From NCBI RefSeq assembly GCF_013376415.1, contig NZ_WYET01000004.1, positions 558,001-622,000 of the forward strand: DNA of 64,000 nucleotides. The letters are read 5' to 3'. The translations under genes were made by a program, and so were the position numbers. How positions within the stretch are numbered: position 1 is the stretch's first letter; each line of letters opens with the position of its first letter. The notes beneath the pieces are model-generated. The model ran no database searches, was not told the origin of the DNA, and saw only the letters and a list, made by a program, of their open reading frames with translations. Of this stretch, positions 1 through 64,000 are shown piece after piece. Origin of the DNA: Flagellimonas chongwuensis. Lineage in GTDB: Bacteria > Bacteroidota > Bacteroidia > Flavobacteriales > Flavobacteriaceae.

Positions 1-1
1 C

Positions 2-439
2 ATGGAATTGGACCTTATTAACCCGGAACACGGAACACATGGCAGAATGACCTATAACGACTCGCATAAACACGAAAGTAATTTTACCTCGGTTAAAGTT
101 CAAGAAAACAACTCGGTAATGCTTTCTAATCTAGCAGGCAGCACATTGGGTGTTTGGATCAGTCATGGTGAAGGAAAGTTCAGTTTGCCTCACGCTGAGA
201 ATCAATACGACATCGTGGCCAAATACGGCTACGAAGGCTATCCTGCAAATCCAAACGGAAGTGATTACAATACAGCTATGCTCTGCGACAAAACGGGAAG
301 GCATTTGGTGACCATGCCGCACATTGAGCGCTCTACATTCCCTTGGAACTGGGCACACTATCCAAAGGATAGAACAGATGCGGTATCACCTTGGTTGCAA
401 GCCTTTGTGAACGCAAGAGTTTGGTTGGAAAACAAATAA
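2..439 (+). CDS. purL: Phosphoribosylformylglycinamidine synthase, C-terminal part (partial)
   Basis: Only the last 145 residues lie in the window; the gene begins upstream of base 1. They form the end of the glutamine amidotransferase domain of large single-chain PurL, which makes formylglycinamidine ribonucleotide in purine synthesis using ammonia from glutamine. The segments GVWISHGEGKF, YPANPNGSDYN and MPHIERS are typical; the His and Glu of MPHIERS are the last two members of the Cys-His-Glu triad. The nucleophile Cys and the synthase domains are outside the window. The chain ends at TAA, and a GNAT gene begins after one base, suggesting co-transcription. The identification is firm because the motifs are long and specific. 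Confidence 0.93.
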   Translation: MELDLINPEHGTHGRMTYNDSHKHESNFTSVKVQENNSVMLSNLAGSTLGVWISHGEGKFSLPHAENQYDIVAKYGYEGYPANPNGSDYNTAMLCDKTGRHLVTMPHIERSTFPWNWAHYPKDRTDAVSPWLQAFVNARVWLENK

Positions 440-440
440 T

Positions 441-893
441 ATGATCATAAGGCAAGCTAAAATAGAAGATGTACCTCTTATCGTGGAAATGCTTGCCAAT
501 GATGAATTGGGCAAACTTCGGGAAGATTTTCAAAATCCGCTTCCGGAAAAATACTACGATGCATTTGATAATATTGAAGGGGACCCAAATCAAGAACTGG
601 TGGTTATGGAGGATACCGGACTTGTAATCGGAACACTTCAACTTAGTTTTATTCAATATCTCACCTATCAAGGCGGTATTCGCGCTCAAATTGAAGCTGT
701 ACGGGTTCATGAAGATTATCGGGGCGAAGGCATTGGAAAAGAGTTGTTCCTGTGGGCCATAGAACGTTCAAAAGAAAAAGGTGCGCATGTGGTACAATTG
801 ACCACCGACAAAAAAAGACCTGATGCCCTCAAGTTTTACAAAGCACTAGGTTTTCAAGATTCACACGAGGGTATGAAATTGCATATTCAATAA
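441..893 (+). CDS. GNAT family N-acetyltransferase
   Basis: A 150-residue single-domain GNAT protein. The acetyl-CoA pyrophosphate loop is visible as YRGEGIGK (residues 93-100), after the beta4 strand IEAVRVHEDY and followed by the ALKFYKALGF segment usual near the family's C-terminus. Such enzymes transfer an acetyl group from acetyl-CoA to an amine; the substrate cannot be told from sequence. The start ATG lies one base after the purL stop codon, so the gene is probably read from the purL transcript. No terminator is evident after it, and about 90 AT-rich bases separate it from the acyl-CoA synthetase gene. Confidence 0.88.
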   Translation: MIIRQAKIEDVPLIVEMLANDELGKLREDFQNPLPEKYYDAFDNIEGDPNQELVVMEDTGLVIGTLQLSFIQYLTYQGGIRAQIEAVRVHEDYRGEGIGKELFLWAIERSKEKGAHVVQLTTDKKRPDALKFYKALGFQDSHEGMKLHIQ

Positions 894-985
894 AATTACC
901 AAAGAATTATGCTTTTTTTTGAATAACTCGTTTTAAAATACGGTTCTCTTTCCCTAATTTGCATTCGCTATACACATAACTTACT

Positions 986-2755
986 ATGCAAACTGTTACC
1001 CGATTATTTGATTTCCCATACTATCAACTTGAAAAATACCCCTTAGAAAAATCATTGGTCACCAAAAGTGACGGTACTTGGATTGCCACATCTACCCAAG
1101 AGTATATTGACAAAGCCAATGCTATAAGTAGAGCATTGCTTCGGATGGGTGTGAAGCCAAATGACAAAATTGCGGTAATCTCTATGACGAATCGCACCGA
1201 ATGGAACGTAGTTGATATAGGAATTCTACAGGTCGGAGCCCAGAATGTACCCATTTATCCGACCATTGCGGAAGAAGACTATGAATATATTCTGAACCAC
1301 TCCGAGGCAAAACTATGTTTTGTTTCCTGTGATGAAGTTCTGGAGAAAGTCCAGGCAATACAATCAAAAGTGGAAAACCTGAAAGATGTCTACTCTTTTG
1401 ACCAGCTCAACAACTGTAAAAACTGGTCGGAAATATTAGAATTGGGTGCTGATGCGTCCAACCAAGATCAGGTCGAAGAAATTAAAAAAAGTGTAAAACC
1501 GGATGACCTAGCTACCTTGATTTACACTTCGGGTACTACTGGTCGTCCCAAAGGAGTTATGCTCTCCCATAACAACATTGTTTCCAACGTGGTATCCAGT
1601 AAAGTAAGGGTTCCCTTTGATACAGATGGAGTAGCATTGAGCTTTTTGCCCGTCTGCCATATTTTTGAACGCATGATATTGTATTTGTACCAATATTGCG
1701 GCGTTCAAATCCATTTTGCGGAAGGGTTGGACAAGATAAGCGACAACGTGAAAGAAGTGAAACCTACGGTAATGACCGTGGTTCCACGACTGTTAGAAAA
1801 GGTATACGATGCCATTATTGCCAAAGGAGCATTGCTTTCCGGTATTAAAAAGAAATTGTTTTTCTGGGCCGTGGAAGTAGGACTCAAATTTGAACCTTAC
1901 GGGGCCAACGGCTGGTGGTACGAGACCAAACTTGGCATAGCCAGAAAATTGATTTTCAGTAAATGGAGAGAAGGATTGGGCGGAAACCTGTCCGTAATGG
2001 TATCCGGTAGTGCAGCCTTGCAACCCAGACTTGCCAGAGTTTTTGCCGCTGCTGAAATGCCTGTGATGGAAGGGTACGGACTTACGGAGACATCACCCGT
2101 GATCGCAGTGAACGACCAACGCAATAAAGGTTGGAAAATCGGCACTGTAGGCAAAATGATTGATGATGTCGAAGTGAAAATTGCAGAAGACGGTGAGATT
2201 CTTTGTAAAGGTCCAAATGTGATGATGGGCTACTACAAAAACCCAGAGAAAACTGCAGAAGTGATGACGGGCGCCTATTTCCATACGGGAGATATTGGTG
2301 AGATTGATGCAGAGGGCTTTTTGCGCATTACCGATCGTAAAAAAGAAATGTTCAAGACCTCCGGCGGAAAATATGTGGCTCCGCAATTATTGGAAAACCG
2401 TTTTAAACAATCAAGGTTCATTGAACAAATTATGGTTATAGGTGAAGGTGAAAAAATGCCTGCTGCACTTATCCAGCCCAACTTCGAATTTGTTAAGGAA
2501 TGGGCCAAGCGACATAATATTGAATTGGGTTCCAATGAAGAATTGGTCAAAAACGAGAAGGTAATCGCACGTATGCAGGAAGAAGTGGATTGGGCCAACC
2601 AAGAATTTGCCAAGTGGGAAAAAGTAAAACAATTTAGGTTAACACCAGATGTGTGGGGTGTAGAAGAAGGCCACCTTACCCCTACCATGAAACTAAAACG
2701 CAAACCCGTTAAGGAAATGTACATTGATTTGTACAATGATATTTATGAGCATTAA
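986..2755 (+). CDS. Long-chain fatty acid--CoA ligase (AMP-forming)
   Basis: A 589-residue AMP-binding (ANL superfamily) enzyme that activates long-chain fatty acids to acyl-CoA, the entry step of beta-oxidation. The P-loop-like motif LIYTSGTTGRPKG is at residues 178-190; EGYGLTETSP and YFHTGDIGEID (A5 and A7 core motifs) and DRKKEMFKTSGGKY follow in order. Length fits the FadD15-like long-chain group (about 590-600 aa). It is transcribed alone and closes with a clear terminator (2775-2804), just before the marR/fadN operon that would use its product. No membrane helix is evident; activity at the inner membrane face is inferred from the family. Confidence 0.93.
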   Translation: MQTVTRLFDFPYYQLEKYPLEKSLVTKSDGTWIATSTQEYIDKANAISRALLRMGVKPNDKIAVISMTNRTEWNVVDIGILQVGAQNVPIYPTIAEEDYEYILNHSEAKLCFVSCDEVLEKVQAIQSKVENLKDVYSFDQLNNCKNWSEILELGADASNQDQVEEIKKSVKPDDLATLIYTSGTTGRPKGVMLSHNNIVSNVVSSKVRVPFDTDGVALSFLPVCHIFERMILYLYQYCGVQIHFAEGLDKISDNVKEVKPTVMTVVPRLLEKVYDAIIAKGALLSGIKKKLFFWAVEVGLKFEPYGANGWWYETKLGIARKLIFSKWREGLGGNLSVMVSGSAALQPRLARVFAAAEMPVMEGYGLTETSPVIAVNDQRNKGWKIGTVGKMIDDVEVKIAEDGEILCKGPNVMMGYYKNPEKTAEVMTGAYFHTGDIGEIDAEGFLRITDRKKEMFKTSGGKYVAPQLLENRFKQSRFIEQIMVIGEGEKMPAALIQPNFEFVKEWAKRHNIELGSNEELVKNEKVIARMQEEVDWANQEFAKWEKVKQFRLTPDVWGVEEGHLTPTMKLKRKPVKEMYIDLYNDIYEH

Positions 2756-2774
2756 TCAACAGATTGTAAATTTT

Positions 2775-2804
2775 AAAAAGCCTGCTACTTGCAGGTTTTT
2801 TTTT
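2775..2804 (+). terminator. Rho-independent terminator after acyl-CoA ligase gene
   Basis: A-tract at 2775-2779, short stem CCTGC (2781-2785) and GCAGG (2791-2795) with loop TACTT, then nine T. It separates the ligase gene from the marR operon. Confidence 0.8.
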
Positions 2805-2819
2805 GCAATTAATTAATCT

Positions 2820-2847
2820 AAATTTATTATGCATGCATAATAAATTT
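2820..2847. promoter_or_regulatory. 28-bp perfect palindrome, likely MarR operator
   Basis: Bases 2820-2847 read identically on both strands: the half AAATTTATTATGCA is followed by its exact complement. It ends 30 bases before the marR start codon and 3 bases before a TANNTTTG box, so a protein bound here would cover the -33 region. MarR-family dimers bind such palindromes, and the neighbouring gene encodes one; negative autoregulation of the marR/beta-oxidation operon, relieved by an acyl-CoA, is inferred. Confidence 0.7.
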
Positions 2848-2850
2848 TTA

Positions 2851-2858
2851 TATATTTG
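2851..2858 (+). promoter_or_regulatory. -7 promoter box of marR operon
   Basis: TATATTTG matches the Bacteroidota -7 consensus TANNTTTG exactly and stands 19 bases before the marR ATG. No clear TTTG -33 box is present; the place it would occupy lies inside the palindrome at 2820-2847. Confidence 0.5.
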
Positions 2859-2877
2859 AGAATACCAAACAAGTTCT

Positions 2878-3327
2878 ATGAAAGATTTGACCATTGATCA
2901 CGCCCTGAGGGCAACCTGGCAAGCTGTTAGCAAAATGTACAATGAGGAAGCAAAAAACTACGGGCTTACAATGGCCATTGGATTTACCTTATTGAGCATT
3001 GCCCCAAAAGGAGGTACACCAAGTACCACTTTGGGACCTAAAATGGGAATGGAAGCAACAAGTTTGTCCAGAATATTAAAGAATATTGAAGAAAGAGGAT
3101 ACATAGAGCGTAAGCGCAACCCCAAGGATGGCAGAGGCGTGCTAATCTTTTTGACCCCACTTGGTCTGGAAAAAAGGGAAGAATCCAAAGCAGTGGTACT
3201 GCGTTTCAATGAAGTAGTCAAAGAGAACACCACTCAAGACGATTTGGTGGGTTTCTTTAAGATAATCGACATCATCAATAAGCTTATTACTGATAAAAAA
3301 ATCTATACAAAAACAACTAATAATTAA
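2878..3327 (+). CDS. MarR family transcriptional regulator of beta-oxidation operon
   Basis: A 149-residue winged-helix protein. The recognition helix falls around residues 55-72 and the wing is NPKDGRGVLIFLT (81-93) with the typical D-x-R pattern after GYIERKR. It heads an operon with 3-hydroxyacyl-CoA dehydrogenase, thiolase and acyl-CoA dehydrogenase (16-base gap to the next gene), so control of fatty-acid degradation is likely. The 28-bp palindrome directly upstream is a fitting autoregulatory operator. The ligand is unknown; long-chain acyl-CoA is the obvious candidate by analogy with FadR-type control, though FadR belongs to other families. Confidence 0.88.
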   Translation: MKDLTIDHALRATWQAVSKMYNEEAKNYGLTMAIGFTLLSIAPKGGTPSTTLGPKMGMEATSLSRILKNIEERGYIERKRNPKDGRGVLIFLTPLGLEKREESKAVVLRFNEVVKENTTQDDLVGFFKIIDIINKLITDKKIYTKTTNN

Positions 3328-3342
3328 ATTACAAACCCGCAC

Positions 3343-5748
3343 ATGAAAAGGCATATAAACAAAGTTGCCGTAATCGGTTCCGGAATTATGGGAAGTGGCA
3401 TTGCCTGCCATTTTGCAAATATCGGAGTTGAGGTTCTATTATTGGATATAGTTCCCCGTGAACTGAACGATAAGGAAAAAGCTTCTGGGCTGACCTTACA
3501 GGACAAAGTGGTTCGAAACCGCATTGTGAACGATTCGCTGGCTGCTGCACTTAAATCCAAACCCTCTCCTATTTACCACAAAAAATTCGCTGATCGCATT
3601 ACAACGGGCAATCTTGAGGACGATATTTCCAAAGTGGCCAATGTAGACTGGATCATCGAGGTGGTCGTGGAACGTTTGGATATCAAAAAACAGGTATTCG
3701 AAAATCTGGACAAACACCGTACACCGGGCACCCTCATTACTTCTAACACTTCCGGAATTCCAATCCGATTTATGAGCGAAGGTAGAAGTGACGATTTCCA
3801 AAAACATTTTTGTGGCACGCACTTTTTTAACCCAGCGCGCTATTTAAAGCTATTCGAAATCATACCCGGACCAAAAACCTCTCCTGAGGTTCTTGAGTTT
3901 CTTAATGGATATGGGGAACAATACTTGGGCAAGACCTCTGTGGTCGCCAAGGACACTCCCGCATTTATCGGGAACAGAATCGGAATATTCAGTATTCAAA
4001 GCCTGTTTCATGCCGTTAAGGAAATGGGCATGACCGTGGAAGAAGTGGATAAATTGACCGGCCCAGTTATCGGAAGACCGAAATCCGCCACTTTCCGAAC
4101 CGTGGATGTCGTAGGACTCGACACTTTGGTTCACGTTGCCAATGGCATCAGTGAAAACTGTAAGGACGATGAACGTCACGAACTTTTCCAACTGCCGGAT
4201 TTTATCAAAACCATGATGGACAATAAATGGTTGGGGAGCAAAACCGGACAAGGTTTCTATAAAAAAGTGAAAGGGGACGATGGCAAGAGCGAAATCCTAA
4301 CCTTGGATTTGGACACTATGGATTATCGTTCCAAAAAGAGTGCGAAATTTGCCACTTTGGAGCTTACCAAGACCATTGATAAGGTCATTGACCGTTTCCC
4401 TGTTTTGGTAAACGGAAAAGACAAAGCAGGTGAATTCTACCGAAAGAGCTTTGGAGCACTTTTCGCCTACGTAACCCACCGTATTCCAGAAATCACGGAT
4501 GAACTATACAAAATTGATGATGCCATGAAGGCAGGCTTCGGTTGGGAACATGGACCATTTCAAATTTGGGATGCAATAGGACTCGACAAAGGTCTTGAAT
4601 TCATAAAAGCTGAAGGTCTGGAGGCCGCCCCATGGGTGTCTGAAATGAAAGAATCCGGAATCAATTCCTTCTACACGGTAAAAGAAGGGAACACCTACTT
4701 CTACGACATTCCAAAAAAGGCCATGGAGAAAGTTCCGGGTCAGGATGCGTTCATCATTTTGGACAATATTAGAAAAACCAAGGAAGTCTTTAAAAACAGC
4801 GGAGTTGTTATCGAAGATTTGGGTGATGGAATCCTTAACTGTGAGTTTCAATCCAAAATGAACACCATTGGCGGCGATGTATTGGCCGGTTTGAACAAGG
4901 CCGTTGACCTTGCCGAAAAGGATTTTGCCGGATTGGTTGTTGGTAACCAAGCGGCCAATTTCTCAGTAGGTGCCAACATCGGTATGATTTTTATGATGGC
5001 TGTGGAACAAGAATATGATGAGCTCAACATGGCCATCAAAATGTTCCAAGACACCATGATGCGGATGCGATACTCGTCAATTCCTACTGTCTCAGCCCCA
5101 CATGGCATGTGTCTGGGCGGTGGATGTGAACTTTCGCTACATGCTGATAAAGTGGTGGCTGCGGCTGAAACCTACATCGGTTTGGTGGAATTCGGCGTAG
5201 GTGTAATTCCTGGTGGAGGTGGTTCCAAGGAAATGGCACTTCGAGCCTCCGATACTTTTAGAAAAAACGATGTGGAGCTCAACGTGCTTCAAGAGTACTT
5301 CCTCACCATCGGAATGGCAAAAGTATCGACTTCGGCTTATGAGGCCTTTGATTTGGGCATCCTTCAAAAAGGAAAAGATGTGGTCGTAGTCAACAAAGAC
5401 CGTCAAATAGCAACAGCGAAAGCCCACGCCAAACTAATGGCTGATGCTGGCTATACCAAACCTGTGAAACGCAAAGATGTGAAGGTGCTCGGAAAACAAG
5501 CCTTGGGTATGTTCTTGGTAGGAACGGACTCTATGGAAGCTGGACATTACATTTCGGAACACGACAAAAAGATTGCCGATAAATTGGCCTATGTAATGGC
5601 AGGTGGCGACCTTTCTGAAGCAACGCTTGTCAGTGAGCAATATCTATTAGACCTGGAAAGAGAGGCCTTCTTGTCGCTCTGTACGGAGAAAAAGACATTG
5701 GAGCGCATACAGCACATGTTGAAAACAGGGAAACCACTTCGTAACTAG
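3343..5748 (+). CDS. 3-hydroxyacyl-CoA dehydrogenase / enoyl-CoA hydratase (FadN type)
   Basis: An 801-residue bifunctional beta-oxidation enzyme with the dehydrogenase first and the hydratase last, the Bacillus FadN order rather than the FadB/FadJ order. The NAD-binding motif GSGIMGSG is at residues 12-19; the dehydrogenase core continues through GTHFFNPARYLKLFE and KDTPAFIGNRIG. The C-terminal crotonase fold shows NFSVGANIG, HGMCLGGGCE and EFGVGVIPGGGG, including two glutamates expected at the hydratase site. It hydrates enoyl-CoA and oxidises the hydroxyacyl-CoA with NAD. It follows marR by 16 bases. The downstream space before the thiolase gene is enlarged by a broken four-helix-bundle gene. 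Confidence 0.94.
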   Translation: MKRHINKVAVIGSGIMGSGIACHFANIGVEVLLLDIVPRELNDKEKASGLTLQDKVVRNRIVNDSLAAALKSKPSPIYHKKFADRITTGNLEDDISKVANVDWIIEVVVERLDIKKQVFENLDKHRTPGTLITSNTSGIPIRFMSEGRSDDFQKHFCGTHFFNPARYLKLFEIIPGPKTSPEVLEFLNGYGEQYLGKTSVVAKDTPAFIGNRIGIFSIQSLFHAVKEMGMTVEEVDKLTGPVIGRPKSATFRTVDVVGLDTLVHVANGISENCKDDERHELFQLPDFIKTMMDNKWLGSKTGQGFYKKVKGDDGKSEILTLDLDTMDYRSKKSAKFATLELTKTIDKVIDRFPVLVNGKDKAGEFYRKSFGALFAYVTHRIPEITDELYKIDDAMKAGFGWEHGPFQIWDAIGLDKGLEFIKAEGLEAAPWVSEMKESGINSFYTVKEGNTYFYDIPKKAMEKVPGQDAFIILDNIRKTKEVFKNSGVVIEDLGDGILNCEFQSKMNTIGGDVLAGLNKAVDLAEKDFAGLVVGNQAANFSVGANIGMIFMMAVEQEYDELNMAIKMFQDTMMRMRYSSIPTVSAPHGMCLGGGCELSLHADKVVAAAETYIGLVEFGVGVIPGGGGSKEMALRASDTFRKNDVELNVLQEYFLTIGMAKVSTSAYEAFDLGILQKGKDVVVVNKDRQIATAKAHAKLMADAGYTKPVKRKDVKVLGKQALGMFLVGTDSMEAGHYISEHDKKIADKLAYVMAGGDLSEATLVSEQYLLDLEREAFLSLCTEKKTLERIQHMLKTGKPLRN

Positions 5749-5761
5749 TTGCGATAGTAGT

Positions 5762-5778
5762 GAGATACTAGAATTGAG
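5762..5778 (+). repeat. Left arm of inverted repeat flanking four-helix-bundle pseudogene
   Basis: GAGATACTAGAATTGAG pairs with the right arm at 6136-6152 (15 of 17 positions complementary). It lies between the fadN-type stop and the small pseudogene. Confidence 0.6.
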
Positions 5779-5787
5779 TAATCAGAT

Positions 5788-6134
5788 ATGCACAAGGTAG
5801 AGGATTTAAAAATTTGGAAGAGGTCGATTCAACTTTCTAAGTCCATTTACCTACTGATGCCTGAGTTACCAAAAGACGAAAAATTTGGTTTGATAAATCA
5901 AATTAAAAGAAGTGCGGTTTCGGTCCTTCTAATATTGCCGAAGGGGCAGGAAGAAATTCAAACAAAGAGTTCAAGCACTTTTTAGGCATTGCGAACGGTT
6001 CTCTATACGAATTACAAACGCAATTGATTTTAATTATTGAATTAAACTTGACTGAAAACCAGAAAGTACAAACACTTATAGATGACTGTATTGAAATACA
6101 AAAAATGATTTATTCATTAGCACAAAAGCTTTAA
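5788..6134 (+). pseudogene. Four-helix-bundle protein (23S rRNA IVS-protein family), frameshifted
   Basis: The first frame gives 65 residues starting MHKVEDLKIWKRSIQLSK, typical of the S23/IVS four-helix-bundle family. After INQIKRSAVSV the family normally continues PSNIAEGAGR. Here that continuation is present but in another frame: from about 5927 the bases TCTAATATTGCCGAAGGG read SNIAEG, then GRNSNKEFKHFLGIANGS, and the frame runs to TAA at 6132-6134. Loss of one base near 5925 (within CGGTCCTTCT) explains the break. The restored protein would have about 115 residues. It sits between fadN and thiolase genes that clearly belong together, flanked by near-perfect inverted repeats, so it is an insertion. 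A sequencing error is the alternative. Confidence 0.8.
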
Positions 6135-6135
6135 C

Positions 6136-6152
6136 CTCAATACTAGCATCTC
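6136..6152 (-). repeat. Right arm of inverted repeat flanking four-helix-bundle pseudogene
   Basis: CTCAATACTAGCATCTC begins two bases after the pseudogene stop; its complement matches the left arm at 5762-5778 with two mismatches. A related copy (CTCAATTCTCAATAC) follows immediately. Confidence 0.6.
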
Positions 6153-6171
6153 AATTCTCAATACTTATTAA

Positions 6172-7362
6172 ATGAAAACAGCATATATAGTAAAAGCATA
6201 TAGAACAGCCGTAGGGAAAGCCCCCAAAGGTCTGTTCAGGTTTAAGCGTCCGGACGAACTGGCTGCAGAAACCATAGAATATCTAATGAAAGAGCTTCCC
6301 CAACTGGACAAAAAACGTATCGACGACGTTATTGTGGGTAATGCGATGCCAGAAGCCGAACAAGGCCTTAACATGGGACGACTCATCTCTTTAATGGGTC
6401 TTAACATCGAGGACGTTCCTGGTGTTACGGTGAACCGGTATTGCGCCTCAGGATTGGAAACCATTGGAATTGCCACAGCAAAAATACAATCAGGAATGGC
6501 GGATTGTATTATTGCAGGCGGTGCCGAAAGCATGAGCTATATCCCAATGGGAGGTTACAAACCGACACCTGATTACGCTACGGCCAAAGAAGGTCACGAA
6601 GATTACTATTGGGGAATGGGACTTACGGCAGAAGCAGTGGCCAAGCAATTCAAAGTGTCTCGTGAGGATCAAGATGAATTTGCTTTCAATTCACACATGA
6701 AAGCTTTGAAAGCTCAGGAAGAAGGTCGTTTTCAAGATCAAATCGTGCCCATTGAAGTCGAACACACTTTTGTGAACGAAGCTGGAAAAAAAGAGACCAA
6801 AACATATACTGTCAACAAGGATGAAGGTCCAAGAAAAGGAACTAACATCCCGACTTTGAACAAATTGAGACCCGTTTTTGCCGAAGGTGGAAGCGTAACG
6901 GCAGGTAACTCTTCACAAATGAGCGATGGCGCTGCGTTTGTCATGATAATGAGCGAGGATATGGTGAAAGAACTCAATCTGGAGCCCATTGCACGTCTGG
7001 TAAACTATGCCGCCGTAGGTGTGGAACCAAGAATTATGGGAATTGGACCTGTAAAAGCGATTCCAAAAGCCCTAAAGCAAGCTGGAATGAAACAGGACCA
7101 AATAGATCTTATTGAATTGAACGAAGCCTTTGCATCGCAATCCTTGGCCGTTATCCGGGAATTGGGATTGAATCAGGATATCGTTAACGTGAATGGAGGA
7201 GCCATAGCACTCGGCCACCCATTGGGATGTACTGGGACCAAATTGTCCGTCCAACTTTTTGATGAAATGAGAAAGCGCGACATGACCGGCAAGTACGGTA
7301 TGGTTACCATGTGTGTGGGTACTGGGCAAGGTGCTGCAGGTATATTTGAGTTTCTTTCTTAA
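6172..7362 (+). CDS. fadA: Acetyl-CoA C-acyltransferase (3-ketoacyl-CoA thiolase)
   Basis: A 396-residue thiolase that cleaves 3-ketoacyl-CoA with CoA to acetyl-CoA and a shortened acyl-CoA. Nucleophile Cys91 lies in NRYCASGLE; the C-terminal signatures GGAIALGHPLGCTG (His349) and MCVGTGQGAAG (Cys381) are intact. Length and motif spacing match degradative thiolases. It shares the operon with the FadN-type enzyme upstream and the acyl-CoA dehydrogenase downstream, giving a complete beta-oxidation cycle. The intergenic spaces on both sides are each occupied by an inserted four-helix-bundle gene. Confidence 0.94.
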   Translation: MKTAYIVKAYRTAVGKAPKGLFRFKRPDELAAETIEYLMKELPQLDKKRIDDVIVGNAMPEAEQGLNMGRLISLMGLNIEDVPGVTVNRYCASGLETIGIATAKIQSGMADCIIAGGAESMSYIPMGGYKPTPDYATAKEGHEDYYWGMGLTAEAVAKQFKVSREDQDEFAFNSHMKALKAQEEGRFQDQIVPIEVEHTFVNEAGKKETKTYTVNKDEGPRKGTNIPTLNKLRPVFAEGGSVTAGNSSQMSDGAAFVMIMSEDMVKELNLEPIARLVNYAAVGVEPRIMGIGPVKAIPKALKQAGMKQDQIDLIELNEAFASQSLAVIRELGLNQDIVNVNGGAIALGHPLGCTGTKLSVQLFDEMRKRDMTGKYGMVTMCVGTGQGAAGIFEFLS

Positions 7363-7399
7363 TATTCGAAAAGAGATTTGAGAAAAGAGAAACCTACTG

Positions 7400-7753
7400 A
7401 TGAAAAGGCATAATTATAAAAATTTGAAGATTTGGTCACTCGGATTGGAAATAGCAAATGAAATTTCTGATTTGCTGCTCAACTTTCCCAATCATGAGCG
7501 ATACGATTTAAGTTCTCAAATAAGCAGATGTTCGGTTTCAATGCCGAGCAATATTGCCGAAGGTTCTTCGAGAACAGATAAATCCTTCAAATATTTTATT
7601 GATGTTGCTTTAGGGTCTTCCTTTGAACTCGGCACACAACTTTTAATAGCTAAACATAGAAACTATATCAACACTGAAAATTTAAACAAGCTTGAGGATA
7701 AAATAGAAGAATGGCAAAAGATGACCATGGGTTTTCAAAACGGATTAAAATAA
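7400..7753 (+). CDS. Four-helix-bundle protein (23S rRNA IVS-protein family)
   Basis: An intact 117-residue member of the family named after proteins encoded in 23S rRNA intervening sequences. Hallmarks are YKNLKIWSLGLEIANEI near the N-terminus and the central SVSMPSNIAEGSSR followed by FIDVALGSSFELGTQL. Members form small helical bundles and often pentamerise; the biological role is unsettled. It lies between thiolase and acyl-CoA dehydrogenase genes. The spaces around it are purine-rich on the left (7368-7392) and pyrimidine-rich on the right (7755-7780), able to pair across the gene. It differs strongly from the broken copy at 5788, so the two are not a recent duplication. Confidence 0.85.
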   Translation: MKRHNYKNLKIWSLGLEIANEISDLLLNFPNHERYDLSSQISRCSVSMPSNIAEGSSRTDKSFKYFIDVALGSSFELGTQLLIAKHRNYINTENLNKLEDKIEEWQKMTMGFQNGLK

Positions 7754-7794
7754 GTCTTTCGTCTATTTTCTATCTTCTTTAATCATTATCAAAA

Positions 7795-9600
7795 ATGGAA
7801 ACAACAGAAAAAGACATACTGAGAGGAGGTCAATTCTTGGTCAAGGAGACCAAATGTGAGGACGTATTCACCCTTGAGGACCTCAACGAAGAACAAAAAA
7901 TGATGCGCGAAAGTACCAAGGAATTCGTAGACCGGGAACTTTGGGCGCATTGGGAACGTTTCGAGAAAAAAGACTATGCGTACACCGAGGAATGTATGCG
8001 AAAGGCCGGCGAACTTGGCTTATTGAGCGTAGCAGTACCAGAAGCGTATGGAGGTATGGGAATGGGATTTGTGTCCACCATGTTGGTGTGCGACTATATT
8101 TCCGGAGCCACTGGTTCATTTAGCACGGCATTCGGTGCACACACGGGAATCGGCACAATGCCCATTACTTTGTACGGGACCGAAGAGCAAAAGCAAAAAT
8201 ATGTCCCTAAACTAGCCACAGGGGAATGGTTTGGCGCATATTGCTTAACTGAGCCAGGAGCAGGTTCCGATGCCAATTCCGGCAAAACAAAAGCTGTACT
8301 TTCCGATGATGGTAAATATTACAGCATCACAGGGCAAAAGATGTGGATTTCGAACGCTGGATTCTGCAATATGTTCATTGTCTTTGCTCGAATAGAAGAC
8401 GATAAGAACATCACAGGCTTTATCGTTGAAAATGACCCAGAAAACGGTATCAGTTTCGGTGATGAAGAAAAGAAATTGGGCATCCACTCCTCCTCTACCC
8501 GTCAGGTGTTCTTCAACGACACTAAAGTTCCTGTTGAAAATATGCTTTCTGAAAGAGGAAACGGGTTCAAAATCGCTATGAATGCTCTAAATGTGGGTAG
8601 AATCAAATTGGCAGCCGCTTGTTTGGAAGCACAGCGCCGTGTAATCAACGAAGCGACGAAATACGCCAACGAGCGTATTCAATTTAAGACTCCAATCATG
8701 AATTTTGGAGCCATTAAAGCTAAAATCGCAGACATGGCCACCAATGCTTATGTGGATGAAGCAGCGTGTTATCGTGCCGCTAAAAATATCGAGGACAGAA
8801 TTGCCATTCGTGAAGCAAGCGGCAATTCCCACCAAGAAGCAGAATTGAAAGGTGTTGAGGAATATGCCATTGAATGTTCTATTTTAAAGGTGGCCGTATC
8901 GGAACACGTTCAGCACACCACCGATGAGGGTATTCAAGTGTTCGGAGGAATGGGCTTTAGCGCCGATACCCCAATGGAATCTGCGTGGAGAGACGCTCGT
9001 ATTTCCAGAATTTACGAGGGAACGAACGAAATAAACCGCATGCTCTCCGTAGGCATGTTGGTGAAGAAAGCCATGAAAGGCCATGTTGACCTTTTAGGCC
9101 CTGCAACAGCTGTGGGCGAGGAATTGATGGGAATACCATCTTTCGACACTCCTGATTTTTCGGAGTTGCTTGCTGAAGAAAAAGATTTGCTGGCAAGATT
9201 GAAAAAAGTATTCTTGATGGTGGCCGGTAGCGCAGTTCAAAAATTTGGACCGGATTTGGAGAAGCACCAGATGCTATTGATGGCCGCTTCTGACATTTTG
9301 ATTCAAATTTATATGGCCGAATCTGCCATCCTAAGAACAGAAAAGAATGCGAAACGCTTTGGTGAAGAAGCACAAGCAACCCAGATTGCGATGTCCAAAT
9401 TGTATTTGTACAGAGCGGTGGACATTATTCAACAAAAAGCCAAGGAAGGCATTGTTTCATTTGCCGAGGGCGATGAACAACGCATGATGTTGATGGGACT
9501 AAAACGCTTTACCAAGTATACGAACCAACCCAATGTTGTGGCACTTAGAACGCAAATTGCAGACAAAGTTGCCGCAGATAACGGGTATACCTTTGACTAA
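7795..9600 (+). CDS. Acyl-CoA dehydrogenase
   Basis: A 601-residue FAD enzyme that introduces the trans-2 double bond in acyl-CoA. The FAD-binding signature AYCLTEPGAGSDA is at residues 148-160; the flavin-proximal WISNAG follows at 184-189. The probable catalytic base is Glu408 in RIYEGTNEINR. The C-terminal region of about 170 residues beyond the usual 380-400-residue core resembles VLCAD-type dehydrogenases and may aid membrane association or dimerisation (inference). It ends the marR operon with a strong terminator at 9641-9666. The electron acceptor, presumably ETF, is not encoded in this window. Confidence 0.93.
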   Translation: METTEKDILRGGQFLVKETKCEDVFTLEDLNEEQKMMRESTKEFVDRELWAHWERFEKKDYAYTEECMRKAGELGLLSVAVPEAYGGMGMGFVSTMLVCDYISGATGSFSTAFGAHTGIGTMPITLYGTEEQKQKYVPKLATGEWFGAYCLTEPGAGSDANSGKTKAVLSDDGKYYSITGQKMWISNAGFCNMFIVFARIEDDKNITGFIVENDPENGISFGDEEKKLGIHSSSTRQVFFNDTKVPVENMLSERGNGFKIAMNALNVGRIKLAAACLEAQRRVINEATKYANERIQFKTPIMNFGAIKAKIADMATNAYVDEAACYRAAKNIEDRIAIREASGNSHQEAELKGVEEYAIECSILKVAVSEHVQHTTDEGIQVFGGMGFSADTPMESAWRDARISRIYEGTNEINRMLSVGMLVKKAMKGHVDLLGPATAVGEELMGIPSFDTPDFSELLAEEKDLLARLKKVFLMVAGSAVQKFGPDLEKHQMLLMAASDILIQIYMAESAILRTEKNAKRFGEEAQATQIAMSKLYLYRAVDIIQQKAKEGIVSFAEGDEQRMMLMGLKRFTKYTNQPNVVALRTQIADKVAADNGYTFD

Positions 9601-9640
9601 TTCAAATAAGTGTTGGGATGAAAACCCACTTGGATTTGAA

Positions 9641-9666
9641 AACGCCCCGATCGGGGCGTTTTTTTA
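9641..9666 (+). terminator. Rho-independent terminator of beta-oxidation operon
   Basis: A GC-rich palindrome, AACGCCCC-GATC-GGGGCGTT (9641-9660), runs into a T-tract to 9665. It closes the operon that begins with marR. Confidence 0.9.
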
Positions 9667-9679
9667 TTTATTGTACCTA

Positions 9680-9755
9680 TGTCAGGTCGAGCGCGGCGAG
9701 ACCAAAACCAAACTTGCGTTTTCCTTAAGACCTCTCGACTGCGCTCGAGGTGACA
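9680..9755. repeat. REP-like intergenic inverted-repeat element
   Basis: The arms TGTCAGGTCGAGCGC (9680-9694) and GCGCTCGAGGTGACA (9741-9755) are complementary at 13 of 15 positions and enclose about 46 bases. The right part, CTCGACTGCGCTCGAG, is itself partly palindromic and resembles short GC-rich elements scattered between Bacteroidota genes. It lies between the convergent ends of the acyl-CoA dehydrogenase and GH15 genes. No other copy was seen in this window. Confidence 0.6.
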
Positions 9756-9772
9756 ATTATTTTTTAACCAGT

Positions 9773-11572
9773 TTACTTGATGGATTCCAAAATCCGCTCG
9801 TCCTTTTGCTTGGTAGAAAAATTGATGGCGCACTCAATGAGTGCCAAATGTGAATATGCTTGTGGAAAGTTCCCGAGCAATCTTTTGGTTTTAAAATCGA
9901 TGTCTTCACTGAAAAGACCCAAATGATTACTATACCCCAATAATTTTTCAAACTGTTCCAACGCCTTCTCTTCTTCACCTATTTTAAACAATGCATTGAT
10001 AAACCAAAACGTACAAATGGTGAACGATGACGATGGCAAACCAAAATCATCCTCATTTTTATAACGGTACAAAAGACCATCGTTGCTCAAACCTTCTTCT
10101 ATTGCCTTTACTGTGCTCACATACTTAGGATCTCGCGGATGAATAAATCCGTAGGGTTCCATTAATAAAACTGATGCATCCAAATGACGCGAGCCATAAC
10201 TCTGCACAAATGCATTAATGTCACTGTTCCATGCATTCTCGTGGATATCTTCTTTGATTTTTTGTTCAAGCGCAGTCCAACGCTCCAGTTTCCTTGTTTT
10301 ACCGAACATGTTGGCCACTTTAATGGCTCGGTCCAAAGCTACCCAGCACAATACTTTGGAGAATGTGAAATGCTTGTCCTCACCCCGGAACTCCCAAATA
10401 CCTTTGTCAGGTTCTTCCCAGTGTTTCCCTACAATCCACACAATACCTTTTGTAATGCTCCAAAGCTCTTCTACATTTTCAATATCGTTGCTGAAGTTTT
10501 TCAACTGTTCATAAATGACATCCATCAAGATACCGTAAATATCATTCTGACGTTGTTTATAGGCCGCATTGCCTACACGGACAGGCTTAGACCCCTTATA
10601 ACCATCAAAGTGATCCAAAGTCTTTTCCGTTAATGTTTTTTCCTTGTTGATGCCGTACATAATTTGGAGTTTTTCATCCTTGTCGGGCATTAAGTCAATA
10701 ATAAATTGGAGGTAACGTTTGGCCGAATTCTTGTGTCCAAGCTCGGAGACTACCTTAATCACCATGGACGCATCTCTAATCCAGCAAAAGCGATAATCCC
10801 AGTTCCTGACCTCTCCAATAGTTTCGGGAAGTGATGTGGTCGCAGCTGCAAGTACAGCTCCGGTTTTATCGTAAGTCAACATTTTAAGAGTAATGGCGCT
10901 CCGGATTATCTCATCTTTGAATTTTTGATAATCAGGGGTCTTTGCAGACCAATCCAACCAATATACCTTGGTACGTTCCAGTTCCAATCCCATCTTTTCG
11001 GTCGTGGGTTTCAATATTTTTTCATTGTACCTTATCAAGAAATAGCCATCTTCTTTAAGAGTAATTTCTTCACCTTTAAGAACTCCCTCCTTGTCAAAAG
11101 AAGTGTACAGAAAAAGCGTATCATATTTTAATTTATGCGTAAGGCTAGCTATAAAATCCTCCTTTGCAAAGTGCTTGGTCTCCCCAAGTCCATACTCCAA
11201 TTTAGGGTCATATTTCACGGCAAATTTTGGTGTTCCGGAGATATATTTTATATAACGGATAATCTCGGGCTGTGCCTTATATTTTCCGTTCATTTTATGG
11301 TGACGGGGCATAAAGTCATGAAGTTCAAAAACATTGTTTCCTTCCGTAAATCGCGTAATCAGGATAGCGGTATTGGGATAATATTCCTGTTCAATAGTAT
11401 AATCCCCAGTAGGGTGTATCTCAAAACTACCCCCTTTTTGCTCATCCAAAAGTTTGGCAAATATCGATGTAGAGTCAAATTGTGGCAGACAGCACCAGTC
11501 AATAGAACCTTCTTTGGAAATCAATGCTGCACTCCTACAATTTCCTATAATTCCGTAATTCAAATTATCCAT
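9773..11572 (-). CDS. Glycoside hydrolase family 15 protein (trehalase or glucoamylase type)
   Basis: A 599-residue GH15 protein without a signal peptide, thus probably cytoplasmic. It starts with the typical YGIIGNCRSAALISKEGSID and keeps EVRNWDYRFCWIRDAS near residue 260, a signature of the (alpha/alpha)6 barrel. GH15 members invertingly hydrolyse alpha-glucosidic bonds; bacterial cytosolic ones include trehalases. The gene is divergent from a trehalose-6-phosphate synthase/phosphatase gene with about 100 bases between, which makes trehalose hydrolysis the better guess than starch breakdown. The activity is inferred from context. Confidence 0.88.
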   Translation of the reverse strand: MDNLNYGIIGNCRSAALISKEGSIDWCCLPQFDSTSIFAKLLDEQKGGSFEIHPTGDYTIEQEYYPNTAILITRFTEGNNVFELHDFMPRHHKMNGKYKAQPEIIRYIKYISGTPKFAVKYDPKLEYGLGETKHFAKEDFIASLTHKLKYDTLFLYTSFDKEGVLKGEEITLKEDGYFLIRYNEKILKPTTEKMGLELERTKVYWLDWSAKTPDYQKFKDEIIRSAITLKMLTYDKTGAVLAAATTSLPETIGEVRNWDYRFCWIRDASMVIKVVSELGHKNSAKRYLQFIIDLMPDKDEKLQIMYGINKEKTLTEKTLDHFDGYKGSKPVRVGNAAYKQRQNDIYGILMDVIYEQLKNFSNDIENVEELWSITKGIVWIVGKHWEEPDKGIWEFRGEDKHFTFSKVLCWVALDRAIKVANMFGKTRKLERWTALEQKIKEDIHENAWNSDINAFVQSYGSRHLDASVLLMEPYGFIHPRDPKYVSTVKAIEEGLSNDGLLYRYKNEDDFGLPSSSFTICTFWFINALFKIGEEEKALEQFEKLLGYSNHLGLFSEDIDFKTKRLLGNFPQAYSHLALIECAINFSTKQKDERILESIK

Positions 11573-11675
11573 AGCTCAAAAATTCTCAAAAGGGTTAGAA
11601 TGAATTGGTTTTACGCTCGAATTTCCCGATTTTTAAAGAAACAAAAAATTAAAACACGTCAAAACTTATCCTTTT

Positions 11676-13886
11676 ATGGGCAAAACTATCATAATCTCAA
11701 ATCGATTACCTGTTCAGTTACAAATTAGCAATGGAACACTCAATGCAATACCAAGCGTTGGAGGTTTGGCCACGGGGATGAAATCCGTGCATAGTGGAGG
11801 TGAAAGTTTATGGATAGGTTGGTCCGGATTAACAGATGAAGATACCCCCGAAGATTTAGAGGATGATATTGACAAGGCCCTAAAGGAGCATGGCTGTGCC
11901 AAAGTAAAGCTTAATTCTGAAGAAATTGACGGTTTTTATTACGGTTTCAGCAACCGAACCATTTGGCCTTTGTTTCATTATTTTTTGAAGTATTCCGAGT
12001 TTGAATTGAATTATTGGGACACCTACAAGGCCGTAAACCAAAAATTTGCAGATGCCATCATCGAGAATTCCGATGAAGATGATACCATTTGGGTGCATGA
12101 CTACCAATTGATGCTCGTACCTCAGATGGTGCGGGAAAAACGTCCAAATACCACCATTGGTTTCTTTTTGCACATCCCCTTCCCATCTTTCGAAATTTTC
12201 CGAACCTTGCCTTGGCGTGAAGAAATCTTGGAAGGATTACTGGGTTCGGACCTTATTGGCTTTCACACCTACGACTACGAAAGACATTTTTTAAGTTCCG
12301 TTCGTAGACTTATTGGATTGGATGTGAGCTTCAATGAGATTTATTTGGACAACAGGGTCATCAAAGTGGATTCTTTCCCTATGGGGATCGATTATAAGAA
12401 ATTTAGGGACGCAGCTTTAAAGCACGATTCAAAAAATACTGAAGAGCGTAGCGACCTGCAGATTCGCTTGGATAACCATAAAGCCTCCTCTCCTGGCAGT
12501 AAACTCATACTGTCCATAGACCGTTTGGATTATAGTAAAGGAATTGCAAAGCGCATCAATGCCTTTGAGTATTTCCTTCAGAAATATCCCGAATACAAGG
12601 AAAAGGTTCGATTGATTATTCTTGCAGTCCCCTCCCGCTCCAATGTACCACAATATCAATTGCTAAAAAGAGAGGTTGATGAACTGGTCGGACGCATCAA
12701 CGGAGAGTTGTCCACGGTAAACTGGACGCCAATTTGGTATTTCTATCGTTCCCTGCCTTTCGAAAGCTTGATTGATCTCTACACTTCTAGTGATATTGCA
12801 TGGCTTACACCACTTAGAGATGGAATGAATTTGGTGGCCAAAGAATATATCGCCACACGCACCGACAAGTCCGGAGTACTCATCTTGAGTGAAATGGCGG
12901 GCTCCGCTTATGAAATGAACGAAGCGCTACTAATTAATCCCAACAATTTTGAGCAACAAGCGGACACGTTAAAAAGAGCATTTAATATGCCGCTGGACGA
13001 GCAAGTGTCCAGAAACACCTTTTTACAAAAAAGATTGGAACGTTACAATGTGGAAGTCTGGGCCAATGAGTTTATGAGGTCATTAAAGGAAAAAAGGGAA
13101 CTGGGCAAGGCATTTATTTCTGAAAAAATGTCACCAGAAATCCTTTTGTCCATTGAAAAAGAGTACACTAAATCTAAAAAAAGACTGCTCTTCTTGGATT
13201 ATGACGGTACCTTGGCCGGTTTTCATAAAGATCCACAGCAAGCCTCTCCCGATGAAGAACTGTATGGACTATTGGACCAGTTGAACCAACAGGAGAACAC
13301 AACCGTATTTTTGATCAGCGGACGGGATAAACAAACCTTTACGCGCTGGTTCTTGCCAAAAAAATACAATATGATTGTGGAACACGGCGTATGGATTTCC
13401 AGGTACGGGGAAGATTTTAAGTTATTGGAGCAAGTAAAAGGAGAATGGATGAATAAAATACGGCCAGTTCTTGAATCCTTTGTGGACAGGACGCCCGGTT
13501 CATTTATCGAAGAAAAAAACTACTCCCTGGCTTGGCATTACAGAAATACCGACCCCGATTTTGGTGAAAAAAGGGCAACAGAATTAAATACTGTGTTGCG
13601 TAGTTTAATTGGCAATGACGATATTAGTGTGCTGAACGGAAACAAGGTAATGGAAATAAAAAGCAGCAACGTGAACAAAGGTAGAGCTGCCACTCGTATG
13701 TTAAGTGAAGATGATTACGACTTTGTTTTTGCCATTGGTGACGATTGGACAGATGAATTTATGTTCCAGGAACTACCCGATTCGGCAATTACCGTTAAGG
13801 TCGGACTTAAAAAAACCCAAGCCAAATACCATGTGGAAAACACCGCAAAGGTAAGGCAGCTTTTAAAACGTTTTACAAAACCATGA
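11676..13886 (+). CDS. Bifunctional trehalose-6-phosphate synthase/phosphatase
   Basis: A 736-residue fusion. The GT20 synthase part (about residues 1-470) makes trehalose 6-phosphate from UDP-glucose and glucose 6-phosphate; HDYQL (141-145), FFLHIPFPS (163-171) and RLDYSKG (283-289) are visible, with TPLRDGMNLVAKE at 378-390 for nucleotide-sugar binding. The HAD phosphatase part (about 500-736) starts with FLDYDGTLAGF, giving the nucleophile Asp508, and ends with AIGDDWTDEFMF. It therefore makes trehalose in one chain, an osmoprotectant or stress sugar. The stop overlaps the next gene's ATG by four bases (ATGA), so translation is coupled. It heads a six-gene operon and is divergent from GH15. 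Confidence 0.94.
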   Translation: MGKTIIISNRLPVQLQISNGTLNAIPSVGGLATGMKSVHSGGESLWIGWSGLTDEDTPEDLEDDIDKALKEHGCAKVKLNSEEIDGFYYGFSNRTIWPLFHYFLKYSEFELNYWDTYKAVNQKFADAIIENSDEDDTIWVHDYQLMLVPQMVREKRPNTTIGFFLHIPFPSFEIFRTLPWREEILEGLLGSDLIGFHTYDYERHFLSSVRRLIGLDVSFNEIYLDNRVIKVDSFPMGIDYKKFRDAALKHDSKNTEERSDLQIRLDNHKASSPGSKLILSIDRLDYSKGIAKRINAFEYFLQKYPEYKEKVRLIILAVPSRSNVPQYQLLKREVDELVGRINGELSTVNWTPIWYFYRSLPFESLIDLYTSSDIAWLTPLRDGMNLVAKEYIATRTDKSGVLILSEMAGSAYEMNEALLINPNNFEQQADTLKRAFNMPLDEQVSRNTFLQKRLERYNVEVWANEFMRSLKEKRELGKAFISEKMSPEILLSIEKEYTKSKKRLLFLDYDGTLAGFHKDPQQASPDEELYGLLDQLNQQENTTVFLISGRDKQTFTRWFLPKKYNMIVEHGVWISRYGEDFKLLEQVKGEWMNKIRPVLESFVDRTPGSFIEEKNYSLAWHYRNTDPDFGEKRATELNTVLRSLIGNDDISVLNGNKVMEIKSSNVNKGRAATRMLSEDDYDFVFAIGDDWTDEFMFQELPDSAITVKVGLKKTQAKYHVENTAKVRQLLKRFTKP

Positions 13887-15412
13887 CACGAACGCTTTTC
13901 GCTATTTGTTTTTTACTGGTATGCGCCCATGGATGGTCACAAACCGAAACAGAGGTTTATCTTTTTGACCTTTCTATGAATAACGGAAAGCCTATATTGA
14001 CCAATCCTAAAAATATTTCCAATAACCCAGGTTACGACAATCAGCCTTCTTTTTGGGACAACGGTAGTGTTTTGTTCGCTTCAACCAGAAAGGACCAAAC
14101 AGACATTCTTCGATTTAATGTTGACGAAGGAAGTACATCCTCTTGGCTTACCTACACCACCGCAGGGAGCGAATATTCACCTCTGCGTATTCCCGGAGAA
14201 AACGCAATTTCTGCTATTCGCCTGGATGTCGATGGGCTACAACGGTTATACCAATACGACTTTAAATCACGTGAGTCTATCCCTATAACCGATTTAAAAA
14301 TTGGTTATCACGTTTGGTACAACAAGCATATTTTGGTTGCTACAGTACTGGTTGAAAACCGAATGGACCTAAAGATTATCAATCTGGAAGACAACACCCA
14401 AAAAACGGTTTATCAAAACGTAGGGAGGTCTTTACACAAAATTCCCGGTTCAGATTTGGTGAGCTTTATTGGAAAAAGAAACAATAATGCCTGGGAAATT
14501 TTATCCCTTGACCCAATCTCTGGGGAATCAAAAAAAATAACGAACACCTACAACAAAGAAGAAGACATTTGTTGGTTGAATAAAAATACCATTATAACTG
14601 GTGCAGGTAAACAGCTTTTAACCTTGAACATTGATTCGGAAAATGCCACGTGGGAGACCGTTATAGCGTTCCCACAGGAAGAAATCAATAACATTAGTCG
14701 AATTGCAATTAGCCCGAACGGCAAACGATTGGCATTTGTCGCCGAGGATTCACCATCAAAGATCATTCAAAAACAAGTGGAGTCTTTTAACAATCAAAAC
14801 CTCGATGCCTTTGTCTCCTGTTTTGCGGAAGGTGTCGTGGTACAACGTTTTCCAAACGAGAGAATGTATCAAGGGAGAAGCAAAATGAGGGAAAACTATG
14901 AACGTTTTTTTGAGAATGTCAAATCCTCGAGCGTAGAAGTCGTTAACCGAATCGTTCTGGGCAATACAGTTATAGATGAAGAGGTTGCCAAAGTAGACGG
15001 AAGAGAGGGTCGCCAAGTCGCCATATACACAGTAGAAAATGGACTGGTCACATCAATGACCTTTATTTTTCCAGATGGCCCATTAACAGATGCTGAAAGT
15101 GTGGTTCAAGAACAATTGGGCGCCTACAACGAAAGAGATATCGACGCCTTTGCCGGAACCTATACCCAAGATGTAGAACTATATCAATTTCCAAAAAAGC
15201 TCAATGTGAAGGGCATTGCAAAGCTGAAACAGCAGTATGGAACTTTCTTCGAGAACACACCGGACTTAAAAGGCGAGATAGTTAACAGAATTGTGATTGG
15301 CAACAAAGTTATTGACCACGAGTCCGTAACCGTAAATGGAAGTGTTTTTAAAGCCATAGCCATTTACGAAGTAGTTGACGGAGAAATTACCAAGGTCACC
15401 TTTATTCAATAA
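13883..15412 (+). CDS. Secreted TolB-like propeller protein with two SnoaL-like domains
   Basis: A 509-residue protein with signal peptide (LFAICFLLVCAHGWSQ). About residues 20-290 look like a TolB/WD40-type propeller (DNQPSFWDNGSVLFAS, RIAISPNGKRLAFVAE). Two NTF2/SnoaL-like domains follow, near 295-400 and 408-509. They are internal repeats: VEVVNRIVLGNTVID and GEIVNRIVIGNKVID occupy equal places. The propeller would act outside the cytoplasm; no enzymatic role can be assigned, and SnoaL-like domains may bind a small ligand. It overlaps the trehalose fusion gene by four bases and precedes the TMEM175-like gene by four bases. Confidence 0.82.
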   Translation: MTRTLFAICFLLVCAHGWSQTETEVYLFDLSMNNGKPILTNPKNISNNPGYDNQPSFWDNGSVLFASTRKDQTDILRFNVDEGSTSSWLTYTTAGSEYSPLRIPGENAISAIRLDVDGLQRLYQYDFKSRESIPITDLKIGYHVWYNKHILVATVLVENRMDLKIINLEDNTQKTVYQNVGRSLHKIPGSDLVSFIGKRNNNAWEILSLDPISGESKKITNTYNKEEDICWLNKNTIITGAGKQLLTLNIDSENATWETVIAFPQEEINNISRIAISPNGKRLAFVAEDSPSKIIQKQVESFNNQNLDAFVSCFAEGVVVQRFPNERMYQGRSKMRENYERFFENVKSSSVEVVNRIVLGNTVIDEEVAKVDGREGRQVAIYTVENGLVTSMTFIFPDGPLTDAESVVQEQLGAYNERDIDAFAGTYTQDVELYQFPKKLNVKGIAKLKQQYGTFFENTPDLKGEIVNRIVIGNKVIDHESVTVNGSVFKAIAIYEVVDGEITKVTFIQ

Positions 15413-15416
15413 TCCA

Positions 15417-16034
15417 ATGAAGCTACCCCACAATAGAAGCAGAATTGAAGCCTTTAGCGATGGGGTTTTTGCTTTTGCCGCTACATTGCTGGTGGTTTCG
15501 GTGGGTACTCAGGCCGAAAGTTCCGTACTTCAAGTGGACTGGATGGTATTCTTGAGTTTTGGTGTCAGTTTTTTTGCCTTGGTAGGATTATGGTCGGTGC
15601 ACTATAACTTTTTCAGAAGGACCAGTTACATGGATAATTGGATTATCGCACTCAATGCAATTCTTCTGTTTTTAATACTCTACTACATCTTTCCTATAAA
15701 ATCTTTGATAAATTCATGGACTGGAGCACTACAGATCACTGCAGATGAATTTTCTTCGTTGTTCCAACTGTACAGTCTTGGATTCCTTCTCATTTTCGCC
15801 TGCTATGCACTTATGTATTTAAGAGTCTACAAAAAAGCCAACAACAGCAACATGACACATCTTTTTTATGCTCGACATTTTGGGTTATTTGTACTTGTTG
15901 CCCTAGTTTCCATCGTAATTGCAAAGCTCCAATTGGGATTATATTACGGTCTCCCGGGTATTGTGTATGTACTTTTGGGCCCTTTTTGTTATTTTCACGC
16001 TTCATACTTTCAGAAAAAAACCAACGCTTTTTAA
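15417..16034 (+). CDS. TMEM175-like (DUF1211) potassium channel family protein
   Basis: A 205-residue polytopic membrane protein. The start at 15417 gives MKLPHNRSRIEAFSDGVFAF; an in-frame ATG 42 bases upstream lies inside the previous gene and is unlikely. RIEAFSDGVFAFAATLLV is the TMEM175 signature in the first helix, followed by about five more hydrophobic segments. Bacterial members form tetrameric potassium-permeable channels. It lies between the propeller/SnoaL and M28 genes with gaps of four and one bases. With trehalose synthesis in the same operon a part in osmotic adjustment is plausible but inferred. Confidence 0.85.
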   Translation: MKLPHNRSRIEAFSDGVFAFAATLLVVSVGTQAESSVLQVDWMVFLSFGVSFFALVGLWSVHYNFFRRTSYMDNWIIALNAILLFLILYYIFPIKSLINSWTGALQITADEFSSLFQLYSLGFLLIFACYALMYLRVYKKANNSNMTHLFYARHFGLFVLVALVSIVIAKLQLGLYYGLPGIVYVLLGPFCYFHASYFQKKTNAF

Positions 16035-16035
16035 T

Positions 16036-17367
16036 ATGAGAAAAATATTCCCCTTGCTATTTGTGGTTTTCACTACAACAATTTATGCGCAGACCGATAC
16101 CAGAATTTATGACATTATCAACGCGGTTTCGTCGGAACGCATCGAATCTGATGTTACCACCCTTGTCAATTTTGGAACCAGACATACCTTGAGCGATACG
16201 GTTTCCCAAACTAGAGGGATTGGTGCTGCAAGAAGATGGATCAAGTCCGAGTTTGATAAAATTTCTTCCAATTGTGGAGATTGTTTGGAGGTCTTTTATC
16301 AAAAAAATCTAATCGAAAAAGGAGACAATGCCCGAATCGTAAAAGATGTTGAGATTGTGAACGTGGTGGCTATCCAACGCGGAACCAAGTTTCCCAATCG
16401 CTTTATAATCATGAGCGGCGATATTGATTCCCGTGTAAGTGACCCTACCAATTACACATCGGATTCCCCCGGAGCCAACGATAATGCCAGTGGAATGGCC
16501 GGGACTATTGAGGCCGCCAGAGTATTATCAAAATATAAGTTCGAGAGCAGCATCATTTTCGTAGGCCTCTCCGGTGAGGAACAAGGACTTTACGGAGGAA
16601 AAGGCCTCGCCGAGTATGCCAAGGAAAAAGAATGGAATATTGTAGGTATACTAAATAACGATATGATCGGCAATATTACAGGCGTCGATGGTGTTGTGAG
16701 CAACCGGGATTTTAGAATATTCTCCGAACCTGTGCCCCCAACCGAAACAGAAGAACAAAGAAAGGCCAGACGTTTTTATGGTGGAGAGGTTGATGGTATT
16801 TCACGTCAGCTGGCACGCTATGTTTACAAAACCACTAAAACCTATATGCCAGAAATGAACCCCATGATGATCTATCGGCTGGATAGGTTCGGGAGAGGCG
16901 GTCACCATAGACCGTTCAACGACGCTGGATACGCGGGAATCCGAATTATGGAAGCTCATGAGAACTACACACAGCAACATCAAGATATACGAGAGGAAAA
17001 CGGTATTGACTACGGCGATGTCTTGGAGCACGTAAACTTTGGGTACGCCAAAAAACTTACTGCGGTAAATGCTATTAACCTAGCTTCCATTGCTTGGGCT
17101 CCCCCTGCACCGGAAACCGTAGAAATCGGAGGTATTGTAGAGCCTAGTGCCAAACTGCGCTGGAGCGAGGTAGAAGGCGCCATTGGCTATAAAATCTACT
17201 GGAGGGATACCACCTCCCCTACATGGGACAATTACAAATATGTGGGCAATGTAACCGAACACACTTTAGATGGTGTTGTAATAGATAATTTCTTTTTTGG
17301 CGTTGCGGCCATAGGTAAAGATGGTCACGAAAGTCCGGTAGTTTTTCCAAATAAAGTATTCAGATAA
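16036..17367 (+). CDS. M28 family peptidase with C-terminal fibronectin-type domain
   Basis: The start ATG at 16036 gives 443 residues with the signal peptide MRKIFPLLFVVFTTTIYAQ; the longer frame from 15919 lies inside the upstream gene. The zinc aminopeptidase core shows GANDNASG (bridging Asp149), SGEEQG (Glu181/182), NNDMIG (Asp209) and a later His (about 315). The first motif reads SGDIDSR (128-133) where most M28 enzymes have H-x-D, so one expected His ligand is Asp129. A fibronectin type III-like module covers about residues 356-435. It probably trims peptides in the periplasm or outside the cell. One base separates it from TMEM175 and eleven from the M1 gene. Confidence 0.87.
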   Translation: MRKIFPLLFVVFTTTIYAQTDTRIYDIINAVSSERIESDVTTLVNFGTRHTLSDTVSQTRGIGAARRWIKSEFDKISSNCGDCLEVFYQKNLIEKGDNARIVKDVEIVNVVAIQRGTKFPNRFIIMSGDIDSRVSDPTNYTSDSPGANDNASGMAGTIEAARVLSKYKFESSIIFVGLSGEEQGLYGGKGLAEYAKEKEWNIVGILNNDMIGNITGVDGVVSNRDFRIFSEPVPPTETEEQRKARRFYGGEVDGISRQLARYVYKTTKTYMPEMNPMMIYRLDRFGRGGHHRPFNDAGYAGIRIMEAHENYTQQHQDIREENGIDYGDVLEHVNFGYAKKLTAVNAINLASIAWAPPAPETVEIGGIVEPSAKLRWSEVEGAIGYKIYWRDTTSPTWDNYKYVGNVTEHTLDGVVIDNFFFGVAAIGKDGHESPVVFPNKVFR

Positions 17368-17378
17368 CAAAACAACCC

Positions 17379-18992
17379 ATGAAACAAGGTTTAATTCTTT
17401 TAGTCCTCATACTCGGGGTATGCTCCATTGACGCCCAAGAACTTACAAGGCAAGATACCCTGAGGGGCAGCATTACACCTGAAAGGGCATGGTGGGACTT
17501 GAATCACTACAACCTCAACGTTAAAGTCGAGCCTTCAAAGAAGTTTATTTCGGGCTATAACGTGGTAAGGTATAAAGTTTTGGAAGAAGCCAAAACACTT
17601 CAAATTGATCTTCAAAAACCCATGAAGATTGAGTCCATTGAGCAAGATGGAAAAAAATTGAAGTTCACTTCTGAGGGCAATGCACATTTCATCAAACTCA
17701 AGAAAAAACAAGTTCCGGGAGAATTCAACGAAGTTAAAATCACATATTCGGGGCAACCACGGGAGGCCGTACGTGCACCTTGGGACGGTGGCTTTTCTTG
17801 GAAACAGGATAAAAATGGCAATCCTTTTGTAGCTACATCCTGCCAAGGTTTGGGAGCAAGTGTTTGGTGGCCCAACAAAGACCATATGTACGACGAAGTG
17901 GACAGTATGCGCATAAGCGTTACCGTTCCCAAAGACCTAATGGATGTTTCCAACGGACAACTGGAAAGCGTTGAGGAAATAGGTGAGCTCAAAACCTACA
18001 ATTGGGTAGTAAAAAACCCCATCAACAATTACGGTGTAAATGTAAATGTTGGAAACTATGTCCATTTTGATGAAGTTTTCGAAGGTGAAAAAGGTCCATT
18101 AAAATTGGATTATTATGTGCTTCCCGAAAATTTAGAGAAGGCCAAAAAGCAGTTCGTGCAGACTCCGATGATGCTCCAGGCCTTTGAGCATTGGTTTGGC
18201 CCCTACCCCTTTTATGAGGATGGTTTTAAACTCGTGGAAGTTCCCTATTTGGGCATGGAACACCAAAGTTCCGTTACCTACGGAAACAAGTTCGAAAACG
18301 GATATTTGGGAAGGGACCTGTCCGGAACTGGCTGGGGTTTACAATTCGATTTTATTATAATCCACGAAGCGGGGCACGAATGGTTTGCCAACAACATCAC
18401 CTATAAGGACATTGCCGATATGTGGATTCATGAAGGATTTACCGCATACTCGGAAAACCTGTATCTGGACTATCATTTTGGCACAAAGGCATCCGAAGCT
18501 TATGTTGTAGGAACACGAAGCAATATTCAGAACGATAGCCCAATTATCGGGCCCTACGGGGTCAACAAATCCGGTTCGGGCGATATGTACTACAAAGGCG
18601 CGAACATGTTACATACACTTCGCCAATTGGTTGAGGATGATGATAAATGGCGTCAAATCTTAAGAGGATTGAACAAAGATTTCTATCACAAAACAGTGAC
18701 CACTAAAGAAATCGAGGACTACCTCAGCAAACATACGGGTAAAGATTTATCCGCATTCTTTAATCAATACCTCCGAACAACAATGATTCCCACTTTGGAG
18801 TATACGTTGGAAGGAGACACAATTAAATTCCGATACACAGATGTAGTGCAAGACTTTGACATGCCTGTTCGGGTATTTATTGATGGTTCCGAAAAGTGGT
18901 TGTTCCCCAATAGTGAATGGAAAACCGAAAAATTGGATGGAACCCAAGTGGTTTTTGATAAAAACTTTTACATAGAGACCAAAAAAATCTGA
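17379..18992 (+). CDS. M1 family metallopeptidase (exported)
   Basis: A 537-residue exported M1 aminopeptidase-type protein with signal peptide MKQGLILLVLILGVCSIDAQ. The zinc site HEAGHEWF supplies His329, Glu330 and His333, and Glu352 in WIHEGFTAYSE is the third ligand. GMEHQS at 292-297 corresponds to the exopeptidase GxMEN motif in altered form. It is shorter than ePepN-type enzymes (about 870 aa), lacking the large C-terminal helical domain, as is usual for this Bacteroidota group. It follows the M28 gene, so the two may act together on peptides outside the cytoplasm. Confidence 0.9.
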   Translation: MKQGLILLVLILGVCSIDAQELTRQDTLRGSITPERAWWDLNHYNLNVKVEPSKKFISGYNVVRYKVLEEAKTLQIDLQKPMKIESIEQDGKKLKFTSEGNAHFIKLKKKQVPGEFNEVKITYSGQPREAVRAPWDGGFSWKQDKNGNPFVATSCQGLGASVWWPNKDHMYDEVDSMRISVTVPKDLMDVSNGQLESVEEIGELKTYNWVVKNPINNYGVNVNVGNYVHFDEVFEGEKGPLKLDYYVLPENLEKAKKQFVQTPMMLQAFEHWFGPYPFYEDGFKLVEVPYLGMEHQSSVTYGNKFENGYLGRDLSGTGWGLQFDFIIIHEAGHEWFANNITYKDIADMWIHEGFTAYSENLYLDYHFGTKASEAYVVGTRSNIQNDSPIIGPYGVNKSGSGDMYYKGANMLHTLRQLVEDDDKWRQILRGLNKDFYHKTVTTKEIEDYLSKHTGKDLSAFFNQYLRTTMIPTLEYTLEGDTIKFRYTDVVQDFDMPVRVFIDGSEKWLFPNSEWKTEKLDGTQVVFDKNFYIETKKI

Positions 18993-18993
18993 T

Positions 18994-19563
18994 TTGGAGA
19001 AGCACCCGGAGCATTATTTTAAAAATGATGGTGAGTGGCGCGATTGGCTTCATCAAAACCATAGCTCCTACACTGGTGTCCATCTTATCTTTTACAAGGT
19101 GGAGCACCATAAACAAAGTATGCGTTGGGAGGAGGCCGTTAAGGTCGCCCTATGCTATGGTTGGATAGATAGTACCGTTCGAAGTCTTGGAGATGGTAAG
19201 CGTAAACAATACTTCTGTCCGAGAAAACCAAAAAGTACTTGGAGCAAGGTGAACAAAGATTACATTAAGGAGTTAAAATCCAGCGGGTTGATGCACCAAA
19301 GTGGTCTTGCAGCGATAGAAATTGCCAAGGAAAATGGTTCATGGACCGAATTAGATGATGTTGAAAATGGTGTGGTTCCCGAGGATTTACAAAAGGCATT
19401 TAAAAAGAAGCCCAATGCCCACACTAACTTTCAGAATTTCACCGTAGGGCAACGAAAAGGCTACCTCATGTGGCTCAATCAGGCCAAGCGAGAAGAAACA
19501 CGAAATAAAAGAATAAAGGAAATCATCTACTTTTCAGAAAAAAACATCAAATACAGGAATTAG
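18994..19563 (+). CDS. YdeI/OmpD-associated (OmdA) family protein
   Basis: A 189-residue cytoplasmic protein of the OmdA family. Conserved points are CYGWIDS, FCPRKPKSTWSKVNK and FQNFTVGQRKGYLMWLNQAKREETRNKRI, the last resembling the YdeI tail. The frame opens with TTG one base after the M1 stop; no ATG is available before the conserved region, so TTG is taken as the start. The family is known by context only (bacteriocin protection has been suggested), and no reaction can be given. It is the last gene of the trehalose operon and ends five bases from the convergent MFS gene. Confidence 0.82.
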   Translation: MEKHPEHYFKNDGEWRDWLHQNHSSYTGVHLIFYKVEHHKQSMRWEEAVKVALCYGWIDSTVRSLGDGKRKQYFCPRKPKSTWSKVNKDYIKELKSSGLMHQSGLAAIEIAKENGSWTELDDVENGVVPEDLQKAFKKKPNAHTNFQNFTVGQRKGYLMWLNQAKREETRNKRIKEIIYFSEKNIKYRN

Positions 19564-19567
19564 AAAA

Positions 19568-20848
19568 TCATCTACCATATTTTCCCTGATAGACCCATGC
19601 GGCCAAACCGCCAACAAAAGCAAAGGCACTCAACATCCAAAAAACATGTTGGTGACCCAGTTCTTCTCCGGGATGCGCATCCAATAGCATACCATAAGCT
19701 GGTCCAGCGAACACATCAGGAGTGTATCCAATCAATGAAATAAGACCCACCGCAGTTCCCGTTAACGTCATCGGAATTTTTCCTACCTGCATTACACCAA
19801 AGTATAAAGCTCTTATAGCGTATACACCTGCCGCTATCACAACAACCGACATAAAGAACAAAAGCGTTGTAGTAGGTGCAATTACTCCGCTGGCAAACAA
19901 TACACCTCCAATCAAGGTTAATACAAAACTCATGAACAGAAGCCAGGTAATCTTCAGTTTATCGGCTATTAAACCAACCAAAATACCAGTGGCCGGACGA
20001 AGGAATTGCAGTAAAGTGCCCACTTTGGCAGAATCCACTTGGTTATAAAGCATCACCTCTTCGGCATATTGGGAAATAATGTCCGTGATTTTGTACCCTA
20101 CATAGCCACAAAGGATGATTACCATCAAAAGCCAGACCGATGGCAATTGTAAGACCTGCTTGATTTCATTCCAAGAAATACGCTCCAAGGTCACTTTCTC
20201 ACCTCTTTTGTCCGTTTTCATAAAAAACCAGACCAAAATACCTACCAGAATAATGATCAGGGATGATAAATAAAGAACATAGGTAAATGCTTCTTTACGG
20301 CTATCCAGACTCGCCATATCCAAAGACTCGGACAAAAAAAACGAAAATACGACCACACCCAGTAAGCTAAACAGTGCCCCCGTTAGTCCACGGCCACCAT
20401 CCAAAAACCCAAAAGCCTTTCCTTGCGAATCGGCACCGCCCCAAATTCTTGTTGCCTTGATCATCGGTGCCCAAAAAAGAAAAATAGTGGTAAATCCCCA
20501 CCAACCGTATAAAACCTGAAGCATCCACAAATCAGGATATTGAGCAAACAAAAAACCGCCCAATGCGGTCATCCACAAAGCAATGGCTATCAATTTTCTA
20601 GGCTGATACTTGTCGGCCAATGGACCGCCCAAAATGTAAGAAACCATTGCAACTAGGCCGTAAACCGAAAAGCAAAGTCCCAATTCCACATTGTCCAACT
20701 CCAAAACATCCAGAACTGTAGGCCTAAAAACACGTGGCAGCACAAAAGGAAGGATAAAGATGGCTTCACCCGAAAGAATCAATAATAATAAATAGAGCCA
20801 GCTTGGTTTTGTTTCCTTCAAAACTTGTATTTGGTTAAAAATCACCAA
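19568..20848 (-). CDS. MFS transporter
   Basis: A 426-residue major facilitator with about twelve hydrophobic segments. The loop after helix 2 reads GGPLADKYQPRK, the family A-motif region, and a partly similar segment GLIADKLKI marks the second half. The substrate is not readable from sequence. It lies alone on the minus strand between the YdeI-family gene and the divergent amidohydrolase gene; its start is within 80 bases of the amidohydrolase start, so a shared control region is possible. The central loop is long and charged, as is usual between the two halves. Confidence 0.85.
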   Translation of the reverse strand: MVIFNQIQVLKETKPSWLYLLLLILSGEAIFILPFVLPRVFRPTVLDVLELDNVELGLCFSVYGLVAMVSYILGGPLADKYQPRKLIAIALWMTALGGFLFAQYPDLWMLQVLYGWWGFTTIFLFWAPMIKATRIWGGADSQGKAFGFLDGGRGLTGALFSLLGVVVFSFFLSESLDMASLDSRKEAFTYVLYLSSLIIILVGILVWFFMKTDKRGEKVTLERISWNEIKQVLQLPSVWLLMVIILCGYVGYKITDIISQYAEEVMLYNQVDSAKVGTLLQFLRPATGILVGLIADKLKITWLLFMSFVLTLIGGVLFASGVIAPTTTLLFFMSVVVIAAGVYAIRALYFGVMQVGKIPMTLTGTAVGLISLIGYTPDVFAGPAYGMLLDAHPGEELGHQHVFWMLSAFAFVGGLAAWVYQGKYGR

Positions 20849-20923
20849 AAAAATTGGAAAAAGCCAAAGGGATGGGAAATAAAAAATCCGGTATCTTTAA
20901 GGATCATAATAAACCAACCCAAA

Positions 20924-22330
20924 ATGATCAGACCACTTTTGTTCTCCCTCCTTCTCGTCATCGTTAGTTGTAAGAAGGAAACTATCAACCATTACGATCT
21001 CGCAATTACCAATGCACAGGTCATCCATCTGGAAACTGGAAAAATTGAAACTCAACATATTTTGGTGTCCAATGGTAAAATCGAGGCCATTGAAACCGAA
21101 GGTACAAGCAATTTTAAGGCCGACTCCACTATTGATGCTTCTGGAAAATATATTTTGCCCGGGTTTTGGGATAACCATATACACCTGCGCGGTGGTGATT
21201 CGTTGATTAAAAACAACAAAAACTTCCTGAAGTTATTTATTGCCAATGGTATTACCTCGGTGCGGGATGCCGGGGGCGACCTTACCCATTCCGTAATGGA
21301 CTGGAAAAGCCAAATTACCTCTGAAAAACTAGTGGGGCCAACCATTTTTACCTCTGGGCCAAAAATAGATGGGCCTAATGGTAGTTGGGCCGGTTCGTTG
21401 GAAGTAGAAACCGAAGAAGATGTTGTCCACGCATTGGATTCTCTGGAATCCTTAAACGTAGATTTTGTAAAAATCTATGATAGTAGAATTTCACATGATA
21501 ATTATCTAAAATCAATAGAAGAGGCAAAAAAGAGAGGTTTTACGGTTTCTGGGCACATGCCGTTCACCGTTACGCTGGATGAGACCATCGATGCAGGGAT
21601 GGATGGTATCGAACACCTCTACTATATTATGAAGGGCTGCGCCAGCAACGAAATTGAAGTCACCGAAAAATTACAAAATGGTATTATCGGATTCTGGGGA
21701 GCAATGCCCGCTCTTATGGAAGGTTATTCGGATAGCACGGCACAAGCAACGTTCAATAAGCTAAAAGAAAATGATGTGTTTGTGGTTCCCACTCTGCATA
21801 TTGGCAATACGCTAAGCTACTTGGACGAAGTTGACCACACCAACGATGAATACCTTCAATACATGGGAGATGGGATTATTCAAACCTACCAAGGTAGAAT
21901 ACAATCATTCTTAAATTCATCCGAAGAAGCGAGAAAAAACAGAAAAGAATTGGATACTTTTTTTGGTGAGTTGGTAAAAGACCTCGATTCTGCGGGGGTT
22001 CAACTTTTGGCCGGTTCGGACAGTGGAGCGTTCAACTCCTACGCGTATCCGGGAATTTCGTTACACAAGGAATTACAGGCCATGGTGGCAAAAGGTATCT
22101 CTCCACTCGATGCGCTACGAACCTCCACCGTGAATGGGTCCATATTTCTGGACCAAACGGAAGATTACGGAAGTATTTCCAAAGGAAAAGTTTCGGATTT
22201 AGTGATTTTAGACGCCAATCCTCTGGAAAACATTGAAAATACACGGAAGATTTACACTGTAATCAAGGGGAGCCAAGTGTTTTCTAAAAGAGATTTACAA
22301 GAATTATTGAAGAATTCCATAATCGATTAA
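20924..22330 (+). CDS. Amidohydrolase family lipoprotein
   Basis: The start ATG at 20924 gives 468 residues beginning MIRPLLFSLLLVIVSCKK, a lipoprotein signal with the lipobox ending in Cys; the longer frame from 20825 adds an unlikely leader. The metal-dependent hydrolase barrel shows DNHIHLRGG (H-x-H), VSGHMPF, GIEHLYY and AGSDSGAF in the usual order. Related proteins are imidazolonepropionase-like or prolidase-like amidohydrolases. It should face the periplasm, tethered to a membrane. The next amidohydrolase gene follows after 17 bases, so they form a pair. Confidence 0.87.
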   Translation: MIRPLLFSLLLVIVSCKKETINHYDLAITNAQVIHLETGKIETQHILVSNGKIEAIETEGTSNFKADSTIDASGKYILPGFWDNHIHLRGGDSLIKNNKNFLKLFIANGITSVRDAGGDLTHSVMDWKSQITSEKLVGPTIFTSGPKIDGPNGSWAGSLEVETEEDVVHALDSLESLNVDFVKIYDSRISHDNYLKSIEEAKKRGFTVSGHMPFTVTLDETIDAGMDGIEHLYYIMKGCASNEIEVTEKLQNGIIGFWGAMPALMEGYSDSTAQATFNKLKENDVFVVPTLHIGNTLSYLDEVDHTNDEYLQYMGDGIIQTYQGRIQSFLNSSEEARKNRKELDTFFGELVKDLDSAGVQLLAGSDSGAFNSYAYPGISLHKELQAMVAKGISPLDALRTSTVNGSIFLDQTEDYGSISKGKVSDLVILDANPLENIENTRKIYTVIKGSQVFSKRDLQELLKNSIID

Positions 22331-22347
22331 TATCAAAACAAACCCGG

Positions 22348-23604
22348 ATGCAATCAAAACAGTTATTTACGGTAATTCTGATTTTATTCCTGAACAATCT
22401 AAAATCACAGACCCTTCTGGTTCCCAGCCAGGTTTTTGATGGTGTTCAGCTTCATAGTGATTGGGTAGTTGCGGTAGACGAAAATCGTATCACCTACGCC
22501 GGTCCTTTGAGCGGTTTGAAAAGAGTAAATAACTACACAAAAAAAGAACTAAAGGGCATGACGCTTATGCCCGGTATCATTGAAGGGCATTCCCATTTAT
22601 TGTTGCACCCCTACAACGAAACGGAATGGAACGACCAAGTTTTGGTGGAATCTCCAACAGAACGGGCTGTCCGAGGAGTTGTTCATGCAAAAAAATCGTT
22701 GATGGCAGGCGTTACCTCCATGCGTGACCTAGGTTCGGAAGGAGCCGGTTACACGGATATCTACCTTAAAAGAACCATTGATAAGGGTATAATTCCAGGT
22801 CCTCGTACCCTAATGGCAGGTCCAGCCATCGTAGCCACTGGGGCCTATGGACCAAAGGGTTTTCACGACGGGGTCAAAGTCCCTTTGGGCGCGGTTCCTG
22901 TAAGTGGAAGGGACAATGTTATCTCGGAGGTCAGGACGCAACTAGGTCAAGGAGCCAATCTTATAAAAATTTATGCTGACTACCGCTGGGGCAAAGACGA
23001 GCCCTCACAACCCACTTTTTTACAGGAAGAAATCAATGCTATGGTTGAGACAGCCACTACAGCCGGAAGATATGTCGTAGCTCATGCAAGTACTCCCGAA
23101 GGAATGCGGCGAGCCATCCTGGGCGGGGTCGAAACCATCGAACATGGTGATGGGGGCACAGCAGAGATTTTTGCATTAATGAAGGAAAAAGGCGTTGCCC
23201 TGTGCCCTACCCTCGCTGCAGGAGATGCCATATCCCAGTACCAAGGATGGAAAAAAAGGGTCGAGCCAGACCCAGAACGAGTGGCAAAAAAGAAAAAATC
23301 CTTTCAACTAGCTTTGGAATCGGGGGTCGAAATTGTTTTTGGAGGCGATGTGGGTGTGTTTCCGCATGGAGAAAACTATCGCGAGCTGGAACTGATGGTC
23401 GCCTATGGCATGGAGCCCATTAAAGCTTTACAAGCTGCAACAGCTGTAAATGCAAAAATTCTTCATTTTGATAAATTGGGAATGATTCGAAAAGGATACT
23501 TAGCGGACATAATTGCTGTTGAGGGAAATCCTATCGAGGACATCTCCCTAATGAAGAATGTAACTTATGTAATGAAGGATGGCACTGTGTATAAGGACCA
23601 TTAA
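22348..23604 (+). CDS. Amidohydrolase family protein (exported)
   Basis: A 418-residue amidohydrolase with a signal peptide (LFTVILILFLNNLKSQ). The metal ligands appear in IIEGHSHLLLHP (H-x-H), VVAHAST, GGVETIEHGDGG and GGDVGVFPHGENY, close to the imidazolonepropionase/Xaa-Pro dipeptidase subgroup. The chain ends with the usual GYLADIIAVEGNPIEDI. It follows the lipoprotein amidohydrolase gene, and both likely hydrolyse amides or dipeptides outside the cytoplasm. The two share the fold but differ in most positions, so they are old paralogues. Substrate unknown. Confidence 0.87.
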   Translation: MQSKQLFTVILILFLNNLKSQTLLVPSQVFDGVQLHSDWVVAVDENRITYAGPLSGLKRVNNYTKKELKGMTLMPGIIEGHSHLLLHPYNETEWNDQVLVESPTERAVRGVVHAKKSLMAGVTSMRDLGSEGAGYTDIYLKRTIDKGIIPGPRTLMAGPAIVATGAYGPKGFHDGVKVPLGAVPVSGRDNVISEVRTQLGQGANLIKIYADYRWGKDEPSQPTFLQEEINAMVETATTAGRYVVAHASTPEGMRRAILGGVETIEHGDGGTAEIFALMKEKGVALCPTLAAGDAISQYQGWKKRVEPDPERVAKKKKSFQLALESGVEIVFGGDVGVFPHGENYRELELMVAYGMEPIKALQAATAVNAKILHFDKLGMIRKGYLADIIAVEGNPIEDISLMKNVTYVMKDGTVYKDH

Positions 23605-23748
23605 ATCTTCTCCACCCCACAATGACTCATTAACATTCCTTTAAGAAAGGAGGTGAAGGTTTTTGGTATATTTAAACAACCTTAAAAATACCTCGCCTAG
23701 GTACGATTTTTAAAGGTCTAAACTAAACTCAAAACAATAATCCAACTA

Positions 23749-26700
23749 ATGAAAAAATTAATCCTCTACTTCGTATTGTTGATTACAGCCAGCATTACAG
23801 CCCAAGATTTCAACGTAGAACTACTCCAAGACCTAAAACCCCGGAACATCGGTCCGGCCGGCATGAGCGGACGTGTTACATCAATTGACGTTGTGCACTC
23901 AAACCCCGACGTAATGTTTGTGGGAACCGCTTCAGGTGGTTTATGGAAATCTACTTCCGGAGGCATCAAATGGGAACCTGTTTTCGACAATGAGGTCACC
24001 GCCTCTATTGGAGCTGTGGCCATTCAACAATCCAATCCATCCGTAATATGGGTCGGAACAGGTGAAGGCAACCCTAGGAACAGTTTAAATGGAGGTTACG
24101 GTGTTTACAAATCTTTGGATGGCGGAAAAACATGGAAATCCATGGGATTGGAAAAAACAAGGCACATCCATAGGGTAATCATCGACCCAACCGACCCAGA
24201 TGTAGTGTATGTAGGTGCCATAGGTTCACCGTGGGGGGAACATCCCGAACGAGGTGTTTTTAAAACTACCGACGGTGGAGAAACATGGGAAAAGGTATTG
24301 TTCGTGAACAATAAAACAGGAATTGCCGATTTGGTGATGGACCCAAAAAACCCTAACAAATTAATTGCCGCCATGTGGGAACACAAAAGAGAACCTTGGT
24401 TCTTTAACTCTGGGGGTGAAGGCAGTGGGTTGCACATCACTCATGATGGTGGTAAAACCTGGAAAAAAATCACCGCGGAAGACGGTCTTCCAAAAGGCGA
24501 TTTAGGGAGAATTGGAGTGGCCATAGCCCGCAACAAACCAAATATCATCTATGCACTGGTAGAGGCCAAGAAAAATGCACTGTACAAATCTACCGATGGT
24601 GGTTATAAATGGGAGAAAATCAATGATAAGAGCGATATCGGAAACCGTCCATTTTACTACTCCGAAATTTACGTAGATCCGCAAAACGAAAATCGAGTAT
24701 ATTCAGTTTTCACATACATCAATGTTTCCGAAGATGGAGGAAAAAACTTTACTCAGTTAATGCCATCCTATGGGGTCGACAATGGGGTGCATCCGGACCA
24801 CCATGCCTGGTGGATTCATCCTGAAAACGGTGAATTTATGTTAGATGGAAACGACGGAGGCCTCAATATCACTAAAAATGGAGGTAAAACATGGCGTTTT
24901 ATAGGTAATTTGCCCGTGGCACAGTTCTATCACATCAGTACGGACAACGAGTACCCGTACAATGTATATGGAGGTATGCAGGACAACGGCTCATGGAGAG
25001 GGCCAGCCTATATTTGGAAGGCACAGGGTATCCGAAATAGCTATTGGCAGGAAATCGCCTTTGGTGACGGTTTCGACGTAGTTCCAGATAGGGATGATAG
25101 TCAATATGGTTATGCGATGAGCCAGCAAGGATATGTGAGCCGATACGATTGGAAGACAGGCGATGGCTATATCGTCCGCCCTACTCCTCCGGATGCTGAG
25201 ACCCAACTTCGATTTAACTGGAACGCTGCCATTGGTCAAGACCCATTCGATAATAGCACGGTGTATTTTGGAAGTCAGTTCGTGCACAAATCAACGGACA
25301 AAGGTTTGACTTGGGAAGTAATTTCCCCCGACCTGACAACAAACGACAAGGAAAAGCAAAAGCAAAGCGAAAGCGGTGGGCTGACAATGGATGCAACAGG
25401 AGCAGAAAACCATTGTACCATTATTGTGATAGAACCATCACCTGTTGAAGAAAATATGCTGTGGGTAGGCACCGATGACGGTCGCGTACACTACACCCAA
25501 AATGCAGGTGAGACCTGGGTCGATGTTACCAAAAACATTAAAGGATTACCCACAGGAAGTTGGATTCCACAGATAAAAGCATCACAGAACAATAAGGGAG
25601 AAGCTCTCTTGATTGCTAACGATTACAGACGATTTAACTATGCGCCCTATGCTTACCGCACCAAAGATTATGGTAAAACGTGGACTCGTATTGTAGATGA
25701 AAACGATGTGGAAAGCTATACACTATCTATAATAGAAGACCCGAAAAACCCAAATTTGATGTTTTTAGGTACGGACGACGGACTCTACCTTTCTTTGGAC
25801 GCGGGTAACAATTGGAAAAAATGGAACAAAGATTTCCCAACAGTTTCCACAAAGGACTTGGCGATTCACCCAAGGGAGCAGGATTTGGTCATCGGAACCT
25901 TTGGTAGAGCAGCATGGGTTGTGGATGACATTCGTCCGTTGAGGAAGCTGGCTGGCAACACTTCTGTTTTGGAGAAGGAAATCAGTCTTTTTGATAGTCC
26001 TGATGCCTACTTGGCCGCCTACCAACAGCCCACAGGTGGAAGATTTGGGGGAGATGCGATTTATAGTGGTGAGAATAGGGAATCTGGAGCAATGATCACT
26101 TACTACTTAAAGGAAAGCGCAGATAAATCCAAGGAAGATAAAAAAGAAGAAAGCGGAGAAGATGATAAGACTGAGGATGAAAAACCCAAGGAAAAAACAA
26201 AGGATTCCATCTTTTTTGAATTCTACGATGGTGACAGACTTATCCGTACATTGAAATACAAAACTCCTGAAAAGGCCGGTTTCCATAGAGTTTATTGGAA
26301 CTTGGATGAAAAAGGCCCAGATAGACCTTCAAGAACCATCAGCAAAAACAATAGAGAGCGAGGTGGCGTTGAAGTAAAACCGGGAACTTACAAAGTAAAA
26401 GTAGTTTATGGTGAAGCATCCGATTCAACTTCCGTTACGGTCAAGACAGACCCAAGGTTGAACGTTGATCTAGCTTCCATCAATGAAGTGTACGAAACCA
26501 GTAAAAAACTGGAAGCCTACACGCAGACTGCCGCCGATGCAGTAAAGCAATTGGTAGAGAGCAAAGATTTGGCAAATAAGTTCAAAAAGGAACTTAAAGA
26601 CCTTGACAAAGTCAAGTTTAAGGAGCAGATAAAGGCTTCCGAAGAAATAGCAAAGCAAATCGATTCTGTTATTGCTCTTTATTTAGGTAAAGATGACAAA

Positions 26701-26955
26701 CGCCAAGGCATCACCGATGACCCGGAGCCTAACGTAATGTCCAGATTGGGCAATGCATCTTACTATGTAAATACAAGAAAATCTGGAATCACCGAAACCG
26801 AGCGAAGAATGATTCGTTTTGCAGAAGAAGAACTAAAGACTGCGTTGGACAGTACCAATGCGTTCTTTAATGATAAATGGAAATCGTACAGAACCTCCAT
26901 TGAATCATTGGACCTATCTCCATTTAAGGAGACCGAAAGTTTTGAACTTAAATAG
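23749..26955 (+). CDS. Exported BNR/sortilin-like (VPS10) repeat protein
   Basis: A 1068-residue secreted protein with signal peptide MKKLILYFVLLITASITAQ. The first 770 residues are beta-propeller repeats of the BNR/sortilin kind, with the recurring pattern S-x-D-x-G-x-x-W (KSTSGGIKWEP, KSLDGGKTWKS, KTTDGGETWEK, HITHDGGKTWKK). Then come a Lys/Glu-rich linker (about 800-825), a FlgD-like Ig segment (GFHRVYWNLDEKGPDRPS) and a helical tail. Similar Bacteroidota proteins are annotated as glycosyl hydrolase or VPS10-domain proteins, but no catalytic residues can be pointed out here. The S9 peptidase gene follows after six bases, so a joint role in protein breakdown is possible. Confidence 0.83.
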   Translation: MKKLILYFVLLITASITAQDFNVELLQDLKPRNIGPAGMSGRVTSIDVVHSNPDVMFVGTASGGLWKSTSGGIKWEPVFDNEVTASIGAVAIQQSNPSVIWVGTGEGNPRNSLNGGYGVYKSLDGGKTWKSMGLEKTRHIHRVIIDPTDPDVVYVGAIGSPWGEHPERGVFKTTDGGETWEKVLFVNNKTGIADLVMDPKNPNKLIAAMWEHKREPWFFNSGGEGSGLHITHDGGKTWKKITAEDGLPKGDLGRIGVAIARNKPNIIYALVEAKKNALYKSTDGGYKWEKINDKSDIGNRPFYYSEIYVDPQNENRVYSVFTYINVSEDGGKNFTQLMPSYGVDNGVHPDHHAWWIHPENGEFMLDGNDGGLNITKNGGKTWRFIGNLPVAQFYHISTDNEYPYNVYGGMQDNGSWRGPAYIWKAQGIRNSYWQEIAFGDGFDVVPDRDDSQYGYAMSQQGYVSRYDWKTGDGYIVRPTPPDAETQLRFNWNAAIGQDPFDNSTVYFGSQFVHKSTDKGLTWEVISPDLTTNDKEKQKQSESGGLTMDATGAENHCTIIVIEPSPVEENMLWVGTDDGRVHYTQNAGETWVDVTKNIKGLPTGSWIPQIKASQNNKGEALLIANDYRRFNYAPYAYRTKDYGKTWTRIVDENDVESYTLSIIEDPKNPNLMFLGTDDGLYLSLDAGNNWKKWNKDFPTVSTKDLAIHPREQDLVIGTFGRAAWVVDDIRPLRKLAGNTSVLEKEISLFDSPDAYLAAYQQPTGGRFGGDAIYSGENRESGAMITYYLKESADKSKEDKKEESGEDDKTEDEKPKEKTKDSIFFEFYDGDRLIRTLKYKTPEKAGFHRVYWNLDEKGPDRPSRTISKNNRERGGVEVKPGTYKVKVVYGEASDSTSVTVKTDPRLNVDLASINEVYETSKKLEAYTQTAADAVKQLVESKDLANKFKKELKDLDKVKFKEQIKASEEIAKQIDSVIALYLGKDDKRQGITDDPEPNVMSRLGNASYYVNTRKSGITETERRMIRFAEEELKTALDSTNAFFNDKWKSYRTSIESLDLSPFKETESFELK

Positions 26956-26961
26956 TGAACA

Positions 26962-28881
26962 ATGAAAAAAATATTGGCCATTGCCTTGGTTACCAGCATC
27001 TGGGCATGTAAAGAAGAAAAAAAAGAGCCTACCATAGCTGAAACCATGAAGACCTACACCATTGGTCAAATGATGGATAATGAGTCTGTTGCGGGAGGAA
27101 GTTTTTCACCTGACAAATCCAAACTGTTGGTATCCAGCAATCGTTCGGGTATTTACAATATGTACACCATTCCCACTGCGGGCGGTGAAATGACGCCGAT
27201 TACCCAGTCGGATAGCTCCTCCGTATTTTCTATTTCCTATTTCCCCAAAGATGAGCGGATGTTGTTCCGAATGGATAACAATGGGGATGAGATCTATCAC
27301 ATTTTTGTACGAGATACAGATGGAAGCCACAAGGACCTTACTCCAGAAGAAGGGGCACGCTCCCTTTTCTACCAATGGTCCGAGGATAAAAGCGCATTCT
27401 TTTATGGCTCCAATAAACGGGATAAACGTTTTATGGACCTGTACAAAATGGATTTGGAAAGTTTAACTTCAGAACTGGTTTATCAAAATGATGACGGTTA
27501 TGATGTTGGTGTGGTTTCGCCCGATGAAAAATATGTTGCTTTGAGCAAATCCATCAATACGAACGATAGCGACCTGTTCCTTCATAATTTAGAGTCGAAG
27601 GAACTTATCAAAATCAACAAAAACCAAAGCGGAAACTCTTCTCAGGATTTCTCACCCGATGGTTCTGCATTCTATTACACCACCGATGATGGCAGCGAGT
27701 TTTCATATTTGATGAAATACACATTGGCAGACGCGTCCTACAAGAAGACGTTGGAACGGGACTGGGATATTTTGGGCAGCTATTTCACGGATAATGGCAC
27801 CTATCAAGTCACATATATCAATGAAGACGCCAAAAACACTATAGAGGTTATGGAAGTTGCAACAGGCGAAAACATTGATTTGCCCACTATCGAAAACATG
27901 GAAATCACCAACGTAAGTTTTTCTGATGACGAAAGCATGATGCGTTTTTATGCCGGTGGCTCCCACACACCATCTAATCTTTTCGTTTATAACCTTGAGA
28001 CCAAAGAACAAAAAAAGTTGACGGACGTTCTAAATCCTGAAATCCAAGGCCAAGACTTGGTAAAGGCTGAAGTTATCCGGTATAAATCCTTTGATGGCGT
28101 GGAAATCCCGGCCATTTACTATACGCCACATCAAGCGACCAAGGAAAACCCCGTTCCTGCTTTGGTATGGGTACACGGTGGTCCGGGCGGGCAATCACGT
28201 CAAAACTTTAGCTCCTTTATTCAATATTTGGTAAACCATGGTTATGCGGTTTTGGCGGTGAACAACCGAGGAAGTAGCGGCTATGGTAAAACTTTTTACC
28301 AAATGGACGATTTGAACCATGGCGATAAAGATCTTAAAGATTGCGTAGAAGGTAAAAACTGGCTGGCCCAACAACCTGAGATAGATGGGGAGAAAATAGG
28401 AATTATTGGAGGATCCTACGGCGGATACATGACCATGGCCGCTTTGACCTACACCCCTGAAGAATTTGATGTAGGGGTCAATCTCTTTGGAGTAACCAAT
28501 TGGATGAGAACCCTTAAAAGCATCCCGCCATGGTGGGAATCCTTTAAAGATGCTCTTTACAAGGAGTTGGGCGATCCTTACAGCGCAGATTCCGTTCGCC
28601 TAAAGGAGATTTCCCCACTGTTCCATACCGACAAAGTCACCAAACCTTTGATTGTCCTTCAAGGCTCGCAAGACCCAAGGGTGCTTCAGGCAGAGTCGGA
28701 CGAAATTGTTGCCGGAGTCCGCAAAAATGGTGTGCCCGTAGAGTATGTCCTGTTTGAGGATGAAGGTCACGGATTCGTGAAAAAAGAAAATCAAATTACG
28801 GCATACAGTAAAATTTTGGAATTTTTGGACGAGTACTTAAAAGAAGATAAAAGCACGCCGATAAAAGAAGAAGATAAATGA
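26962..28881 (+). CDS. S9 family peptidase (prolyl oligopeptidase type) lipoprotein
   Basis: A 639-residue serine peptidase with a lipoprotein signal (ILAIALVTSIWAC, Cys16). An N-terminal beta-propeller (about 30-360) precedes the alpha/beta-hydrolase domain. The catalytic triad is visible: Ser485 in GGSYGGYM, Asp571 in GSQDPRV and His603 in DEGHGF. WVHGGPGG (403-410) forms the oxyanion side. Enzymes of this group remove dipeptides or cut after proline in short peptides. It follows the BNR-repeat gene by six bases and overlaps the DUF2490 gene by four bases (ATGA). Confidence 0.92.
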   Translation: MKKILAIALVTSIWACKEEKKEPTIAETMKTYTIGQMMDNESVAGGSFSPDKSKLLVSSNRSGIYNMYTIPTAGGEMTPITQSDSSSVFSISYFPKDERMLFRMDNNGDEIYHIFVRDTDGSHKDLTPEEGARSLFYQWSEDKSAFFYGSNKRDKRFMDLYKMDLESLTSELVYQNDDGYDVGVVSPDEKYVALSKSINTNDSDLFLHNLESKELIKINKNQSGNSSQDFSPDGSAFYYTTDDGSEFSYLMKYTLADASYKKTLERDWDILGSYFTDNGTYQVTYINEDAKNTIEVMEVATGENIDLPTIENMEITNVSFSDDESMMRFYAGGSHTPSNLFVYNLETKEQKKLTDVLNPEIQGQDLVKAEVIRYKSFDGVEIPAIYYTPHQATKENPVPALVWVHGGPGGQSRQNFSSFIQYLVNHGYAVLAVNNRGSSGYGKTFYQMDDLNHGDKDLKDCVEGKNWLAQQPEIDGEKIGIIGGSYGGYMTMAALTYTPEEFDVGVNLFGVTNWMRTLKSIPPWWESFKDALYKELGDPYSADSVRLKEISPLFHTDKVTKPLIVLQGSQDPRVLQAESDEIVAGVRKNGVPVEYVLFEDEGHGFVKKENQITAYSKILEFLDEYLKEDKSTPIKEEDK

Positions 28882-29576
28882 TCAAAAGACTAACAGGCCT
28901 ATTTACACTACTTGGAATATTAACCATACATGCACAACAACCGGGCGAAGATGAAATGGGAGCTTGGTACATGTACTTCGGTAGCAACAAAATTTCGGAA
29001 CGATTCAGCATTCATACGGAGGCTCAGTTCAGGTTTTACGAGACCGCTAGCAACTTCAATCAAATGTTGTTGAGAACGGGACTTAATTACCATATCGATT
29101 CAAATGCTATTGCAACAGGAGGTTATGCGTTTATTGATACCGATAATAATTTTTATGAGTTTGAAGGCGAGGTCAATTCCAAGGAGCATCGGATTTTTGA
29201 ACAATTTATTCTAAAAAACAAGGTTTGGGAGTTTCTGTTCGAACATCGCTACCGTTTAGAACAACGGTTTTTGGATTTCGGAGAAACAACCGATACACAA
29301 CATCGGGCGCGCTATCGTATTCAAATGACTTTACCGCTTACCAACACCTTTTTTCTCAATTTTTATGATGAACTGTTCATCAATCTACAGGATGACCTAT
29401 TTGGTCAAAACAGGCTGTATGGTGCTGTTGGTGTGAATGTTACCGAAAACACCAGTGTACAGTTAGGTTACTTGAGAAATCAGTTTGCCAATGCTGTTTA
29501 TGACAGGTTACAGTTGGCCGTTTTTTACAATCCAGATTTAAGAGGATTGTTTAAGGGCAAAAAAACTGATCAATAG
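28878..29576 (+). CDS. DUF2490 domain outer-membrane-type protein
   Basis: A 232-residue exported protein (signal LTGLFTLLGILTIHAQ) of the DUF2490 family. The body alternates polar and hydrophobic residues with many aromatic ends (GAWYMYFGSNKI, FSIHTEAQFRFYE, WEFLFEHRYRLEQRF), consistent with a small outer-membrane beta-barrel. No function is established for the family. Its ATG overlaps the end of the S9 peptidase gene by four bases, so it is translated with it. Confidence 0.82.
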   Translation: MIKRLTGLFTLLGILTIHAQQPGEDEMGAWYMYFGSNKISERFSIHTEAQFRFYETASNFNQMLLRTGLNYHIDSNAIATGGYAFIDTDNNFYEFEGEVNSKEHRIFEQFILKNKVWEFLFEHRYRLEQRFLDFGETTDTQHRARYRIQMTLPLTNTFFLNFYDELFINLQDDLFGQNRLYGAVGVNVTENTSVQLGYLRNQFANAVYDRLQLAVFYNPDLRGLFKGKKTDQ

Positions 29577-29644
29577 AGCACGGGAATGGTTGACAGCGGC
29601 ATAAATAATACCTAACTTAGTGGTTAATCTAAAAACTCATTTTA

Positions 29645-30232
29645 ATGAAAAGTATACAAGCAATAGCCTTAGCGCTAGTATTTATAATGGCTTTTAGCTG
29701 CAAACAAGCTAAAAAAGAGACAGAAGAAGCAACTGAGGAAGTTGAAGAAACCGTGGACCAAATGGCTGAAACTACTGAACCCGAATCCATTACATTTAGC
29801 ATGGAACCTAAAAGCGACAGTAATGTGAACGGTGAGGTTGTTTTTACCCAAGACAATGGCAATGTTGTTATGAAAGCTACCTTTACAGGGCTTGATGAAG
29901 GCGAACATGCCATCCACCTTCACGAAAAAGCAGATTGTTCTTCCGCAGATGGAAAATCAACAGGAGGACACTGGAACCCAACTTTTGAAAAACATGGTAA
30001 ATGGGGAGCTGAAGATGGTTATCACAAAGGTGACATCGGTAACTTTACCGCTGATGCAGATGGAAATGCTACAGTAGATTTTTCTACGGACGAATGGTGC
30101 ATTGGTTGCGATGACGAAAAGAAAAACATTTTGGGCAAAGCAGTAATCGTTCACCAAGGAGTGGATGATTACACCTCCCAACCATCCGGAGCTGCCGGTG
30201 CAAGAATCGCTTGTACAGGTATCATTCAGTAA
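29645..30232 (+). CDS. sodC: Superoxide dismutase [Cu-Zn] lipoprotein
   Basis: A 195-residue copper-zinc superoxide dismutase with a lipoprotein signal (ALVFIMAFSC, Cys19) and a Glu/Thr-rich linker. Copper ligands are His91 and His93 (HAIHLHE), His109 (GGHWNP) and His170 (VIVHQG); zinc ligands lie in the following KHGKW...HKGD stretch. Cys98 and Cys190 are placed for the conserved disulfide. The tail QPSGAAGARIACTGII matches the family. It would convert superoxide to peroxide in the periplasm. It is monocistronic, with a strong terminator at 30243-30269. Confidence 0.94.
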   Translation: MKSIQAIALALVFIMAFSCKQAKKETEEATEEVEETVDQMAETTEPESITFSMEPKSDSNVNGEVVFTQDNGNVVMKATFTGLDEGEHAIHLHEKADCSSADGKSTGGHWNPTFEKHGKWGAEDGYHKGDIGNFTADADGNATVDFSTDEWCIGCDDEKKNILGKAVIVHQGVDDYTSQPSGAAGARIACTGIIQ

Positions 30233-30242
30233 AAACAATTCA

Positions 30243-30269
30243 GAGCTGCTTTCGGGCAGCTCTTTTTTT
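30243..30269 (+). terminator. Rho-independent terminator of sodC
   Basis: The perfect 7-bp stem GAGCTGC/GCAGCTC with loop TTTCGG is followed by seven T. Confidence 0.9.
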
Positions 30270-30287
30270 ATTTCAATTTGTTGTGCT

Positions 30288-30485
30288 ATGAAAGAATATT
30301 CTAACGGGGAAATAGCCGTGATATGGAAACCCGAACTTTGCCAACATGCCGGAATTTGCGTGAAAATGTTACCAAAGGTCTATAACCCCAAAGAAAAACC
30401 TTGGATAAAAGCTGAAAACGCGACCGCCGAGCAATTGAAAGAACAAATCTCAAAATGTCCATCGGGCGCATTAAGCTACCGATAA
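30288..30485 (+). CDS. Divergent 4Fe-4S mono-cluster domain protein (YjdI-like)
   Basis: The start ATG at 30288 gives 65 residues beginning MKEYSNGEIAVIWKPELC; a longer frame runs back through the sodC terminator and is not credible. The protein has three cysteines in CQHAGIC and KCPSGAL, as in the Fer4_19 (divergent mono-cluster ferredoxin) family. E. coli YjdI is a member and sits beside the GNAT gene yjdJ, and here too a small GNAT gene follows after 17 bases. Function is unknown; cluster binding is inferred from the cysteine pattern. Confidence 0.83.
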   Translation: MKEYSNGEIAVIWKPELCQHAGICVKMLPKVYNPKEKPWIKAENATAEQLKEQISKCPSGALSYR

Positions 30486-30502
30486 CCAATCACTAAAATT
30501 TT

Positions 30503-30805
30503 GTGGAAAAGCAATATCAACTTGTAGATAACGAATCCGCCAAAAGGTTCCAGTTTGAACTGGATAATGGCGATATAGCAAAAATTGAATATATCAAAGC
30601 CAAAGAAAAAATATACCTTACCCATACCGAAGTCCCCCCAGGTCACGAAGGCCAAGGCATAGGCTCTGAACTTATCAAACAAAGTCTGGAACATATCAAA
30701 AAGGAAGATTGGACACTCATACCGTTGTGTCCCTTTGTTGCCAAATATCTGAAAGAACATCCCGAATGGAAAACATTGGTGCTTAAGGGAATCAATATTG
30801 AATAG
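30503..30805 (+). CDS. Small GNAT-like N-acetyltransferase (YjdJ-like)
   Basis: A 100-residue minimal GNAT domain. The start is GTG at 30503 (VEKQYQLVDNESAKRF). The acetyl-CoA loop is HEGQGIGSELIKQ and the tail CPFVAKYLKEHPEW is the hallmark of the YjdJ-type subgroup. Together with the Fer4_19 gene upstream it reproduces the E. coli yjdI-yjdJ pair. The substrate is unknown. An ECF sigma gene follows after about 40 bases and is probably a separate unit. Confidence 0.85.
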   Translation: MEKQYQLVDNESAKRFQFELDNGDIAKIEYIKAKEKIYLTHTEVPPGHEGQGIGSELIKQSLEHIKKEDWTLIPLCPFVAKYLKEHPEWKTLVLKGINIE

Positions 30806-30846
30806 TAAAAACACAGCCAACTTTTTATATCTTTAACCAACCGGTT

Positions 30847-31374
30847 ATGCAATTGGACAACCTCATAGAAAAATTTCAGAAAAAGGACAGTGCTGCCTTT
30901 GAAACCCTGTACAATATGTACGCTGAAAATATATGTGGGGTAATCAATGTAATTGTGAAGGATACGGAGCGTTCCCAAGAAATCTGTCAAGATGTATTCG
31001 TGAAAATCTGGGAAAAATCGGACCAGTACGACACTTCCAAAGGCCGTTTTTTTACATGGATTTTGAACATAGCCCGTAACGCCGCAATCGACGAAGTGCG
31101 CTCAAAAACCCATAAAAATCAAAAAAAGAACCTCCCCGTAGATTCTCTCGTAGGTATCTATGAAAACGGCGAAGATCTTAATGGTAGAATGGACACTATT
31201 GGGCTTCAGTCTTTATTAAAAGGATTAAAGGAAAAGTGCATTTTGCTAATTGATATGCTTTATTTTAAAGGCTATACACAAAAAGAAGCTGCCAAAGAAC
31301 TGGATACACCGGTCGGCACCATCAAAACGAGAATAAGAAGCTGTATTTCGAATATTAGAAAAAATATGGCATGA
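30847..31374 (+). CDS. ECF-type RNA polymerase sigma factor
   Basis: A 175-residue ECF sigma factor. Region 2 is visible around FETLYNMYAENICGV and VFVKIWEKSDQYDTSKGRFFTW; region 4 carries the helix-turn-helix KGYTQKEAAKELDTPVGTIKTRI. It overlaps the next gene, an RskA-type anti-sigma factor, by four bases, the standard arrangement. The stimulus is not indicated by neighbours; sodC upstream and an OmpW-like gene downstream hint at envelope or oxidative stress, but this is conjecture. Confidence 0.92.
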   Translation: MQLDNLIEKFQKKDSAAFETLYNMYAENICGVINVIVKDTERSQEICQDVFVKIWEKSDQYDTSKGRFFTWILNIARNAAIDEVRSKTHKNQKKNLPVDSLVGIYENGEDLNGRMDTIGLQSLLKGLKEKCILLIDMLYFKGYTQKEAAKELDTPVGTIKTRIRSCISNIRKNMA

Positions 31375-32174
31375 GCATGGATGTGAAAGAATACATAGCG
31401 TCTGGAAAATTGGAACTATATGTTGCAGGAGCATTGTCCACAGAGGAAAACTTGGAGGTGCAACATTATGCTATTCAATATCCTGAAATAAGGAATGAGA
31501 TAGAGGCTATAGAGCAAGCTATTCTTGCAGTTACCGAAGCAGCGTCACCGAAGATGCCTTCGGATGGTTTTACCAAGATAAAAGCGCGGATAGATGATGT
31601 TATTCCATTTACACCTGAAGGTACCTCCAGCAAAGGAACCTCTTGGGGCAGTTATTTGGGATGGGCAGCATCGGTGCTATTGGCAGTCGGATTGTTCTGG
31701 ATGTATACGGAGAATTCCAAGCTACAATCCGAAATAGAGCTTACCAACAAAGAGAAACAAAGTTTGGAGGATATACTATCGGATACCCAAGAGGAAATTA
31801 CTTATAAAGAGTCGCTCCTTGAAGATATAAGAGACCAAAACGTTACAGTGATTGCACTTGGTGGACAAACGGTCTCACCTTCTTCTTATGCAAAAGCCTA
31901 TTGGAACAAAGAAGAAAGCAAAGTGATTATTGATGCCAAGGGACTTCCCGAACCTCCGGAAGGCTTCACTTATCAGGTATGGTCCCTAAAATTGGACCCA
32001 TTGACCCCCACCAGCATTGGATTGTTGGATGATTTTGCATCGGTGGACACGAAGCTATTTACATTGGAAAACGCGAATGAATCGGAAGCGTTTGGTATTA
32101 CTTTGGAACCCGAAGGCGGTAGCGAAACACCAACATTGGAGCAATTGTATACCCTTGGTGCCGTAGGCTCCTAA
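31371..32174 (+). CDS. Anti-sigma factor, RskA family
   Basis: A 267-residue single-pass membrane protein. The cytoplasmic N-terminus (about 1-93) begins with the anti-sigma-like YIASGKLELYVAGALS. A transmembrane helix lies at 95-111 (YLGWAASVLLAVGLFW), followed by a coiled coil (112-155) and the periplasmic RskA domain with KAYWNKEESKVIIDAKGLP and GFTYQVWSL. It should hold the sigma factor encoded just upstream until a signal leads to its release. The start overlaps the sigma gene, so both are co-translated. Confidence 0.9.
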   Translation: MSMDVKEYIASGKLELYVAGALSTEENLEVQHYAIQYPEIRNEIEAIEQAILAVTEAASPKMPSDGFTKIKARIDDVIPFTPEGTSSKGTSWGSYLGWAASVLLAVGLFWMYTENSKLQSEIELTNKEKQSLEDILSDTQEEITYKESLLEDIRDQNVTVIALGGQTVSPSSYAKAYWNKEESKVIIDAKGLPEPPEGFTYQVWSLKLDPLTPTSIGLLDDFASVDTKLFTLENANESEAFGITLEPEGGSETPTLEQLYTLGAVGS

Positions 32175-32180
32175 GAAAAA

Positions 32181-32209
32181 GAAGGTGGCCGGCCAAACCA
32201 ACCACCTTC
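32181..32209 (-). terminator. Probable terminator between anti-sigma and OmpW-like genes
   Basis: An 8-bp stem, GAAGGTGG (32181-32188) and CCACCTTC (32202-32209), encloses a GGCCGGCC core. Read on the minus strand it is followed by TTTTT, so it would serve the OmpW-like gene; plus-strand flanks are not T-rich. Confidence 0.45.
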
Positions 32210-32242
32210 AAAACTTAGATTACCTAAAAAAACAATCAAATA

Positions 32243-32890
32243 TTAAAGTTTAATACCCACTCCGAATCCAAAAATCCATGGGTTTATATCTACGTCTGCG
32301 CCTACTGTTGCTCCTAAAGCAGTGGTAGCATCCACGGTCGCGGTGGTATTCAAGAACATTTTTTTTACGTCAAAGTTCAGGAACCATTTATCGTTCAACA
32401 TATAATCAAACCCACCTTGAAGAGCAAAGCCAACAGCCGTATCATAGTCGATATCATCAACCGTTGGTCCTTCATCAACACCGTAGAATAAAGTAAGGTT
32501 CACCCCTGCCCCAACATAGGGAACCAAATTACCGCCAGTAAAATGGTATTGACCAGTAAGTGTTGGGGGCAACAACCAAACATGTCCCAAATCGATTTCT
32601 CCCACGGCGGTCTCTACTGCCTTTACATCATGTTTCGTAGTTCCTAGAATCAATTCCATGGACCAATTATCATCAAAGAAGTAGGTAATGTCAAATTCAG
32701 GGACAATTGAGGTGGAAATATCAACATTCCCGCCAATAGCTTCAATATCCGCGCTTTCATCCGGGGCAACCACGATTCCCCTTAATCTAAATTGCCATTT
32801 TCCACTATTGTCCGCTGGGGCATCCTGTGCCATTGCCAAGTTTGTCAGTCCCATTACAGCGATAACCGCTACAAGTATTCTTTTTCTCAT
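32243..32890 (-). CDS. OmpW family outer-membrane protein
   Basis: A 215-residue beta-barrel protein with signal peptide (ILVAVIAVMGLTNLAMAQ). It shows the OmpW pattern: WQFRLRGIVVAPDES, VPEFDITYFFDDNWSMELI, HVWLLPPTLTGQYHF, VPYVGAGVNLTLFY and a C-terminal NPWIFGFGVGIKL ending in a barrel-closing strand. OmpW barrels have eight strands and pass small hydrophobic compounds. The gene is monocistronic and convergent with the ECF sigma/anti-sigma pair. A perfect -7 box lies upstream at 32915-32922. Confidence 0.88.
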   Translation of the reverse strand: MRKRILVAVIAVMGLTNLAMAQDAPADNSGKWQFRLRGIVVAPDESADIEAIGGNVDISTSIVPEFDITYFFDDNWSMELILGTTKHDVKAVETAVGEIDLGHVWLLPPTLTGQYHFTGGNLVPYVGAGVNLTLFYGVDEGPTVDDIDYDTAVGFALQGGFDYMLNDKWFLNFDVKKMFLNTTATVDATTALGATVGADVDINPWIFGFGVGIKL

Positions 32891-32914
32891 CGTGTATTAT
32901 TTAAAATGATGAGA

Positions 32915-32922
32915 CAAATCTA
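32915..32922 (-). promoter_or_regulatory. -7 promoter box of OmpW-like gene
   Basis: On the minus strand TAGATTTG fits TANNTTTG and is 24 bases from the start codon. A TTG lies 15 bases further upstream (32938-32940), closer than usual, so only the -7 box is well supported. Confidence 0.4.
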
Positions 32923-33009
32923 CCGAGCTGTGTTTTTCAAGAATATGATGTTTATCATTGGATGCAAAAGAGGAATCACTAAGCCATCTAAATCAAAAAT
33001 ACCGATTCA

Positions 33010-33990
33010 TCAAAACCATTTTTTCCGTTTAAAAATGACTATGGATATTATGGTGACAATAAGCATTACGCCCAAGAGGATAAAATATCCGTAGGGAGAC
33101 CTTAGTTCGGGCATGTTTTCGAAGTTCATCCCATAAATGCCGGCCAGAAATGTTAGGGGAATAAAAACCACTGAGAAGATGGTCAGGGTCTTCATTACCT
33201 CGTTCAAACGGTGGCCCTGGACACTGAAAAAGAGGTTTATTTGGCTTTCGAGCTCCATAATATCAGAGTCGATATCGGCAATAAGGCCATTTATCTGTTC
33301 ACGAAGTTCACTAAAGTATTTGGTCTGAAAGCCTTTGACCTGAACTCGTTCCAACTTTATGATGATGTCCCTAAGACCTTGTGCTGCTTTCTTAAAATCT
33401 TGTATCACCGCTTTTTTCTGTTCTACCTCGAACATAAACTCAGGGGTTGGTTCACGTTTTACGATGGCATCCAAGGCATTTTCCATGACTACCGTTTCCT
33501 CGTACTTATCTTTGTAATTGGTAATCAAGGTCTCTAGAATAAAAAACAATAAGTAGTCCGCTCGCTTTTTTCTGATGATACCCTTGTTTTCGAATATTCG
33601 CTGACGAATCCAATCAAAATGATCCCCCCACTTTTCTTGGATACACCAATTAAAATCCTTTGAGACCACAAAATACATTTGCTCGGACTCCATAGTATCG
33701 TGTTCTGTTTTAAGGATTCTGGCTGCAATGAACAACTGGTCTTCCAGGACTATTACCTTGTTTCCCATCTTTTGGTTCAAGAGCAAACGCAGTAAAAAGT
33801 CATCAAGGTCATTGCCGTTCACCATTTGCCTAAACTCTTCCATGTAATCCAAACCATAGGTGTTTACCCAAGTAATGGATTTGTCGCCTTTTGAAAGCAA
33901 TAAATCGTTCTCCAATGAGAATTTGTGATTAGAGTAATTTTCGGGAGAGTAGTTGATTACCCACGAATTTTCTTCAAAATCTGTTTTCAT
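33010..33990 (-). CDS. corA: CorA family magnesium/cobalt transporter
   Basis: A 326-residue CorA-type channel. A long acidic and helical cytoplasmic part precedes two C-terminal transmembrane helices; the first ends with the selectivity motif GMN (IYGMNFENMPEL), and the second is YFILLGVMLIVTIISIVIF with the basic end KRKKWF. CorA forms pentamers that let in Mg2+ and Co2+. Its start faces a small MscS-like gene across about 70 bases. The C-terminal residues are highly charged as usual. Confidence 0.92.
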   Translation of the reverse strand: MKTDFEENSWVINYSPENYSNHKFSLENDLLLSKGDKSITWVNTYGLDYMEEFRQMVNGNDLDDFLLRLLLNQKMGNKVIVLEDQLFIAARILKTEHDTMESEQMYFVVSKDFNWCIQEKWGDHFDWIRQRIFENKGIIRKKRADYLLFFILETLITNYKDKYEETVVMENALDAIVKREPTPEFMFEVEQKKAVIQDFKKAAQGLRDIIIKLERVQVKGFQTKYFSELREQINGLIADIDSDIMELESQINLFFSVQGHRLNEVMKTLTIFSVVFIPLTFLAGIYGMNFENMPELRSPYGYFILLGVMLIVTIISIVIFKRKKWF

Positions 33991-34042
33991 GGCTTAAAAA
34001 TATGAAAGGGTTTATTCGTAGTTTAGACTTATCAATATAAAT

Positions 34043-34050
34043 CAAATTTA
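34043..34050 (-). promoter_or_regulatory. -7-like box upstream of corA
   Basis: On the minus strand TAAATTTG fits TANNTTTG and stands about 50 bases before the corA ATG. No TTTG was found at the right distance upstream, so this is tentative. Confidence 0.3.
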
Positions 34051-34062
34051 CTAAGAAGCATC

Positions 34063-34602
34063 ATGATTGACACTATGTCCTTCAAATCCGAGATTTTGTT
34101 CACCATCATTCTTTTGACCATTATCATTACGCTCAACTCTTTCAGCAAAAGGGCTATTCGGCGGTTCGGTAGAACAAGTTCCATTGATATGAACAGTAGA
34201 AAAATCATTTTTTACTTGAGCAATTTGATGTTCTACCTGCTGGCCTTTATCGGCATTTCCTTGATATGGGGTGTTAATTTTGAAGATTTTTCAGTATTTA
34301 TTTCCTCTATTTTGGCCATATTGGGAGTTGGTTTCGTAGCGCAATGGTCCATCCTTTCCAACCTTACGGCAAGTGTTATCCTCTTTTTTAACCATCCTTT
34401 ACGTTTGGGTGACAGAATTAGGGTGATGGACAAGGATTTTGACTGGACCGGAAAAGTTGAGGACATCAGCGGATTTTATCTATTTATGCGCACGGATGAT
34501 GGCAAACGAATTACCATCCCTACCAATCTGGTCATACAAAAAGGTATTGAAATCTTGAAAGAGCAAGAAAGCGAGACCCAAAACGCTATTGCCGATGATT
34601 AA
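34063..34602 (+). CDS. Small MscS-type mechanosensitive channel domain protein
   Basis: A 179-residue protein with two or three N-terminal hydrophobic helices (EILFTIILLTIIITLNSF, IIFYLSNLMFYLLAFIGI, FISSILAILGVGFVAQ) followed by the start of the MscS beta-domain: ILSNLTASVILFFNHPLRLGDRI and WTGKVEDISGFYL. It is shorter than E. coli MscS (286 aa), lacking much of the C-terminal vestibule, but short versions are common in Bacteroidota. It probably acts as an osmotic relief channel. The start is ATG at 34063 (a second ATG follows four codons later). It is divergent from corA and convergent with a TPR lipoprotein gene. Confidence 0.86.
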   Translation: MIDTMSFKSEILFTIILLTIIITLNSFSKRAIRRFGRTSSIDMNSRKIIFYLSNLMFYLLAFIGISLIWGVNFEDFSVFISSILAILGVGFVAQWSILSNLTASVILFFNHPLRLGDRIRVMDKDFDWTGKVEDISGFYLFMRTDDGKRITIPTNLVIQKGIEILKEQESETQNAIADD

Positions 34603-34632
34603 AAAAACGCCATGGCAAAAATACCATGGCGT
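34601..34632 (-). terminator. Terminator between MscS-like and TPR lipoprotein genes
   Basis: The 9-bp stem ACGCCATGG/CCATGGCGT (34607-34615 and 34624-34632) has a loop of eight bases. On the minus strand it runs into seven T, so it best serves the TPR gene. Confidence 0.6.
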
Positions 34633-34696
34633 ACCTAAAAACAACAACCAAGCCGAGACCCTATCGGTCTTCAACCTTGCTTTTAGCGGGGGAAAT

Positions 34697-35983
34697 TCAC
34701 AAACTGGCAACCTCTGCTTCCTTTATGGGGCCAAGCTCGTAGGTTGCCCCCAATAATTCTTCTTTTAGCGCTTTAACCTTGTCTTGTTTTCCGTTTGCTT
34801 TGTAAATCTCGGCAGCGCGTTGCAAAATAGCAGGCTCATGGGTCACACCAATTACGTGTTCTTCGATAACCTTCATTGATTTTTCCTTTTCTCCCAAATG
34901 AAGTAAACTGTAGGCCAACCACCCATAAGATTCGGGTGTAGGTCTAATACTCACCTCTTCCTGTGCCAGTTCATAAGCTCGATGTTCCACATCCATACTC
35001 AGCAAAAAATCCACGTTATGTGCATTGTACATATCGCCATAATCCGTGTTTTTACCTGCCATTTTATAATAATCATCCAATGCTTGAACCCTTAACATAT
35101 CATCATCTATAAAAGCTGCGATCTCTGCTTTCAACAAATAATATTCGGGAGATTTGTTCTTTTGTGTAATGGAGTCCAAAATCCGAAGTGCCTCTATACC
35201 ATTTCTTTCGTAGGAATACACGATCCAAGCGATTCCTTTTTTTGCATTTGCATCTTGTGGCGATATTTGAAGCGCCTTGAGATATAGTTTATAAGCTTTT
35301 TCTATATGTCCCGTAGCTCCATAATAATCCGCTAAATGGACGTAGGAACACAATAACAAATCTTCATTTTGGGAAATCTCTGCCTTCTCTGTCGCTTTTT
35401 CCATGAGCTTAATGGCGGAATCAGAATGACCCTTGAAATCGTTCCACCTAGCCAACCTGACCAAATACTCATAGCTTGATACATCCTTGATGCTATCCAA
35501 GTATTTGTTTGCAAGCCCATAGTTGCCCAATTCCATATGAAGATCAAACAGCAAACTCTGGGTCGCCTCCACATCGGTACCTAGAGCTCTTGCCTCTTCT
35601 GCCAACAGCAAAGCCTCCTTGAACCTGTGCTGCAACATGTAATTATTGGACAAAGCCCTTATAAATCCAGGTTTTTCAATAGTAGCCATCTCAATCGCCT
35701 TTTTTAAGGTCTTCGCTGAATTTTTTAAGAATTTGACATCACCGGTTTCCTTAAAAATTTGCATATTATCATCCGTCAAGTTCCACAAATCTGGCAATTG
35801 CATGCTATCACTATTGGCTTCTACTTCAAACTGTAAATTAGCGGGTATAGTCTTTAACGGACCCGATACCAAAAAGTGATCATAGTCCGATTTGTTTGTT
35901 TTGAACACTTCCGGTTCTTGAACGCAAGAAATCAGAACCGTTAAGGCTAGAAGCAAACAAATACATTGTATTATTGTCTTCAT
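34697..35983 (-). CDS. TPR-repeat lipoprotein
   Basis: A 428-residue protein with a lipoprotein signal (CICLLLALTVLISC). The body is built of tetratricopeptide-like helical pairs, for example ALLLAEEARALGTDVEATQSL, AYKLYLKALQISPQDANAKKG, ESYGWLAYSLLHLGEKEKSM and AILQRAAEIYKANGKQDKVK. Such proteins serve as protein-interaction scaffolds; the partner is unknown. The mature protein is probably periplasmic. It is a single gene with a terminator at 34601-34632. Confidence 0.82.
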   Translation of the reverse strand: MKTIIQCICLLLALTVLISCVQEPEVFKTNKSDYDHFLVSGPLKTIPANLQFEVEANSDSMQLPDLWNLTDDNMQIFKETGDVKFLKNSAKTLKKAIEMATIEKPGFIRALSNNYMLQHRFKEALLLAEEARALGTDVEATQSLLFDLHMELGNYGLANKYLDSIKDVSSYEYLVRLARWNDFKGHSDSAIKLMEKATEKAEISQNEDLLLCSYVHLADYYGATGHIEKAYKLYLKALQISPQDANAKKGIAWIVYSYERNGIEALRILDSITQKNKSPEYYLLKAEIAAFIDDDMLRVQALDDYYKMAGKNTDYGDMYNAHNVDFLLSMDVEHRAYELAQEEVSIRPTPESYGWLAYSLLHLGEKEKSMKVIEEHVIGVTHEPAILQRAAEIYKANGKQDKVKALKEELLGATYELGPIKEAEVASL

Positions 35984-36137
35984 TTTGATTGTTGTTTTAG
36001 GGCTTGTATCTACCCTACCTACGGAACTGCGTAATACGCGGTTTGGTTTTAAAATGTTAAAATTTCATCGAAGACACCGGCCTGTACCAAAGCAAAGTCA
36101 GAGAAATTGTTTTACTTTGAAGCGTTAAAATATATCC

Positions 36138-37328
36138 ATGAACCCTTCCGCCTCTGGCTGGATCAACAAGTTTGGTCACCTAGTAGCTCAAGAGTCTTCC
36201 CGTTTTGAAGACTTTGACAGTTTGTACAGAGAACTCAAAACAAATGGTTTCATTTACGGCGTCCATTTAAGCATTCCATCATTTATAGAAGTGGAACACA
36301 CCCTGAGCGAGGACGAGATTGCCAAGATCAATCTGCTGACCGCTTTATACTACACCTATACATTTGAGGTTGGAAAGACCGATTTCGAGGCCTTCGTAAA
36401 CAAAGTATTCGAATATTATCAATCTTTGAATGTGAGCAAGATTTCGTTTTTGAGCAAGATATTGAGCGGTTCAAAAACAATTTCCCAACTGGAAAAGTTG
36501 ATTGATTCTCGAATCTATTTAAGCGACAATACTTTTAGCAGGGCACTCGGAAATAGTTTGACCAATTCGTTACTCTATGTAGATATTCTCATCTTCATAA
36601 TTTATCTCCGAAGCGATAAAGACATGATGAGCCATGCACAACTTTTGGAGTATGTCACCATTAATATTGTGTACCATGCACTCAACTCCAAAGAAACACA
36701 TGAATCGGATGCCAAATTAATTCAATTGTTGGGATCCTCTTTGACCTATGTTGATCTGGACAATGCAAAATTTGATGGTGAATATGCCGATTTATTGAAC
36801 CAAAAATTCACCAAAAACGAGAAGGATTATTTCTTGGATATGGCCTGCTTGACTATATGGGAAGACAAGCTGTTGGACTACTCCGAAACAGACTATATTT
36901 TCGGTCTTGGAAAGGACCTTGGAAAGTCGAAAAAAGAGGTGGAATTTGAGCTGGAATTTGTCAAAAATTTCTTTGAGGAAAACAAGGATAAAATTGCCTA
37001 CTTGGACAACAAAAATCTGGCCGTTCAATTCTATGATGGAATGTCCAAAAACGTGAGCAAATTAATTCTAAGAAACAGCAAAAGATTAAAAAAAGAGTTG
37101 ACCGAAAGTAGGGAATTGGTCGGGCTCTTGTCCAAGTCGACGGTTAAGGATTTGAGTGACGAAGAGAAGAAAAAAGTACAAAATCAATTGCTCGATATTT
37201 TTAAAAGCATTCCTTCCTTGGCCATTTTTATGTTGCCTGGAGGAGCGATTCTTCTACCTATTTTTATTAAATTGATTCCTAAACTTCTCCCATCCGCCTT
37301 TGACGACAACCGAGTGGAAGAAAAGTAG
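36138..37328 (+). CDS. LETM1-related protein
   Basis: A 396-residue protein whose C-terminus (about 320-390) resembles the LETM1 ribosome-binding-like region: LSKSTVKDLSDEEKKKVQNQ, then the hydrophobic SLAIFMLPGGAILLPIFIKL. The rest is helical and without known motifs. Flavobacterial proteins of this kind are annotated as LETM1-related and biofilm-associated; the mitochondrial LETM1 is a cation exchanger or ribosome-linked factor. The single hydrophobic stretch suggests membrane attachment. It stands alone, followed by an AT-rich bidirectional terminator. Function unassigned. Confidence 0.75.
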   Translation: MNPSASGWINKFGHLVAQESSRFEDFDSLYRELKTNGFIYGVHLSIPSFIEVEHTLSEDEIAKINLLTALYYTYTFEVGKTDFEAFVNKVFEYYQSLNVSKISFLSKILSGSKTISQLEKLIDSRIYLSDNTFSRALGNSLTNSLLYVDILIFIIYLRSDKDMMSHAQLLEYVTINIVYHALNSKETHESDAKLIQLLGSSLTYVDLDNAKFDGEYADLLNQKFTKNEKDYFLDMACLTIWEDKLLDYSETDYIFGLGKDLGKSKKEVEFELEFVKNFFEENKDKIAYLDNKNLAVQFYDGMSKNVSKLILRNSKRLKKELTESRELVGLLSKSTVKDLSDEEKKKVQNQLLDIFKSIPSLAIFMLPGGAILLPIFIKLIPKLLPSAFDDNRVEEK

Positions 37329-37339
37329 GTTTTTAGCCT

Positions 37340-37378
37340 AAAAAACTTACTATAAGAAAAACTTATGATAAGTTTTTT
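37340..37378. terminator. Bidirectional AT-rich terminator
   Basis: AAAAAACTTA (37340-37349) pairs with TAAGTTTTTT (37369-37378), with an inner ATAAG/CTTAT stem (37352-37356, 37362-37366). Both strands end in a T-run, so it can serve the LETM1-related gene and the convergent LytTR regulator. Confidence 0.65.
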
Positions 37379-37417
37379 ATTTTATTAAAAATTTAATAAT
37401 CAGTTTTTTAAACCGAT

Positions 37418-38173
37418 TCATTCCAACCACAACTTAAAGTCTCTCACTCGCTCCCTGCTCACGATTATTTCATGCTCATCAAAGCGCTTTAATTTGATTT
37501 GGAGCCTTGAATTTGTGTACGAAATGATGTCACCTATATGATTGATGTTCACGTAAAATTTTCGACTGACCCTAAAAAATGTCTGTGGTTCCAACTCCTC
37601 TTCCAACTGTTCCAAGGTAGTGTCCAATAAATAATTTCTCCCATCCGAAGTAGCGGCATAAGTACCTTTGTTCTCACTATAAAAACACTCCACTTCATCG
37701 GCGTTAATAATTTTTAAATGTTGCCCTACCCTAGCTGTAAACCGTTTCTTGAATTCGCGTTCCAGGGGGTTCACCAAAAGCTTTTTTATGTCGTTAAAAT
37801 CGATTGGTATTTTTTGGTTTTCCGGCTTAAAATTCCGGTACTTTTTAACGGCACTTTCCAGCTCTTCTTCGTCTATGGGTTTTAGTAAATAATCAATGCT
37901 ATTTAACTTGAATGCTTGGAGTGCATATTCATCATAAGCGGTGGTAAAAATGATAGCACTTTTCACCTCGACTTCATCAAAGATTTCAAAGGAAAGTCCA
38001 TCGGATAGTTGGATGTCCAAAAAGATTAAATCGGGGTGTTGATTTTCCTGAAACCATGCTATGGATTCTTCAACGGAATGCAACATGGTTGAGACCTCCA
38101 TTTCCAATTCTGAGAGCAATCTGGACAATCTTCTTGCTGCAGGTTTTTCGTCTTCAATAATCAGGACATTCAT
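37418..38173 (-). CDS. LytTR family response regulator
   Basis: A 251-residue response regulator with an N-terminal receiver (phosphoacceptor Asp53 in DLIFLDIQLSDG; Lys in LKPIDEEEL) and a C-terminal LytTR DNA-binding domain from about residue 145 (VGQHLKIINADEVECFYSENKGTY, FFRVSRKFYVNINHI). It is the natural partner of the LytS-type kinase at 39886. Four 2TM-protein genes lie between the two genes on the same strand. About 160 bases without a gene separate it from the nearest 2TM gene, so it may also have its own promoter. Confidence 0.9.
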   Translation of the reverse strand: MNVLIIEDEKPAARRLSRLLSELEMEVSTMLHSVEESIAWFQENQHPDLIFLDIQLSDGLSFEIFDEVEVKSAIIFTTAYDEYALQAFKLNSIDYLLKPIDEEELESAVKKYRNFKPENQKIPIDFNDIKKLLVNPLEREFKKRFTARVGQHLKIINADEVECFYSENKGTYAATSDGRNYLLDTTLEQLEEELEPQTFFRVSRKFYVNINHIGDIISYTNSRLQIKLKRFDEHEIIVSRERVRDFKLWLE

Positions 38174-38337
38174 ATAGGTTTGGTTTGTGGTTTGGTAATG
38201 GTTCGTTTTATTTTATCATTTTTGGTTTATCCTACCCTTTGTCTTCTTTTCTCATTAAAAAAATCTATGGGATAGCATCCAATGGGAACTACTAAAATAT
38301 TCAATCTCGCTATTTCCAAAACTCCTCATCAAGATTG

Positions 38338-38673
38338 TTATTTATATTTATCCACCTTACCCCTATCCTCATCCATGTATTTTTGAATCTGCCGTTCTTC
38401 CCATTTTTTAAAGAACGTTAATTTATGCCTTTGCAGAATCAAGGTATGTACGACCAAGATCACGGCCCAAATCAAGATGTTTGCATTGATCCAATCGTAG
38501 TAATAAGATTCTTTAGGAAACGTTTCTGGCAACAACGAGTTTAATACTCCGGTCTTAAGTAGGTATAAGAAACCGTTAACAACAATAAAGATGAAAATGT
38601 GTCTATAGTATCCTTTGAGCTCCTTGACCCGCTTTTCGGCGTTCTCCCTAACTGTATGCTTGTCAACCATCAT
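38338..38673 (-). CDS. 2TM domain protein (1 of 4 stand-alone)
   Basis: A 111-residue protein: charged N-terminal helix (ENAEKRVKELKGYYRHI), two transmembrane helices (IFIFIVVNGFLYLLKTGVL and ILIWAVILVVHTLILQ) and a C-terminal charged motif KWEERQIQKYMDED. This is the 2TM domain (PF13239-type), otherwise found at the end of LytS kinases such as the one at 39886. It is the most divergent of the four: the NPxxGK segment before WEER is replaced by HKLTFFKK. Two bases separate it from the preceding 2TM gene, so it belongs to the same operon. Confidence 0.82.
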   Translation of the reverse strand: MMVDKHTVRENAEKRVKELKGYYRHIFIFIVVNGFLYLLKTGVLNSLLPETFPKESYYYDWINANILIWAVILVVHTLILQRHKLTFFKKWEERQIQKYMDEDRGKVDKYK

Positions 38674-38675
38674 CC

Positions 38676-38993
38676 CTATTTATATTTGTTCATTTCTTCT
38701 TTGTCCTCGTCCATGTACTTTTGGATTTGGCGCTCTTCCCAGTCTTTACCCAACAATGGGTTGAAACCAAAGGTTTTTGATGCATGGAAGAGAACTCCCA
38801 CTCCCCAGGCAATCAAAGTAAAGAAATGCTCCCATCTCCAAAAGTCGTCGCTCCTTATGTACAGGTTCACCAAAATAAAGGCATTTATTACCATATAAAT
38901 GGCCAAATGGATATAAAAGCCCTTGAGTTCATCCACTCGCTTTTTGGCTCTGTTGTACTTTTCTTTGTTGATGTTTTCCATGACTATTTCCAT
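38676..38993 (-). CDS. 2TM domain protein (2 of 4 stand-alone)
   Basis: A 105-residue 2TM protein: RAKKRVDELKGFYIHLAIYM begins the first helix, a second helix follows (WEHFFTLIAWGVGVLFHA), then FGFNPLLGKDWEERQIQKYM, the family's C-terminal signature. Its ATG region overlaps the end of the upstream 2TM gene by ten bases, and only two bases separate it from the next, which shows a tightly coupled operon. No catalytic residues; a membrane-bound regulatory or structural role is assumed. Confidence 0.83.
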   Translation of the reverse strand: MEIVMENINKEKYNRAKKRVDELKGFYIHLAIYMVINAFILVNLYIRSDDFWRWEHFFTLIAWGVGVLFHASKTFGFNPLLGKDWEERQIQKYMDEDKEEMNKYK

Positions 38994-39286
38994 TTATTGT
39001 TCTGTTCATCTTCACGCATAAACTCTTCTAACTTGCGTTTTTCCCATTGCTTACCAAAAAAGGGATTAAGGTCAAATGTTTTAATCGCATGAAAAACAAT
39101 TCCGATTCCCCAACCAAAAGCGGCCCACAAGAACCACATATAGCCAAAGCCCGTAGTATAGTAATTTAGAATTGCCAATCCGGCTATTACAAACACATAG
39201 GAAGTTACATTCCCATAAAACTTTTTGAGCTCCTGAACACGCTCACGTGCCCTTACATATTTGTTTTCTTTATCTATAGTTTCCAT
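38984..39286 (-). CDS. 2TM domain protein (3 of 4 stand-alone)
   Basis: The start ATG at 39286 gives 100 residues beginning METIDKENKYVRARERVQEL; the frame can be extended 14 codons upstream but without similarity to its paralogues. Architecture is as for the others: amphipathic RARERVQELKKFYGNV, two helices (VTSYVFVIAGLAILNYY, MWFLWAAFGWGIGIVFHA) and FDLNPFFGKQWEKRKLEEFM. The signature WEER is WEKR here. The gene overlaps the next 2TM gene by ten bases. Confidence 0.82.
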   Translation of the reverse strand: METIDKENKYVRARERVQELKKFYGNVTSYVFVIAGLAILNYYTTGFGYMWFLWAAFGWGIGIVFHAIKTFDLNPFFGKQWEKRKLEEFMREDEQNNKWK

Positions 39287-39330
39287 GGTATTGTTGTTTG
39301 ATGTGATGTTGTAGCTAAAAATACTCATTC

Positions 39331-39609
39331 TTAAAATTCTTTATCGTTCATAAATTCCTGAATCTTACGTTCTTCCCAATCTTTACCAAAAATGGGATTG
39401 TGTCCATAAGCGGTCATCCAAAGACTGAACAAACCAAATCCCCATCCAACGGCGGGAAAAATGGCCCAAGGAATATCTGTGGTCCTATGATTGATGTAGA
39501 TCAAAACCGGAATTACCACGCAATAAGCAATTAAGCTTTGATAAAAAGATTTTAGGTTCTCTACCCTTTCTTTTGCTCTGGTGTAGCGATGTTCGTTTAC
39601 ATTTTTCAT
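39331..39609 (-). CDS. 2TM domain protein (4 of 4 stand-alone)
   Basis: A 92-residue 2TM protein, closest in sequence to the 2TM domain of the kinase at 39886: both have YARAKERV-like starts (here YTRAKERVENLKSFYQSL), an LIAYCVVIPVL helix, FPAVGWGFGLF and YGHNPIFGKDWEERKIQEFM. It therefore probably arose from the kinase's tail, or the reverse. It is the first stand-alone 2TM gene in transcription order, 276 bases after the kinase gene. Confidence 0.84.
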   Translation of the reverse strand: MKNVNEHRYTRAKERVENLKSFYQSLIAYCVVIPVLIYINHRTTDIPWAIFPAVGWGFGLFSLWMTAYGHNPIFGKDWEERKIQEFMNDKEF

Positions 39610-39885
39610 GACTGTTCGGTTTTACTAATTGATTACAGGTCAAATATCAGAATAGCCTGGGGCAAAAAGAAAAGTGAGTTCCCGAACTGTAATTTTAATG
39701 GGATGAGTTGTAGTTGCAGGGGTTACAGGTTATAGGTTACGGGGTTACGTGAGGGTTGAGGGTTGAGGGTTGAGGGAAGTTCGTGAAATTTTCGTGATTG
39801 CAACCCATATGCTGAGTTCATTTGACCCACACAATTCGAAGACGGAAATTAGAGTTCTGAAATCTGACAACTGAAATATGAATTC
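39610..39885. other. Intergenic region with GGGTTGA repeats
   Basis: No gene is seen in these 276 bases between the kinase and 2TM genes. Bases 39751-39776 hold 3.7 copies of the heptamer GAGGGTT, so four GGG runs are spaced by TTGA on the plus strand, a possible G-quadruplex. Simple repeats of GGTTAC (39721-39747) precede it, and CTGAAATCTGA-type sequence lies at 39857-39880. Confidence 0.55.
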
Positions 39886-41214
39886 CTAGAAATCGTCCTT
39901 CTCCATTAACTCCTTGATCTTGCGCTCCTCCCAACGTTTCCCCCATAATGGATTATAGCCAAAAGCCGCCATACCGTGAGCCGTAAGTCCAAATCCCCAA
40001 CCCAACGTAGGGAAAAAGGCCCATAAAAATTCAGTAGTACGAAAATTGAGCCACCATAAAAAGGGAATCACGATACAATAGGCCATAAGATTGCCGTAGA
40101 AGTCCTTAATATTCTTGACCCGCTCCTTGGCGTTGGCATAGCGTTTCTCTTCAATATAGCTCTCCTGTGTCTCTAGAACCGTATATTTTTGGGTGAGCAT
40201 GGGTATAAAAACCATGAAATCACTTTCCGTTTTCTCAATGATTACTTCACGTTCCGTGAGGATATTGTACCGTTGTTTTATGTTTTGGAGCCCTACCCCG
40301 CTGCTCTTTTTAACCACCTGTTTTTCTTGGAGGTTGTTGCTTACCACCAACATGCCATTCTGTTCAAATACTTTGATATGCAATGGCCGGGAAGAGGTAA
40401 CCACATTGTGCTTTACTGCGTTTTCCAACAAAAGCTGTAATGACAGGGGCACTATTTTTGCTTCAGGCTTGGAGGAATTATCCGGGATATCGAAAATAAT
40501 ACTGTCTTCAAAACGCATCTTAAGAAGTCTAACATAGGTTCGGGCAAACTTCAACTCATCATCAACCGTAACCAAGTCCTTGTTTTTCTGTTCCAGTACA
40601 TATCGATATACTTTGGAAAGCGATGTGGTGAAGTTTTGTGCCTGGTGTGGGTCTTCATCTATCAAACTGGTCAACACATTAAGGCTATTGAACAGAAAGT
40701 GGGGATCCAACTGATTTTTCAATGCATCGAAACGCGCCGATGCCGACCCGGCAATTATCTTTTGCTCCTTTACCTGTTTTTCCTTGTAGTATTTGTAGTA
40801 GTAGGCAGCATAGAACATCAATGCCACCGCCATAGAAATGATAAAGGAGCTTACATAGAATTCAGAACGTTCCTCAGCAAAAAACTGGTTTATGGATTTA
40901 TCATATACCAGAACCATTAATACAAATCTGGAAACAATGATTCCAAGTATGGAAGCTATAATATTCCCTAGAATGCCATAACCAACATACTTTTTGGTAA
41001 AGAGCTCCTTATCGTACTTGCGCATTAAAAAGATAAAGGAGGCCGCATTGAACATGTAGATTATAACGGAAAAAATCATATTCTCCCAAAACTCCTCCCA
41101 CAGTTGCTGATACGTAAGTTCCCATCCCTTGATAAAGAAAATAATGAGGAAAACTATAAAAATAGCTATCCCCACTAAAAATGCTTTTACAAGTTCTTTT
41201 ATAAAGAGTTTCAT
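39886..41214 (-). CDS. LytS-type sensor histidine kinase with C-terminal 2TM domain
   Basis: A 442-residue membrane kinase. Four hydrophobic segments occupy about residues 8-140. The His_kinase domain has the phosphoacceptor His172 in NQLDPHFLFNSLNVL and the N-box LLLENAVKHN (262-270); SSGVGLQNIKQRY (304-316) is the G-box. After the catalytic part a 2TM domain follows (355-442): RYANAKERVKNIKDFYGNL, two helices and GYNPLWGKRWEERKIKELM. The LytTR regulator at 37418 is the likely partner. A TPR gene lies six bases upstream. The 2TM tail may sense the membrane state or bind the four small 2TM proteins (inference). Confidence 0.9.
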   Translation of the reverse strand: MKLFIKELVKAFLVGIAIFIVFLIIFFIKGWELTYQQLWEEFWENMIFSVIIYMFNAASFIFLMRKYDKELFTKKYVGYGILGNIIASILGIIVSRFVLMVLVYDKSINQFFAEERSEFYVSSFIISMAVALMFYAAYYYKYYKEKQVKEQKIIAGSASARFDALKNQLDPHFLFNSLNVLTSLIDEDPHQAQNFTTSLSKVYRYVLEQKNKDLVTVDDELKFARTYVRLLKMRFEDSIIFDIPDNSSKPEAKIVPLSLQLLLENAVKHNVVTSSRPLHIKVFEQNGMLVVSNNLQEKQVVKKSSGVGLQNIKQRYNILTEREVIIEKTESDFMVFIPMLTQKYTVLETQESYIEEKRYANAKERVKNIKDFYGNLMAYCIVIPFLWWLNFRTTEFLWAFFPTLGWGFGLTAHGMAAFGYNPLWGKRWEERKIKELMEKDDF

Positions 41215-41220
41215 GTTTTT

Positions 41221-41844
41221 CTATTTACCGCAACTTTTCAACACCTCTTCCGCCCTTTCCTTCCCCCAGGCAGGGTAAAACGGAGTTTCGGATTTAAAGG
41301 TAGCAAAAAGTTCCAAGGCCCTTTCCACATCTTTGCAATAGGGAGTAATGTCCTTTCCAAAATAACGGGCCGACCCCATGTCCCATTCCGCTTTGGAAAG
41401 TACTACCCTTGGATTGTCGGGCGCTATTTCCAATGCTTTTTGATACAATTGTACGTTTTTAGGAGAAAGTGTCATTCCATACGTGGCACCATCAAAAGCG
41501 ATCCATGCCGTATTGATCAGGGCTTCCTGAATCAAAATTTCTGGATTGTCCGGAGAAATAGCCTTGGCCACATCCAAAAACTCTTTGGCTTTTTCCAATT
41601 GTTTGCTCAATTTTTCCTCATCCTTCTCCCCAAAAGAAATTACTGTATTAATCTGTGATACGTAGTAATAAGGCAACCATTTATCTGGTTCTGCAGTGGC
41701 AATACGCTCAAAAAGGTTGGATGCCTCTGTTGTTTTTTGGCTCTGCCATAATTCAAAGGCCTTTTCCATTCCGCTGGAATAGCGATCCTGTGCGTTCACA
41801 AATGTTGACCCTATAAGTATGATTACTAAAATAATTTTTTTCAT
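41221..41844 (-). CDS. Exported TPR-like protein
   Basis: A 207-residue exported protein with signal peptide (IILVIILIGSTFVNAQ). It has TPR-like helices: MEKAFELWQSQKTTEASNLF, KAKEFLDVAKAISPDNPEIL and LYQKALEIAPDNPRVVLSK. It stands first in the kinase/2TM cluster, six bases before the kinase gene, so both are probably co-transcribed. A periplasmic sensor partner for the kinase is possible. Its leader is shared in part with that of the TonB receptor gene at 45750 (see findings). Confidence 0.8.
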   Translation of the reverse strand: MKKIILVIILIGSTFVNAQDRYSSGMEKAFELWQSQKTTEASNLFERIATAEPDKWLPYYYVSQINTVISFGEKDEEKLSKQLEKAKEFLDVAKAISPDNPEILIQEALINTAWIAFDGATYGMTLSPKNVQLYQKALEIAPDNPRVVLSKAEWDMGSARYFGKDITPYCKDVERALELFATFKSETPFYPAWGKERAEEVLKSCGK

Positions 41845-41998
41845 GACTGTTGTTTTTGATTATTGATGCCACAAAGATGTTCTGAACAGAACTTTTTTTA
41901 AAAGAAGGTTTACCCAACTGTGAACATTCGGGGATGAACCGTAGTCCATCGCAACTTAATTTATATTTTAGCTTTCCATTTAAAATTTAAGCACGCCC

Positions 41999-42601
41999 AT
42001 GTACACCCCTCCCCATTACAGCAATAATGACATTGAGGAAATCAAAACTTTTTTGAAGCAAAACAGTTTTGGGATTTTAATCAACATAGTTGATAATAAG
42101 CCTTGGGGCACGCATATTCCTTTGGAACTGGAAACCGATGGGAAAGGAAACGATGTTTTGGTGGGGCATATAGCCAAAGCCAATCCACAATGGAAGCATT
42201 TTAAAGATGAATCCGAAGTACTTTGCATTTTCAATGGACCTCATGCGTATGTATCATCATCGTGGTACAAGGAGGAAGAAGTACCTACGTGGAACTACAT
42301 TGCAGTTCACGTATACGGAACCTTAAACATTCTTTCTGAAGAGGAAACCATGGCATCGATGCACCGATTGGTCGACAAATATGAGAAAGATTCTAAAAAA
42401 CCGATTTCGCTTAAAAACATGTCCTCGAAAACCCTTCGACAGATAAAAGGTGTGGTAGGATTTCAGATAAAGGTTTCGGATATTCAGGCAACATATAAAT
42501 TGTCGCAGACCCGTTCCGATGATCATCAAAAAATAATATCTGAACTAAAAGAACGCCCCGACTCGGGGAGCCAGGGCATTGCAGGATTAATGGAGGACTA
42601 A
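41999..42601 (+). CDS. FMN-binding negative transcriptional regulator (PaiB family)
   Basis: A 200-residue PaiB-like protein with a split-barrel FMN-binding fold. Conserved family stretches are MYTPPHYS at the start, GTHIPLELE, GHIAKANPQWK, IFNGPHAYVSSSWY and VPTWNYIAVHVYG. Despite the family name no DNA-binding motif is obvious, so flavin-dependent oxidoreductase activity is equally possible. It stands alone on the plus strand and converges on the PorP/SprF gene with 14 bases between the stop codons. Confidence 0.88.
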   Translation: MYTPPHYSNNDIEEIKTFLKQNSFGILINIVDNKPWGTHIPLELETDGKGNDVLVGHIAKANPQWKHFKDESEVLCIFNGPHAYVSSSWYKEEEVPTWNYIAVHVYGTLNILSEEETMASMHRLVDKYEKDSKKPISLKNMSSKTLRQIKGVVGFQIKVSDIQATYKLSQTRSDDHQKIISELKERPDSGSQGIAGLMED

Positions 42602-42615
42602 AAATTATTGATTGA

Positions 42616-44409
42616 TTATTCGATATCCTGAAAAATAGCGTCGGCCCAGTTGGAATACCTTGAATTTTCCACGTGCATGATCCAAATCTCGTCTTGGTAC
42701 TTACCCTTCATTTTTGAGTTGTACGCTTGGTAAGCCAATTCATTTTGGTCGTACTTTGCCAAATAGACGTAGTTGAGACCATTATCCGGGTTCTTAAAGT
42801 ATTGTGCCTGTATCCCTTTGCTCTTCAATTCTTCCATGAAGTTTTTCAGATAGGTCTCATTTTTAAATACATTTGCCACAATGTAATGTCCTTGCCCTAC
42901 ACCTTCTAGATTGATATATTTTTCAATCGGCTTGAACGCTCCGCCGTTAAAGGTCCCTTCGCTTTTCTTTTCAACTTGTTTTGGTGGCGGTTTGGAATTC
43001 ATGGCCAAAGCCGTTTCAGTGGAAGCATCAAAAGCATTGTACAGGGAATCTAGGTCCTTGCTATTTGCCATATAAAGTTTTTGTGCCTTTTCTTGGATAT
43101 CCGGAATCTCGTCACCATTGTGCCGTTTTACCAAGCGCATGACCATCTCAAAACGCTTTTCCATGTCTTGTTCCCGACTCTGTTTCATGGAATCCACTTT
43201 ATAAAGTAAGTCGTCTATTACGGCATAACTGTCTTCTTGCTTTTCTTGTAATTCGGCTACTCTTTCCTCCCAATAGGCTCTTTCTTCCTTATTGGTGGGG
43301 CGCAAAGTGGTTTCAACATCCAGTTTACTGCTTTGTTCCGTCTTTTTGGTTTCCTCTCCTGCAGCCGCTACAGCTGTATTCTCAATTTTCTTTTTCTCTA
43401 TATCTTCTTCATCATTGGAGACGAATGTATTTTTGGAAAGATTGGGCACAAAAGAGTATGCAATGGAAATTTCGTGGGTCACACCAAGATTGGCTATACT
43501 ATTCACTAAGCTCTTCTCAAAATTATAGCCGAAGGACAACCGCTGGTTTAAATTGAACCCCGTTCCTGCGGATGCACCATAAAATTGATCATATCCAGCT
43601 TGTACCCAACCCAGTTTTGGAAGGTCAAAAATAATCCCTCCGCCGAAAACAGGATCTTCACTGCCTTCAAAACGAGCTCTTGCCAAGGGCATTAATCGCG
43701 CATCCTCAAAAATACCCTTACCATATTCCAATTGGTGCACATACTGAATGTGGCCAGAGAATGTTTTTTGTTTGAACTGGGTCAGCGATTCACTGGATTT
43801 TAAATTAAAGTCCACCAAGTTTTGGGCAAAAACGCCAAAATCAAACTTGCCCAAACTAAGGTTCAACCCGGGTTGAAAAGAGATAATGGAACTTTCGCTA
43901 GCTTCGTTCAAAAAAGGGTCTTCTTCCAAGGCAACCACCCTACTCGGGTCATAACTGCTCACATAATAGGGAATATTCACGCCAAAAGTTAGGCTGCTCT
44001 CTTCCCCCAACTGAATTCCATGGGAGTAATTGGCCATTATGCCCAAATTGGAGATTATGCCAACTCGCTGATTGTAAAGGCTTAGGCCCAAGCCAATTCT
44101 ATCGTTCAGCCGGCCGCTATAACTCAAAAAGTAGTTCTGACGGTTGTTGGTAAAATCTGCACTTTGACTTCGATGAAAAAAATTGATATACGATTTATCC
44201 TCCCGAATGGATGAAAAAGTGGGATTGATCAAAAATCGATTGAATTTCAACAAATTTTGAAACGGTACATCGTAACTTACATTGGGACCATTTTGCTCTT
44301 GGGCCTGCAATGGAAGACCAAGAAAAATAATGACCAGAAACGCAAATAGATAACGCTCACATGGATACGGGAATGTAGTTTGGGGAAACTTGGGTAGTTT
44401 TATCTCCAT
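42616..44409 (-). CDS. PorP/SprF family outer-membrane protein with SPOR-like tail
   Basis: A 597-residue protein with signal peptide (FLVIIFLGLPLQAQ). Residues about 45-320 form a PorP/SprF barrel (QNLLKFNRFLINPTFSSI, GLGLSLYNQRVGIISNLGI, SFQPGLNLSLGKFDFGVFAQ). Next come a charged, coiled-coil-prone part (about 340-480) and a C-terminal SPOR-like domain (GHYIVANVFKNETYLKNFM, QAQYFKNPDNGLNYVYLAKY). PorP/SprF proteins act with type IX secretion and gliding. A SPOR-like end would bind glycan-denuded peptidoglycan and so link barrel and wall, as in SprF/OmpA fusions (inference). Single gene. Confidence 0.85.
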   Translation of the reverse strand: MEIKLPKFPQTTFPYPCERYLFAFLVIIFLGLPLQAQEQNGPNVSYDVPFQNLLKFNRFLINPTFSSIREDKSYINFFHRSQSADFTNNRQNYFLSYSGRLNDRIGLGLSLYNQRVGIISNLGIMANYSHGIQLGEESSLTFGVNIPYYVSSYDPSRVVALEEDPFLNEASESSIISFQPGLNLSLGKFDFGVFAQNLVDFNLKSSESLTQFKQKTFSGHIQYVHQLEYGKGIFEDARLMPLARARFEGSEDPVFGGGIIFDLPKLGWVQAGYDQFYGASAGTGFNLNQRLSFGYNFEKSLVNSIANLGVTHEISIAYSFVPNLSKNTFVSNDEEDIEKKKIENTAVAAAGEETKKTEQSSKLDVETTLRPTNKEERAYWEERVAELQEKQEDSYAVIDDLLYKVDSMKQSREQDMEKRFEMVMRLVKRHNGDEIPDIQEKAQKLYMANSKDLDSLYNAFDASTETALAMNSKPPPKQVEKKSEGTFNGGAFKPIEKYINLEGVGQGHYIVANVFKNETYLKNFMEELKSKGIQAQYFKNPDNGLNYVYLAKYDQNELAYQAYNSKMKGKYQDEIWIMHVENSRYSNWADAIFQDIE

Positions 44410-44681
44410 AGCCGATTGGAATTTGTAGGTTAAGTTGCCTGATTGGGACAGGCCAATATGTTTTTAAGTTTGTAATTCGCAAGATTTGGGACCTTGTAAG
44501 AATTTTATGACTAATCTAATGTAAAACTAAATATTTTATCGTCCAACTGGTAATTTTTTCGTTGAACAGCATAGTGAATTGATAGATAAGCAGTTTCTGT
44601 CGATAAAAAGTGCTTTTGAGTTTACGGATGTAATTGAAATTCAAATTATTTTTAATGGCAAAAACGAAAAATAACCTCATA

Positions 44682-45155
44682 ATGGATGCCTCTTTTACCA
44701 TTGTCCCCTATTCCGAAGCTTATAAAGATGCATTCAGAGACCTGAATGAGGAATGGATTGTCAAATATTTTCAAATTGAGGAAATGGACCGTCTTGCTCT
44801 ACACAATCCGAAAAGCTACATTTTGGACAAAGGCGGATATATTGCAGTTGCCTTATTGAATGAGCAACCGGTAGGGGTTTGTTCCTTGATACCTTGTATT
44901 TATGACGGGTACGATTTTGAACTTTCCAAGATGGGTGTCTCTCCTACTGCACAAGGCAAAGGAATAGGCAAACTATTGGGCCAGCATATTATTGAGAAAG
45001 CAAAACAATTGGGCGCCAAAAAATTATTTTTGGAAAGCAATAGAAAATTGGTTCCAGCCCTTGCACTGTACAAAAAACTCGGCTTCGTGGAAATGGCCAA
45101 GGTCGCATCTCCATATGCCCGCAGCGATATTCAGATGGAATTGATTTTGGAGTAA
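44682..45155 (+). CDS. GNAT family N-acetyltransferase
   Basis: A GNAT domain of 157 residues from ATG 44682 (MDASFTIVPYSEAYK); ATGs at 44655 and 44634 would add 9 or 16 residues with no visible role. The acetyl-CoA loop is SPTAQGKGIGKLLGQHI, preceded by FELSKMGV and followed by AKKLFLESNRKLVPALALYKKLGFVEM, the classic GNAT ending. The FRDLNEEWI segment near the start is typical of MarR-associated acetyltransferases. Substrate unknown. It is a single gene divergent from the PorP/SprF gene. Confidence 0.87.
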   Translation: MDASFTIVPYSEAYKDAFRDLNEEWIVKYFQIEEMDRLALHNPKSYILDKGGYIAVALLNEQPVGVCSLIPCIYDGYDFELSKMGVSPTAQGKGIGKLLGQHIIEKAKQLGAKKLFLESNRKLVPALALYKKLGFVEMAKVASPYARSDIQMELILE

Positions 45156-45325
45156 GTAGTTCTTTGAGTGACTGCTTTCAGATATAAGTTCGTTTAATGA
45201 CATGGTTGATATTTTTAATTGATTTCACTTAAAATTCAAATATCATTATCAATATTTATGTGAAAAAATTAAATATACCACTTAAAATGAGTACCTTATG
45301 TAAGCAATCCACAAACTTCAACCAC

Positions 45326-45748
45326 ATGGGTCTCATAAAAAAGCTCAACAAGTGGGCCAATGCCCATACCTATCTTTTACTCGATTTAATCAGAGTTTTA
45401 CTCGGTGTCGTTTTTTTTGTCAAAGGAATCGAGTTTATGTCCAATTATGAGGAAATGGAGCGGTTGGCAAAACCGTTCCAAGATGTTCCCGGAGGAATGA
45501 TTTTTCTTCATTATCTAATTCCCGCACATTTTGTTGGCGGTATCTTGATTACCGTTGGTTTACTCACCAGATGGGCCGCCATTGCACAGTTGCCGATTTT
45601 GTTCGGTGCTATCCTCACCAACTTTATAGGGGTAATGAACACTAACTATCTAATGTTGGCCATTATTGTTTTGATAACTTCCTTATTCTTTATTGTATAT
45701 GGCTCAGGTCGACATTCTGTCGACTATTACCTCAAAATGCAGCAGTAG
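45326..45748 (+). CDS. DoxX family membrane protein
   Basis: From ATG 45326 a 140-residue protein (MGLIKKLNKWANAHTYLLLD) with four transmembrane helices: LIRVLLGVVFFVKGI, FLHYLIPAHFVGGILITVGL, AAIAQLPILFGAILTNFIGV and LAIIVLITSLFFIVYGSG. The frame can be extended to GTG 45260, adding 22 residues without a plausible signal, so the inner ATG is preferred. DoxX-like proteins are linked to thiosulfate oxidation or redox homeostasis, but the role here is open. It converges on the TonB receptor gene with one base between. Confidence 0.84.
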   Translation: MGLIKKLNKWANAHTYLLLDLIRVLLGVVFFVKGIEFMSNYEEMERLAKPFQDVPGGMIFLHYLIPAHFVGGILITVGLLTRWAAIAQLPILFGAILTNFIGVMNTNYLMLAIIVLITSLFFIVYGSGRHSVDYYLKMQQ

Positions 45749-45749
45749 C

Positions 45750-47912
45750 CTATAGATTATCCAGCTGATTACTTTTACCATCGGTACTTATCGTCCAGAA
45801 GAAACCTACGAAGAAAAAGCTGTCCGCTGGAGGGGTTATGGCCCTTCTATTATAAACCCCTCCCACATCTGGAGTATTGGCATACTGATAATTGCTCACG
45901 TTATTTAGGCTCAACAGATTGCTTACGGAGAAGTATAGGATTTTTTGTTGGTCGATAAGATAGGCCCAGTTAAAGCTCAAGTTATTGTACGATTTGGTTT
46001 TCTCTTGCATAAAACCAGGGTTGTTGGGATTGTGATAAGGCCTTCCCGAACCGTAAGAATATGACAACCCCACTTGCGAGCGCAACTTGTCCACCCAATA
46101 TTTGGTTACGAGCGAAGCATTGTGCTTTGGTGCAAAGTTGGGAGTGGCCCGTTCAGGAAAATTTTGGTAGTCTCGCTCGGTATCCAAATAAGAATAGGAA
46201 AACCAGTAGTCCAGGTTTTCAATGCTCTTGCTATCTCTCCAAAATACATCAACACCTTGGGCATATCCGTCCCCTGAATTGCTATATGCGGAATCAAACT
46301 GTGGCATCTCAGAATCATATTTTACCAATTGGCCATACGCCTTATGGTAGACCTCTGTTCTAAATGTTTTTCCATTGTTTATGTATTGATAATTTAAGAT
46401 GTAGTGAGAAGCTTTCTCCATGGACAGGCTTTCATCAAACTTGAGAACATCTGAAAGCGGTCTTTGGTAAAAATCACCGTAGGCTAAAGAAAACTGGCCG
46501 CTCTCTCCCGGTTTGTATGCCAGCGATAGTCTTGGGGACAGTTTAAACTCATCCAATAAGCTACTGTGTGCGCCTCTAACACCCAGTTTCATGGCAAACT
46601 TATTGCTCAAATAGATATCGGATTCAGCAAAACCGGCCCAAAGTCCGTCAGTATAATTATTGTCAAATTCATCAATATTTACATCGGTGTAAGTTTCATC
46701 ATAATTGGTATGGAAATATTCCGTTCCAAAACTCAAATCGTATCGGTTGCTAAAGTTTTTACGGGCCTTTACCTTAAGGTGCGAAGAGGTTTCCTTATTG
46801 TCCACCTTGTCGTCTTCTATCCCAATTTTATTGGTGTCCCATGCAATGGAAGCGCCTGATGTTAGGCTCCAGTCATTCTCAAAATAGTACTTATAGGATG
46901 AATTAAAGTATAGGTTGTTATTTTTCAGGCCAAAGCGCACAAAGTCATCAAAATTGATGTCCTCCTGTTCAATATCTAAATTGGAATGGTTGAAACCCGT
47001 GTATAATTTGAACATGCTCTTTTCTCCTTTGCTCCTAAAAACGGCTTCACCGGAAATAGATTCATACGGACTTTTCCAACGGACGCCCTGAGTAGACGGA
47101 ATCAAGGCTTCATAAGGTGCAAGGTTCATATAGGAGGTGTTGATGCTCAACGATTGGTCGCCCCAAATCTTGGTATGCCCGAGGCCACCACCAACGCTCA
47201 TTATGGAGATTTCCGTTTGCTCTTGCAAGGGAACGTCCGTAGTATTTAGCAATAATACACTAGAAAGGGCCTGACCGTACTCAGCAGAATATCCTCCGGT
47301 ACTGAAAGAAATACCTTTGAACAAGAAAGGGGAGAATCTACCTCGTGTTGGCATATTGTTCGCTGTGGCATTGAATGGTTGAAAAACCCGAAGTCCATCT
47401 ATAAAGACCTGTGTTTCGCCCGCTGTGCCTCCCCTTACAAACAATCTACCATCTTCATTAACCGTGGTAGTTCCCGGGAGGGTCTGTAACGCGGCCACAA
47501 AATCACCAGTAGCGCCCGCAGTGGTCACAATATCGAGTGGTTTCAATACGGATGCCTTGGAATTGTTACCGGCTTCAAATGTACCGGCGGTCAAGGTAAC
47601 TCCCGTTAATGAGTTAACGGATTCCATCAATTTTATGTGCAGATTTTGAAAATAGGACACATCACCGGCCTCATAATGAGGTTCATAAGATAACATGGAA
47701 ACAATGAGTATTTGAGTACCCTCCTCCGTGGTCTCAAAACTAAAATTCCCGTCCTTGTCCGAGGAAGCTCCATCATAGGTGCCCTCCAGATAAATGTTGG
47801 CCCCTTCTATGGGGTTGTTTTTGGTATCGGTAATTTTTCCTGAAATGGTCTGCTGGCCAAAAACAGCTCCAGCACAAAATAATAAAATAACAAGTTTGAT
47901 AAAGGTTTTCAT
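45750..47912 (-). CDS. TonB-dependent outer-membrane receptor with CarboxypepD-reg-like domain
   Basis: From ATG 47912 a 720-residue receptor with signal peptide (FIKLVILLFCAGAVFGQ). A carboxypeptidase-regulatory-like domain (ISGKITDTKNNPIEGANIYL) is at about 20-105. The plug follows: LKPLDIVTTAGATGDFVAAL, LPGTTTVNEDGRLFVRGG and FIDGLRV. The barrel covers the rest, up to FFVGFFWTIS near the end. No SusD partner is adjacent, so it probably imports iron chelates or another ligand rather than forming a Sus pair. The frame extends back to 47951, but the signal peptide start is clear. The upstream promoter region is tandemly duplicated. Confidence 0.92.
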   Translation of the reverse strand: MKTFIKLVILLFCAGAVFGQQTISGKITDTKNNPIEGANIYLEGTYDGASSDKDGNFSFETTEEGTQILIVSMLSYEPHYEAGDVSYFQNLHIKLMESVNSLTGVTLTAGTFEAGNNSKASVLKPLDIVTTAGATGDFVAALQTLPGTTTVNEDGRLFVRGGTAGETQVFIDGLRVFQPFNATANNMPTRGRFSPFLFKGISFSTGGYSAEYGQALSSVLLLNTTDVPLQEQTEISIMSVGGGLGHTKIWGDQSLSINTSYMNLAPYEALIPSTQGVRWKSPYESISGEAVFRSKGEKSMFKLYTGFNHSNLDIEQEDINFDDFVRFGLKNNNLYFNSSYKYYFENDWSLTSGASIAWDTNKIGIEDDKVDNKETSSHLKVKARKNFSNRYDLSFGTEYFHTNYDETYTDVNIDEFDNNYTDGLWAGFAESDIYLSNKFAMKLGVRGAHSSLLDEFKLSPRLSLAYKPGESGQFSLAYGDFYQRPLSDVLKFDESLSMEKASHYILNYQYINNGKTFRTEVYHKAYGQLVKYDSEMPQFDSAYSNSGDGYAQGVDVFWRDSKSIENLDYWFSYSYLDTERDYQNFPERATPNFAPKHNASLVTKYWVDKLRSQVGLSYSYGSGRPYHNPNNPGFMQEKTKSYNNLSFNWAYLIDQQKILYFSVSNLLSLNNVSNYQYANTPDVGGVYNRRAITPPADSFFFVGFFWTISTDGKSNQLDNL

Positions 47913-47936
47913 GACTGATTGTTTAGATTGATGCCA

Positions 47937-47969
47937 CAAAATTGCTTTCACTCAGGTTCTTAAACCAAA
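47937..47969 (-). promoter_or_regulatory. Putative promoter of TonB receptor gene
   Basis: On the minus strand TTTG (47966-47969) is followed after 21 bases by CAATTTTG (47937-47944), one mismatch from TANNTTTG. Transcription would start about 20 bases before the ATG at 47912. The TTTG lies in the gene-proximal copy of the 62-bp repeat, while the -7-like box lies outside it. Confidence 0.5.
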
Positions 47970-48073
47970 AGGAAGTGCTCAATTGTAGATTTTTACCTCC
48001 GAATTGATTTCACTCAGGTTCTTAAACCAAAAGGAAGTGCTCAATTGTAGATTTTTACCTCCGAATTGATTTC
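47946..48073. repeat. 62-bp tandem duplication upstream of TonB receptor gene
   Basis: Bases 47946-48007 and 48008-48069 are identical, and the next four bases continue the repeat, so the period of 62 holds without error over 128 bases. Each unit contains the partial palindrome GGTTCTTAAACC. It lies between the divergent TonB receptor and DUF2141 genes. Complete identity indicates recent duplication. Confidence 0.95.
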
Positions 48074-48186
48074 CTGATTATCGATTGCAGTTCACTCCAA
48101 AAAATCGACATTTCGGTAGGTTGAAATTTTTTAAGAGTCACTTCTTTTGAAACTTTGGAGTATACAAAACATCAAAAACAACCATT

Positions 48187-48606
48187 ATGAAAACTGTAAC
48201 ACTAGCATTAAGTCTATTTTTAGTAAGCATCGTTGGCCTGGCACAAGAAAAAACCGGCGTGGACATTACCATCACTATCGATAATATCACTAACAACGAA
48301 GGCAAGGTACTCGCGGGGCTACACACCGAAGACACTTTTATGAAAGGACCCGGAGTACAAAATTTACAAAGTGAGATTAAAGAGGGGAAAGTCATTCTAA
48401 CATTTGCCAACGTAGCACCGGGCAACTACGCCATTTTGGCCCTACACGATGCCAATGACAACAACCGAATGGATTATCAATCCAATGGAATGCCCAAAGA
48501 AAGCTATGGCATGTCCGGTAATGATATGACCATGGGACCACCTAGCTTCAATAGTGCCAAGTTTACCGTTGGCGAGGAAGATATGGCGTTTACCATTCGA
48601 TTCTAA
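48187..48606 (+). CDS. DUF2141 domain protein (exported)
   Basis: A 139-residue exported protein (signal LALSLFLVSIVGLAQ). It matches the DUF2141 family: DITITIDNITNNEGKVLAGL, VILTFANVAPGNYAILALHD, DANDNNRMD and MPKESYGMSGND. The fold is an all-beta, Ig-like sandwich of unknown function; a calcium-like acidic loop (HDANDNNRMD) is visible. Single gene with terminator at 48632-48657; it is divergent from the TonB receptor across the duplicated region. Confidence 0.86.
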   Translation: MKTVTLALSLFLVSIVGLAQEKTGVDITITIDNITNNEGKVLAGLHTEDTFMKGPGVQNLQSEIKEGKVILTFANVAPGNYAILALHDANDNNRMDYQSNGMPKESYGMSGNDMTMGPPSFNSAKFTVGEEDMAFTIRF

Positions 48607-48631
48607 CTCTAAAAACATCATCAATCAAAAG

Positions 48632-48657
48632 AAAGCCTGCCATTGCGCAGGCTTTTT
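48632..48657 (+). terminator. Rho-independent terminator after DUF2141 gene
   Basis: Stem GCCTGC/GCAGGC (48635-48640, 48647-48652), preceded by AAA and followed by TTTTT. Confidence 0.85.
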
Positions 48658-48747
48658 ATTTGCGTATAGTAATGGTACAGGATTACGCTTTTTCTATAGA
48701 TTAACCTGATGGTTTTTCATACTTTTATCCTCTAAACTTATAATTGA

Positions 48748-49689
48748 ATGACCATTACCCAACTTCAATATGTGCTGGCCGTTGCTGAACACAAGAACTT
48801 TACCCTGGCCGCGGAAAAGAGTTTTGTAACCCAACCTACATTGAGTATGCAGGTTCAAAAATTGGAGGACGAACTCGATGTTCTCATTTTTGATAGAAGC
48901 AAAAAACCTATAACCATCACAGAAGTTGGTAAAAAAATAGTTGCCCAAGCTAAAAACATTGTTGCTGAGGCAGAGCGCATCAAAGACATTGTAGATCAAG
49001 ATAAGGGTTATATTGGTGGGGACTATACCTTGGGAATTATACCCACGGTAATGCCAACATTACTCCCAATGTTTTTGAATTCGTTCATTAGGAAATATCC
49101 AAAAGTAAACCTCATTATAAAGGAACAATCCACCCAAACCATGATCAAAAATATTATGGACGGACATTTGGATGCCGGAATCGCTGCAACACCGTTGGAA
49201 ATTGAATTTATAAAAGAGCGCCCTTTATATTATGAGCCCTTTGTGGGATACGTTCCGAAAAATCATCGTTTGGCACCCCAAAATGAACTGACCACGAGTG
49301 ATTTGGATGTAAACGACGTACTTTTATTACAAGATGGGCATTGTTTCCGTGAAGGGGTCATCAACCTATGCAAAGCCTCCAAAAACCTGCGTGGGGAACA
49401 TTTTAAAATAGAGAGCGGAAGCTTTGAAACTTTGGTTAGCTTAGCGGACGAAGGTATGGGAATGACCTTATTGCCCTACTTGAACACTCTACACCTTGAT
49501 AAAGACAAAGCTGCAAACCTTAAATCTTTCCAAACTCCTTCCCCTGCCCGGGAAATAAGCATGATATACCATAAAAGCGAACTAAAAATACAGATAACGG
49601 ACGCATTAAGAGAAGTTATCTCCAGTATTGTTCGCGGAGCAATTGCTTTTCAGGACGTGAAGATCATCAGTCCGTTGTCCAAAAATTAA
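48748..49689 (+). CDS. oxyR: LysR-type hydrogen peroxide-responsive regulator OxyR
   Basis: A 313-residue LysR regulator. The winged helix is N-terminal: MTITQLQYVLAVAEHKNFTL, then AAEKSFVTQPTLSMQVQKLE. The effector domain carries Cys199 and Cys208 in DGHCFREGVINLCKAS, the same numbers and spacing as the peroxide-sensing pair of E. coli OxyR. Peroxide would oxidise them to a disulfide and activate transcription of catalase and peroxidase genes; none of these is in the window. It is a single gene, convergent with a 65-residue small gene. Confidence 0.92.
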   Translation: MTITQLQYVLAVAEHKNFTLAAEKSFVTQPTLSMQVQKLEDELDVLIFDRSKKPITITEVGKKIVAQAKNIVAEAERIKDIVDQDKGYIGGDYTLGIIPTVMPTLLPMFLNSFIRKYPKVNLIIKEQSTQTMIKNIMDGHLDAGIAATPLEIEFIKERPLYYEPFVGYVPKNHRLAPQNELTTSDLDVNDVLLLQDGHCFREGVINLCKASKNLRGEHFKIESGSFETLVSLADEGMGMTLLPYLNTLHLDKDKAANLKSFQTPSPAREISMIYHKSELKIQITDALREVISSIVRGAIAFQDVKIISPLSKN

Positions 49690-49693
49690 AAGA

Positions 49694-49709
49694 GCCGCTT
49701 TTCAGCGGC
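49694..49709. terminator. Hairpin between oxyR and the 65-aa gene
   Basis: GCCGC/GCGGC with loop TTTTCA. On the minus strand it is followed by TCTTTTAATTTTT, so it could end the small gene; on the plus strand there is no T-run directly after it. Confidence 0.45.
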
Positions 49710-49721
49710 CCTTGGTAGTGT

Positions 49722-49919
49722 TTAAGTTTTTAATAATAACATTGTTGAATGTAATTCTGGTTTGTCCACAATATAAAATTGCAACCAGATTTTCAATTCC
49801 TCTACTTCACTGGGCAACAATCTAGAAATAGCTTTCTGAAGCTCCCTAGTGAAGAGTTTAGCATCAAAACTCACCTTTTGAAGGATTGTTTTGGTGTAAT
49901 CTAACATAGCTCTAGGCAT
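49722..49919 (-). CDS. Small conserved hypothetical protein
   Basis: A 65-residue protein beginning MPRAMLDYTKTILQKVSFD, with a helical, charged body (LFTRELQKAISRLLPSEVEEL). I recall closely similar short proteins from many Flavobacteriaceae, with the same LDYTK and KVSFD pattern, and this conservation is the main reason to believe the gene. No domain or function is known. It is cytoplasmic by composition, has its own hairpin downstream and converges on oxyR. Confidence 0.72.
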   Translation of the reverse strand: MPRAMLDYTKTILQKVSFDAKLFTRELQKAISRLLPSEVEELKIWLQFYIVDKPELHSTMLLLKT

Positions 49920-50039
49920 ATCAATTTGATTAAATTGGGTAAAAAGGTTGTGTTCTAAATTACTAAAAAAGGAGGTTTAAAAAGCTAACTTGCAGTTAAA
50001 AATTGAATATCTTGTTGTTAAATTCCACCTAAAAATCAT

Positions 50040-51323
50040 ATGCTCGAAACATATAAAAACCAATTCAAACTACTGATTTTCAGATATTTCATCATTGCCA
50101 CCTTATTGACCAGTTGCAGTTCAGTCAAAAAAACACTTAATTCAAAAATAGGGAACGACAAACTTCAAAATTCCTTCCATGGCTTGGTTGTCATCGATGC
50201 AAATAGTAGTAAAGAAATCTATAATTTGAATGGCGATAAATACTTTACCCCGGCCAGTAATACTAAGATTGTGACTTTTTACACGGGTCTTAATTTGCTT
50301 CCCAAACATATCCCGGCCCTAAAATATTTGGTTGCCAATGACACTGTATTTGTAGAAGGAACCGGCGACCCATCTTTGCTTCACCCCTATTTTATGGACA
50401 GTACGGCTATTAATTGGCTGAAAAACCAAAGAACTATTGCTCTTTACACCAAAAACCATGATGAGCAACGGTACGGGCCTGGTTGGGCCTGGGAAGATTA
50501 TGACACCTATTTTTCGCCCGAAAAATCCGCGATGCCCCTTTATGGTAATGTTACTACGATTTCAAACAACGGTGATTTGGAGGTTTCCCCTGACTATTTT
50601 GAAAATCAAACTGTAGTGAAGGACACAACCATAAAAAGAATCGAGTTCAAAAACCAATTCTTTATTGCCCCAATGGAGCAGGACACTTTGGAAGTCCCTT
50701 ATATGACCAGTGATAGTTTAACGAAGCAATTATTGGAAATAGCCACAGAAAAAGAGGTTTTCTTGACCCAACATTTCCCCAAGGGAGAAAAACAAATGTT
50801 GTATGGCATGGAGACGGATTCCATATACAAACGGATGCTATTGAAGAGCGATAACTTTTTGGCGGAGCAATTGTTACTTACTGCTTCGGGGATGATTTCC
50901 GATACCTTGAGCACCAAAAGGGCCATAGATTATATACTGGATAATCAACTGAAAGATTTGGAGCATCGCCCACGCTGGGTGGATGGTTCCGGACTATCAC
51001 GCTATAATTTATTTACACCAAGGTCGTTTGTTCAGATACTTCAAAAACTATACAACCAAATTCCGGAAGAGCGCCTCTTTGCGCTATTTCCCATGTGGGG
51101 ACCAAATAATACGGTGGAGCACTGGGAAGACCCAACCACGGAACCTTTTCTATTTGCTAAATCCGGTTCGGTGGGGAACAATTATAATTTGAGCGGTTAT
51201 GTAAAGACGAAATCGGGCAAATTGCTCATTTTCAGTTTTATGAACAATCATTTTAGGTTACCCTCCAAAGAAATCAGGAAAACCATGTACGAAACTTTAA
51301 AAAGTCTATATGAAAACTACTGA
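50040..51323 (+). CDS. dacB: D-alanyl-D-alanine carboxypeptidase/endopeptidase (PBP4, S13) lipoprotein
   Basis: A 427-residue penicillin-binding protein of the PBP4 (S13) type with a lipoprotein signal ([10 protein letters not shown], Cys26). Active-site motifs in order are S-x-x-K at Ser73-Lys76 (PASNTKI), S-x-N at Ser270-Asn272 ([10 protein letters not shown]) and K-S-G at Lys374-Gly376 (FAKSGSVGN). [10 protein letters not shown] between the last two is typical. It trims or cuts peptidoglycan peptides in the periplasm. Its 3' end overlaps the convergent Nudix gene by seven bases. It is shorter than E. coli PBP4 (477 aa), with a reduced inserted domain. Confidence 0.9.
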
Positions 51324-51979
51324 TCAAAAATACCTTGGATTTGAGCATATTGTAGCAGCATGATTGTTTTGGCATCCTTGATTTCTCCGGACTCCATCAT
51401 ACCAATAGCTTTTTTAAAATCAATTTCCAAAACCTCGATATTCTCTGTTTCGTCCTCGGCACCGCCGCCTTCACTGATTTTCATACCATCTTCATAAGCA
51501 CCAATAAAAAAATAAAGGATTTCGGTAACGGAGCCTGGAGACATATACGCTTCAAATACTTTCTTCACCTTATCAATTTTATAACCGGTCTCCTCCTCTA
51601 CCTCCATTTTTATGGTCTGTTCGGCATTTCCCTTTTCCAAAAGTCCCGCGCAGGCCTCAATCATCATTCCATCCTCGTTTCCGTTGACGAAAGTGGGCAT
51701 ACGAAACTGCTTGGTTAGCACTACTTTTCCCTTTTCAACATTATAGAGTAGAATCGCAGCACCGTTCCCGCGGTCGTAAGCTTCTCGTGATTGTTTTTCC
51801 CAAATGCCATCGTCCCGTAAATATTCAAAAGTGATTTTCTCAAGGGTATACCAATTGTCCGAAAGCAACTCTCGCTGCATGTTTCTGATTCTATCGTTCT
51901 TCAAAATGAATAAGTTTTTTCTAAATATAGTGCTAATCCATTTATATAGATGAATCACTTCTCCTTTTGACACCATCAC
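51317..51979 (-). CDS. Nudix hydrolase, NudK-like (GDP-mannose pyrophosphatase type)
   Basis: A Nudix enzyme strongly resembling E. coli Nud[58 protein letters not shown], the Nudix box [22 protein letters not shown] (written here in pieces: [15 protein letters not shown]), [15 protein letters not shown] and [15 protein letters not shown]. NudK hydrolyses GDP-mannose to mannose 1-phosphate and GMP. The start is uncertain: ATG 51979 adds about 26 residues compared with NudK, and a TTG near 51904 ([16 protein letters not shown]) would fit the family length better. It overlaps the end of dacB. Confidence 0.87.
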
Positions 51980-52027
51980 AATAATGTCGATATTTATACT
52001 TTAGTAAAACCGACCAAACTCAATACC

Positions 52028-53584
52028 ATGCGCAACCCATTATTGTTTCTATTCCTTTTTGCCATTTTGATTGGCTGTGAGAAAAACACCGAGAAAAAAC
52101 TGCCCCGAATAGCCATTGCAGGCCTGGGGATTGAATCCAGTACGTTTTCTCCTGCCCTAACGCACGAAGAAGCGTTTCATCCTAAAATCGGGGACTCCAT
52201 ATTTAACCGCTACCCATTTATGGAAGCTGATTCTTCATTACGACAACGCGCCGAATGGGTTCCCACTTTAGTGGGAAAATCGTTGCCGGGAGGTACCGTT
52301 ACCCGAGAAGCTTACGAATCGTTGGTTGAGAAAACTCTTTCCATGTTAGAAGAAAACTTGCCGTATGATGGTCTTTTCTTTGATATTCATGGTGCGATGA
52401 GTGTTGTAGGGTTGGACGACCCTGAAGGCGACCTCATTAAAAGAATCCGTGAAGTTGTGGGCACTGACGTTCTTATATCGACTTCTATGGACTTGCACGG
52501 CAATGTGTCCAAACGACTGGCGCAACACTCTGATTTGATTACCTGTTACCGCATGGCTCCTCATGAGGATGCCACAGAATCGCGTAAAAGAGCTGTGGAA
52601 AACTTGGTATCTCGATTGGAGAACGGCAAAGGCAAACCAAAATACAAAGCGTGGGTTCCCGTTCCCATCTTGTTACCTGGAGAAAAAACGAGTACTCGAG
52701 TGGAGCCCGGGAAAAGTCTGTACGACAAAGTACCGGAAGTAGAGCAAAAAGAAGGTGTTATCGATGCGGCCATTTGGATTGGCTACGCTTGGGCCGATGA
52801 GCCAAGAAACCACGCTGTGGTCATGGTAACGGGCGATGATAAGGAACAGGTAACCAAAGGTGCGGAAAAATTGGCCAATAGTTTTTGGGATGTCCGAGAG
52901 GAGTTTGAATTCGTGGCTCCAACAAAATCATATGAAGAAGCTTTGGAAACTGCCCTTGCCAGTGACAAAAAACCTTTTATGTTAAGCGATATGGGCGATA
53001 ACCCCACCGCAGGTGGTGCCGGGGATGTTACTTGGACCTTGACGGAACTATTAAAACGAGAAGAGTTTCATAAAACCGATGGCAAATCATTAATCTATGC
53101 CTCCATTCCTGGGCCTAAATTGGTCGAGGAAGCCATAAAAGTTGGTGTTGGTGGAGAAGTGAGTGCCCCAGTTGGTGCTGAAATAGACGACAGGTATGCC
53201 CCACCATTACAATTGATTGGTGAAGTAACCGCCATAAAACAGGGTGATGTTCATGCCGAGACCGAGGTCGTGGTAAAAGTGGGCAATGCCCATGTGATTG
53301 TGACAAAAAAGAGGAAACCGTACCACAGAAAATCAGATTTCATCAATTTGGGACTTACACCAAGTGAAACAGATATCATCGTGGTGAAAATCGGTTATTT
53401 GGTTCCCGAACTTTACAACATGCGTGGCGACTGGATCATGATGTTGACCCCCGGCGGTGTAGATCAAGACTTAGAGCGTTTGGGGCACAAAAGAATCATT
53501 CGGCCTATGTTCCCTTATGATAAGGATATGGAACGCCCAGACCTATCGGCCCGTTTGATAGAAGCTTCGGACAAGCTGGACTAA
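52028..53584 (+). CDS. M81 family metallopeptidase (MlrC-like) lipoprotein
   Basis: A 518-residue protein with a lipoprotein signal (LLFLFLFAILIGC, Cys17). The M81 core is clear: RIAIAGLGIESSTFSP, LFFDIHGAM, STSMDLHGNVS and YRMAPHEDATESRKRA, the last three carrying the probable zinc ligands, then MGDNPTAGGAGDVTW. The family type is microcystinase C (MlrC), which cleaves linear peptides with Adda; here the natural substrate is unknown. The enzyme would face the periplasm. It overlaps the convergent DUF2461 gene by four bases. Confidence 0.88.
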   Translation: MRNPLLFLFLFAILIGCEKNTEKKLPRIAIAGLGIESSTFSPALTHEEAFHPKIGDSIFNRYPFMEADSSLRQRAEWVPTLVGKSLPGGTVTREAYESLVEKTLSMLEENLPYDGLFFDIHGAMSVVGLDDPEGDLIKRIREVVGTDVLISTSMDLHGNVSKRLAQHSDLITCYRMAPHEDATESRKRAVENLVSRLENGKGKPKYKAWVPVPILLPGEKTSTRVEPGKSLYDKVPEVEQKEGVIDAAIWIGYAWADEPRNHAVVMVTGDDKEQVTKGAEKLANSFWDVREEFEFVAPTKSYEEALETALASDKKPFMLSDMGDNPTAGGAGDVTWTLTELLKREEFHKTDGKSLIYASIPGPKLVEEAIKVGVGGEVSAPVGAEIDDRYAPPLQLIGEVTAIKQGDVHAETEVVVKVGNAHVIVTKKRKPYHRKSDFINLGLTPSETDIIVVKIGYLVPELYNMRGDWIMMLTPGGVDQDLERLGHKRIIRPMFPYDKDMERPDLSARLIEASDKLD

Positions 53585-54234
53585 ACAGTAACTGCTTGGT
53601 TCAAATATTGACGAAAGGATAGCATTTCCTTGTAAACCTCAATGATTTTTTCCTTGAAATCATCTCGGAGCACATCCTTTTTGGTCAATTTATATTCCAC
53701 GGCAAAGGTTTTATTACGCAATAATTCTATGTGTGGATGGTCATTGGAAAATCCTTTAGGGGATGACACCAGTTTTTCGTCTTCATACAGACCACCGAAC
53801 ATCTTTTTGAAAGAAGGTTTGTCCAGTATCTTTTGCAGTTCCTCTCCATTATAATCAATGGCATCCCGGATACTGCCAAGGGTTTTGGAGTCGGGTCGCC
53901 AGCGACCTCCGGCCAACAAGCAATTTTTCAAACCTATCTCTATATAAAAATCGGCGGAACTGGGTGCCTTGTCCAATCCTGCCCCAAAATGATCTTTATA
54001 AATGGGTTTGTTCGGGTGGAACATCAAATTATTGTTGATACGATTGATGCCCTTTTTACCGGGAGTTGGGTAATAATCATCATGGAGCTGGGCCATGGTG
54101 ATGTCCAAATCATCCAACCAAGTGATGAAATCGTTGCGGAGGGATTTGTACCATTTTCGGTTCGCATCCATCCATTCCTTAGTATTGTTTTGTTGCAATT
54201 CTTCCAGAAAATGGAAAAGGTCGTTGAAATTCAT
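53581..54234 (-). CDS. DUF2461 domain protein
   Basis: From ATG 54234 a 217-residue protein (MNFNDLFHFLEELQQNNTKE), matching the usual start of DUF2461 proteins; the open frame runs 17 codons further upstream without similarity. Family features are TKEWMDANRKWYKSLRNDF, INRINNNLMFHPNKPIYKDH, FYIEIGLKNCLLAGGRW and LGSIRDAIDYNGEEL. The function is not known; the fold is a large alpha/beta domain. It is convergent with the M81 gene and follows the AIM24 gene. Confidence 0.85.
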   Translation of the reverse strand: MNFNDLFHFLEELQQNNTKEWMDANRKWYKSLRNDFITWLDDLDITMAQLHDDYYPTPGKKGINRINNNLMFHPNKPIYKDHFGAGLDKAPSSADFYIEIGLKNCLLAGGRWRPDSKTLGSIRDAIDYNGEELQKILDKPSFKKMFGGLYEDEKLVSSPKGFSNDHPHIELLRNKTFAVEYKLTKKDVLRDDFKEKIIEVYKEMLSFRQYLNQAVTV

Positions 54235-54305
54235 AGACACAAAAGAAGTGATTTTTTCAGAAATCAGATATCGGAATTCAGACACCGTATTCCTAACTCC
54301 TAAAA

Positions 54306-55106
54306 TTAAAACCTGTTATCGCCGTCGAGCAAATCACCAAGACCACCTAAGATGCTGCCTTCGCCCTTGTCCTTTCCACCACCACGAGGAGCAGCGGCCC
54401 ACACACGGCTAGCCAACCTACTAAATGGCAAGGATTGGATATAAACGGTTCCTGGTCCGCGAAGCGTAGCAAAGAAAAGTCCTTCTCCACCGAACACCGA
54501 GTTTCGGATGCCCCCGATGAACTCAATATTATAATCCACGGTCTGGGAAAAACCGACAATACAACCGGTATCCACTTTTAATACCTCGCCAGGAGCCAAT
54601 ACCTTTTTGGCCATGGTGCCTCCGGCATGTACGAAGGCCATTCCATCGCCTTCCAACTTTTGCATGATAAAACCTTCGCCACCAAAAAAACCACGTCCCA
54701 AGCGTTTGGAGAATTCAATACCAACGGAAACACCTTTGGCAGCGCACAGGAATGCATCTTTCTGGCAGATGAACTTTCCTCCTTTTTCAGATAGGTCGAT
54801 GGGAACTATTTTACCGGGATACGGTGAAGCAAAGCTTACCTGTTTTTTACCTTGACCAATATTCAGGAAAGCGGTCATGAAAAGGCTCTCTCCGGTTAAC
54901 AAACGCTTGCCCGCGGAAAACAACTTGCCCAAAACCCCAGTATCTTGGTTGGAACCATCACCAAAGATGGTGTCCATTTTAATATCGGAGTCCATCATCA
55001 TAAAACTGCCTGCTTCAGCAACAACAGCTTCTTGTGGGTCAAGTTCTATTTCCACATATTGCATTTCCTCGCCGTAAATCTGATAATCTATTTCGTGTGC
55101 GTTCAT
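54306..55106 (-). CDS. AIM24 family (TIGR00266) protein
   Basis: A 266-residue beta-rich protein of the AIM24/TIGR00266 family. Recognisable parts are [20 protein letters not shown], the variable insert [26 protein letters not shown]-like [30 protein letters not shown] and [18 protein letters not shown]. The C-terminus is Gly-rich ([10 protein letters not shown]). Yeast Aim24 is a mitochondrial inner-membrane organiser; bacterial roles are unknown. It lies about 70 bases before the DUF2461 gene on the same strand. Confidence 0.87.
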
Positions 55107-55169
55107 TCTGTATTGATGTTTTTTGATTTCTATCTATATGTTGGGGAATCGGGAGTTTTGTTACAATTT

Positions 55170-55715
55170 TTAATTACACATTTCCAATGCCCTTTTAATC
55201 TCCTTTTCTAAATTTTCTTCATTAATAGGTAATTCTAGTAAAATTGATTCATAATCAAAATTATATCCCCGATTAGGTCCTGTTGAACCTCCATTTTTTG
55301 TGGGACTAATTTCAATATGGTTTTTACTTCTAGAGATTGAAATCATTTTTGAATCTTGCATCTGCTTTTTAATTGACTTTCTTCCAGTAAGTTTGGTAAT
55401 GACATCAAATACCTCTGAATTTTCATAGTTATCTACTCCCCATCTAGATTTTGCTAAATGCTCTGAAGTAATTCTTGCTAGTTCATTTTGCTTATAATTC
55501 TCCTTTTCAACTTTACTTATAATATCAGTATGAACTCCAGGACCATTCTTTAAAGTATAAATGGTGCTAACTAGAAAACAATCAGGATACTCAACCACAT
55601 TTGCACGTTGACATTTAGGCAAACCCTTGATTTTAAACTTTATTTTGAGTTTAAGATTGCGAAAAAATTGATTAAACCTAATCTTATAAATAATTCTACG
55701 AGTTTTCCAATCCAT
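55170..55715 (-). CDS. Hypothetical protein, possible orphan CdiI-type immunity protein
   Basis: A 181-residue protein not firmly recognised. Its C-terminal half resembles CdiI-family contact-dependent inhibition immunity proteins: NYENSEVFDVITKLTGRKSI, then SISRSKNHIEISPTKNG and an ending LPINEENLEKEIKRALEMCN, like the IxISP ... EIGxALrxALxxC pattern of that family. The N-terminus (RRIIYKIRFNQFFRNLKLKI) is very basic. The gene is clearly more AT-rich than its neighbours, and no CdiA or other toxin gene is in the window, so it looks like a recently gained orphan. The assignment is tentative. Confidence 0.5.
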   Translation of the reverse strand: MDWKTRRIIYKIRFNQFFRNLKLKIKFKIKGLPKCQRANVVEYPDCFLVSTIYTLKNGPGVHTDIISKVEKENYKQNELARITSEHLAKSRWGVDNYENSEVFDVITKLTGRKSIKKQMQDSKMISISRSKNHIEISPTKNGGSTGPNRGYNFDYESILLELPINEENLEKEIKRALEMCN

Positions 55716-55726
55716 TTATCTTGCAA

Positions 55727-56191
55727 TTATCTCTTCACCTTAACCGTCCATTCGAAATGAAAAGTGGACACTTCTACCCCATCTTGGTTGACCCCTACGG
55801 CTTTCATCCAACAGGTTTGCCCTTCTCCTGTTTCCACGGTATTTTTTATCGCATCGGCAATCAGTTCCCCATCCTCGCAGGTGAAATTGATGCGTCCCGT
55901 AGCTTTTTTGGTAAAGGTGGCTTTATTGTTCGCTACTAACATGGACACTTTTTTGCCACTTTTTTGGATTTCGTTCATCACTAAAGCTCCTGTACTCAAC
56001 TCGGCGGCCATCCCCTGAACGGCCCAAAACATCGATTTAAATGGATTCTGATTCATCCATTTATGTTTTACCGTGGTTATCGCTTTTTTCTCATCAATAT
56101 ATTTGAGCCGTACCCCGCACCACCATGCAGAAGGGAGTTTCATAAAAGTGAACATATTGATTTTACTGGGTGTGAGTGCCATATTTTTCAT
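55727..56191 (-). CDS. DUF4442 hotdog-fold protein
   Basis: A 154-residue protein of the DUF4442 family, hotdog fold related to acyl-CoA thioesterases. Visible parts are ALTPSKINMFTFMKLPSAWW, VKHKWMNQNPFKSMFWAVQG, AAELSTGALVMNEIQKSG and the mid-chain helix typical of hotdog proteins. Activity is unknown; possible acyl-CoA hydrolysis. An alternative start (MALTPSK) is three codons later. It lies 11 bases upstream of the possible CdiI gene on the same strand and is divergent from the DUF4870 operon. Confidence 0.83.
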   Translation of the reverse strand: MKNMALTPSKINMFTFMKLPSAWWCGVRLKYIDEKKAITTVKHKWMNQNPFKSMFWAVQGMAAELSTGALVMNEIQKSGKKVSMLVANNKATFTKKATGRINFTCEDGELIADAIKNTVETGEGQTCWMKAVGVNQDGVEVSTFHFEWTVKVKR

Positions 56192-56265
56192 TTAAGTCTG
56201 CTTAAAAATAGGTAAAAAGATGACATTAATTATTGTTAATTTTTTGTTAAATCATAGTACTTTGT

Positions 56266-56298
56266 TTTGCATAGTACCATCTTTTGGATATATATTTG
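56266..56298 (+). promoter_or_regulatory. Promoter of the DUF4870/DUF4440 operon
   Basis: TTTG (56266-56269), 21 bases, then TATATTTG (56291-56298): the best Bacteroidota-type promoter in the window. Transcription would start near 56304, after the ATG at 56284, which shows that the later ATG at 56353 is the true start of DUF4870. Confidence 0.65.
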
Positions 56299-56352
56299 CA
56301 TCGTAAGCTAATAGGTTTACCATTTTACAATCAAAAAACATCAATCAAAAAA

Positions 56353-56835
56353 ATGGCAACTACAATCACCAAGCACGAACGAAATTTATCCGCGATCATC
56401 CACGCCTCCATGTTCTCGAAGTACTTTATTCCTTTCGGCAATTTTATACTTCCGTTGATCTTATGGACCGCAAACAAAAAAGAGCATGCATTTGTAGATT
56501 ACAACGGCAAACAGGCTCTTAATTTTCAAATTAGTATGTTGCTTTATTCCATCGTGGCAGGTTTGGTCACTATCCCATTCTTTATTGGATTTTGGCCAGA
56601 CTTGTTCGATTGGAACTTTTTGGGGTTCCATGGGTTGAGCGACCTTAACAATTTGAACATTCATATTGATAGCGACGATTTTAGGTTTGGAAGATTGCTC
56701 TGGCCAGTAGGTATCTCTGGATTTCTGCAAGTGGCATTGGCAGTGGTAAACATTGTTTTCTCCATTTTGGCCACCATTAGAACCAACGAGGGAGAATATT
56801 TCAAATATCCGTTCACCATTAAATTCATCAAGTAA
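56353..56835 (+). CDS. DUF4870 domain membrane protein
   Basis: A 160-residue membrane protein from ATG 56353 (MATTITKHERNLSAIIHASM). A longer frame from 56284 is ruled out by the promoter at 56266-56298. DUF4870 hallmarks are HASMFSKYFIPFGNFILPLI, WTANKKEHAFVDYNGKQALN and QISMLLYSIVAG; three or four transmembrane helices. Function unknown; the family often accompanies PspC/PadR genes, as here (57878). Its stop overlaps the start of the DUF4440 gene by one base (TAATG), so the two are translationally linked. Confidence 0.86.
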   Translation: MATTITKHERNLSAIIHASMFSKYFIPFGNFILPLILWTANKKEHAFVDYNGKQALNFQISMLLYSIVAGLVTIPFFIGFWPDLFDWNFLGFHGLSDLNNLNIHIDSDDFRFGRLLWPVGISGFLQVALAVVNIVFSILATIRTNEGEYFKYPFTIKFIK

Positions 56836-57629
56836 TGAAGAGCTTTAAATACATATTTGGAATTTTGACCTTATGCATGGTGGGCTCAGCACAAGCGCAG
56901 GAACCAGAAACATCGGAACTCTACCTATTATTGAAATCCAAGGACAGTTTGTTATTCGATGCGGCTTTTAATAAATGTGATGTGGATACCATGGAGTCGT
57001 TGTTCACAGAGGATTTTGAGTTCTATCATGACAAAGGTGGTTTTACAGAGGGAAGGGAAGCTTTTTTGAAACCGACCAGAGAAAACTGTGAAAAAAGAGA
57101 CACTTCGGCACCACAGTATTCCAAAAGAATATTGATCGATGGTAGTTTGGAAGTGTATCCGCTCAAAAAAGATGGGGAAATCTATGGGGCCGTTCAACAT
57201 GGTGTGCACAGGTTCGAATTTTTAAATGACAAGAACGAATACCAAAAAGGGGATGTTGCAAAATTCACCCATGTTTGGATGCTGATCGATGGATCATGGA
57301 AAATAAAAAGGGAATTGAGCTACAATCATCATTTAATGGAAAATGAAGCTTCAGCACAGGAAATTCCTGTATCGGACAATATATTGGACAAGTACGAAGG
57401 CAACTATAAATCGTTGCAAGCAGGTGAAGTTCAAATTAAAAAGGACAACGGAAAGTTACTGTTGATAACGGAAAAGATGCAGGCAACGCTTTATCCAAAA
57501 ACAGAAAATACCTTCTTTATGAAGGAGAGAGCGGTTGAATTTAAATTTATAGCATCCGGTAATGGAAACATTGAAAAAATGCAGATTATAGAGAACAATG
57601 CCGTTGTGGACGAAGCACAACGAGAATAA
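56835..57629 (+). CDS. Exported DUF4440/SnoaL-like protein
   Basis: A 264-residue exported protein (signal KYIFGILTLCMVGSAQAQ). Residues about 30-160 form an NTF2-like DUF4440 domain (DAAFNKCDVDTMESLFTEDF, FYHDKGGFTEGREAFLKP, FTHVWMLIDGSWKIKRELSY). The second half (about 175-264) is a beta-rich segment resembling the C-terminal domain of exported beta-lactamase-like proteins (LDKYEGNYKSLQAGEVQIKK). The function is unknown. It overlaps DUF4870 by one base. Confidence 0.82.
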   Translation: MKSFKYIFGILTLCMVGSAQAQEPETSELYLLLKSKDSLLFDAAFNKCDVDTMESLFTEDFEFYHDKGGFTEGREAFLKPTRENCEKRDTSAPQYSKRILIDGSLEVYPLKKDGEIYGAVQHGVHRFEFLNDKNEYQKGDVAKFTHVWMLIDGSWKIKRELSYNHHLMENEASAQEIPVSDNILDKYEGNYKSLQAGEVQIKKDNGKLLLITEKMQATLYPKTENTFFMKERAVEFKFIASGNGNIEKMQIIENNAVVDEAQRE

Positions 57630-57877
57630 AAATTATCATCAATCATAAATTAGGAGCCTAATCACCTCCGACATATTCATCATCAATCAAAGAAAAGGAG
57701 TTTAAACATCAATCAAAAAACGAAAAAACAATCATCAATCAAAGAACCGTTTCCACTCCCCTGTCCAATTCAGGGGACTGGAGTGGAAACGTAACCAAAC
57801 AAAGTTTGGGAGAACAAAAAACGAACTGTTAATCAGATGCCGAACCCAGTTCAGCATAAATTTAGAACCATGAAATT
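57630..57877 (+). other. Leader region with ATCATCAATCAAA repeats and two hairpins
   Basis: These 248 bases hold no gene. ATCATCAATCAAAGAA occurs at 57679 and 57731, and shorter variants lie at 57635 and 57707. A long hairpin spans 57749-57790: GTTTCCACT/AGTGGAAAC, then CCCCTG/CAGGGG, loop TCCAATT, bulge ACTGG. A second one, CCAAAC/GTTTGG, is at 57795-57809. Neither is followed by a T-run, so they do not look like terminators. Probably the 5' leader of the padR/pspC operon. Confidence 0.55.
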
Positions 57878-58207
57878 ATGAACATAGAAAACACAAAAGC
57901 ACAAATGCGCAAGGGGGTTCTGGAGTACTGCATTTTGTCCATTCTTAGGGATGACGACAAGTATGCTTCAGAAATTCTGGAAGCCTTGAAAGACGCAAAG
58001 ATGTTAGTAGTGGAAGGTACCATATATCCTTTGCTCACAAGGCTTAAGAACGCGGGATTGCTCAATTACCGTTGGGAAGAATCCACATCGGGACCTCCCC
58101 GCAAATATTACGCGCTCACCGAAACAGGCCAATTGTTCCTTAACGAACTCAACGGCACCTGGGACGAACTAAGAAATGCAGTCAATCTGGTAACCAACAC
58201 AAAATAG
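57878..58207 (+). CDS. PadR family transcriptional regulator
   Basis: A 109-residue PadR-like winged-helix protein: KGVLEYCILSILRDDDKYAS, then EILEALKDAKMLVVEGTIYP and LLTRLKNAGLLNYRWEES, with the wing GPPRKYYALTETG. It is of the short class without the C-terminal coiled-coil domain. It precedes the PspC gene by nine bases and would autoregulate this operon, as is usual for PadR/PspC pairs; the ligand is unknown. A long leader with hairpins lies upstream. Confidence 0.9.
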   Translation: MNIENTKAQMRKGVLEYCILSILRDDDKYASEILEALKDAKMLVVEGTIYPLLTRLKNAGLLNYRWEESTSGPPRKYYALTETGQLFLNELNGTWDELRNAVNLVTNTK

Positions 58208-58216
58208 AATCAAAAA

Positions 58217-59953
58217 ATGAACAAGACAGTAAATATAAATCTAGCAAATACGCTCTTCCATATAGACGACGATGCGTATAACAAGCTGAGACGGTACCTG
58301 GAATCCATAAAACGCTCCTTTTCGGGTACCAAGGGAAGCGACGAGATCATTGCCGATATCGAGGCCCGTATCGCAGAGCTCTTTCTCGAAAAAATGGAGA
58401 ACGAACGCCAAGTGATCACCCACAAGGAGGTAGATCAAGTAATCGATGTAATGGGACAACCCGAAGATTACATGGTGGACGAGGATATTTTTGAGGATGA
58501 ACCCAAAAAGAGCCACACGGAACCCTCTGCGGGCAGGGCAAAAAAACTGTACAGGGACATCGACCACAAATATATTGGCGGTGTGTGCGCAGGTTTGGAA
58601 CATTATTTGGGCATCGATGCCCTTTGGGTAAGGCTCATATTTATCCTATTGGCCGTATTTACCAGTGGTTTTGGACTCATTGCCTACATCCTACTTTGGA
58701 TCTTGGTGCCCGAGGCCGCCACAACCTCCCAAAAATTGGATATGCGGGGGGAGCCCGTCAACATCAGCAATATAGAACGCAAAGTTAAAGAGGGGTTTGA
58801 TGATGTTGCCGACAAAGTAAAAAGTGTTGACTACGAAAAAGTGGGCAACAAGGTCAAAAGCGGCTCCAAGACCTTTTTTGATACCATTGGGGACATTATC
58901 TTGTTCCTGTTCAAGGTATTCGGTAAGTTCATAGGCATTTTGTTGATCATTATCGGGGCATCTACCCTGGTAGGGTTGTTTTTCGGACTGTTTACCGTAG
59001 GCATGTTCGATGCCGTACATGTACCCGGCATAGATTTTTATGAAATCGTGAACACTTCGGGAGCTCCTGTATGGGTAGTATCCATCTTGTTGTTCTTTGC
59101 CATTGGAATTCCGTTCTTCTTCCTACTCTATTTAGGATTGAAGATATTGGTGAACAACTTAAAATCGATCGGGAACATTGCCAAATTCTCCTTGTTGGGC
59201 CTTTGGTTGATCTCCGTAGGACTGTTGATTGTCTTTGGCATACGGCAGGCCGCTGAATTCTCGTATACGGGAAGCGTAAACGACAGGACAGAACTCGCAT
59301 TGGAAATTCCTTCCGATACCTTGGTCATCACAATGAAAGATGGTCATATGGATTACAACCGAGATGATATTCATTTTGGTAGAATGACCTTTGGTTATGA
59401 CGAAAACGACAACCGTATCTTAATATCTGACGAAGTTGAAATCAAAATAAGAAAATCAGATACCGATTCCATTAGGGTAAATATCAGGAAAGATGCGGAT
59501 GGAAACTCAACACCGGCCGCCAGAGACCGTGCCAGAAACATCGAGTACGCTTACACGGTTGACGGCAATGAAATTGTGTTGGACAAATATTTGACCACGG
59601 AAACATCGAACAAGGCCAGGAATCAAGAGGTAACTGTAACAATTTATGTACCAGAGGACAAGACGGTATATTTTGATGATTCCACAAGCAGATACATTGG
59701 CCGGGGAATTGATAATGACCAAGGTTTTTACAGAAGTGGCATGGCAGGTCAGCACTGGTTGATGGATGGCGATGGGGAATTGCAGTGTTTGGATTGCCCT
59801 GAAGATAACGATGATAACTCTGATGGAAATGGCAAAATCATCATCAATGAAAATGGTATTGATATCAACATTGAGGATGCCGAAGATTCCGTTCAGTTAA
59901 AAATCGATGAAAACGGGGTAAATGTTAAAGCCAAAGAAAAAAGTAACAATTGA
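58217..59953 (+). CDS. PspC domain membrane protein
   Basis: A 578-residue protein. Residues 1-100 are cytoplasmic (TVNINLANTLFHIDDDAYN). The PspC domain follows (KLYRDIDHKYIGGVCAGLEH, YLGIDALWVRLIFILLAVF and WILVPEA; about 115-180). More transmembrane segments come later (about 235-275, 295-320, 335-355). The last 200 residues are a beta-rich extracytoplasmic region ending in an acidic DNDDNSDGN stretch. PspC proteins belong to envelope-stress (phage shock) systems. It is preceded by padR and followed by a GIN-domain gene. Confidence 0.88.
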   Translation: MNKTVNINLANTLFHIDDDAYNKLRRYLESIKRSFSGTKGSDEIIADIEARIAELFLEKMENERQVITHKEVDQVIDVMGQPEDYMVDEDIFEDEPKKSHTEPSAGRAKKLYRDIDHKYIGGVCAGLEHYLGIDALWVRLIFILLAVFTSGFGLIAYILLWILVPEAATTSQKLDMRGEPVNISNIERKVKEGFDDVADKVKSVDYEKVGNKVKSGSKTFFDTIGDIILFLFKVFGKFIGILLIIIGASTLVGLFFGLFTVGMFDAVHVPGIDFYEIVNTSGAPVWVVSILLFFAIGIPFFFLLYLGLKILVNNLKSIGNIAKFSLLGLWLISVGLLIVFGIRQAAEFSYTGSVNDRTELALEIPSDTLVITMKDGHMDYNRDDIHFGRMTFGYDENDNRILISDEVEIKIRKSDTDSIRVNIRKDADGNSTPAARDRARNIEYAYTVDGNEIVLDKYLTTETSNKARNQEVTVTIYVPEDKTVYFDDSTSRYIGRGIDNDQGFYRSGMAGQHWLMDGDGELQCLDCPEDNDDNSDGNGKIIINENGIDINIEDAEDSVQLKIDENGVNVKAKEKSNN

Positions 59954-60079
59954 GTCACTTAATTCGTCAATTCAGTAGATCATTATTTAAAACGCATACA
60001 TAAAAACGGACATTTACACTGAAATTATTTCAGAAGACATTAATCATTTTCAAAATCAATCAATACTAAAACAACAATC

Positions 60080-60802
60080 ATGACAACACTAGCAAGATTA
60101 GCGATCGCCGCACTCCTATCCCTCTTTGCATCCTCATGCATGATGGATATGAACTTCGGCAACGGAAAAACAGGTAACGGCGAAGTCGTAGAAGAGAGCC
60201 GCGATGTAAAAGAGGATTTCGACATCGTATCCGCATCAGAAGGAATCGATGTATTCGTGACCCAAGGCTCTGACTTTCACATTACCGTCGAAGCCGACGA
60301 GAACATCATCGACCTAATAGGTACCGACATTAAAGATGGTAGATTAAAAATCCATGCTATTGAAAATATCGGACGTGCGACCAAAAATGTATATGTGACC
60401 CTACCGGAAATTACTGCTTTGGAAAGCTCCAGTGGCGCCGACCTTATCGCTCAGAACGTAATCAAGGCCCAAAACATTGAGCTGGATGCCAGCAGCGGTG
60501 CCGATTTACATGTTGAGATTATGGCCGGCGAAGTTTCCGCCGATGCCAGTAGCGGTGCCGATATTAGAGTATCAGGTCAGGCAGATGCCCTTTTTGCGGA
60601 TGCAAGTAGCGGTTCTGATATTAAAGCGCAAGATCTAATTGTAAAAAGATGTAACGCTGATGCCAGTAGCGGAGCCGATATTTCCGTGAATGTTTCGGAA
60701 TCCTTAGTGGCCGATGCCAGCAGTGGAGCGGATATCAAGTACACTGGTGATGCCAGCGTTCAGACCAAAAAATCCGTTTCGGGCAGTGTAAGGAAATATT
60801 AA
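60080..60802 (+). CDS. GIN domain (DUF2807) putative adhesin lipoprotein
   Basis: A 240-residue protein with a lipoprotein-type signal (AIAALLSLFASSC). The GIN head domain starts after the linker GNGKTGNGEVVEESRDV with DFDIVSASEGIDVFV. It is built of about twenty-residue repeats, most with DASSGAD or a close variant (SSSGAD, DASSGSD): six copies between residues about 115 and 230, forming a right-handed beta-helix as is usual in DUF2807. Such proteins are thought to be surface or adhesin-like; function not established. It follows the PspC gene by about 125 bases and ends with a terminator (60823-60859). Confidence 0.87.
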   Translation: MTTLARLAIAALLSLFASSCMMDMNFGNGKTGNGEVVEESRDVKEDFDIVSASEGIDVFVTQGSDFHITVEADENIIDLIGTDIKDGRLKIHAIENIGRATKNVYVTLPEITALESSSGADLIAQNVIKAQNIELDASSGADLHVEIMAGEVSADASSGADIRVSGQADALFADASSGSDIKAQDLIVKRCNADASSGADISVNVSESLVADASSGADIKYTGDASVQTKKSVSGSVRKY

Positions 60803-60822
60803 TCCAATTCCCTTTACATATG

Positions 60823-60859
60823 CAAAGGCCCATTGATTTTTCAGTGGGCCTTTGTTTTT
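60823..60859 (+). terminator. Rho-independent terminator after GIN-domain gene
   Basis: The 10-bp stem CAAAGGCCCA/TGGGCCTTTG (60823-60832, 60845-60854) is followed by TTTTT. Confidence 0.88.
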
Positions 60860-60910
60860 ATAATGTTTGTGTGAAACCCTATCTTAGCATGATTACAATA
60901 CCAAAAAACT

Positions 60911-61921
60911 ATGCAGATAAAGCTCAAAAAATATATCCTTCAACTAGCACATACCTTTACCATTTCCAGAGAGTCCCGGGACGAGCAAGACACCTTGATC
61001 GTTTGTCTTTCTCTAGATGGAAAAACGGGTTTTGGGGAAGCCACTTCCAATCCGTATTATAAAATTACCATTGAAGGGATGATGGCCGAAATAGAAGCGG
61101 TCCAAGATCAAATTGAAAATTATGAATTTGACTCTCCCGAAAACTTTTACGAGTTTTTGGAGTCACTCGACCTTCATAAATTTACGCTTTGTGCCTTGGA
61201 TTTGGCCGCGAACGATCTTTATGGCAAGCTAAAGGGCAAACCGCTCTACGAAATCTGGGGAACTTCCAACGAGAAGTATCCAATGACCAACTATACCATC
61301 GGAATAGACACCATCGATAAAATGGTGGCCAAACTCCAAGAGAAACCATGGCCGTTGTATAAAATTAAGTTGGGAACTTCGGATGATGTTGCCATAGTTC
61401 GCGAATTGCGCAAACACACCGATAGCATTTTCAGGATAGATGCCAACACCGCATGGAGCGCAGAGGAAACCATTAAGAATGCGCCGTTATTGAAGGAACT
61501 TGGCGTAGAGTTTTTGGAACAGCCACTCAAGGCCAATGATTGGGAAGGAATGTCCTTGGTGAAGGAGCAATCCGTTCTTCCGGTCATCGCCGACGAAAGT
61601 TGTATTATAGAGAGCGATGTGGAACAATGCGGAGGTTATTTTCACGGTATTAACATTAAATTGACCAAATGCGGGGGGCTCACCCCTGCCCTTCGCATGA
61701 TCAAAAAAGGGCGAGAGCTTGGGTTACAACTTATGGTGGGCTGCATGACAGAGTCTACAGTAGGCATTTCTGCCATTGCACAACTATTGCCACAGTTGGA
61801 TTATGTGGATATGGATGGTGCCATGCTCCTAAAAGGTGATATCGCCAAAGGTGTTGAAATTTTAGAAGGTGGAAAAGTGGTGTTCCCCAAGTTACCCGGT
61901 AGCGGCATAGAATTGCTCTAA
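60911..61921 (+). CDS. Dipeptide epimerase (L-Ala-D/L-Glu epimerase)
   Basis: A 336-residue enolase-superfamily enzyme of the muconate-lactonizing subgroup. The catalytic lysines are in YKIKLGT (K-x-K) and GINIKLTKCGG; metal ligands are Asp in RIDANTAW, Glu in FLEQPL and Asp in IADESC. These features match L-Ala-D/L-Glu epimerase, which converts L-Ala-D-Glu from peptidoglycan to L-Ala-L-Glu for cleavage. The stop overlaps the next gene's ATG by one base (TAATG). With the NlpC/P60 gene at 63029 it resembles the Bacillus ykfB/ykfC set. Confidence 0.9.
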   Translation: MQIKLKKYILQLAHTFTISRESRDEQDTLIVCLSLDGKTGFGEATSNPYYKITIEGMMAEIEAVQDQIENYEFDSPENFYEFLESLDLHKFTLCALDLAANDLYGKLKGKPLYEIWGTSNEKYPMTNYTIGIDTIDKMVAKLQEKPWPLYKIKLGTSDDVAIVRELRKHTDSIFRIDANTAWSAEETIKNAPLLKELGVEFLEQPLKANDWEGMSLVKEQSVLPVIADESCIIESDVEQCGGYFHGINIKLTKCGGLTPALRMIKKGRELGLQLMVGCMTESTVGISAIAQLLPQLDYVDMDGAMLLKGDIAKGVEILEGGKVVFPKLPGSGIELL

Positions 61922-62964
61922 TGGCCTATCCCATTCAAAGCATACCTGATAGACAAATCCTAGTGAACGGAAAACTCCATTTATATTTTGGGGGTACCTC
62001 CTATTTAGGTTTGCAAAACTATGAACCGTTCAAAACATTGTATTTAAAAAATGTATCCAAATACGGACTGCATTATGGGGCTTCCAGAAAATCGAATGTA
62101 CAATTGGACATTTACGAAGAAGCTGAAAATCACTTAGCGAACTGGGTTGGCAGTGAACGTTGTTTGACCATGTCCAGCGGCTATTTGGGAGCGCAATTGG
62201 TCGTACACAAGCTATTGGGCCAGGGCCATCCCGTATTTGCGGCTCCCAATGCCCACACCGCACTATTAATAAATGGTGTGGAACAAGCCAGGGACTTTGA
62301 ACAGCTTTTAAACGCTGTGTCAACGGCAACAGATTCCGAGAAATTGCCTGTAGTTCTTTTTGACACCATAGATTTTTCCGGTAAACAATTTCCTAATTTT
62401 CAGGATTTGCAAAAACTGCCTTTGGAAAAGGTAATTCTAGTGGGCGATGATTCACATGGTATTGGCATTATTGGAAATCATGGGAATGGTTGTTATCAAA
62501 CCCTAAAGAAATTGAAGCCGGCGAATCTTTTTGTATGCTGTTCCTTAGGAAAAGCGCTTGGCATACAGGCAGGAGCAGTGTTTGGTGATAAAGTCGCGAT
62601 TGAAAACCTCATAAACACTCCTTTTTATGGAGGGGCAAGTCCTGCATCACCAGCATTTATGGCAACGCTGTTGGGGGCCGAACAAATATATTCCGAACGC
62701 TTGCAAATACTTGAGGAAAACCACAGGTATTTTATAAGTTTACTGAAAAACCCTTCTTTTTTCTCGCATATGGAGGGACATCCTACTTTTGAGTTTCAGA
62801 ATATCGGAATGGCAACAGCCTTGAACAAAGATGGGTTTGTTTTTACCAACTTCAATTATCCTGATGAAAATGGGCCTTTGGTAAGTCGTATTGTGCTTAG
62901 CGCCTATCATAACAAAAACGACATTGAAAAATTGATTAGAAGTGTTAATGAGCATGTTAGTTGA
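61921..62964 (+). CDS. AONS-like PLP-dependent enzyme (class I/II aminotransferase fold)
   Basis: A 347-residue fold-type I PLP enzyme of the 2-amino-3-ketobutyrate CoA ligase/8-amino-7-oxononanoate synthase group, shorter than BioF (about 385 aa). The PLP-binding Lys is in CCSLGKALGIQAGAVFG; VGDDSHGIGIIG corresponds to the DDAHG motif, and YLGLQNYEPFK with GASRKSNVQLD match the N-terminal part. Its own reaction is unknown. One base overlaps the epimerase gene, so they are translationally coupled, which suggests use of the L-alanine or dipeptide from murein recycling. A biotin role is unlikely as no bio genes are near. Confidence 0.82.
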   Translation: MAYPIQSIPDRQILVNGKLHLYFGGTSYLGLQNYEPFKTLYLKNVSKYGLHYGASRKSNVQLDIYEEAENHLANWVGSERCLTMSSGYLGAQLVVHKLLGQGHPVFAAPNAHTALLINGVEQARDFEQLLNAVSTATDSEKLPVVLFDTIDFSGKQFPNFQDLQKLPLEKVILVGDDSHGIGIIGNHGNGCYQTLKKLKPANLFVCCSLGKALGIQAGAVFGDKVAIENLINTPFYGGASPASPAFMATLLGAEQIYSERLQILEENHRYFISLLKNPSFFSHMEGHPTFEFQNIGMATALNKDGFVFTNFNYPDENGPLVSRIVLSAYHNKNDIEKLIRSVNEHVS

Positions 62965-63028
62965 GAAGCATTTCTCTTTTATTGATTAATTTGCGAATAC
63001 CAACACATTTTAAATACTAACTCACAGA

Positions 63029-64000
63029 ATGAAATTTACCCACTCCCTAAAAACTGGAATGCTACACCTAGCATTGACAAGCCTTCTTTGTATATCATGT
63101 CAACAAGAGAAAGCCGAAGAAGCAAATAAAGTTGATTCAATTATAAACTCGGTGAAAGAAACCTATGCACCAGACAAGCGCGTAGCTCTTTTTGATATTC
63201 AATCTGAGAAGAATTCTTCTGGTTATGTTATAAAGGGCAAAACCAACCTTCCAGAAGCCTTGAGTGCTTTTAAAAAAGAGTTGGATTCCCAAAAAATAGC
63301 ATACACGGACAGTATTGAGGTATTGCCCTCACAAAAGTTAGAGGGAATGATTTACGGGGTAATCAATAATTCCGTTGCCAACCTGAGGTCAAAACCTGCC
63401 CATTCTGCCGAATTGGTCACACAGGGTACCTTGGGAATGCCCCTTAACGTATATCAAAAAGAGAGAAGCTGGTACCTTATACAAACTCCAGACAACTATC
63501 TTGGATGGGTAGATGGTGGCGGTATTGAATTGATGAACAAGGAGGACTTTGATGCCTGGCAAGCAACTGACAAGGCAATTTATACGAATACTTATGGGAA
63601 GTCTTACACCTCAGCTGATGTTGGTTCTGAAGTCGTTTCCGATGTAGTGGCTGGCAATATTTTCAGTTTGATTACCGACAGCGGCAATTTTTATCAAATA
63701 AAATATCCGGATGGACGGGAAGCATATCTGCCAAAAGAGGAAGCTAACACTTTTAACGAATGGAAATCCGGCTTGGCATTTACGAAGGAAAGTTTGGTCG
63801 AGACCTCCAAAACAATGCTCGGTGTACCCTATTTATGGGGAGGTACTTCCACCAAAGGTGTGGATTGTAGTGGTTTTACCAAAACTGTTTATTTAATGAA
63901 CGGAATGATCATCCCCCGAGATGCTTCACAACAGATTCATGAAGGAACTTTGGTTGACGATTCAAAAGATTTTGACAAACTGATTGCCGGAGACCTTTTG
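63029..64000 (+). CDS. NlpC/P60 family lipoprotein endopeptidase (partial at window end)
   Basis: The frame opens with ATG 63029 (MKFTHSLKTGMLHLALTSLL) and is open to the last base, giving 324 residues; the end lies outside the window. It has a lipoprotein signal (LLCISC, Cys24), then a helical segment, two SH3-like parts (about 106-170 and 183-240) and the NlpC/P60 domain with nucleophile Cys280 in GVDCSGFTK, preceded by MLGVPYLWGGTS. The domain order resembles YkfC-type gamma-D-glutamyl-L-diamino acid endopeptidases, which cut murein peptides; the epimerase encoded upstream uses the product L-Ala-D-Glu. Catalytic His and the third residue are beyond the edge. Confidence 0.88.
   Translation, partial: MKFTHSLKTGMLHLALTSLLCISCQQEKAEEANKVDSIINSVKETYAPDKRVALFDIQSEKNSSGYVIKGKTNLPEALSAFKKELDSQKIAYTDSIEVLPSQKLEGMIYGVINNSVANLRSKPAHSAELVTQGTLGMPLNVYQKERSWYLIQTPDNYLGWVDGGGIELMNKEDFDAWQATDKAIYTNTYGKSYTSADVGSEVVSDVVAGNIFSLITDSGNFYQIKYPDGREAYLPKEEANTFNEWKSGLAFTKESLVETSKTMLGVPYLWGGTSTKGVDCSGFTKTVYLMNGMIIPRDASQQIHEGTLVDDSKDFDKLIAGDLL

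Follow-up and report, generated by a model that had tools for sequence, protein, structure and literature searches.

Stand-alone copies of a kinase's 2TM tail in a LytS/LytTR two-component cluster of Flagellimonas chongwuensis and their candidate role in feedback

The kinase, the regulator and the small 2TM genes

The window analyzed in this study is a stretch of 64,000 nucleotides from Flagellimonas chongwuensis (contig NZ_WYET01000004.1, positions 558,001 to 622,000), and all positions are counted from its first letter. One stretch of the minus strand, 38338-39609, is filled exactly by four open reading frames, each of which encodes a stand-alone 2TM protein (Table 1). We name these genes s1 to s4 in the order of transcription; s1 is copy 4 and s4 is copy 1 of a first-pass annotation that had been made from the sequence alone. 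Upstream of them lies a LytS-type histidine kinase gene, preceded by the TPR gene that opens its operon, and a LytTR response regulator gene comes directly after s4. The identity of this pair, as claimed in the first-pass annotation, is confirmed by the profile matches, including a His_kinase match (PF06580, E 3.5e-25) and conserved QxDPHFLFNSLN and LLEN..KHN stretches in the kinase, and matches to the receiver (PF00072, E 1.6e-15) and LytTR domains (PF04397, E 4.2e-22) in the regulator. The TPR protein has an apparent signal peptide, as judged by eye. A plasmid origin of the region was considered and rejected, since a plasmid collection gave no match. A gene for a LETM1-related biofilm protein (NCBIfam NF040639) lies at 36138-37328, convergent to the regulator gene and syntenic in many genera.

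Table 1. Genes, domains and predicted promoter sites in the window
Feature	Position	Strand	Profile match or sequence
Response regulator, receiver and LytTR DNA-binding domains, 251 aa	37418..38173	-	PF00072, PF04397
s4, stand-alone 2TM protein, 111 aa, most divergent	38338..38673	-	PF13239 E 2.9e-19
s3, stand-alone 2TM protein, 105 aa, 10 bp overlap with s2	38676..38993	-	PF13239 E 5.5e-27
s2, stand-alone 2TM protein, 114 aa	38984..39328	-	PF13239 E 7.2e-29
s1, stand-alone 2TM protein, 92 aa	39331..39609	-	PF13239 E 8.5e-27
Predicted LytTR-activated promoter of s1-s4	39641..39711	-	ACAACTCAT-12-ACAGTTCGG (39682-39711), TTT element, GATATTTG
LytS-type histidine kinase, 442 aa, four N-terminal hydrophobic stretches, C-terminal 2TM tail	39886..41214	-	PF06580
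Kinase 2TM tail, residues 361-438	39901..40134	-	PF13239 E 5.3e-28
TPR protein, 207 aa, first gene of the kinase operon	41221..41844	-	TPR_19, TPR_14, barely above cut-off
Predicted LytTR-activated promoter of the TPR-kinase operon	41872..41942	-	ACGGTTCAT-12-ACAGTTGGG
TonB-dependent receptor, 720 aa from ATG 47912 (733 aa from GTG 47951)	45750..47912	-	PF00593, PF07715, PF13715
Two tandem predicted LytTR sites before the receptor	47937..48069	-	TCAATTCGG-12-ACAATTGAG
Predicted LytTR site before the DUF2141 gene	48087..48157	+	GCAGTTCAC-12-ACATTTCGG
DUF2141 protein, 139 aa, divergent to the receptor gene	48187..48606	+	PF09912 E 1.6e-30
Weaker predicted LytTR site before the DUF2807 gene	59946..60016	+	ACAATTGAG-12-TCAATTCAG; 3 mismatches, 36.4 bits
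DUF2807 head-GIN (Toastrack-type) protein, 240 aa	60080..60802	+	PF10988 E 1.7e-47

The four small proteins and the C-terminal tail of the kinase carry the same domain. All five match the Pfam profile PF13239 (2TM) with E values from 2.9e-19 to 7.2e-29 and scores of 69-100 bits against a cut-off of 24.8, far beyond chance, and the domain sharing asserted in the first-pass annotation is thereby established. No NCBIfam model scores above its cut-off for any of the five domains, and the 2TM profile has only six matches in the whole genome, of which the sixth lies next to a dihydrofolate reductase-like gene. Two hydrophobic stretches are seen in every small protein, in agreement with the two membrane helices proposed for it, and s1 is indeed the copy nearest to the kinase tail, with 56% identity, followed by s2 (43%), s3 (37%) and s4 (28%). 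The charged WEER-type end is found in the kinase tail, s1, s3 and s4, while s2 ends in WEKR. An amphipathic N-terminal helix had also been proposed, but its hydrophobic moment is only modest (0.34-0.44), the best window in s2 begins upstream of the helix, and in structure models this segment is a continuous helix with the first membrane helix. These AlphaFold models, computed from alignments of 41 kinases and of 54 small proteins, give s2 and the kinase tail the same three-helix layout, in which a long helix runs from the charged segment through TM1 and is followed by a second membrane helix and a C-terminal helix at the WEER region (residues 348-393, 400-418 and 427-439 in the kinase; 15-58, 66-84 and 93-112 in s2). 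The mean pLDDT of s2 is 82.7; the pTM of the kinase model is low, 0.42, and the packing of the tail is not readable from it. A structure comparison found no solved structure that resembles the small 2TM protein, the nearest solved structure to the kinase core is GanS (6swj), and a Foldseek search with the kinase model returned kinases among the matches listed.

Conservation and history of the cluster

The arrangement of a tail-bearing kinase, small 2TM genes and regulator is widespread in flavobacteria. Of 60 genomes drawn evenly across the genera of the family, 53 contain a 2TM match and 44 contain at least two; our genome draws, including this one and one of 30 genomes of the genus, count F. 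chongwuensis itself. Loci were fetched from 40 of the 43 other family genomes with at least two matches, together with 20 loci of the genus and 20 stretches taken mostly from a phylum draw, and genes were labelled from our own open reading frame calls and phmmer searches against the proteins of the window. With the window included, these loci yield 70 clusters with 1-5 small genes each, and the regulator lies just downstream in 68 of them (L019 and L025 are without an adjacent regulator). A further set of 80 named loci represents the best 80 of 577 kinase relatives ranked by likeness to the tail-bearing kinase, and is biased to close kin that have the tail. Within this best 80 of 577, all 80 loci have the fused kinase and 1-6 small 2TM genes, 78 have the regulator (the other two lie on contigs of 7.2 and 5.1 kb), and in 60 the TPR gene was labelled upstream of the kinase; the genera include Allomuricauda, Flagellimonas, Maribacter, Arenibacter, Robiginitalea, Flavobacterium, Winogradskyella and others. 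Thus, at least one small 2TM gene stands beside every fused kinase in 150 of 150 loci (the 70 clusters and the best 80 of 577), which hold 143 distinct kinases and of which the unnamed ones had been selected by their 2TM matches. At least six of the clusters are interrupted by other genes (L040, L042, L051, L080, L082 and L083). Among the matches listed from the phylum draw, kinase-length open frames with a 2TM domain occur only in the same order.

Outside the order, 2TM singletons mostly do not lie beside a kinase. The only such neighbor among the 27 loci listed is L085, from a different family of the same class, where a separate 2TM gene directly precedes a tail-less kinase and a LytTR regulator. 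Where a domain is fused in one lineage and encoded by an adjacent gene in another, this is a classical, if indirect, sign that the parts touch, and this unfused operon, a single example, therefore offers indirect evidence of contact between the tail and a free 2TM protein.

The phylogeny of the 2TM domains that the first-pass annotation had proposed was run on 117 domains, a tree with few columns for its rows, many weak forks and 54 open branches among its 114 inner ones. In this tree, s1 joins the s1 genes of congeners among the kinase tails (support 82-90), s2 and s4 are placed in starred groups that also contain genes from other genera, and s3 belongs to a starred congener group inside a wider set (support 83). 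The first-pass annotation had read the four copies as an expansion by duplication. A recent local expansion is rejected, because s2 and s4, and s3 at support 83, group with other genera, and it is also contradicted by the recurrence of 3-5 copies per locus across the genus (20 loci and the window, 21 in total). A constraint test on 85 rows did not accept the placement of all 22 tails in one clade (p-AU 1e-4, quick tree). This is consistent with several rounds of copying from the tail, and the stand-alone genes appear to derive from kinase tails by more than one event. The lineage of s1 appears to be at least as old as the genus, and the remaining copies seem to be of greater age. No concerted evolution was seen between s1 and the tail of its own kinase, which lies nearer to it than the mean of the congeners in 11 of 21 cases. 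All four small genes are under purifying selection (pN/pS 0.20-0.28 over 14-20 congeners), with median dN/dS values of 0.13 for s1 (20 congeners, finite dS only), 0.08 for s2, 0.05 for s3 and 0.06 for s4 (14 congeners), to be read in view of nearly saturated silent sites (median pS 0.66-0.87), of medians taken over finite values only and of the pairing of copies by position.

Predicted LytTR sites and the genes behind them

When the 21 kinase-s1 gaps of the genus were aligned, a conserved block emerged before s1, and a similar block was found before the TPR-kinase operon. These blocks have the form of a 9-bp direct repeat with a 12-bp spacer (9-12-9), placed at a fixed distance from a Bacteroidetes promoter. 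A half-site pattern composed after inspection of these alignments matches with a period of 21 at 16 or more of 18 positions in 60 of 70 kinase-s1 gaps and in 99 of 148 operon upstream regions, and nine other periods give only 0-3 of the gaps and 1-6 of the upstream regions at the same threshold. Alignment of 138 sites on their repeats alone revealed a TTT nine bases past the second repeat and then an AnnTTTG element, although the sites had been picked by their half-sites only. This element agrees with the flavobacterial -7 box, TAnnTTTG, as given in the available text of one study (PMC9723704). According to the available part of a paper on LytTR regulators in Streptococcus mutans, these bind 9-bp direct repeats that are mostly 12 bp apart and often lie about 10 bp upstream of the promoter (PMC6193735). 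Both the period test and the position of the TTT element thus give the predicted sites a LytTR-type geometry, and binding by the regulator is a prediction from it. Across 143 loci, no site was assigned before the regulator gene itself. At a stricter cut, 34 of the 143 loci have no site near the four anchor genes, and 75 further same-strand and 10 opposite-strand matches lie elsewhere, the same-strand ones mostly before receptor and DUF2141 genes. The part of the kinase-s1 gap at 39711-39850 contains short repeats (CAACCCT, TAACCC) that vary between congeners.

Searching the 3.77-Mb genome with the full 71-bp pattern at up to 3 mismatches gave six matches, all of them in the window, and none in a backward control. 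The repeat pair alone is not specific at this tolerance (12 genome matches against 7 in the control), and with zero mismatches it finds only the two cluster sites. The six full-pattern sites precede s1, the TPR-kinase operon, a TonB-dependent receptor (twice), a DUF2141 gene and a DUF2807 gene; the pattern was built from the cluster and receptor sites and so knew both, but the DUF2807 site, with similar sites in congeners, was new to it. Of the tandem pair before the receptor, the two copies have 1 and 3 mismatches and matrix scores of 33.1 and 17.2 bits, and a good promoter follows the downstream copy only. The doubling of the site at 47937-48069 is a 62-bp tandem duplication. Directly before the DUF2807 gene lies a PspC protein gene with LiaI-LiaF-TM and Toastrack regions (58217-59953), which is without a site of its own and makes a link to the envelope-stress response possible. 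No predicted site was found for a DUF4440-type protein gene at 56835-57629 of the window.

The same association is seen beyond this genome. All 30 genus genomes searched, our own included, have full-pattern matches, with five control matches in total. In the draw of 60 genera, at up to 2 mismatches, sites occur in 44 of the 44 genomes with at least two 2TM matches and in 2 of the 16 with one or none (Fisher p 7e-12; controls zero in all 60 genomes), where the result of 44 of 44 follows in part from the derivation of the pattern from loci of the same genomes, and the low rate elsewhere and the zero controls are the informative parts. Three of these 44 genomes (G003, G015 and G057) have clusters outside the source loci of the pattern, and all three have sites. 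In one of the 2 of 16 (G006), the sites stand before DUF2141 and DUF2807-like genes, and a look at the neighboring genes revealed neither a kinase nor a regulator nor a 2TM gene. When sites in the 143 loci were scored with a matrix, 245 of 248 lay before a 2TM, TPR, kinase, TonB-dependent receptor, DUF2141 or DUF2807 gene, and a site preceded the receptor in 45 of 48 loci with a receptor in view and the DUF2141 gene in 32 of 37; the 136 training sites of the matrix came from these loci too, with those of the window left aside, and the counts of 139 of 143 loci and 245 of 248 sites are therefore descriptive. In 14 further site stretches chosen for inspection by eye, the genes behind the site were of the DUF2807 (5), DUF2141 (3), receptor (1), DUF4440 (2) and other secreted (1) types or were unassigned (2), so that three stretches (L215, L222 and L223) have unassigned or other genes. 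The DUF4440-type cases (L217 and L219, from two genera) are secreted proteins of 165-169 aa that were assigned by eye, on their likeness to the window's protein at 56835-57629.

Taken together, these results make co-regulation of the small-2TM operon, the kinase operon and the envelope genes a well supported prediction from sequence. Neither the sites nor this larger regulon had been noticed in the first-pass annotation. The genome has 14 LytTR matches, and assignment of the sites to the adjacent regulator therefore rests on proximity and co-occurrence. The placement of DUF2807 in the Toastrack group, which the available portions of one study link to envelope stress (PMC11237479), makes an envelope signal plausible.

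A candidate feedback circuit and its alternatives

LytS/LytTR-type two-component systems such as LytSR, BtsSR and AgrCA likewise pair a LytS-type or related kinase with a LytTR response regulator, but we know of none among them with a C-terminal 2TM tail or with regulated stand-alone copies of a kinase domain. To our knowledge, no function has been assigned to PF13239 in Pfam. The closest likeness in regulation is to the LytTR Regulatory Systems HdrRM and BrsRM of S. mutans, for which the available text describes a LytTR regulator, 9-bp repeats mostly 12 bp apart, autoregulation and membrane proteins encoded alongside (PMC6193735). The present locus shares the predicted autoregulatory direct repeats at the operon promoter; however, where those systems have a membrane inhibitor in place of a kinase, it has a complete histidine kinase and a receiver domain, and its membrane proteins are homologous to the kinase tail. 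A Toastrack-type DUF2807 gene and small multi-helix membrane proteins beside a two-component system also recall the Lia/Psp systems as described in the accessible sections of PMC11237479, but the output there is of winged-helix type and here LytTR, and 2TM is not LiaI-LiaF-TM; no LiaF-like inhibitor or PspA is found among the genes behind the window's predicted sites. HigX of Caulobacter resembles our system in its envelope-tied LytTR regulation with a TonB-dependent receptor among the linked genes, but differs in being a membrane-bound LytTR regulator with membrane helices and DNA-binding domain in one protein, and no kinase or 2TM copies are described with it in the portion of the paper available (PMC13384398). 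In Flavobacterium johnsoniae, mutations in a LytTR gene and in a kinase with consecutive locus tags have been reported (PMC10197871, in part); this pair is probably a different system, as 2TM genes lie between kinase and regulator here. We found no mention of the accession PF13239 in the open-access library searched, and in the accessible portions of work on the 2TM domain, on DUF2141 with TonB-dependent receptors and on flavobacterial LytTR regulators no description of this system was found; in the sections available of PMC11237479, 2TM comes up solely alongside band-7 and SHOCT and as one entry among listed membrane domains. Two-component systems, LytTR sites and the 2TM domain are each known, and it is the kinase with detached, co-regulated copies of its tail that is new.

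What do the small proteins do? The starting point, namely the domains, the conserved gene order, the sites with their geometry and the co-occurrence, is shown by sequence analysis. From it we infer binding by this particular regulator, contact between tails and the sign of the feedback. In the mechanism that we propose, the kinase, with its four-helix membrane part, catalytic core and 2TM tail, would signal to the LytTR response regulator, which would bind the paired 9-bp direct repeats and activate the TPR-kinase operon, the small-2TM operon and the nearby envelope genes for the TonB-dependent receptor, DUF2141 and DUF2807. The free 2TM proteins would then meet the kinase tail in the membrane and change the output of the kinase, most likely in a damping, homeostatic direction. 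We give a probability of about 0.55 to this reading as a whole, an autoregulated two-component system in which induced free tail copies associate with the kinase tail and adjust the kinase, probably by damping. Association with the tail is considered most likely because the induced proteins are free versions of it, and we count the grouping of stand-alone copies inside the kinase tails in our trees toward such a physical link. Shared regulation and the unfused L085 operon lend indirect support to the suggestion of the first-pass annotation that the small proteins may assemble with, or titrate, the tail. Damping is preferred because like competitors of an oligomerizing tail are expected to break up active assemblies. 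If this reading is right, bacteria may control a sensor kinase through detached versions of one of its membrane domains, and a feedback circuit and a first role for the 2TM family are suggested. In any case, PF13239 can be placed in a definite and testable context, a conserved two-component system whose binding site is predicted and whose regulon is compact, and the site motif lends itself directly to reporters in the search for the signal to which this envelope system, widespread in flavobacteria, responds. More tentatively, we speculate that the kinase measures its own output, in that free tail copies enter its oligomers and so determine how strongly the circuit responds (gain) or how it is reset, and that lineages tune it by copying the tail out of the kinase into 1-6 decoys; if true, this would be negative feedback in two-component signaling through detached copies of a kinase domain.

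Among the alternatives, the small proteins may themselves be the working output, an envelope-protective membrane module that acts with the TPR protein, while the tail only places the kinase or reads the state of the module and no decoy-like feedback exists. The promoter of the small-2TM genes, which is of the same kind as those of the other envelope genes, would suit such a role, and so would six loci outside the order, from four genera, in which a homologue of the 207-aa TPR protein is encoded close to a 2TM gene and the search for a kinase was negative; these loci speak for an earlier role of 2TM in the envelope, together with the TPR protein. However, the recurrent grouping of stand-alone copies with kinase tails is more easily explained by a partner that they share with the tail, and we regard this alternative as possible but doubtful. 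The presence of at least one small gene beside every fused kinase, 150 of 150 loci including the best 80 of 577, together with the pairing of a tail-less kinase with one 2TM gene in L085, could also mean that the small proteins are positive co-receptors or assembly subunits needed for kinase activity, but a copy number of 1-6 would be odd for a fixed stoichiometric subunit, which makes this explanation unlikely. Least of all do we expect the 2TM domain to be a general membrane anchor or adaptor whose copies are a tandem duplication that makes no functional contact. Such a use of the domain would account for its fusion to dihydrofolate reductase in one locus and for the unlinked singletons, yet it sits poorly with purifying selection on each copy, with an arrangement kept across the sampled genera and with a site common to the operons.

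Two other settings of the domain are recorded here in their own right. The kinase-less 2TM-TPR loci (L201, L202, L206, L207, L208 and L212) come from other families and also carry a membrane protein of about 190-200 aa, two of which were tested and have no Pfam match. The sixth 2TM gene of the genome adjoins its dihydrofolate reductase-like gene (L013:1411-1863), and in a related genus the two occur in one protein, 2TM followed by dihydrofolate reductase (L093:2306-3199), a membrane-tethered enzyme; in many genera, frames of about 310 aa that match the 2TM profile may be the same fusion.
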